Shown: positions 1 through 21,769 of the stretch, piece by piece
Position numbering within the stretch: the stretch's first letter is position 1
Layout: each line of letters opens with the position of its first letter
Source: a virus
Reading direction: 5' to 3' (one strand)
DNA: 21,769 bases
Virus record (IMG/VR): IMGVR_UViG_3300046003_002942
Location: 1 to 21,769 of that record
Program-made: the position numbers and the translations under genes
The notes under the pieces: model-generated
Databases searched by the model: none
Told to the model about the DNA's origin: nothing
Seen by the model: the letters and a program-made list of their open reading frames with translations, nothing else

Positions 1-1898
1 GTACCTGATGCAGTAAATGCTAAGGTGCCATTGCCTTTGATGTAGCCAGTTAAAGTCGATGCACCCGTACCACCATCAGCAACCGCTAAATCAGTAATGC
101 CCGCAACTGAGCCACCAGTAATGGATACGTTGTTGGAGTTTTGCACGCTCATCGTGCCTAACTGAAGGTTATCACGAGCGGTAGATGGAGATACCAAGTC
201 AGCCAAGTTAGCAGCCTTAGTCAGTTTCTCACTGTCCAGCTCATCAATTGCAGCCTGCACGTTGGTAGCTGCCACGTTGCCCGTAGCCGTGTAGGTAATC
301 TGCACAGCAGAGTAATCACCGCTTGCTGCCGTAACCACACCGAGGCGACCAAACACCGAGGCCACAGCATCCGTGTTATCAACCTTTTCCCATGCGGTGC
401 CGTTGCTGATAATCCAGTCACCCACCTCAAAGCTAATGGAAAACTGCGTACCTGCTACCGACACAACGTAGTAATCACCTTGGGTTGTGGATGCAGGTGG
501 GTTAGCCAATGCGGGGTTGTTGGTGCTGGCATTCCATGTGCCCATGTAAGACAACTGACCAAGCACGCTATCTGGAATTTGCGTCAGTGGCACTTTACCA
601 CCTGCATCAAGCGTAGCCACACCGTTAGCGTTGGCTTTCTCAATTGCAGGTATCTTAGCCGCAAGGTCAGTAACAAGATTGGTTACTTGAGACTGAGCAA
701 TCTGGATGTTGTTAGCCGAAATGCTCGTAACACGACCTTTGCTATCAACCGTGGTGGTAGAGGAGCTGGATACGCTGCCATAGGTGCCAGCAGCTACGTT
801 GGTGGTGGTAAGTGTCGGGTTGGGGTAAGTGCCCGTTAAATCGCCACCAGCAGCACCCGTAGGGGTACGCGAATCAGTAAAGCGTGGGTCATCACCAGCC
901 GCAACCGTGTTGGCAGTAGTGCCTACGTTAAGCGTAGAGGAATTGCCCAAGCCCGTAATGTCTGTGTTGGGTATGGTGCCCAAAGCAGTAAAAGCCAAGG
1001 TGCCGCTACCTTTGATGTACCCAGTCAACGTGGATGCACCTGTACCACCGTCTGCCACAGCCAGATCGGTGATGCCAGTGATGTTACCACCCGTGATGGA
1101 TACCGTGTTGGAGTTCTGCGTAGCAATTGTACCAAGACCCAAGTTGGTGCGGGCATCGGGTGCGGTAGAGGCACCCGTACCACCGTCTGCAATGGCAAGG
1201 TCAGTGATACCCGTAATGTTACCACCCGTGATCGAGATGGTACTAGCATTCTGAGTGCTCATCGTACCAAGGCCCGTAATGTCGGTATTTGGTATTGTAC
1301 CTGATGCCGTCAATGCTGAGGTGCCGTTACCCTTCACATACCCCGTAAGCGTAGATGCGCCAGTACCACCATCAGACACAGCTAAGTCAGTAATGCCAGT
1401 AATGTTACCGCCCGTAATGGCGACAGCGTTAGCATTCTGAGTCGCAATTGTACCCAAGCCCGTAATGTCGGTGTTGGGTATGGTAGCCGATGCGGTCAAA
1501 GCAGAGGTACCATTACCTTTAACATACCCCGTAAGGGTTGAAGCACCTGTGCCACCATCAGCCACTGCTAGATCAGTGATACCCGTAATGTTGCCACCCG
1601 TAATTGCTACGGTGTTGGCATTCTGCACACTCATCGTACCCAGCCCCGTAATGTCCGTGCTAGGCACCGTAGGTGATGCCGTAAAGGTAGCTGCACCGTT
1701 ACCCTTAACATACCCAGTAAGGCTAGTAGCATTTGTACCACCTTTGCTGACTGGCAACGTACCATTAACAAACCCAACACCATTTGCGATGGTGTTAAGG
1801 TTGTCCGTGTTGGTGAGGAAATTCATAGGGGCAACTAATGCCCCATTGCTGGTGGTAGCCGTAACAGATTGATTAAGAGGAGTAGATGGGATGCTCAT
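1..1898 (-). CDS. Tail fibre protein built of repeats (3' end outside window)
   Basis: An open frame of 632 codons runs from an ATG at 1898 to the window edge without a stop. The start follows the previous gene's stop directly (TAAC-ATG), with no Shine-Dalgarno sequence. Residues about 45-290 are tandem units of roughly 62 residues carrying [20 protein letters not shown] and GYVKGNGT blocks. Phage fibre signatures follow: [12 protein letters not shown] near residue 350, VDSKGRVTS near 380, [12 protein letters not shown] near 440, and [16 protein letters not shown] near 515. The repeat resumes at the window edge. These motifs are familiar from tail fibre and tail-collar-type proteins that extend from the tail tip and bind the host surface. 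The receptor-binding C-terminus is not in the window, so specificity cannot be guessed. Being the last gene of the tail block fits this role. Fibre identity is well supported; the total length is unknown. Confidence 0.85.
1036..1745 (-). repeat. Tandem 186-bp coding repeat in fibre gene
   Basis: The motif coding (D)GGTGAST-like residues recurs with its edge at 1729, 1543, 1357, 1171 and 1036. The spacing is 186, 186, 186 and then 135 bp, all multiples of three. Another copy lies at 61, after about 975 bp of non-repeat fibre sequence. Copies differ mostly at third positions, and the 135-bp unit replaces the GYVKGNG block with a shorter APDARTNLG segment. This is a protein-level repeat of a fibrous shaft rather than a CRISPR array. 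Confidence 0.85.
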
Positions 1899-1899
1899 G

Positions 1900-3066
1900 T
1901 TAAGAAGGTAGAGAGAAGCCAATTTGATCGGAGGCAACAGAGATAGCGTTGGTGTTGCCCACGGTGACAATGTAAGTCCAAGAACCCGTTGTCGTATCGT
2001 AGGTAGCAGGCACGCCTTGTTTGGTCACGGTATCCAACACCCATTGATACGGGTTGGTTGAAGCGTTGTAATCGTAAGGACGCACCACAAACGGCACGTT
2101 CTGAGCAACTGTGGATGATTTACGGATGAAGTTAGCCACAACGTCATTGGGAAACTGACATTGTACCGTACAACCCACAGGATAGGTATCACTACTCGTG
2201 GTAAGACCACCAAGCAATGTCGTGCTCACCGCATTTGATGCCAACCCAACAATCAAAGGCCGAGCAAAGAAGTATTGGGTAAATGCAACCACTGGTGGGA
2301 TAGGAGTAAGGCTTTCCAAGCTGTAATTCAACGCACGCAACAGCACAGGCGATTGATAGAAAGGCATGACGTTGCCATTGGTATCAATGATTTCTACGTT
2401 AATCACGCTCTGGCATTCAAGAAAATTACCACGCTTAACACCGTTCATGCGTATCAATTCCATTGCCGTAGATGAGATAAGCCGCAAGTAGCCTTGATAA
2501 CCAGCATACGGTGATACAATCGCTGTAAAGGTCGTGGTCTGCAATGGCACCACGCGAGCAATCGTAACCATCAAGAACTGCCGTGCCGTAGATGTGCCTT
2601 CCGTAAGCACCAAGGAAGTAATGGTGCAGTCTGGCACTAGTAATTTACCATTAAAGATGATGGTCGCAACTGCCCCAACTGCACGGTAGGCAATCAAGAA
2701 CTGCCCATCACCCTGCCTGCTGACATCCACACCACCGCTTGCAATGATGCTAGAATTGGAATTAAGGGCATTTTGAAGACCCGGGGCATCAATGTCCCAC
2801 CGCAAGGTAATCGGGTCTGTGGCTCCAACCGTTAGGCTAAAGACACCGTTGGTTTGGGCTGATGACACATCACCAATCGTTACCCGTAGGACGTTGGTTG
2901 TTGGGTCAATGTTGGTATCAATAGCCCCATTGGTGGTAAAAAAGAATTTATGCTCAGTTTGTGAACCTACCGTCAGCACCGGAAACGGCGCAGGTAAAGT
3001 GTTCAGCAGGCTAACCGTGCGGGCACGGGCAAGATCAGTGGCAGATGTGTTGATGAAATGGTTCAT
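1900..3066 (-). CDS. Unknown distal tail structural protein, 388 aa
   Basis: I do not recognise the family. The protein is rich in Thr, Val, Ile and Asn with alternating beta-strand-like stretches, has no signal peptide or membrane segment, and contains few Cys (in CTI, ECQ and CTVQCQ contexts). The composition suits an all-beta virion protein. Its ATG overlaps the stop of the gene before it (ATGA at 3066-3063), and its stop is one base from the fibre start, so it is probably translationally coupled to both. Position between Cys-rich tail genes and the fibre suggests a tail-tip or fibre-attachment component. This is an inference from position only. Confidence 0.6.
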
Positions 3067-3383
3067 GGTTTTTCAGATGGGGTTATTCCAAGGTCAGGAA
3101 TGAATTTATTCAAGGCTTCCCTTCGTTTAGCGCAAGGTTCACAGCCTACCAGATTTGTCTTAAAAATAGCATCACTAGCACGAGCAATCGGTTGTGCTAC
3201 GCTAGATACCAAATCACCAAGCCCATACATACACCTGCCGTATTGTCGCCACTTAGGACTAGGCAAAGGACAAATGCTGCATTTATCCCCATAATGATTC
3301 ATGTTATGCTGTTGAACACATGGGGTTAAACATTTTTTACAAATATCACGCCTTATCAAATAAAGCCCTTTAGGTATGTTCAT
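3063..3383 (-). CDS. Cys-rich small protein with CxxC motifs, 106 aa
   Basis: The protein has eight cysteines at 15, 18, 22, 35, 38, 51, 81 and 84. Three CxxC pairs are formed: CKKC at 15-18, CSIC at 35-38 and CEPC at 81-84. The C-terminal motif CEPCAKRREALN resembles a CxxCxxRRExLN motif that I recall from small proteins of other phages, often near tail genes; its function is not known to me. The pattern suggests a metal site (zinc or iron-sulfur) or disulfides, but which cannot be told from sequence. It is coupled on both sides by ATGA overlaps (3380-3383 and 3063-3066), so it is probably made in step with the neighbouring structural proteins. Confidence 0.6.
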   Translation of the reverse strand: MNIPKGLYLIRRDICKKCLTPCVQQHNMNHYGDKCSICPLPSPKWRQYGRCMYGLGDLVSSVAQPIARASDAIFKTNLVGCEPCAKRREALNKFIPDLGITPSEKP

Positions 3384-4693
3384 GTTCCAGATGGTTCTAC
3401 ATCAGTAATTACAATTGAACCGTTTGTTGATGGTTCAAGAACGGTGTAAACAGGAGTTTCAGTATCAACATGGTTCCAAGTATATGTTCTTGGCGTACTT
3501 CCTTCCATCCAAGTTATCTGAAAAGTTGTAAATCCTGTAAGATTAGGAAGGGTAAATTTATACTTAAACCGCATGATGGAATAAGTAAGTTCGTCAGATT
3601 CCAAATCTCTAAAAGCCATGCAAGTTCCATCCCATGTGTTAGGATAAGAAGGCAGTATGGCTATGGTTGCAGCAAAAAGATCATCAGTTGTGTATTCCTC
3701 GGACAATGTAGCGACAACCGTTCCAGCATATTTGAAGCTAGGGTATTCCGAATAACAGATTTCATCTCCAACAAATGTTTCGGTTGTTGATGTAACAACA
3801 GGGACACATTCGGCTGCATAACAAGGCACCAATGCTTCGCTCCATCCCGCAACATAAGTTCCATTAACAGTTATTGAATCAACTATCAATGAACCGTAAT
3901 AATCGTATTGTTGCGACCCGCCGAAAGCATTTTCGCCAGTATATTCAACATCACCTGAACAATCCGTGCTAGTAGAAGAATAACTGTATTCATACATTGT
4001 TCCAGTTGGAGCCAATTTACGATAAATTTTAGGAGGAGAAGAAACGTGGCCGGGCCATTCAACAAATCCATATTTGTAGCCAACCGCTGAAATTGAATCA
4101 CAAAGTAATTGTGGCTGATTTGCCGAATAAAGAACAACCGAACCTGTTCCAGTTCCACAAGAATTTGTGGCAAAAAGTTCTATATTGTAATCAATATCAC
4201 TTCCAACAGTTCCATATATTTGACCAGTGGTATTATTAAATGACGCCCAAGAAGGCAAATTAATACAAGCAAAAGAAGTAGGCGAATTTGTAGCCGTTAT
4301 GTAATAAGAAAAATAATCACCAACAAAAACAATGACTTTGCTGGCACTTGTTATTGATGGCGATGGGCCAGTAACAACAAAAGAAACGCCTTTGTTTGGG
4401 CTAGTTCCACAGGAATTAGTTGCCGTAATTCCTATATTTACAGTTCCACACGAGGTTATTGCACCACTGATAAGACCAGTTGATGTGTTTATTGTTAATC
4501 CTGTTGGCAAACCCGTAGCCGCAAAACTGGTTGGATTACCAGATGCAGTTATTTGATATTCAAAATAAACATTTATCGTTTCAGCTATTGGCCCTAATTC
4601 ACTCGTTATCGCTGGTGCTGGACAAGGCACATCAGCAGCACAACTATCACACGTTGGGCATCCTTTGGCTGGGGCTTTAATGTAAATAGCCAT
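3380..4693 (-). CDS. Tail protein with two putative Ig-like (He_PIG) domains
   Basis: Two repeats of the He_PIG type are visible at about residues 27-108 and 112-190. The first carries GLPTGLTINTSTGLISG and the second NLPSWASFNNTTGQIYG, each followed by an ITATNSCGT or LFATNSCGT strand. Such Ig-like domains are common on phage virion surfaces and bacterial adhesins, where they aid weak surface binding. The N-terminus carries a cysteine cluster (C12, C15, C18, C24), which is unusual next to Ig-like domains. The remaining ~240 residues are Thr/Ser/Tyr-rich and unassigned. The start overlaps the preceding gene's stop (TAATG at 4693). The gene is AT-richer than the fibre and capsid genes, which suggests a different recent origin. 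Confidence 0.65.
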   Translation of the reverse strand: MAIYIKAPAKGCPTCDSCAADVPCPAPAITSELGPIAETINVYFEYQITASGNPTSFAATGLPTGLTINTSTGLISGAITSCGTVNIGITATNSCGTSPNKGVSFVVTGPSPSITSASKVIVFVGDYFSYYITATNSPTSFACINLPSWASFNNTTGQIYGTVGSDIDYNIELFATNSCGTGTGSVVLYSANQPQLLCDSISAVGYKYGFVEWPGHVSSPPKIYRKLAPTGTMYEYSYSSTSTDCSGDVEYTGENAFGGSQQYDYYGSLIVDSITVNGTYVAGWSEALVPCYAAECVPVVTSTTETFVGDEICYSEYPSFKYAGTVVATLSEEYTTDDLFAATIAILPSYPNTWDGTCMAFRDLESDELTYSIMRFKYKFTLPNLTGFTTFQITWMEGSTPRTYTWNHVDTETPVYTVLEPSTNGSIVITDVEPSGT

Positions 4694-5178
4694 TAGTACG
4701 GGTCACTAGCTAAAATAAGCATTTTTTTGGCTACTCCACTGGAACACACATCAATTTCTTTTATGCCCATGTTTTGAGTAATGTTATTAAAATTCATAAC
4801 AATTTTTTTACTTAAAACATTATTGGTAAAAGACACACTGTTTGTATTATCAATATCTACTGATTTCAAAAGAGTAGAATTAGGGTCGCTTTGATCTAAA
4901 TAATACCTAAAATGAAGTTCGTTAAGTTGCGTAGTTAAATTTTGACCATTTGCAGCAGGTTGAATCCCAATTCGTATTCTGCCTCTTGGCTTTCTTGATA
5001 TGGTGGTACTGGTGCCCGGCACTTTGAGTTTCTTTTCAGGGCTGCTAACCATTTTGATATTGATGCCTGAAGCTGCTTCAATCGAGGCAATCAACTGCAC
5101 CAATTCATTATGTTTCTCTGCCATTTCAGCAAAGGCAGAAGGTACTTTACCTATTCTGAGATGACTTAGATCGGGCAT
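4693..5178 (-). CDS. Unknown tail-region protein, 161 aa
   Basis: I do not recognise this protein. Residues 1-35 (DLSHLRIGKVPSAFAEMAEK onwards) look helical, followed by a basic linker (KPRGRIRIGIQP) and a beta-rich C-terminal half with an LNELHFRYYLDQ strand. A short N-terminal helix ahead of a beta domain would suit a trimeric tail accessory or fibre-connecting protein, but this is speculative. The gene lies 3 bp after the 425-residue gene and overlaps the next gene by one base (TAATG), so it belongs to the same transcript. It is AT-rich like the gene after it. Confidence 0.55.
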   Translation of the reverse strand: MPDLSHLRIGKVPSAFAEMAEKHNELVQLIASIEAASGINIKMVSSPEKKLKVPGTSTTISRKPRGRIRIGIQPAANGQNLTTQLNELHFRYYLDQSDPNSTLLKSVDIDNTNSVSFTNNVLSKKIVMNFNNITQNMGIKEIDVCSSGVAKKMLILASDPY

Positions 5179-5181
5179 AAA

Positions 5182-6459
5182 TTAAATGGCTTTAACAAAC
5201 CTGCGTTGCCGTTCCCAAATGCTGCCATACCAAAGACTCAGAACTGAATCTTGTGATTCAATGGAATAAGAATTAACATTACCTGAATCTGTTGTAACAT
5301 TACTTTTGTAAGCTGCTAAAGTAGGTGAAGTAGCCACTATACCAAACCCACCATCGCTAAGGTACTCAGCAACAAATTGACCTGACGTGGTTGTGCTTCC
5401 ATAACCCCACGGTGTTTGGTAAAGGTAACGTGTGCCAAACTTAACTGGAATTTGGTCAACTTGGGTAATGGGATAACTCGTTGTGCCGTCACCAGCCGTG
5501 GTGGGTGGCACCGTGGCATAAGGAGCGGTGTTTCCTGCCACTAATTGAGCACGCCAAGCATAAAGGCTGGTAGATGTCCCTGCGTAGGTCGGATTGCCTG
5601 TAACGCCAAGCAAACGTACCTGTAATTGATTTGGGGAGGATGCTGCCGTGCCAGTCACATTGATGCGCCACCAACCATCACCCACGCTGGCAATACCCCA
5701 GCCGTTGCCGTAGATGTATTGGTCAGACAGTGGTTGGCCGATAGCCAAATCAACAGACACGTTGGCAAAGGTGCCTTGACCCCCGTTGTAAAGGCCAACG
5801 TCAACTCGGCTATTGTCCCCTGCTTTGACGAACACGCTGCCAGTAATTAAACCCGTTGCCGTGTTAGCACTTTGGCTAACGTAATGCTGACTGTTGCCCG
5901 TGGTATCGGTAATGCGGGCTGCTGATTGAGTAGCCCCAGCGCAAACGGGAATTGTGGCATAATTTCCCGTTGAAGTAGCACCCGACAAAGACCAAGGTGA
6001 AGCATTGAGGTTGTCGTAACTGGTCAACAAATTGGAAAAAGCTACGGTGTTGCCCACCATGTAGTAATCTTTGGTTTCCTTGGTGGTAACGATGTGGCTG
6101 TAAGGGTTGCGGCCCAACACCAACAGCGTGCCTTGATAACCGGGGTAGTTGTAAACATCCGATGAGAAATCATTCCATGACGTAGGCAACGTGGTGTAAA
6201 CCCGTGTCCACTCTACCAGCCCACCTAGACGATCTTGGAAATCTACGTCATCTGCAAAGTAAACCTGTGGTAAATTGGGGTGTGGGGTGTTGGCGTCAGG
6301 CCGACTGTAATATGCCCGCAACTGCATAAAGCGGGTACGGTATACAATGATCTGACTGTTTTGCGGGTATGGGCGGGTTTGCTCAAACGCACGAGTAGGC
6401 GTCTCAACCGAGAACGCTGGTTGATCTGCCGCTGTTTTGTAGCCAAAGATGGTAGCCAT
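5182..6459 (-). CDS. Distal tail protein with internal lectin-like domain, 425 aa
   Basis: Residues 1-125 and about 320-425 appear to form one structural unit, interrupted by a jelly-roll, carbohydrate-binding-like module at about 143-318. The module has the pattern known from many phage fibre and tail proteins: an opening SNLLTSYDNLNASPWSLSG, then VFVKAG near 210, a GWWRINVTGTA strand near 262, and a closing LYAWRAQLVAGNTAPYATVP near 299. Such modules bind sugars or stabilise trimers. The gene directly follows the tape measure gene (TAAC-ATG), the place where lambda-like phages encode the distal tail protein. The flanking parts match no hub protein that I know. The structural role is likely; the exact function is open. 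Confidence 0.6.
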   Translation of the reverse strand: MATIFGYKTAADQPAFSVETPTRAFEQTRPYPQNSQIIVYRTRFMQLRAYYSRPDANTPHPNLPQVYFADDVDFQDRLGGLVEWTRVYTTLPTSWNDFSSDVYNYPGYQGTLLVLGRNPYSHIVTTKETKDYYMVGNTVAFSNLLTSYDNLNASPWSLSGATSTGNYATIPVCAGATQSAARITDTTGNSQHYVSQSANTATGLITGSVFVKAGDNSRVDVGLYNGGQGTFANVSVDLAIGQPLSDQYIYGNGWGIASVGDGWWRINVTGTAASSPNQLQVRLLGVTGNPTYAGTSTSLYAWRAQLVAGNTAPYATVPPTTAGDGTTSYPITQVDQIPVKFGTRYLYQTPWGYGSTTTSGQFVAEYLSDGGFGIVATSPTLAAYKSNVTTDSGNVNSYSIESQDSVLSLWYGSIWERQRRFVKAI

Positions 6460-6460
6460 G

Positions 6461-8356
6461 TTAGTTTACGGTGGGTGTTAAACTGTTCTTAATTGCCTCA
6501 AGCAACTGGTTAGAGGTCGTGATCTCAGCAGCAATTGAACTAGAATCAGGTGTAATGCGTTGTTGCATCCCAGAGCTACCAAAAGATAAGCGATCAGCTA
6601 CGCTTGTTTCCAATCCTAGGGCACGTTGTTGCTGGTAGGCTGCTTCACCCGGGGCACCTGTTAAAACAGCGTCACGGGCTTGCTGACGAGCTTTGGCAGC
6701 TTGTCTAGCCAACCGTTCAGTTTCAGATAGCGGACGTGGGCGACCATTGGCAAAGGTACGACCTGCACCAGCAACCTGCTCACTAAGCGACTGCGACACG
6801 TCAATCTGACGCTGCTGCATATTTATTTGAGATGCACGATAGCTTCCTTCAGCTTGTATTTGATTTGCTCTAGCACTAGCTTGTTCAAGTTTTGTACCAT
6901 ACATTTCAGCAACTCTAACTGCTTCTTTTGCAATGTTTAATTGGACTTTTGCTAGTGAAATTGCATTAGCTCCACCAGTTTCTTGAAGGTAATTTATCTT
7001 AATAATCCCTTGTTCCTTTGAACTAATATTAAGAGATTCAGCTTCAATAGTATTTTGTGCTGCTTGTAAGGCAATTTGCTTTTGGATTAAATTGTTTTCA
7101 GCAGATGCTATTTGTAATTTTGTACCACCATTTGTTTTAATATCCTGAAGCTGTTTTGTCGCTGCGTCTTGTTCGATTTGAGCAATATCAATAATATCAA
7201 CTTTACGTTGCGACTGGATTTCTTGAATAGCAGTTAAACTGTTTTTATTGGTTTGAAGATTTGCCGTTTCAATTGCATTAGCACGCTTTGCTGCAAAAAC
7301 TTCAATTTCAGCTTGTTTAACCGCAAGTTCAGATTGTTTAATTTCAGCGGGATTTTTTTGCGCTAAAGCTATTCTATTTCTTTCTTTACGAGCATCTATC
7401 AATTTTTGTTCAGCTACGGCAACTGCGGTTAATTGACTGATTTCCTGCAATGAAGAAATGTTTTTTAATGATTCAGCTTTGATTGCAAGAGTAGCATTTT
7501 CTTTAACTAATGCACGCTGAGTTAATTCACTAGCATTGGCATATTCAGTTTCTTTTACTTTAGCATCTTCTACTCTTTGTTTTAATTCAGCATAGGTACT
7601 TGCATACGCGCTGCTAATTAACATCGCAGTTTGATGATATGCCTTGCCCAAAAATGATGTGCCTTCTAAATCTGCAATATCCTTTTTTGCCGTTTTTACA
7701 AATTCAACTGCATCTCTAGCCCTACGTTTAGCAATGGTGGCTTCAGCAGTTAAGCCATATTTGGAAATTGCAGTCTGTTCTGTCGAAGCCAATTGAGCTT
7801 CTCCTGTTTTTTCTTCAGAAACAGCTTCAGTTGCTTTCCGTTGAAAATAATTTGGTACAGCTTGAATAAGCGATGTCATTATCGCGCCAGCACCCATGAA
7901 CAACAAACGTTTGAACATACCACCACCAACCAAGGATGCAACGGAAGTCCCTACTTCTGCTGCGCCTTCACCGCCACGAACTGCACCACCACCACCACTT
8001 TGTGCAGCACTTTCCTTGGCTTCTTTTCGGATTAAAGATTGAAGTTGAGATTGTTTTTTAATGATAGCCAATTGCGCTTCTAAATGAGCTTGTGAACCTT
8101 GTTCATAAGCCTGTTTTGTCTTAGATAATTCAGTTATTTGCGTAGCTACGCTCTTGATTTTATCAATAGTGCTTAATTGCTTAAACATTTCTTGATTTAT
8201 AGCTTCGGTAACTTTTTTAGTACCGTTCAAACCACTAAAAGCAGCATCAGTCTTTTGACCAACCTGCTGCATAACCCCTGTCAGCTTTTGGGCCTGAGCT
8301 TCTGCCTTGGAGGTATCAAGGGATATTTTAAGGGCGACTTCTTGGGAAAATGACAT
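6461..8356 (-). CDS. Tail tape measure protein
   Basis: The 631-residue protein is dominated by long Ala/Gln/Lys/Glu-rich helices with coiled-coil spacing. A Gly-rich hinge (about 121-146) is followed by a hydrophobic stretch at about 147-168 containing MFKRLLFMGAGAIMTSLI. This layout is typical of tape measure proteins, which fix tail length and help pass DNA into the cell. Using the usual ~1.5 Å per residue, the tail would be roughly 90-100 nm. No lytic or peptidase domain is visible. The middle of the gene (about 6840-8240) is clearly AT-richer than its 3' end (6461-6830), suggesting a recombination join. The ATG at 8356 has an AAAGGA element 9 nt upstream that overlaps the previous stop codon. 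Confidence 0.8.
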   Translation of the reverse strand: MSFSQEVALKISLDTSKAEAQAQKLTGVMQQVGQKTDAAFSGLNGTKKVTEAINQEMFKQLSTIDKIKSVATQITELSKTKQAYEQGSQAHLEAQLAIIKKQSQLQSLIRKEAKESAAQSGGGGAVRGGEGAAEVGTSVASLVGGGMFKRLLFMGAGAIMTSLIQAVPNYFQRKATEAVSEEKTGEAQLASTEQTAISKYGLTAEATIAKRRARDAVEFVKTAKKDIADLEGTSFLGKAYHQTAMLISSAYASTYAELKQRVEDAKVKETEYANASELTQRALVKENATLAIKAESLKNISSLQEISQLTAVAVAEQKLIDARKERNRIALAQKNPAEIKQSELAVKQAEIEVFAAKRANAIETANLQTNKNSLTAIQEIQSQRKVDIIDIAQIEQDAATKQLQDIKTNGGTKLQIASAENNLIQKQIALQAAQNTIEAESLNISSKEQGIIKINYLQETGGANAISLAKVQLNIAKEAVRVAEMYGTKLEQASARANQIQAEGSYRASQINMQQRQIDVSQSLSEQVAGAGRTFANGRPRPLSETERLARQAAKARQQARDAVLTGAPGEAAYQQQRALGLETSVADRLSFGSSGMQQRITPDSSSIAAEITTSNQLLEAIKNSLTPTVN

Positions 8357-8362
8357 GGTTGG

Positions 8363-9118
8363 TTATCCTTTTTTAGACTCTGCCATGATTCGGTTCATTT
8401 CTTCAATACATTGTGAACGCATTGAGTCAAAATTACCGTAGTTCTCTTTGCCAGAGGTACGCTTGTCAGCAGCCCGCTGGTATTGAATTAGACGAGGAAT
8501 TGGGGTATCCCCTAGCAGTTTACCGCTCATGGGGTCAATTGGCCCTAAACTCGACGCAACGGCTACTAGAAGGGGTGCTACGGAATGCACCGTAGGTGGC
8601 TTACCCATGTGCTTTTTTTCTTCAGGCGTAGGTTCACCACCTGATGGTAGGTCGATAAACACTCTATCCATAAAGGAAAATATCTCGCTCACGCACTCAT
8701 CGTACCCGTGTGCGATGACGTACCGAAACACCCGATTACGAAACTTACCCAACCTGTAGGCATTCCTTAATGGTTGGCTGGGGTTGTTTTTCTGGTTCAA
8801 TTGCCACAAGAAAAACTCAACATCCTTCATCATTGGCGCACTTTGCCATACCACGAATGCGTTGTCCGTACCATCGAGGTACAACAGGTCTTTGGGGGTA
8901 ATTAGACGAATGTCCTCACCGCATACCTTAAACGTCACATCATCGGCAAACGCATCGGCACGACGCGAGGCTTCTTCTGCTAATGACACACCAATGGATG
9001 GTGCGTATTTGGTGTTCCACAAGTATTCGTAAAGCGTCTCTGGCCCAGCAAGAATGGCTGCTTTAAGTTGTTCCTCTGGTGTTGGAGCAGGTGCGGGTGC
9101 TGGATTGTCTTCTTGCAT
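8363..9118 (-). CDS. Probable tail assembly chaperone (by position), 251 aa
   Basis: The gene lies between the probable tail tube gene and the tape measure gene, where siphophages encode the tail assembly chaperone that coats the tape measure protein. An N-terminal PAPAPAPTPEE linker is followed by a mostly helical, charged body. Recognisable segments are AEEASRRADAFADD, a CGEDIRLITPKDLLYLDG strand region near 66-83, and an aromatic-rich LRNAYRLGKFRNRVFRYVIAHGYD region near 117-140. I see no second reading frame or convincing slippery site that would give the lambda G/GT-style extension, so if it is the chaperone it is a single-product version. The start at 9118 follows a terminator and has no Shine-Dalgarno sequence. 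Confidence 0.55.
   Translation of the reverse strand: MQEDNPAPAPAPTPEEQLKAAILAGPETLYEYLWNTKYAPSIGVSLAEEASRRADAFADDVTFKVCGEDIRLITPKDLLYLDGTDNAFVVWQSAPMMKDVEFFLWQLNQKNNPSQPLRNAYRLGKFRNRVFRYVIAHGYDECVSEIFSFMDRVFIDLPSGGEPTPEEKKHMGKPPTVHSVAPLLVAVASSLGPIDPMSGKLLGDTPIPRLIQYQRAADKRTSGKENYGNFDSMRSQCIEEMNRIMAESKKG
8366..8374 (-). promoter_or_regulatory. Ribosome binding site of tape measure gene
   Basis: An A-run followed by GGA lies 9 nt before the ATG at 8356. The GGA is the last sense codon of the upstream gene, so termination and re-initiation are adjacent. It is one of the few plausible Shine-Dalgarno elements in the window. Confidence 0.4.
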
Positions 9119-9130
9119 GGTTTGTAAATA

Positions 9131-9164
9131 GAAAAGCCCGCCCGTGCATGACGGTGCGGGCTTT
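9131..9164 (-). terminator. Intrinsic terminator after tail tube gene
   Basis: A 9-bp perfect stem (9133-9141 with 9156-9164; AAAGCCCGC) is extended by a 4-bp stem (9142-9145 with 9151-9154) past a one-base bulge, with a 5-nt loop. On the minus strand it is followed by TTTTCTATTT. Placed between the probable tube gene and the chaperone gene, it would lower downstream expression relative to the abundant tube protein. Confidence 0.8.
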
Positions 9165-9187
9165 CATGTGCCGTATGTGGTTAGGCG

Positions 9188-9568
9188 TTAGATTTTCTGC
9201 ATAGCCTGAATATCGCAGACCCAGAAATCACGAGGACGTTCTGGCATACCGATTTCAGACACAACGTAGGTGATGTTCGTGGTAGCACCGTTGGTGGTAC
9301 GACGAGTCACAATAAACTCATCAGAGTTATTTGGAACGTTGGTGGTGTTGGTAGCGAATTGGAGCTGACCACGCAGGGTGTTGCGCTCTTGGAACAACAC
9401 GAAGCCGTTAGGAGCACCGAGTTCAGTCGTGCGACTGGTGGATGCGGTGGGTTCAGTTGGGCTGTATTCGTTGCAGATGAAACTCACACCATTAGCGTTG
9501 CCAGTGGTGAAAGTGAGGATGCGCGAGCCATAGCCTACGCCAGTGGTGGATGAGTATGGAAGTGCCAT
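9188..9568 (-). CDS. Probable major tail (tube) protein, 126 aa
   Basis: This small, beta-rich protein has no cysteine pattern of note and no membrane segment. Strand-like segments are SRILTFTTG, GVSFICNEYSP, NGFVLFQERNTLRG, DEFIVTRRTT and TNITYVVSEIGMPERPRDFW. It lies between tail-completion-type genes and the chaperone/tape-measure pair, the usual place for the tube subunit. A strong terminator directly follows it, as is common after an abundant structural gene. At 126 residues it is short for a siphophage tube protein, though myophage tubes of about this size exist. I did not recognise a specific family, so the call rests on position and fold composition. The start at 9568 lacks a Shine-Dalgarno sequence (TTATTTT-ATG). 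Confidence 0.5.
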   Translation of the reverse strand: MALPYSSTTGVGYGSRILTFTTGNANGVSFICNEYSPTEPTASTSRTTELGAPNGFVLFQERNTLRGQLQFATNTTNVPNNSDEFIVTRRTTNGATTNITYVVSEIGMPERPRDFWVCDIQAMQKI

Positions 9569-9586
9569 AAAATAAGGTTGGGTTGT

Positions 9587-10090
9587 TTAACTGTCCAAGT
9601 AGTTAGCAGGTGGAATTACTAAATCAATCTGAAAACGTAATTCTGTGCGATCTGTTTCTGTGGCTTCATCGGCACGATAATTATCACCTTGGTCAATGAT
9701 GTCCAACATACCGTAGCCACCGATGATATTAGCGGTCATTTTCTGTGCTCCACGAGACAAAAGGTAACGCACTCGGCCTACCATAGCCCCATGTTGTGAA
9801 GTAACACCCGTGTTAATTTGGCTATGACGTTGAGTAATAACGGTAACGGACAAAGTACCGCGACGGTAATTGTAGTATGCCGTACCCGTGGAGGTAAAAT
9901 TCATCAAATCATTGGCTCGGATAAACCCACCAGACTGCACTTCTATGCGGTTTTTAGGCATTTGTAAGGGCATTCTAGGCCCAAATGCTGCCAAGGTGGT
10001 GCCAGCGGTATCTTGAGTTAAAACAGTCACAAAACCAGCAGCAATGTTGTCACCGATGTTTTCAGATTGGCTGGCAGTTGGGGCACTCAT
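9587..10090 (-). CDS. Probable tail terminator or completion protein, 167 aa
   Basis: The length and the position just before the probable tube gene match the gpU or tail-completion class, which caps the tail tube where it joins the head. The sequence starts with SENIGDNIAAGFVTVLTQDT, has an extended basic region around YYNYRRGTLSVTVITQRHSQ, and ends with the strand LRFQIDLVIPPANYL; this alpha/beta pattern is consistent with that class. I see no decisive motif. Its ATG overlaps the stop of the preceding gene by 4 bp (ATGA at 10090-10087), indicating coupled translation. Confidence 0.5.
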   Translation of the reverse strand: MSAPTASQSENIGDNIAAGFVTVLTQDTAGTTLAAFGPRMPLQMPKNRIEVQSGGFIRANDLMNFTSTGTAYYNYRRGTLSVTVITQRHSQINTGVTSQHGAMVGRVRYLLSRGAQKMTANIIGGYGMLDIIDQGDNYRADEATETDRTELRFQIDLVIPPANYLDS

Positions 10091-10902
10091 TTGAATTGTA
10101 AATAGGGATAGGCTTGCTGGAGCTTCTTGAAATCCTTGTTCAGCAGCAAACCAAAAGTTGCGGCTTGGTATGCTATGCGTTGATTAACCACTTCGTTCAA
10201 AGCCACATCAATTCGTGATTCGCGTATGCGCGGGTATCGGTTGATTAACGTAAGGCTAAAATTGCCGTTAGATTTAGCTTTGATGGAATAACCGTTTAGG
10301 TGGTACTTACCATCAGACGCTCGTGCGCTTCGTATTTTGGATAAATCCTCAGTGGTAAAGCTGCCGCCGCCACCACCTGCTGACTCAATGCTTGTACCGA
10401 GGGAATCGGAGATTTGCAGGATGGATTGCCGAGCTAAACCAATGGCACCTTGAGCTGCTTTGATAATACCGGGCAAGATGCTGCCGTATTCGTTAGCGTG
10501 TTTGTTAATGGTATTCCACGTCCTTGTTTTGTAATGCTTGTTGTCAGGCGTAAAGGCACCCGCATCATTCACATTGCCCACAATCTGGAATTTGCCGTTG
10601 CTGGTTTTACGCCAAATACGACCAACCTGACCACCTTTACGTCCGGTGTTAGCAGTCATGCCAAATGCCGTTAGCGTGGACATACGGGCTTGTCTGGTAG
10701 CTCGGCTACGACTGCCCAACAAAACCTTAGCAGGGTTAGCAATTGGCGTGTGTGCCATCCATTGCTTGCAAATGATGGATGCCTCGCCCATCGCCCAGTT
10801 TTCAAAAGTGCTGCCTGCGCTAGTAGCAATAGCGTTACCAATAGCGGAAAATTTGCTTAACTCGGCAGGTTCAAAAGGCATCAGAGGTCGCTTGGACGGC
10901 AA
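10087..10902 (-). CDS. Neck or minor tail protein candidate, 271 aa
   Basis: This basic protein lies where HK97 gp10-like or lambda gpZ-like neck and tail-completion proteins are encoded. The N-terminal part is helical (residues 1-60), with a basic segment containing GSRSRATRQARMSTLTAFG near 63-81. A low-complexity GGGG linker near residue 177 is followed by a DGKYHLNGYSIKAKSNGNFS beta region. The size is larger than HK97 gp10 and closer to gpZ. The family match is not secure. It overlaps the gene before it by 22 bp and the one after it by 4 bp, typical of co-translated head-tail joining genes. Confidence 0.5.
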   Translation of the reverse strand: MPSKRPLMPFEPAELSKFSAIGNAIATSAGSTFENWAMGEASIICKQWMAHTPIANPAKVLLGSRSRATRQARMSTLTAFGMTANTGRKGGQVGRIWRKTSNGKFQIVGNVNDAGAFTPDNKHYKTRTWNTINKHANEYGSILPGIIKAAQGAIGLARQSILQISDSLGTSIESAGGGGGSFTTEDLSKIRSARASDGKYHLNGYSIKAKSNGNFSLTLINRYPRIRESRIDVALNEVVNQRIAYQAATFGLLLNKDFKKLQQAYPYLQFK

Positions 10903-11207
10903 GTGAAGATGTAATGCGCCAAATCAGTGTTCACAGCCTGTACAACCCACTGACCTTGCTGTGGCCCACCATCAACCTGAAGGATTTCACGAATGTATTT
11001 TAATGGGTCGTTGGCAAATTGAATACGAGGAGCGTAAATCACAATTTCATTTTCGGATTCATACCCCGGCTCCCTCAAATGCATCATGGATGCCGTGGAT
11101 TGCACGACACCCGTGTAGTTCTCGTTCGTTAAACGGAATGGTATGGGCATCCCGGTTGTGGATACCTCTAAGAACGCTTCATTAACTTCTTTTTCAAATC
11201 CGTCCAT
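10881..11207 (-). CDS. Head-tail joining protein candidate (gpFII-like), 108 aa
   Basis: This small protein has beta strands around GMPIPFRLTNENYTGVV, NEIVIYAPRIQF and GQWVVQAV, followed by AHYIFTC. Size and order fit the head-completion stopper class (lambda gpFII or similar), which joins the filled head to the tail. It is the first gene after the modification cassette and its terminator-like hairpin. A GTAGGA element lies about 10 nt before the ATG at 11207. The assignment is by position and size rather than by a diagnostic motif. Confidence 0.5.
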   Translation of the reverse strand: MDGFEKEVNEAFLEVSTTGMPIPFRLTNENYTGVVQSTASMMHLREPGYESENEIVIYAPRIQFANDPLKYIREILQVDGGPQQGQWVVQAVNTDLAHYIFTCRPSDL

Positions 11208-11229
11208 AGAGGCACATTCCTACAACTGT

Positions 11230-11252
11230 AAAAGCAGGTCAATCCTGCTTTT
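11230..11252 (-). terminator. Terminator-like hairpin closing the cassette
   Basis: A perfect 9-bp inverted repeat (11230-11238 with 11244-11252; AAAAGCAGG) encloses a 5-nt loop. The loop contains the stop codon of the glycosyltransferase-methyltransferase gene (TGA at 11241-11239). On the minus strand the 3' arm ends in four U residues, then ACAG. The stem is AT-rich at its base and the U-tract is short, so termination may be partial. Confidence 0.55.
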
Positions 11253-12648
11253 CAGCGGCTAACTTGGGGGCTAGACGACGGTTAATGAATTTCATCATAC
11301 CCTGACTAGGCTTGTTTTTGTCACCGTAGTAGCGTTGGTGGCAATGCAAGTAGTGGGTTTCGGATAACAGCGTGTTAAGGAAAAACACATCCATGTCGTC
11401 GTGATAACGTACCAAAATGGCATCCAATTTCTCAAGTTTGTTATGAGCTTGGAAGGATGCGATAAGGTCGCGCTCATTCCCGCCAGAGTCCAATTTGAGG
11501 ATTTGTGCGTCTGGCAGTTCTGGCACGTCGTTGGGTGTGACTTCTTTTTCATAAGCCACAAGTTTTTGGTCTTCGTTATCCTTCGCAATGCTCTTTAACG
11601 TGTCTTCAAGGTATTTTACCACCGTTGAATCGCCATCGTAGCAATGCACGGAAGCCCCTTTCCATCGCTTTACAGCCCATCTTGGGAAGGCACCCACACC
11701 AGCACCTATGTCGATGATGGAAAGTGGCTGATTTGGCCCGTAATTGAACAGTGGCACGTCGTAGGAGCCGTTGAGCACGTCACCATCATGCAAATCGTCG
11801 ATTGGGTAGTCTTTCGGCCACAAACGGACAAAACGCTCACGATGCCCACCCATTAGCCCCGGGATGCGTGGGCCTGAAGCCATAAAAGTACGGATATGGT
11901 CATGGGGCATACCGTAACGCTGTGCCATCATGTCCACCATCTCGTCATCGCTAATGGTAAATTGCAGAGGGTACACGATCTTGCCCACATGACGTAATTG
12001 GCAACGGGTGTCTGCGTAAATCTCGCCACCATCCTCAAGCACTCGGTTACAGAATGCCCAATCCTCGGACAAGTAAGTGCCATCTACGGCACGCATGGGG
12101 AAGAAATCGTACCGGATGCTGGTTTGGTCAGGGTCGCCACGATAAACCATTTCAGGGTGCTTAGAAATCATGTCCTCAAGGGCTTTGCGCGTGATGAGCA
12201 ACGCACCCGTACCAGCGTGTTTGATTTTAAGGTAGCCATTTTCATCTACCTTTTCACCGGGGATGTAATTCACCACCCAATCCAACGATGGCTGTTTCTT
12301 GGGATACAACCCGCACACGATGTCCTTGTTGGCATTCAGCAACCGTTGGAACTGCCGTGGCTCAATGATAATGTCTGAATCAAGGAAGAACAAATGCGTG
12401 CAATCAGTCTGAAGGAATGAGTACGCGAGGTTGTTACGGGCACGAGCAACACCATCGTTCATCATGTAGCGAACCTGCGTCTCGCATTTGCACGAGGACG
12501 CAATGATGCGAATAGATTCAGAAGTGTGCAGCTCCAATTTCCAATCTGAGGTAGCAACGGCAATAAATACCTTGGGAAGTTTTGGCACCTCAACCAATGC
12601 GGTTTCGGATGGAGCTGGGAAAGTGAGTTCAGGAGGATTAGTTGACAT
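11239..12648 (-). CDS. Bifunctional glycosyltransferase-methyltransferase fusion, 469 aa
   Basis: Residues 25-230 look like a GT-A glycosyltransferase. There is an N-terminal FIAVATSD strand, a DSD motif at 90-92 within CTHLFFLDSDIIIEP for metal and nucleotide-sugar binding, a GTGALLITRKALEDM segment, and the SEDWAFCNR acidic motif at 194-202 typical of family-2-like enzymes. Residues ~305-469 carry a Rossmann SAM-binding motif (IIDIGAGVGAF, 311-321) followed by VHCYDGDS (334-341), resembling FkbM-type methyltransferases. The likely activity is sugar transfer plus O-methylation; the acceptor is unknown. I chose ATG 12648 because it lies 4 bp after the upstream stop (TAATTTT-ATG). An in-frame ATG at 12723 would lie inside the previous gene and add 25 residues. 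It is the last gene of the cassette. Confidence 0.8.
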   Translation of the reverse strand: MSTNPPELTFPAPSETALVEVPKLPKVFIAVATSDWKLELHTSESIRIIASSCKCETQVRYMMNDGVARARNNLAYSFLQTDCTHLFFLDSDIIIEPRQFQRLLNANKDIVCGLYPKKQPSLDWVVNYIPGEKVDENGYLKIKHAGTGALLITRKALEDMISKHPEMVYRGDPDQTSIRYDFFPMRAVDGTYLSEDWAFCNRVLEDGGEIYADTRCQLRHVGKIVYPLQFTISDDEMVDMMAQRYGMPHDHIRTFMASGPRIPGLMGGHRERFVRLWPKDYPIDDLHDGDVLNGSYDVPLFNYGPNQPLSIIDIGAGVGAFPRWAVKRWKGASVHCYDGDSTVVKYLEDTLKSIAKDNEDQKLVAYEKEVTPNDVPELPDAQILKLDSGGNERDLIASFQAHNKLEKLDAILVRYHDDMDVFFLNTLLSETHYLHCHQRYYGDKNKPSQGMMKFINRRLAPKLAAEKQD

Positions 12649-12652
12649 AAAA

Positions 12653-13384
12653 TTATTTAGCGTAGGTTGCAGAGTAACGAGCGATTTCACCGGGGATGAT
12701 TTCCATGTGTTGAAGTTCACCATTCATTCGGAACATCCCAAATTCAGCGGTAAGGTTGTCCTCAATGTGGAAACCACCTTTCTCCAACGATGCTGCTACC
12801 AGACTCTCAGGATGAAATGAGCAACCAGCAGAAAGCAAAGCAGGGACATTCTCGTAGGTTTCAAAATAAGCCTTGGCTGCTTTGACACCTAGCACAGCAA
12901 AACGGTCATTAACCCCACCGTAGGTGCCCCACCAAGGAGTGTATGCGTCATCCTCATACACGGGTACATCAAATTTGAACTTGTGGAAATGCAGATCAGG
13001 ACGGCAGCGAATCACCGTATCAAATGCTTCCAAGTCTCCCGTGCGTTCGTTGGTAAACTTCCATGCACGACTAAGGTGCCACAGTTGGCGCATGATGCCT
13101 TGCAAGGGTGATACCCCCGGCGTCTTTGTCGGAGTAATGCTGTACGGTGCGTGCTCTGTGAACGATTTGTCAGGCAACGTCAGTTCAGGTGGCGTAACTT
13201 TCTCAATGTGTACGTTAGCCCAATCTTTCTTCAACAATTCTGCTGACTCGGCTTGTTCGTCATCGGCGCATGACACAAAGAAATGCGGATTATCGAACTT
13301 TCGATACACTGCCCATTTTTGCGATGGGTAGCAGCGTGCAAATGTACGCATTTGGCCTGACAGGATGATAGCGGTGTTACTCAT
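12653..13384 (-). CDS. Glycosyltransferase-like protein, 243 aa
   Basis: The protein opens with AIILSGQMRTF, a start shared by a family of glycosyltransferase-like proteins seen in phages and capsule loci. It then has FDTVIRCRPDLHFHKF (121-136; RxRPD) and GVNDRFAVLGVKAAKAYF (157-174), where GT-A-like members carry acidic and aromatic donor-site residues. There is no signal peptide or membrane segment, so it should act in the cytoplasm on nucleotide-sugar donors. Donor and acceptor cannot be read from sequence. It overlaps the preceding gene by 4 bp (ATGA) and is followed 4 bp later by the fusion gene, so the two transferases are probably co-translated and may act in sequence. Confidence 0.7.
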   Translation of the reverse strand: MSNTAIILSGQMRTFARCYPSQKWAVYRKFDNPHFFVSCADDEQAESAELLKKDWANVHIEKVTPPELTLPDKSFTEHAPYSITPTKTPGVSPLQGIMRQLWHLSRAWKFTNERTGDLEAFDTVIRCRPDLHFHKFKFDVPVYEDDAYTPWWGTYGGVNDRFAVLGVKAAKAYFETYENVPALLSAGCSFHPESLVAASLEKGGFHIEDNLTAEFGMFRMNGELQHMEIIPGEIARYSATYAK

Positions 13385-13710
13385 GGTTGTTTTGTGTGTG
13401 GCTGGAAAATCTTACGATCAGAATTGTTTGGGATATAAAAGGTCAGGTTGTAATCGGCAAAATATTGACCGGGCTTCAAAACACCCTGTGTGCAAATCCA
13501 ATCCCAAAAGGTCGCTTTTTTACGAAGTATCAGCAGCAAGGCATCTTTTTGTTCAAAATTAACGTAGAAGAATCGCCCGTGGTAATCACGCAGGTACAAC
13601 CAATCATTGCCTGACTGCACCCAATCAAAACCTTCAGGTGCTTTGCGTAGGCTAGTGTAAATACCCCAGCCTAAAGCAGAGTAATTCAAATATGGAGGGG
13701 TGTCGGTCAT
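13381..13710 (-). CDS. Unknown cassette protein, 109 aa
   Basis: I do not recognise this protein. It is aromatic-rich (many Trp, Tyr and Phe), with segments GWGIYTSLRKAPEGFDW, DWLYLRDYHGRFFYVNF and FWDWICTQGVLKPGQYFADY. It has no membrane segment or signal peptide. It is coupled to both neighbours by ATGA overlaps (13710-13707 and 13384-13381), so it is an integral part of the modification cassette. The dense aromatic content would suit a small carbohydrate-handling or partner-binding protein, but this is conjecture. Confidence 0.6.
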   Translation of the reverse strand: MTDTPPYLNYSALGWGIYTSLRKAPEGFDWVQSGNDWLYLRDYHGRFFYVNFEQKDALLLILRKKATFWDWICTQGVLKPGQYFADYNLTFYIPNNSDRKIFQPHTKQP

Positions 13711-14264
13711 GTGCGTTTTAAAATACGGCTAAGACCAAGCAAGCCGTTGTTGTTGTCCCAATGACGCATCACCTGCCATTGGTCGTTGTTGGCAAGAAAC
13801 TCGTAAATCGCACGAGTAATACCCGTCTGACCATTCTCACCATTGTCACCAAAAATAACGGTATCGTGCAAAAAGATAAAGTGATCTACCCTGTGAGCAA
13901 ATTTCAATTCAGCCCGCACTTGGTCAGCCGTGTGCAGGGTGTCGATAAACAACAAGTCGCAGATTGGAATGTCCTCAAGCGTTTTGGTGTCAGCTTTGGT
14001 GAACTTCCAAGTGGTACGCAGGTTCTCAGGTGGGGTGTACGGTGTATCGTTAATGTCAAAGCTGTGTAGAATGCCTCCCCCGTTCGATTCTAGGCCATGT
14101 AACAGGGCAACCGTACTGTTACCAGTCCTAGTGCCAAATTCCACGATAGAACCGCACAGATAGGCATAGCCTGACAATGTGCTGAGGTGTTCGTTGATGT
14201 CTTTGTGCGTACCGTTACGACAAGCCATACGTTCTTGGTAATCTTTTTCTAGGTCTTGGTTCAT
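13707..14264 (-). CDS. Class I SAM methyltransferase (family 24-like), 185 aa
   Basis: A Rossmann SAM-binding motif, VEFGTRTGNST, is visible at 41-51. It is followed by an acidic strand end (SFDIND, 68-73), then DLLFIDTLHTADQVRAEL (103-120) and FIFLHDT (129-135). This is the layout of Methyltransf_24 and cephalosporin-hydroxylase-like proteins, which often O-methylate sugars in surface polysaccharide loci. The protein is short and appears to be a single domain. I chose ATG 14264, 4 bp after the preceding stop and with a GGA element 9 nt upstream. An ATG at 14294 lies within the preceding gene. In the cassette it would methylate sugars added by the neighbouring transferases. The substrate is an inference. 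Confidence 0.75.
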   Translation of the reverse strand: MNQDLEKDYQERMACRNGTHKDINEHLSTLSGYAYLCGSIVEFGTRTGNSTVALLHGLESNGGGILHSFDINDTPYTPPENLRTTWKFTKADTKTLEDIPICDLLFIDTLHTADQVRAELKFAHRVDHFIFLHDTVIFGDNGENGQTGITRAIYEFLANNDQWQVMRHWDNNNGLLGLSRILKRT

Positions 14265-14268
14265 AGAA

Positions 14269-14463
14269 TTATTTCCACTTAGGAGGACGACCACCCAACA
14301 GTCCGTTTCTACGGGCTGCTGCTGTTTTGGCGCGTGATTTCACACTGCCAGCTTTGGCAAAGCGTGATGGCACAGTTTTCTTCTTTTTCATGCGGGATAA
14401 ATAACCGATGAATAACCCAACAACTACCTGCAAGCATAAACCCAACAAAAGCAAAAACCCCAC
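14269..14463 (-). CDS. Small basic protein, possible N-terminal membrane segment
   Basis: The C-terminal 40 residues (from the ATG at 14391) are very basic: MKKKKTVPSRF, then KSRAKTAAARRNGLLGG and RPPKWK. Small phage proteins ending in an AAARxNGxxGGRP motif are known to me, but not their function. A GTG at 14463 would extend the frame by 24 residues forming a strongly hydrophobic stretch (GFLLLLGLCLQVVVGLFIGY) followed by basic residues, as in a single-span membrane protein. That GTG lies inside the stem of the upstream terminator, and the hydrophobic codons come partly from its T-rich tail. The 40-residue form is therefore an equally good reading. The next gene follows 4 bp after the stop. 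Confidence 0.45.
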   Translation of the reverse strand: MGFLLLLGLCLQVVVGLFIGYLSRMKKKKTVPSRFAKAGSVKSRAKTAAARRNGLLGGRPPKWK

Positions 14464-14483
14464 CCGAATTAACGGATGGGGTT
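14453..14483 (-). terminator. Intrinsic terminator after decoration gene
   Basis: An 11-bp stem (14473-14483 with 14456-14466; AACCCCATCCG against CGGGTGGGGTT, one G-U pair) has a 6-nt TTAATT loop. On the minus strand it is followed by TTTTTGCTTTTG. It ends the head gene run and separates it from the modification cassette. Confidence 0.85.
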
Positions 14484-14511
14484 CTTACTATTAAAACAGA
14501 CCTAAGGGAAA

Positions 14512-14892
14512 TTAGGCTTGGGTGTATTGTTTCTGGCTGAAACCAACAACGCTAACGGGGAACGAAGGCGAGTTCGTGCCACCGATAACACGGTCAATGC
14601 GGCCATAACGGTAAACTTCGCGGGTGTCCACAGAGACAACTTGCGAGGTAGCACCCGTGATCTGCGTGAAGGCAACATTGGCATTGCTCCAATTGGAGTT
14701 GTCCGACGATTGCTTGAACACGAGGTCAAGGGTGGGGCTGGTGCCAGCCGTAGCGTTGCCAGCGTCCACACGAAACAGCACGTTACCGATATAACCGTTC
14801 ATATCGTATGGCGTGCCGTTGGCGGTTGCGGCAACCGCTGCCACAGGGAGGGCAGCGATTGGAGTGACGTAATTAGGGAGATCGTAGATCAT
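14512..14892 (-). CDS. Probable head decoration protein, 126 aa
   Basis: This small beta-rich protein lies directly downstream of the major capsid gene. Its pattern is GYIGNVLFRVDAG, SPTLDLVFKQSSDNSNWS, FTQITGATSQVVSVDTRE and YRYGRIDRVIGG, ending in SFPVSVVGFSQKQYT. I recall this pattern from small proteins encoded next to HK97-type capsids in many phages. The likely role is to bind the outside of the expanded capsid and stabilise it. A capsid-vertex role or another minor head role is also possible. A strong terminator follows, fitting high expression. An AAAGGA element lies 10 nt before the ATG. Confidence 0.55.
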   Translation of the reverse strand: MIYDLPNYVTPIAALPVAAVAATANGTPYDMNGYIGNVLFRVDAGNATAGTSPTLDLVFKQSSDNSNWSNANVAFTQITGATSQVVSVDTREVYRYGRIDRVIGGTNSPSFPVSVVGFSQKQYTQA

Positions 14893-14902
14893 GGTAATTT
14901 AT

Positions 14903-14908
14903 TCCTTT
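14903..14908 (-). promoter_or_regulatory. Ribosome binding site of decoration gene
   Basis: AAAGGA with a 10-nt spacer to the ATG at 14892. It is one of the clearest Shine-Dalgarno-like elements in a window where most starts have none, consistent with strong translation of an abundant head protein. Confidence 0.4.
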
Positions 14909-14931
14909 AATTAAGGGTTGATAGGTTCGGA

Positions 14932-16857
14932 TTACTGAGCAGCCGAATCCGTGGAAACACAGAACGAAGGCCAGTGACGGACACCGAAATCGGTGAACAG
15001 GTTGACGGTAACGACAACTTGGTTGTTCGCCGCTTGGGTGTATGGGTCAACGACGACATCGTAACCAGCCCAGTCGAAGAACATAGCCTGACCCCACGCA
15101 CCGAAGATCGCTTTGTTGGCGTTGCTGCCAGTGGTAGCGATTTGGTTCGTGATGTTCACGGGATAACCGTTGGTCATGTTGTCATCACCCGAGAGGAACA
15201 CAGGGTAATTCGGGACTTTGACGGTGGTCTTCCACTTGGCGCGAACCGTGGGGTTCGTGAGCCATTGCATCGTGCCGAGGTCAGCGTTCGCAGACTGAAT
15301 CTGCTGTTCAAACTTAACGACGTTCGCCCAAGTAGGAGCGGTGCCGAAAGTGACGCTGGTGATGTTGTTGCCGCCGCCCGTAGAATCGGTGGTAGGCCCA
15401 TTGAGGATGCCCATAGGCTGCGAACCACCCGTGCCTTGGATACCAGCCAAATCTTTAGCGATAGCGATAATGCGAACATGGTCGTCACGCACAAGGGCTT
15501 CCGCATCGAGGGAGGACTGGGCCAGCAATTGCTTGCTGTAAGCCGTGCGAGCAGCAAGACGGCGAGGAGTAGCCGCGAGCTGTGCAAACGACTGCTTGGT
15601 GTCGGTAACAGCGTCACCTTCAGCCAGCCAGTAAGCGGTAGCCGCACCGGACTGACGTGGGATGGCGATGTTGCCAACCAGACCGCTCATCGTACCAACG
15701 CCGAGTTGGGTGAGGAGGGTGCGGTTACGAAGCAGCTCGATGAAGGAACCACCAAGGAAGTCCGTCGCAACAAGAGCACCCGCTTGGGAGAAGTTGTTGG
15801 TTTGGAGCTGACGTTGGAGGTTTTGACCGTAACGGCTGTTGGCGAGGCTAGGCGAAACGCGAAGCATCGCTGCCGTCATCTCAGGGTCAGCGTATTCAGC
15901 CATATCATGCGGCATGATGAAACCGCCAGCATGGGCTTCACGACGGTATTGCTTAGAAGCAGCGTCGGAGGCTTCTTTTTCCAGACCATCAAGAGGACGG
16001 TTTTGGGAGAGAAGGTTGATAGCGCGGGTCAGGCTGTACCGACGCTTTTCTTTCTTGTTCATGCCAATGACAGCGGGCTGGCTGACAGCGGTAGCCTTAA
16101 GGTGATCTTCCACGACGAATTTGCGGAAGCTATCGAGGGATTCGCCATTCACGATGGCGTCCATAACACGCTCGGAGGAGACTTTGAAGTTCTCACCGAT
16201 AGCGCGGATATTGGCAACTTCATCCTTGCGGGTGACGTTGGCGTTGGAGGGAGCAGGAGCACGCTCGGCAACCGTAACGGCTGGAGCAGCAGGAGTATTT
16301 TCAGCGGACATATTAGTTTTTGGTTTCTCTAAAGGTTGTGGTTGGGAACGACCCACGCCAACGGAAGCGTCGGCTGGGATGCTGACGAGGCTAATTTCAT
16401 ACGGTTCCCACGAGTCCACACGGTAGCTGTCCCCAGCATCGGTGTTTTTCTCCGCGAGTACCATATTCTTCACACGGTAGCCTACGCTGACCAAGCTACG
16501 GATACCGTCTTGCACGTCCTGAAAGATGTCTAAGCCATGCTTGGAGCGGTTCTTTGAGAACCGGACAACCGCACGAGCTTTGCCGCCTTTGATTTGGCAG
16601 CTTTCCACGACGCCGATCTGGTCTTCAGGGTCGTGGTTAAGGAGGAGAGGAGCTTGTTGACGAAGACGCGAGAGGTCGCACGCCTTATCGGTACACTCCA
16701 AAATTTCATTACCAAAGAAGCGTTCAACCGGAGCTTCAGAAGCAAACGATAGCTCAACGGTACGTTTGTCGGCATCCATCGACCCACGTTCAACATTGAA
16801 CTCGCGGGACATGGCTTTTAAGCGACTGTCGCTTAGATCAATTGGTTTTTTATCCAT
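14932..16857 (-). CDS. Prohead protease fused to HK97-fold major capsid protein
   Basis: Residues ~25-172 are a prohead serine protease (S78/U35 type). The catalytic His lies in LLLNHD (H75), the Ser in SLVSVGY (S124), and the segment WEPYEISLVSIPA (150-162) completes the fold. Residues ~183-320 form a charged, Ala/Pro-rich linker plus helical region, as in HK97 delta or scaffold domains. Residues ~325-641 are an HK97-type major capsid protein: FLGGSFIELLRNRTLLTQLG, AIPRQSGAATAYWLAEGD, a CATH-like E/A-loop body, and GQAMFFDWAGYDVVVDPY near the end. Such fusions are known in other phages. The protease would cut the scaffold and linker during maturation. An in-frame ATG at 16311 (M183) could give the capsid part alone. 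The start at 16857 has no Shine-Dalgarno sequence. Confidence 0.9.
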   Translation of the reverse strand: MDKKPIDLSDSRLKAMSREFNVERGSMDADKRTVELSFASEAPVERFFGNEILECTDKACDLSRLRQQAPLLLNHDPEDQIGVVESCQIKGGKARAVVRFSKNRSKHGLDIFQDVQDGIRSLVSVGYRVKNMVLAEKNTDAGDSYRVDSWEPYEISLVSIPADASVGVGRSQPQPLEKPKTNMSAENTPAAPAVTVAERAPAPSNANVTRKDEVANIRAIGENFKVSSERVMDAIVNGESLDSFRKFVVEDHLKATAVSQPAVIGMNKKEKRRYSLTRAINLLSQNRPLDGLEKEASDAASKQYRREAHAGGFIMPHDMAEYADPEMTAAMLRVSPSLANSRYGQNLQRQLQTNNFSQAGALVATDFLGGSFIELLRNRTLLTQLGVGTMSGLVGNIAIPRQSGAATAYWLAEGDAVTDTKQSFAQLAATPRRLAARTAYSKQLLAQSSLDAEALVRDDHVRIIAIAKDLAGIQGTGGSQPMGILNGPTTDSTGGGNNITSVTFGTAPTWANVVKFEQQIQSANADLGTMQWLTNPTVRAKWKTTVKVPNYPVFLSGDDNMTNGYPVNITNQIATTGSNANKAIFGAWGQAMFFDWAGYDVVVDPYTQAANNQVVVTVNLFTDFGVRHWPSFCVSTDSAAQ

Positions 16858-16903
16858 ATAGGGTAATTTGTTAAGTATTGTTTCCGTATTTTTTGATACA
16901 CGG

Positions 16904-16916
16904 TCAAGATAGATTA
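16904..16916 (-). repeat. Repeated intergenic element, copy 2 (portal/capsid gap)
   Basis: TAATCTATCTTGA (minus strand) is identical to 19216-19228, and similarity extends to 17 of 19 bases upstream. Here it includes a perfect TATAAT hexamer but no clear -35 at the usual distance. The 66-bp gap also holds a weak 6-bp hairpin (16884-16889 with 16896-16903, bulged). It could be a promoter, operator or RNA site ahead of the capsid gene. Confidence 0.5.
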
Positions 16917-16923
16917 TATAGGC

Positions 16924-18537
16924 TTACTTGTCTTCCTCTTTGGTTTTCTTTGTAGAGGCTTTGTCTTCACCGGGTCTTGGCGAGGGGAAGTTAGGATTAG
17001 GGTCAGGCAGAATAACGCCCGCTTGGTCAGCGAGCTTTTGCTCCATAGCTTGTTCCTGCATGATGTCTTCAAACGTCTCTTGGCTGGTTTCTTCAACCAC
17101 AGAGGTACGAGACTTGATACGATTGTTGATAGCTTCGACAGAAGCAGCGACATCCTTTTGTGGGTCAACCCACGACCAACGACGGGGACGGAACTTGTGG
17201 TTCTTGAATTTGGCGAGCTTGGTAAATGGGAGGGCTTTACCAGTGTAGGGGTCTTTGATGGTTCCATTGAGTAATCCAATTTCCAGCCATTTTAAGAACA
17301 CGGGGGCTTCAAATTTATCAATCCACCACGTTTGTAGGGCTTTGAAGTGTTCACGATCTTCAAGCAAACCAGCACGAATAGAACTGAAGTTTACTTCAGT
17401 GAGATCGTTGGCGATGGCGTAGTAACTCATGTCCAGACCTGCGCCAATTCGACGTAGGCGGGTTTTGACGAACTCACCATACTGTTCATGCGGGTAGGCT
17501 GGGTCGTAGGTCTTAAAGTCCAAGCCGGGAGTTTGGCTCAAATCTTCAATCAAGCCCGGTTCGGCATCCATGCTTTTGTCGCCTTCGTTGATTTCCTGAC
17601 CTTCGTAAGCTGGGCCGGGGTCGTTGTAGGCACGAGTGATAAAACCCATCTTAGCTGCACCAGTACGGGCTGCAACAATAGCTGCTTCATCATAACCATC
17701 GAGCATCTTCAAGTCTCGCATGATACCGCACAGCCAAGTTGTATCACGAACTTGTGTGATACGGGTACGACGGAAAGGATGAAGGAAGCCAGAGGCATCC
17801 ATGCGTTCAGACCAGTAACCCTCTGCGTGCCACCATTGTTGATCGCCGGGGTATTCTTTGAGGATGTAGTAAGCCGTGGATTTGAAGTAACGATCTACCT
17901 CGACGCCCATACGCACTTGCACATCGACCTGACCACCGGGCTGACGAGTTAGTTCGTTACGGTAGTCATCAATGATGTCGCCTTCAAATAGCTGAAGGGC
18001 AAAACCGAATTTGTTAATGTTTGGGTCAACAACCCACTTCACAAGAGTATCACCGTCACGAGCAGTAGAACGTAGCGCAAGACGACCACCTTCGTTGAGC
18101 GTCATGTCACCCGTAACAAACGGGTTCTTCTTCCACTCCATGTAAGCGTTTTCAATTACCTTTGCGTCGTTGGAATCCACTTGGAACTCCAATTTCTTCA
18201 AGGCATTCATGCGCCATTCACCAGCCAAGGAATTGAAAATTATACCGTGGTGGTCGTAAATGTTGTCTTCCAGCCGAGAGAGGAATCGGCGGGTGTAGGG
18301 TTCATTTCTTTCCAGCTCACGGGCACGACCTCGTAAGGTGCGTAGGCGTGTCTTTAATTCTGCGTCACCAGTGGTGAGGGGTGCTAAGAAGTCTTCAGTA
18401 AGACGGTTCCATTCAGCACCAGCATAAGAGCGTTTACCGATGATCTTGTGCATCGGTTTTTGTTGTCCGCTAAAAGCATTTTTACCTGCTTTCAGTCCAG
18501 CCGTAATACGCTGAAGAAAAGGAATGTTGGAAGCCAT
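16924..18537 (-). CDS. Portal protein (lambda gpB family)
   Basis: The 537 residues are close to the family's usual length. Family hallmarks are LRTLRGRARELERNEPYTRRF near 65-85, the GRLALRSTARDGDTLVKWV segment near 147-165, and AGLDMSYYAIANDLTEVNFSSIRAGLLEDR near 372-401 (the conserved 'D...vN[FY]SS.RaGl' motif). The tail end is a Lys/Glu-rich disordered stretch. Twelve copies form the ring at the capsid vertex through which DNA enters and exits. No protease domain is attached, unlike lambda gpC, which is a separate gene. It lies between the connector-like gene and the capsid gene, as in lambda-type head operons. The mRNA before the start at 18537 reads CCTCCTGAACT-ATG, so there is no Shine-Dalgarno sequence. 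Confidence 0.92.
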   Translation of the reverse strand: MASNIPFLQRITAGLKAGKNAFSGQQKPMHKIIGKRSYAGAEWNRLTEDFLAPLTTGDAELKTRLRTLRGRARELERNEPYTRRFLSRLEDNIYDHHGIIFNSLAGEWRMNALKKLEFQVDSNDAKVIENAYMEWKKNPFVTGDMTLNEGGRLALRSTARDGDTLVKWVVDPNINKFGFALQLFEGDIIDDYRNELTRQPGGQVDVQVRMGVEVDRYFKSTAYYILKEYPGDQQWWHAEGYWSERMDASGFLHPFRRTRITQVRDTTWLCGIMRDLKMLDGYDEAAIVAARTGAAKMGFITRAYNDPGPAYEGQEINEGDKSMDAEPGLIEDLSQTPGLDFKTYDPAYPHEQYGEFVKTRLRRIGAGLDMSYYAIANDLTEVNFSSIRAGLLEDREHFKALQTWWIDKFEAPVFLKWLEIGLLNGTIKDPYTGKALPFTKLAKFKNHKFRPRRWSWVDPQKDVAASVEAINNRIKSRTSVVEETSQETFEDIMQEQAMEQKLADQAGVILPDPNPNFPSPRPGEDKASTKKTKEEDK

Positions 18538-18548
18538 AGTTCAGGAGG

Positions 18549-19175
18549 TTACTGCCACGGTACACGCTGCTGCCAAGGGTAGGCACGGATGTTGAGCGGA
18601 CGAAAACGGATACCAATTTTGTTGGAGCCACCAAGACCTGCATTAAGCCGAGCCTTAGCTTCTTCACGACGAACTTCAGATGCGAAGCGTTCACGCATTT
18701 TCCAAAGTTCAGAGAGATTTGCCAGAGTGTAAGCCTGACCGTTTACTTGTGCAGTGGTGACACTCTTGGAGGTAAGTTTTGCAATGGTCGTTTCAATCTC
18801 GACCAACATCTTGCTGGCAAACGAGCGAGGGTCTGAACCATTAGGAGTTGCTGCAAGGTTGGCTGTAACCTCTAGCTGTTGAAAGAAAGTATGAATCTGA
18901 AACTGTTGAGTGCCGCTCGTGACATACGCCCCGATGGAATATAATGCAGGTTCCCATGTAGCAGTGGTAGCAGTTGTAAGCGTAACCTGAAATAACACGT
19001 CACTAGCCGATGCTTGCACAGCATCAAACTTGTAAATGTTTTTTGTAGAACGGATGACATAATGCAGCGTCCAGATGGTTGCTGGATAGTCGTCAATCTG
19101 TCGAATCCACGAGACATTATCGCCTGCTGCAATCGTCTGTGGTTCGCGTAATAGAGTTGGGATTGTTGCGCTCAA
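18549..19175 (-). CDS. Head connector-like protein between terminase and portal, 208 aa
   Basis: The first ~100 residues look like an Ig-type beta domain (AAGDNVSWIRQIDDYPATIW, LFQVTLTTATTATWEPALY and GAYVTSGTQQFQIHTFFQQLEV). The C-terminal half is helical, with DPRSFASKMLVEIETTIAKL (115-134), a short VNGQAYT turn, then LANLSELWKMRERFASEVRREEA. I recall this two-part protein at this locus in many lambda-like phages. The helical half resembles gpW or DUF6148-type joining proteins that occupy the head-tail interface. The start is TTG at 19175: a stop codon (TGA) lies four codons upstream in frame and there is no ATG or GTG before residue 100. It is 50 bp after the terminase stop. Confidence 0.65.
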   Translation of the reverse strand: MSATIPTLLREPQTIAAGDNVSWIRQIDDYPATIWTLHYVIRSTKNIYKFDAVQASASDVLFQVTLTTATTATWEPALYSIGAYVTSGTQQFQIHTFFQQLEVTANLAATPNGSDPRSFASKMLVEIETTIAKLTSKSVTTAQVNGQAYTLANLSELWKMRERFASEVRREEAKARLNAGLGGSNKIGIRFRPLNIRAYPWQQRVPWQ

Positions 19176-19215
19176 GGTGGTATTTCACTGCATATTCTGT
19201 AATCTTATGGGGAAA

Positions 19216-19228
19216 TCAAGATAGATTA
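19216..19228 (-). repeat. Repeated intergenic element, copy 1 (terminase end)
   Basis: TAATCTATCTTGA (minus strand) matches 16904-16916 exactly. Here it overlaps the terminase stop codon, and the upstream-extended match (17 of 19) lies in the last terminase codons. In place of TATAAT it has TGTAAT. It could be a promoter, operator or RNA-processing site ahead of the connector/portal genes. Confidence 0.45.
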
Positions 19229-21247
19229 CATACGCCAACGACCAACAAATCCACCTCGCCCTATTCTGCGGGTTGCTCGTGCCTGTTGGCTGCGTGCAAC
19301 TGCTGGTGAGTCTAGCTTGGGTTGGTCGGGTGTCTGAACAGGTTGCTGCAATGGCTCAATAGGGTGGTTTCCTTCGTTTTTAAGCTGTTTTACTTCCTCA
19401 ACCGTATGTTTGGGCGGGACGTACTCACGAGGCACCTGTTTCTTTAAGTTATCAGCCAAACGCTGCCATGCGATAGGAAACAAGCTATGCACCGCTGCAA
19501 CTGCGTACACGTTCAAGTCCAATGCTTCGTTGCGTACACTGTTGTTCTCCTTTTCAAAAATGTAGTACGGCTGACCGTAGCTATACTTCAGAAACCGTTT
19601 CTCAGATGCGAACTGTGCAAAGTAATCGGCATCGTAGCCGTATTCAGGTGATGCAAAGTGCATTGAGCGTGCCCCCGGTGTTGGCAATGCGATGCGGTCA
19701 TGCAACGTCGATTTGGTAACAGTAACACCAACATTCCAATGCGGTATGCGTGCTCGGTTGTTGCGGCTGGGCTTTGCTGGCAAGATGGGCGGGATATTTG
19801 TACCAACACGATTGATACCCTTGCACGGATACACACCACGACCAATGCGAGGAGCGCAGAATGATAGCACCCGCTTGTCTTTGTACCCCATGTCAATGAA
19901 GGCACGTTGTATCTTAAGCGGTACACCATCCTCACGGGTGAAGTCTTCCAGCAACAGTAAATCTAATCGGTTCCAAACATCGTCTAATTCAGTGTCGCCA
20001 TCGAGTACGACACGTTTGATGCCCCACGATTCCTCGTCTTTGCCAAAGCCTTTAACTTCGCACTCGATGCGGTTTCTTTGTACGTCTGCTGCTGCCACAA
20101 GCGTAAGCACTCCTTCTGGAATTGTGTAGGGTGTGTATTCTTCTCCACGGTCTTCCAGTGATTTAGCGTCAATTTTGGTAGCATCTTCTTCAAAAGTTTC
20201 TGCAAGGAAGGTGTTTATCCAAACCCGCATGGTTTGACCACCACCATCTTTGGCTTTCAAGAACTCCATCGCAAACTCATGTAAGCGGTTCTTGTACCCC
20301 TTGTGCTGCCTGAACAGCGTGTTCATGCCGTTCAGCCAATACCCACGCACACCATTGAACGGACGTGTAGCCACCCAACGTCCTTTCTTAATCATGCCAA
20401 TGCGGTCAGCGTCGTTCAGGTGCGCTTTGCAAGCTGGGCACTCCAGATACGCATTGATTGGCTCATTCTCAGGCCATTTCACCTGACTCCACAACAACGT
20501 GTGCTCAAATGCACACTTAGGGCATTTGACCATCCAATGCCGTTTATCAGAGTTGTCGTATAGTTTCTCGATCTTGCTGATGCCTTTCACCGTAGGCGTG
20601 CTGGTTTTCACCTTTACCGCATTTGGGAAACTCTCAGCACGCTTGTCAGCCAACGCACAAGGGTCGCCTTCGCTACCTGCACTTGCTGGGTAACGGTCAA
20701 TCTCGTCTTGCATCACAACACGTCTAGGACGCCCTGCAAGGCCAGCAGGAGCGTTTGCCCCTGTCATGGCTAGGCTTCCACCGGGGAACTGCTTAAAAGC
20801 GGTTGTATTGCCGCTATTGCGGCTTCTGGCATCCTTCACCAGCTTCCGCAACACAGGCGTATCACGAATCATCGGAGCAATACGTTCTTTGCTGTATGCC
20901 TCATACAACTCAACCGTAGGCTGCACCAACAACATAGGTGATGGGTCAGCGTGCGTAAAAAAACCAATAAGACAGTTAAGTGTTTCACTCTTACCAGTTT
21001 GCGCTGCAAGCATCATCACCGTCTCGGATACATCAGGCTCCAACGGTGCATCCATCAGTTCCTTCTGGTACGGCAAGCACTTGAACTTGCCAGACTCCGC
21101 TGCCGCATCACGCGACAACACACGGTACTGGTTAGCCCACTCGCTCGGTCTCTGTTTCGGTAATGGCGGGATAGCATCAAAGATCGCCCGCCACAACCGC
21201 TCAACTGGCGGGAGTTGGGGTTTCGGTAATTGGGTCTTCTTCGTCAT
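19226..21247 (-). CDS. Terminase large subunit (gpA family)
   Basis: The 673 residues match the length of lambda gpA-type terminases. The N-terminus has the family opening PSEWANQYRVLSRDAAAESGKF (34-55). The ATPase has a Walker A-like loop, AAQTGKSE (81-88), and a Walker B, VVMQDEIDRY (177-186). A zinc-binding pair, CPKC (242-245) and CPAC (270-273), is followed by the nuclease domain from about 385 (LVAAADVQRNRIECEVKGFG). The C-terminus is Gln/Pro/Arg-rich. The enzyme cuts concatemeric DNA and pumps it into the procapsid through the portal. The gene starts 47 bp inside the small-subunit gene, and the next in-frame Met is about 65 residues in, so ATG 21247 is the best start. Confidence 0.93.
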   Translation of the reverse strand: MTKKTQLPKPQLPPVERLWRAIFDAIPPLPKQRPSEWANQYRVLSRDAAAESGKFKCLPYQKELMDAPLEPDVSETVMMLAAQTGKSETLNCLIGFFTHADPSPMLLVQPTVELYEAYSKERIAPMIRDTPVLRKLVKDARSRNSGNTTAFKQFPGGSLAMTGANAPAGLAGRPRRVVMQDEIDRYPASAGSEGDPCALADKRAESFPNAVKVKTSTPTVKGISKIEKLYDNSDKRHWMVKCPKCAFEHTLLWSQVKWPENEPINAYLECPACKAHLNDADRIGMIKKGRWVATRPFNGVRGYWLNGMNTLFRQHKGYKNRLHEFAMEFLKAKDGGGQTMRVWINTFLAETFEEDATKIDAKSLEDRGEEYTPYTIPEGVLTLVAAADVQRNRIECEVKGFGKDEESWGIKRVVLDGDTELDDVWNRLDLLLLEDFTREDGVPLKIQRAFIDMGYKDKRVLSFCAPRIGRGVYPCKGINRVGTNIPPILPAKPSRNNRARIPHWNVGVTVTKSTLHDRIALPTPGARSMHFASPEYGYDADYFAQFASEKRFLKYSYGQPYYIFEKENNSVRNEALDLNVYAVAAVHSLFPIAWQRLADNLKKQVPREYVPPKHTVEEVKQLKNEGNHPIEPLQQPVQTPDQPKLDSPAVARSQQARATRRIGRGGFVGRWRM

Positions 21248-21695
21248 CCGTAAATTCTGCGTCTTTGATGTCCTCCATGCGTATGTTGCCTAGCGCATGA
21301 ATCTCCTCAAGTAGCTTTGATTTGTCATCCACGCTCAACGGCGAGTTCACGATCTTCTGCCGTATTGCCACTGCTGCTTTCTGCACAGCCGTAATCACCA
21401 AGTCCAACGGCAGCAAGTTGCCTTTGCGCTCCTCATTCTTTAGCCGTGCGTTCTCCGCTTGTTCACGAGCCAAGTTTGCACGCTCGTCGCTCAGGTTGAA
21501 TGACCCCGCCGCCGCCTGCTCACGCTTAATCATCCAGCGTATCACCTCCGCTGTGTTGTATTCATTTGATTTCCCGTTCTCCGCTATCTTGAAGGGCAAA
21601 CCTTCCCCTTGCCAAATCACAATGGATTTTGGCCCTACGCCCAAGATACCCGAAAGTTCGGATTTACCCACGATTTTACCGCCTGTTGGCCTCAT
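21201..21695 (-). CDS. Terminase small subunit (Nu1-like)
   Basis: The N-terminal ~58 residues have the winged-helix pattern of Nu1-type proteins: a KSELSGILGVGPKSIVIWQGEGLPF segment resembling a MerR/Nu1 DNA-binding helix-turn-helix, then NEYNTAEVIRWMIKRE. A Lys/Glu/Arg-rich helix (70-95) and an acidic C-terminus (EFTDDEEDP near 147) follow, which would contact the large subunit. The role is recognition of the packaging site and recruitment of the large subunit. The length (164) is slightly below that of lambda Nu1. It overlaps the large-subunit start by 47 bp. ATG 21695 gives the full wing helix; no Shine-Dalgarno sequence is present. Confidence 0.85.
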   Translation of the reverse strand: MRPTGGKIVGKSELSGILGVGPKSIVIWQGEGLPFKIAENGKSNEYNTAEVIRWMIKREQAAAGSFNLSDERANLAREQAENARLKNEERKGNLLPLDLVITAVQKAAVAIRQKIVNSPLSVDDKSKLLEEIHALGNIRMEDIKDAEFTDDEEDPITETPTPAS

Positions 21696-21769
21696 AAGTT
21701 CGCATGATTTGCTGGATTTACCTGTTATGGCATATAGGAAACTTTATGGCTAGCTTTAAGTTGGGCCTC
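21696..21769. other. Upstream leader of terminase operon (window edge)
   Basis: These 74 bp contain no gene or recognisable promoter that I can support. The stretch is AT-rich in places on the minus strand (TTAAAGCTAGCCATAAAG) but has no paired -35/-10 boxes. The packaging (cos) site of lambda-like phages lies near this position, but no palindromic nick site is visible in what is present. Confidence 0.3.

Follow-up and report, generated by a model that had tools for sequence, protein, structure and literature searches.

Cysteine clusters occur in two overlapping genes on the minus strand of the viral DNA analysed here (the window; 21,769 nucleotides, positions 1 to 21,769 of IMG/VR virus record IMGVR_UViG_3300046003_002942), which raises the question of what the two products do together and what their cysteines are for. 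The first-pass annotation had described a coupled pair, an Ig-like protein headed by a Cys cluster and a small protein with eight Cys, and had considered a shared metal site or a tail-tip spike held by metal ions. We determined the positions of the relevant features (Table 1) and followed the pair through related and unrelated phages.

Table 1. Positions of the gene pair, its parts and its neighbours in the window
Feature	Position	Strand	Remarks
437-aa variable Cys-rich tail protein (upstream partner)	3380..4693	-	ORF; He_PIG; phrog_8763; 14 Cys
N-terminal Cys cluster C12-x2-C15-x2-C18-x5-C24 of the 437-aa partner	4622..4660	-	spacing identical in L040; L004 with four Cys
Two Ig-like domains of the 437-aa protein, about residues 27-189	4127..4615	-	Pfam, AlphaFold2; Foldseek Ig and adhesin matches
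C-terminal part of the 437-aa protein, about residues 191-437	3383..4123	-	AlphaFold2 below 50 pLDDT
106-aa small protein	3063..3383	-	ORF; 4-nt overlap with the 437-aa gene
Variable N-terminal extension of the small protein, residues 1-53, with C15, C18, C22, C35, C38, C51	3225..3383	-	exchanged with partner; AlphaFold2 low confidence
Constant GLGD...CxxCxxRRExLN module, residues 54-96; predicted helical hairpin H55-74 and H82-94	3096..3224	-	
C81-x-x-C84 of the module, start of second helix	3132..3143	-	
161-aa preceding gene	4693..5178	-	C-terminal part (below about 4901) within the segment exchanged vs L004
425-aa conserved tail-region gene	5182..6459	-	locus finder independent of the pair
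388-aa conserved downstream gene	1900..3066	-	4-nt overlap with the small gene

The first four of the cysteines in the 437-aa protein are C12, C15, C18 and C24, and the small protein carries its cysteines at residues 15, 18, 22, 35, 38, 51, 81 and 84. Given a cysteine background of 0.74% in the 19 other window genes listed, the binomial chance of finding at least eight Cys in 106 aa is 1.5e-6 and that of at least four in 24 aa is 2.9e-5. Chance enrichment is ruled out by these tests together with the counts over 112 loci and over locus clusters given below. CxxC was found among the 19 other genes only in the terminase (C242/C245 and C270/C273), in agreement with the annotated rarity of Cys-rich motifs elsewhere in the window. 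The overlap of the two genes, which measures 4 nt, and the position of the C12/C15/C18/C24 cluster ahead of two Ig-like domains were likewise borne out, the latter by the Cys positions, Pfam and AlphaFold2. The small protein had been said to hold eight Cys in CxxC pairs; the number is correct, but there are three CxxC pairs, and C22 and C51 stand outside them.

The 437-aa protein matches He_PIG in Pfam (E 4e-11, 43.7 bits against a curated cut-off of 24) and the tail protein family phrog_8763 in PHROGs (E 2.5e-19). Both likenesses concern the Ig-like part and cover only residues 27-187, leaving the Cys leader and the C-terminal part outside. AlphaFold2 gave block means of 59-86 pLDDT over residues 21-190, and the remainder stayed below 50. 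Foldseek returned many Ig proteins for this model, with the staphylococcal adhesin SraP at the top (E 4.6e-9), matches that we take as support for the Ig fold only.

In the window, packaging, portal and capsid genes match the GpA terminase, Nu1, a lambda-type portal and a fused protease-capsid protein, and minus-strand tail genes follow. A single 641-aa ORF (14932-16857) joins prohead protease and major capsid protein (Peptidase_S78 plus Phage_capsid). The region between capsid and tail genes (11239-14294) includes a methyltransferase gene (Methyltransf_24, E 2e-11) and, with matches that stay below cut-off, a glycosyltransferase-like gene (Anp1, E 8e-6, and family 2) and a DUF7796 gene, which suggests sugar modification. 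A long repetitive fibre-like gene is located downstream of the pair; positions 1-1898 contain its start, and the window edge cuts it. In L002 this gene is a 1490-aa ORF that, judged by eye, ends like a fibre tip of the chaperone type. In other loci there are single neighbours that match tape-measure, major tail or sheath families.

We then compared the pair with its nearest relatives. The small gene is present in three IMG/VR contigs at 65-100% identity. The genes surrounding the pair in L004 are like those of the window, with blocks at 88-96% nucleotide identity, whereas the two sequences differ over a segment that begins at about residue 93 of the 161-aa gene, takes in the whole 437-aa gene and ends at residue 53 of the small gene. 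Similarity returns at position 3225, which is the GLGD codon. The L004 counterpart of the 437-aa protein is 291 aa long and keeps MAIYIK and a Cys cluster; a family scan of this counterpart for an Ig domain found none. The C-terminal part of the 437-aa protein (about residues 191-437) shows 35-36% identity in L004 and L271 and is replaced in L040, a more distant phage. The partner in L034 is a different Cys-rich protein.

Loss of the cysteines in homologues and separate occurrence of the two genes had been named as findings that would refute the coupling; neither check went against it. In the small protein C15, C18, C22, C38, C81 and C84 are kept in L004 but C35 and C51 are not, while L271, read by eye, has counterparts of all eight. 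In the large protein the cluster of L040, GCANCQNCAAPNPC, is followed by He_PIG domains and has a spacing identical to that of the window, GCPTCDSCAADVPC, that is C-x2-C-x2-C-x5-C, whereas L004 has four N-terminal Cys at a spacing unlike that of the window. Co-occurrence of the two genes gave a uniform result. A scan with the 425-aa gene, independent of the pair, detected five loci, of which four lie on contigs already known from the module to carry both genes at this place and one was new; both genes are present on 5/5 of these contigs.

The C-terminal half of the small protein turned out to be a module of 40-50 residues with the consensus GLGD...C(x)xC-xxR[RQ]ExLN. Across 20 aligned members, the window protein among them, GxGD, the two Cys, R and LN are invariant, and the window protein has all of these features. 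A profile-guided scan of IMG/VR with a first alignment confirmed 202/366 stretches, and scans with two other alignments confirmed at least 422 and at least 246, each among 600 stretches listed; at most 80 loci were taken from each scan. Matches in named phage records are few (6/50,697, representing four phages, two of them present twice). Cultured phages with the module include Nonlabens phage P12024S and Microcystis phage Mel-JY01. The species-genome collection yielded 1/9 pattern stretches confirmed, in a Pseudomonadales MAG contig reading like phage; the peptide pattern used for this collection is narrow, and absence elsewhere in it is therefore weak evidence. On this contig (L112) a minimal module gene (7995-8150) is preceded, at a distance of two genes, by the gene of a 57-aa protein with CMCGGGGECCC (7616-7789).

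Among catalogued families phrog_32048 (PHROGs v4, function unassigned) comes closest to the GLGD...CxxC...R[RQ]ExLN module. This family is matched by 19/20 module fragments at E<=1 (best 9e-23) and by 5/10 full-length small proteins at E<=0.01. The module fragment of the window itself reaches only E 0.13 and is linked to phrog_32048 through intermediates, relatives with values up to 9e-23; its best match is phrog_29030 at E 0.049, likewise a family without assigned function, and the full small protein of the window matches nothing in PHROGs at 0.01. Searches with the module found no convincing family in Pfam, and 37 module proteins gave no convincing match in NCBIfam (best E 0.014). The best PDB sequence matches, to GCN1 (E 0.016) and to an antimicrobial peptide (E 0.44), were read as chance. 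Two Klebsiella matches, H9 and H10, were too weak to keep (E 3-9), and H9 falls within a head-tail connector region. AlphaFold2, run with 37 sequences, models the module with confidence as a helical hairpin whose second helix opens with CxxC; the N-terminal half of the small protein has no confident model. A PDB fold search with the hairpin gave no trusted match.

To describe the neighbourhood of the module we reduced 233 loci to 112: of those dropped, 72 were redundant, 29 showed no motif match and 20 had no ORF of at least 100 aa upstream. The neighbour was defined as the longest plus-strand ORF that has at least 100 aa and stops no more than 450 nt ahead of GLGD, and was called Cys-rich or Cys-clustered if it had at least 3% Cys or at least 3 Cys in its first 45 residues. 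An alternative rule based on the longest ATG-started frame of the small gene had given 21/35 and 58/92 but hid overlapping partners; the neighbour was therefore redefined and the counts over 112 loci are reported. The upstream neighbour is Cys-rich or Cys-clustered in 77/112 non-redundant loci, compared with 53/665 other plus-strand genes of the same loci (odds ratio 25). A tight cluster, with three Cys in a stretch of seven residues among the first 30, is found in 45/112 neighbours vs 0/665 other genes, and CCC starting at residues 5-12 in 31/112 vs 0/665. The small gene starts between -60 and +15 nt from the partner stop in 70 of the 77 pairs, in 39 of them at -4. The N-terminal extension has at least 3 Cys in 41/77 loci with a Cys-rich partner and in 0/35 without. 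The same holds when loci are grouped by single linkage on any shared nucleotide match of at least 200 nt and the first member is scored: pairing is seen in 40/54 clusters (p 5e-28), a tight cluster in 21/54, and an extension with at least 3 Cys in 20/40 paired vs 0/14 unpaired clusters. The pairing recurs across unrelated phages.

The link is not exclusive, since 35/112 loci, including the close module relatives L030 and L032, have no Cys-rich neighbour. In these loci the module follows capsid-like or other genes, as read by eye, and must therefore serve in some way without such a partner. Minimal CGC modules without a Cys-rich neighbour follow capsid-region-like genes in L042, L049, L060, L076, L086 and L093, which indicates that the module has another setting. 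A short Cys-bearing tail (e.g. HDGxC), perhaps a third Cys element, closes the gene that precedes the Cys-rich partner in L043, L044, L050, L195, L196 and L217.

CxxC and CxC are usual spacings of metal-binding cysteines, and both occur in the module: CxxC in 72/77 loci with a Cys-rich partner and CxC in 21/35 without. This bears on the suggestion that the tail tip is locked by metal, with the Cys of both proteins, or the N-terminal half of the small protein alone, binding zinc or an iron-sulfur cluster. That the four N-terminal Cys (C15, C18, C22, C38) are shared by the window and L004, that L271 has six, and that the extensions of other members carry 4-6 or more Cys is all consistent with such a site. 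The module alone, however, offers only two Cys, the Cys-rich half is given no confident structure by AlphaFold2, and C35 and C51 of the window are missing in L004. A precedent for a Cys-coordinated cofactor in the tail tip exists in siphophages: the hub protein of lambda (gpL), RcGTA and roseophage R4C is reported to hold a [4Fe-4S] cluster (PMC10721106, PMC10276861). The hub, unrelated to the present pair, is likened to it by description, not by sequence, and differs in that a single protein provides all four Cys and in that a metal in the present pair is putative. We regard metal locking as a serious possibility that nevertheless falls short of even chances.

The CxxC at a helix N-terminus, together with partners of up to 11.6% Cys (L131), would also suit a module acting as a small thiol-handling factor that keeps the Cys of the partner reduced or correctly paired during assembly. 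CxC, however, is common where no Cys-rich partner is present (21/35), and the helical hairpin found no fold match; it resembles no oxidoreductase fold known to us. This function appears quite unlikely.

Exchange was looked at in 701 locus pairs with nucleotide similarity; in 12 of them both flanks are shared, whereas the partner is shared over less than 40%. Flanks are conserved and central genes replaced, as in an exchangeable adhesin cassette. Eight of the 12 were compared closely without gaps: seven remain at background identity until the GLGD codon and rise there, the exception being L136/L139, where the N-terminal extension is shared and was left in place by the exchange. The start of the partner is shared as well in L150/183, L152/183, L152/186 and L186/188: its first 30 nt, which code for M[ST]RRRxCCC, are alike at 0.67-0.77, and identity then drops to background. 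L037/L038 are alike over the first 30 nt of the partner (0.67) but not over the Cys-cluster stretch (0.33, ungapped). The 12 pairs fall into about four phage groups plus one (L221/L230, with L221 lacking a Cys-rich neighbour), and since they overlap in membership they do not represent twelve independent events. The boundary of exchange lies at the GLGD codon, and the CCC leader is kept in one phage group.

The pair can also be found together at another place. In L270 neither gene of the pair stands between the conserved neighbours: the preceding gene's homologue has its end at 7854, the start of the 388-aa homologue is at 7908, and the module is found neither in this gap nor elsewhere in the 12.3 kb stretch. 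Joint loss was ruled out, because the full contig of 24,968 bases carries both genes further on, adjacent to each other, behind fibre and holin-like genes (labels by eye). There a 318-aa protein with 17 Cys, starting MSTYISMTAGCCPGCSSDPC, is overlapped by the gene of a 110-aa protein with eight Cys that ends GLGD...CGSCAKRRAALN. The former shows 36% identity to residues 279-400 of the window protein, and the two small proteins 51%. The pair thus stays together in another place, and the two genes have moved jointly in this one case. The annotated coupling of the two genes is strongly supported and extends far beyond the window phage, given the locus and cluster counts, the joint exchange and the joint move.

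The 12 locus pairs with exchange at this place and the 35 modules without partner could also be accounted for by a recombination hot spot in which both genes reside without any joint function. The recurrence of the association in 40/54 clusters, the dependence of the Cys content of the extension on that of the neighbour, and, in one relative, the persistence of the pair at another place in the genome all speak against mere neighbourhood, which we consider very improbable.

Tfa-type proteins serve as assembly chaperones for some tail fibres, and the small protein could similarly be dedicated to the assembly of the Cys-rich tail protein without becoming part of the finished particle. Its gene lies immediately downstream with an overlap, is exchanged with the partner and in one phage moved with it, as would be expected of such a chaperone. 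On the other hand, what stays constant in it is the C-terminal module, not the region that is exchanged along with the partner, modules occur without Cys-rich neighbour, and no chaperone family was matched in PHROGs, Pfam or NCBIfam. We judge a purely chaperoning role to be unlikely, although less so than thiol handling.

In summary, the pair is probably a host-recognition tail cassette that is exchanged as a unit and anchored by two Cys motifs. In the Cys-rich tail protein encoded by the first gene, a short N-terminal Cys cluster would be constant and the body replaced from phage to phage; in the window phage this body would consist of the two Ig-like domains and the C-terminal part. The cassette is supported by the variability of the first protein, its tail position and Ig-like domains, and by the joint exchange and joint move; the first protein is presumably an adhesin. 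Among 52 partner proteins, 2 match phrog_8763 and 50 have no Pfam or PHROG family at E 0.001, so that the term adhesin rests on position and variability. The second gene, translationally coupled to the first, would supply a variable N-terminal half that is exchanged together with the first gene and probably fits its product, and a constant C-terminal hairpin with CxxC whose probable docking site is either an invariant particle component or the constant Cys leader. Since 35/112 modules lack a Cys-rich neighbour, an invariant particle component is more likely as the docking site than the leader only. We infer that the small protein is either part of the particle or an assembly partner of the first protein, and that the cysteines of the pair may bind metal or each other. 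A more specific version is that the constant CCC-type leader of the adhesin and the CxxC module of its partner meet in one metal or thiol site, a cysteine socket formed across two genes and serving as a plug-in joint for interchangeable receptor-binding proteins in many unrelated, mostly uncultured phages. We put this forward tentatively and hold it to be rather doubtful, somewhat more so than metal locking.

Exchangeable tail adhesins are a known kind of system. In the long-fibre tip of T-even phages, gp37/gp38, and in like adhesin pairs, two adjacent tail genes have their host-specific part exchanged, and it is in this respect, by description and not by sequence, that the present pair resembles gp37/gp38; Pfam and PHROGs scans of the window proteins found no gp37 or gp38 family. 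We know of no Cys anchors in pairs of the gp37/gp38 type. The literature, in partial coverage, contained no paper on this gene pair or on phrog_32048 among the matches listed, and the Cys-anchored two-gene form and the wide pairing of the module, not found among those matches, appear new in this sense. The two Cys anchors provide a precise hypothesis on how the variable protein attaches. If the proposed reading is true, the pair represents a widespread means, as yet unstudied, of swapping a probable host-recognition part between phages. It would mark the probable host-recognition gene in a large class of environmental phages with uncatalogued tail proteins, and the constant module would serve as a search handle for such genes.

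Follow-up and report, generated by a model that had tools for sequence, protein, structure and literature searches.

A candidate virion glycosylation cassette at the capsid-neck junction of an uncultured phage

A compact cassette of glycosyltransferase (GT) and methyltransferase (MT) genes lies between the capsid and neck genes of an uncultured phage, and we think that its products probably glycosylate virion proteins with methylated sugars. This proposal draws on sequence comparisons and on analogy with characterized phages. To our knowledge, virion glycosylation is documented in few phages, chiefly mycobacteriophages, and a compact cassette of GT, MT, and GT-MT genes at a fixed junction would extend it to uncultured phages. 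We analyzed the whole of a 21.8-kb virus record, here called the window, together with related contigs labeled L002 to L255. On the minus strand, the gene order is terminase, portal, protease-capsid fusion, putative decoration protein, cassette, and neck/tail genes, as follows.

14932-16857, minus: protease-capsid fusion gene
14512-14892, minus: putative decoration (head) protein, 126 aa, outside the cassette (phrog_5707, E = 1.4e-11)
14450-14489, minus: intrinsic terminator between the decoration gene and the cassette
14392-14449, minus: leader with a near-invariant block (40-nt core, from comparison with L005 and L006)
14269-14391, minus: small basic protein, 40 aa (MKKKK...GGRPPKWK), ORF kept in L005 and L006
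13707-14264, minus: predicted class I methyltransferase, Methyltransf_24 (PF13578), 185 aa (E = 2.1e-11, alignment)
13381-13710, minus: 109-aa protein, dispensable (present in L006, deleted in L005)
12653-13384, minus: glycosyltransferase-like protein, 243 aa (phrog_13607, weak DUF7796), GT-A-like fold
11239-12648, minus: GT-MT fusion, 469 aa, with an N-terminal GT2/Anp1-like part (phrog_1574) and a C-terminal class I methyltransferase part
11230-11252, minus: hairpin around the fusion stop codon, no convincing terminator
8363-11207, minus: neck/tail genes assigned by position (108, 271, 167, 126, and 251 aa)

The original prediction had placed five co-directional genes between the capsid/decoration and neck genes, and the open reading frames bore this out, with all five (14391 to 11239) on the minus strand. 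The junctions were also as claimed: ATGA overlaps join the MT gene to the 109-aa gene and the 109-aa gene to the 243-aa gene, and 4-bp gaps separate the small-protein gene from the MT gene and the 243-aa gene from the 469-aa gene. Base composition was equal in the cassette (47.9% GC) and the window (47.8% GC). Homologs of the 167-, 126-, and 251-aa genes sit between the capsid and tape-measure genes in L194, and in L026 the genes at this position hit families of head closure and tail terminator proteins. We trimmed the cassette gene starts by alignment with the relatives. An extended start for the fusion at 12723 was rejected because L005 and L006 begin at the equivalent of 12648. An extended GTG start for the small protein at 14463, giving a hydrophobic N terminus, was likewise discarded, since in L006 this stretch contains a stop and a frame shift; for the same reason, we read the leader block as noncoding. 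The starts at 14391, 14264, 13384, and 12648 follow A/T-rich sequence with no clear Shine-Dalgarno motif, unlike the decoration and neck genes, which have an AGGA-like site.

The 185-aa methyltransferase scored 45.1 bits against Methyltransf_24 (PF13578), above the curated cutoff of 26.3. The C-terminal half of the fusion reached 20 bits against the FkbM methyltransferase family (TIGR01444), below the cutoff of 37.7, and for this half Foldseek supports only a predicted class I methyltransferase fold; the AlphaFold2 model of the fusion was usable for the methyltransferase half only. The 243-aa protein was modeled with a pLDDT of 62, and its best Foldseek matches were all GT-A enzymes. The DxD and ED motifs of the fusion GT are conserved among relatives, as are the glycine-rich (SAM-binding) motifs of both methyltransferases. 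Between the window and L005, dN/dS was 0.13 for the MT, 0.07 for the 243-aa GT, and 0.05 for the fusion. These values fall within the range of the neighboring structural genes, indicating purifying selection, and by their motifs and dN/dS the enzymes look functional. The 40-aa basic protein matched no family. A search of genome contigs returned no cellular relatives of the fusion, tblastn with the MT and the 243-aa GT gave no match in named phages, and neither the fusion profile nor the MT profile had a significant match among PDB sequences.

We propose that the two soluble GTs (the 243-aa protein and the GT half of the fusion) would transfer sugars from cytoplasmic nucleotide-sugar donors to a newly made virion protein and would then lengthen the chain. 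Methylation of the sugars would fall to the Methyltransf_24 protein and to the C-terminal half of the fusion; the fusion would thereby couple sugar transfer with methylation. Produced together with the late genes, the cassette would give a particle coated with a short methylated glycan. Within this scheme, we infer the enzyme activities, the sugar, the order of steps, the acceptor, and the benefit. The virion is suggested as the target by the enzyme families, by the solubility of the proteins, by the recurrence of GT and methyltransferase genes at this junction, and by the precedent of Corndog (both described below). Candidate acceptors are the adjacent decoration protein, the capsid protein, and a tail protein. 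Serine and threonine make up 18% of the decoration protein. Many relatives have a homolog of it 3' of the capsid gene, whether or not they carry the cassette, so the presence of this family alone is no pointer to the acceptor.

Phage GTs often change the O antigen, and the cassette might instead alter glycans of the host surface, such as LPS or capsule, and in this way block, for instance, superinfection or receptor trapping by debris. Such a role would be in keeping with the frequency of GT2 and FkbM-like enzymes in polysaccharide loci, with a weak match to HfsG, and with the location of several GT homologs outside structural modules. However, we found no membrane segments in the cassette proteins (Kyte-Doolittle hydropathy stayed at or below 1.6 in every 19-residue window), and neither the polytopic membrane Gtr protein nor the flippase of gtrABC O-antigen conversion has a counterpart among the five genes. 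Soluble enzymes suit cytosolic transfer from nucleotide sugar to protein and are a poor fit with gtr-type O-antigen conversion. The capsid-neck position, moreover, recurs in unrelated phages, and the expected late timing is late for a surface change. We consider host glycans an unlikely target. Some phages also glycosylate modified bases with dedicated GTs, but a role in hypermodification of phage DNA (glycosylated or methylated bases) seems highly improbable here, given that the GTs are similar to families acting on polysaccharides or proteins and that a Pfam scan of the ten ORFs of the remaining genome revealed no base-modifying partner gene.

We looked across the related contigs to see how the cassette is distributed. 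It is kept in the near-identical or close contigs L002 to L005 and in L006, where the fusion is 75% and the 109-aa protein 61% identical. In L005 the 109-aa gene is missing except for a remnant of its 3' end; its presence in L006, a more divergent contig, shows that L005 lost it by deletion. L111 (65% capsid identity) carries an MT, a 103-aa ORF of another kind, a radical-SAM enzyme similar to B12-binding methylases, a GT, and the fusion. L191 (63% capsid identity) carries an MT, a radical-SAM enzyme, a second Methyltransf_24 enzyme, a GT, and the fusion, and in L193 (62% capsid identity) the cassette site holds a radical-SAM gene and coincides with the contig end. This L193 gene (4650-6485) is split by a 270-aa HNH-bearing intein (5301-6110; PF14890, E = 7.6e-11) that sits inside the iron-sulfur cysteine motif (compare CPYKCCFCAWP in L191). 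By eye, L111 and L193 have a ribbon-helix-helix-like small protein at the position of the 40-aa basic protein, and in L191 the terminator and the methyltransferase gene are separated by the gene for a 245-aa basic protein (12339-13076), for which Pfam gave no match.

A profile search of 105 further relatives, defined by their capsid and each extending 3 kb or more downstream of it, found a cassette gene in L191 only; searches with PF13578 and phrog_1574 in 44 of these records had the same outcome. The empty site is seen in L194 and L198, which have homologs of the 167- and 251-aa genes after the capsid gene and no cassette. L194 also has a homolog of the 126-aa gene after its capsid gene, and 64 nt lie between the capsid stop and the next gene start; in the window, 3.3 kb separates the decoration gene from the neck genes. 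Present at one site in some relatives and absent from it in others, and with the 109-aa gene missing from L005, the cassette has the distribution of a moron-like insertion, and the presence/absence comparison named in the original prediction came out in its favor. The possibility that these genes are an always-present neck or capsid component does not hold, as they are absent from L194, L198, and nearly all other relatives. In the sequences compared, the cassette is clade restricted and modular. Identity with L002/L004 was 94 to 100% through the cassette and dropped to 74 to 86% right after it, and in that one recombination the cassette remained with the capsid side. Prophage-like relatives at 30 to 40% capsid identity are spread over many phyla.

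The varied content of the site (radical SAM, second methyltransferase, unassigned ORFs, intein) could also mean that it is a passive insertion place for accessory genes acting on a nonvirion target, such as a small molecule or a host protein. Yet the GT and methyltransferase core stays constant while the accessory genes vary, and the same pairing reappears at the same junction elsewhere; we regard a passive site as improbable. L255 (36% capsid identity), a short contig, has a GT-MT fusion directly 3' of its decoration gene. Two metagenome phages with a P22 coat carry, between coat and neck, a GT beside a methyltransferase (MW202573) or a GT fused to one (MW202691). At the coat-neck junction they share with the window a phrog_1574-like GT and a methyltransferase, either side by side or fused; unlike the window, they have another type of coat protein, a GT only ~25% identical, and no second GT. 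In L118 and L119, a stand-alone GT gene falls between the major head gene and the structural/tail genes that come next. The other GT homologs lie in replication or early modules or near tail-fibre/tail genes. A position at the capsid-neck junction is therefore a tendency and no rule, in a sample drawn by GT similarity and biased accordingly, and because homologous GTs occur in replication/early modules, membership of this GT family is by itself no indication of a virion target.

Virion glycosylation, our preferred reading, has its nearest parallel in mycobacteriophages. Those of cluster O carry an O-methyltransferase gene and three GT genes between portal and protease, and the Corndog modification genes are expressed yet their products are absent from virions, for which the authors proposed capsid modification (PMC4351075). 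Freeman et al. (2023), as cited in PMC12363180, reported that Corndog, Che8, and Myrna have glycosylated virion proteins and that Corndog virion glycosylation requires gp38. The gene tables and sequences of Firecracker and Dylan stood in for Corndog in our comparisons. Corndog gp35-38/Firecracker gp33-36 are like the window in that a PF13578 O-methyltransferase and several GTs are packed in the head region, and the window shares the hallmark of several GTs plus an O-methyltransferase within the structural genes. The Corndog-type genes lie between portal and protease, whereas the window cassette follows the decoration gene, and the window has a GT-MT fusion, whereas Firecracker has none. The Firecracker O-methyltransferase and the window MT both score above the PF13578 cutoff, and a direct comparison of the two with shallow profiles gave no clear similarity. 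The GTs of the window and of Corndog/Firecracker belong to different PHROG and Pfam families, with profile comparisons, again between shallow profiles, below 6% probability. Homology of the cassette to the Corndog-type enzymes was thus not detectable at this profile depth, and the likeness to Corndog lies in composition and placement among head genes, with a remote relationship perhaps beyond the reach of such profiles. In the GT of phrog_8858, the C-terminal part (220-395) matches the Firecracker O-methyltransferase, an arrangement like that of the window fusion, so GT-MT fusions were already known; the window fusion itself does not match phrog_8858.

Tentatively, we suggest that the capsid-neck junction may be a recurrent landing site, filled independently by different lineages with virion-glycan modules of unrelated or fused GT/MT genes. 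In some of these modules, a B12-type radical-SAM enzyme might add a C-methyl group to the sugar. If so, the sugar coat would be a rapidly swappable trait, separate from the receptor-binding proteins, in uncultured phages and mycobacteriophages alike. The natural variants (the empty site, the single-gene deletion, the radical-SAM versions, and the P22-like counterparts) could show what each enzyme contributes and what a methylated sugar coat does for the particle.

A terminator had also been predicted ahead of the cassette, and it held up. The hairpin at 14489-14450 has 17 pairs (-28.8 kcal/mol, z = -6.7) and a T-tail, and homologous terminators with changed stem bases lie 3' of the decoration gene in L005, L006, L111, L191, and L193. 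A strong terminator was likewise found 3' of the major capsid gene in 17 of 104 relatives without the cassette, and the same search in control stretches inside the major capsid gene found none (0/105). T7-type phages have a terminator after the capsid gene, and the window resembles them in its strong hairpin and T-tail after the capsid module. Since such terminators also occur after the capsid gene where there is no cassette, we assign the leading terminator to the capsid module and do not take it as proof of a moron. The 40-nt core of the leader is almost identical across L005 and L006. A promoter scan of 14391-14450 gave no sigma-70-like match, yet the conserved block sits at that place. The exact 21-mer of the leader was not found in other viral contigs, so the core is limited to this clade. 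Its conservation suggests that the near-invariant block is probably regulatory.

At the other end, the hairpin at 11230-11252 is a real fold (z = -4.7), but the terminator scan did not report it, its T's lying within the stem with no T-tail after. The hairpin is altered in L002/L004 and L005 and gone in L006, and in L111 the stop of the fusion gene overlaps the neck start (ATGA), which leaves no space for a terminator between the fusion and neck genes. We therefore rejected a second terminator at this position. Of the "terminator-bracketed" cassette in the original prediction, the capsid-side terminator is real and the closing hairpin is not a terminator. Of the two terminators expected of a moron, only the upstream one is there, and the insulation of the cassette is confined to the capsid side. 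What is best supported in that earlier reading is a glycosyl/methyl-transfer cassette that likely targets the virion. Under virion glycosylation, the capsid-side terminator would let cassette dosage differ from that of the capsid, and on the neck side the cassette would be read through together with the neck genes.

Two further genes showed repetition or exchange. A tail-fibre-like gene with many repeats of one type (27 protein letters, not shown) is present at window 3-1970 and at L135 14834-18673. In the putative tape-measure gene (window 6461-8356), the middle is ~40% identical in L002, L004, L005, and L006 and the flanks are 80 to 98% identical in close relatives, a modular swap.
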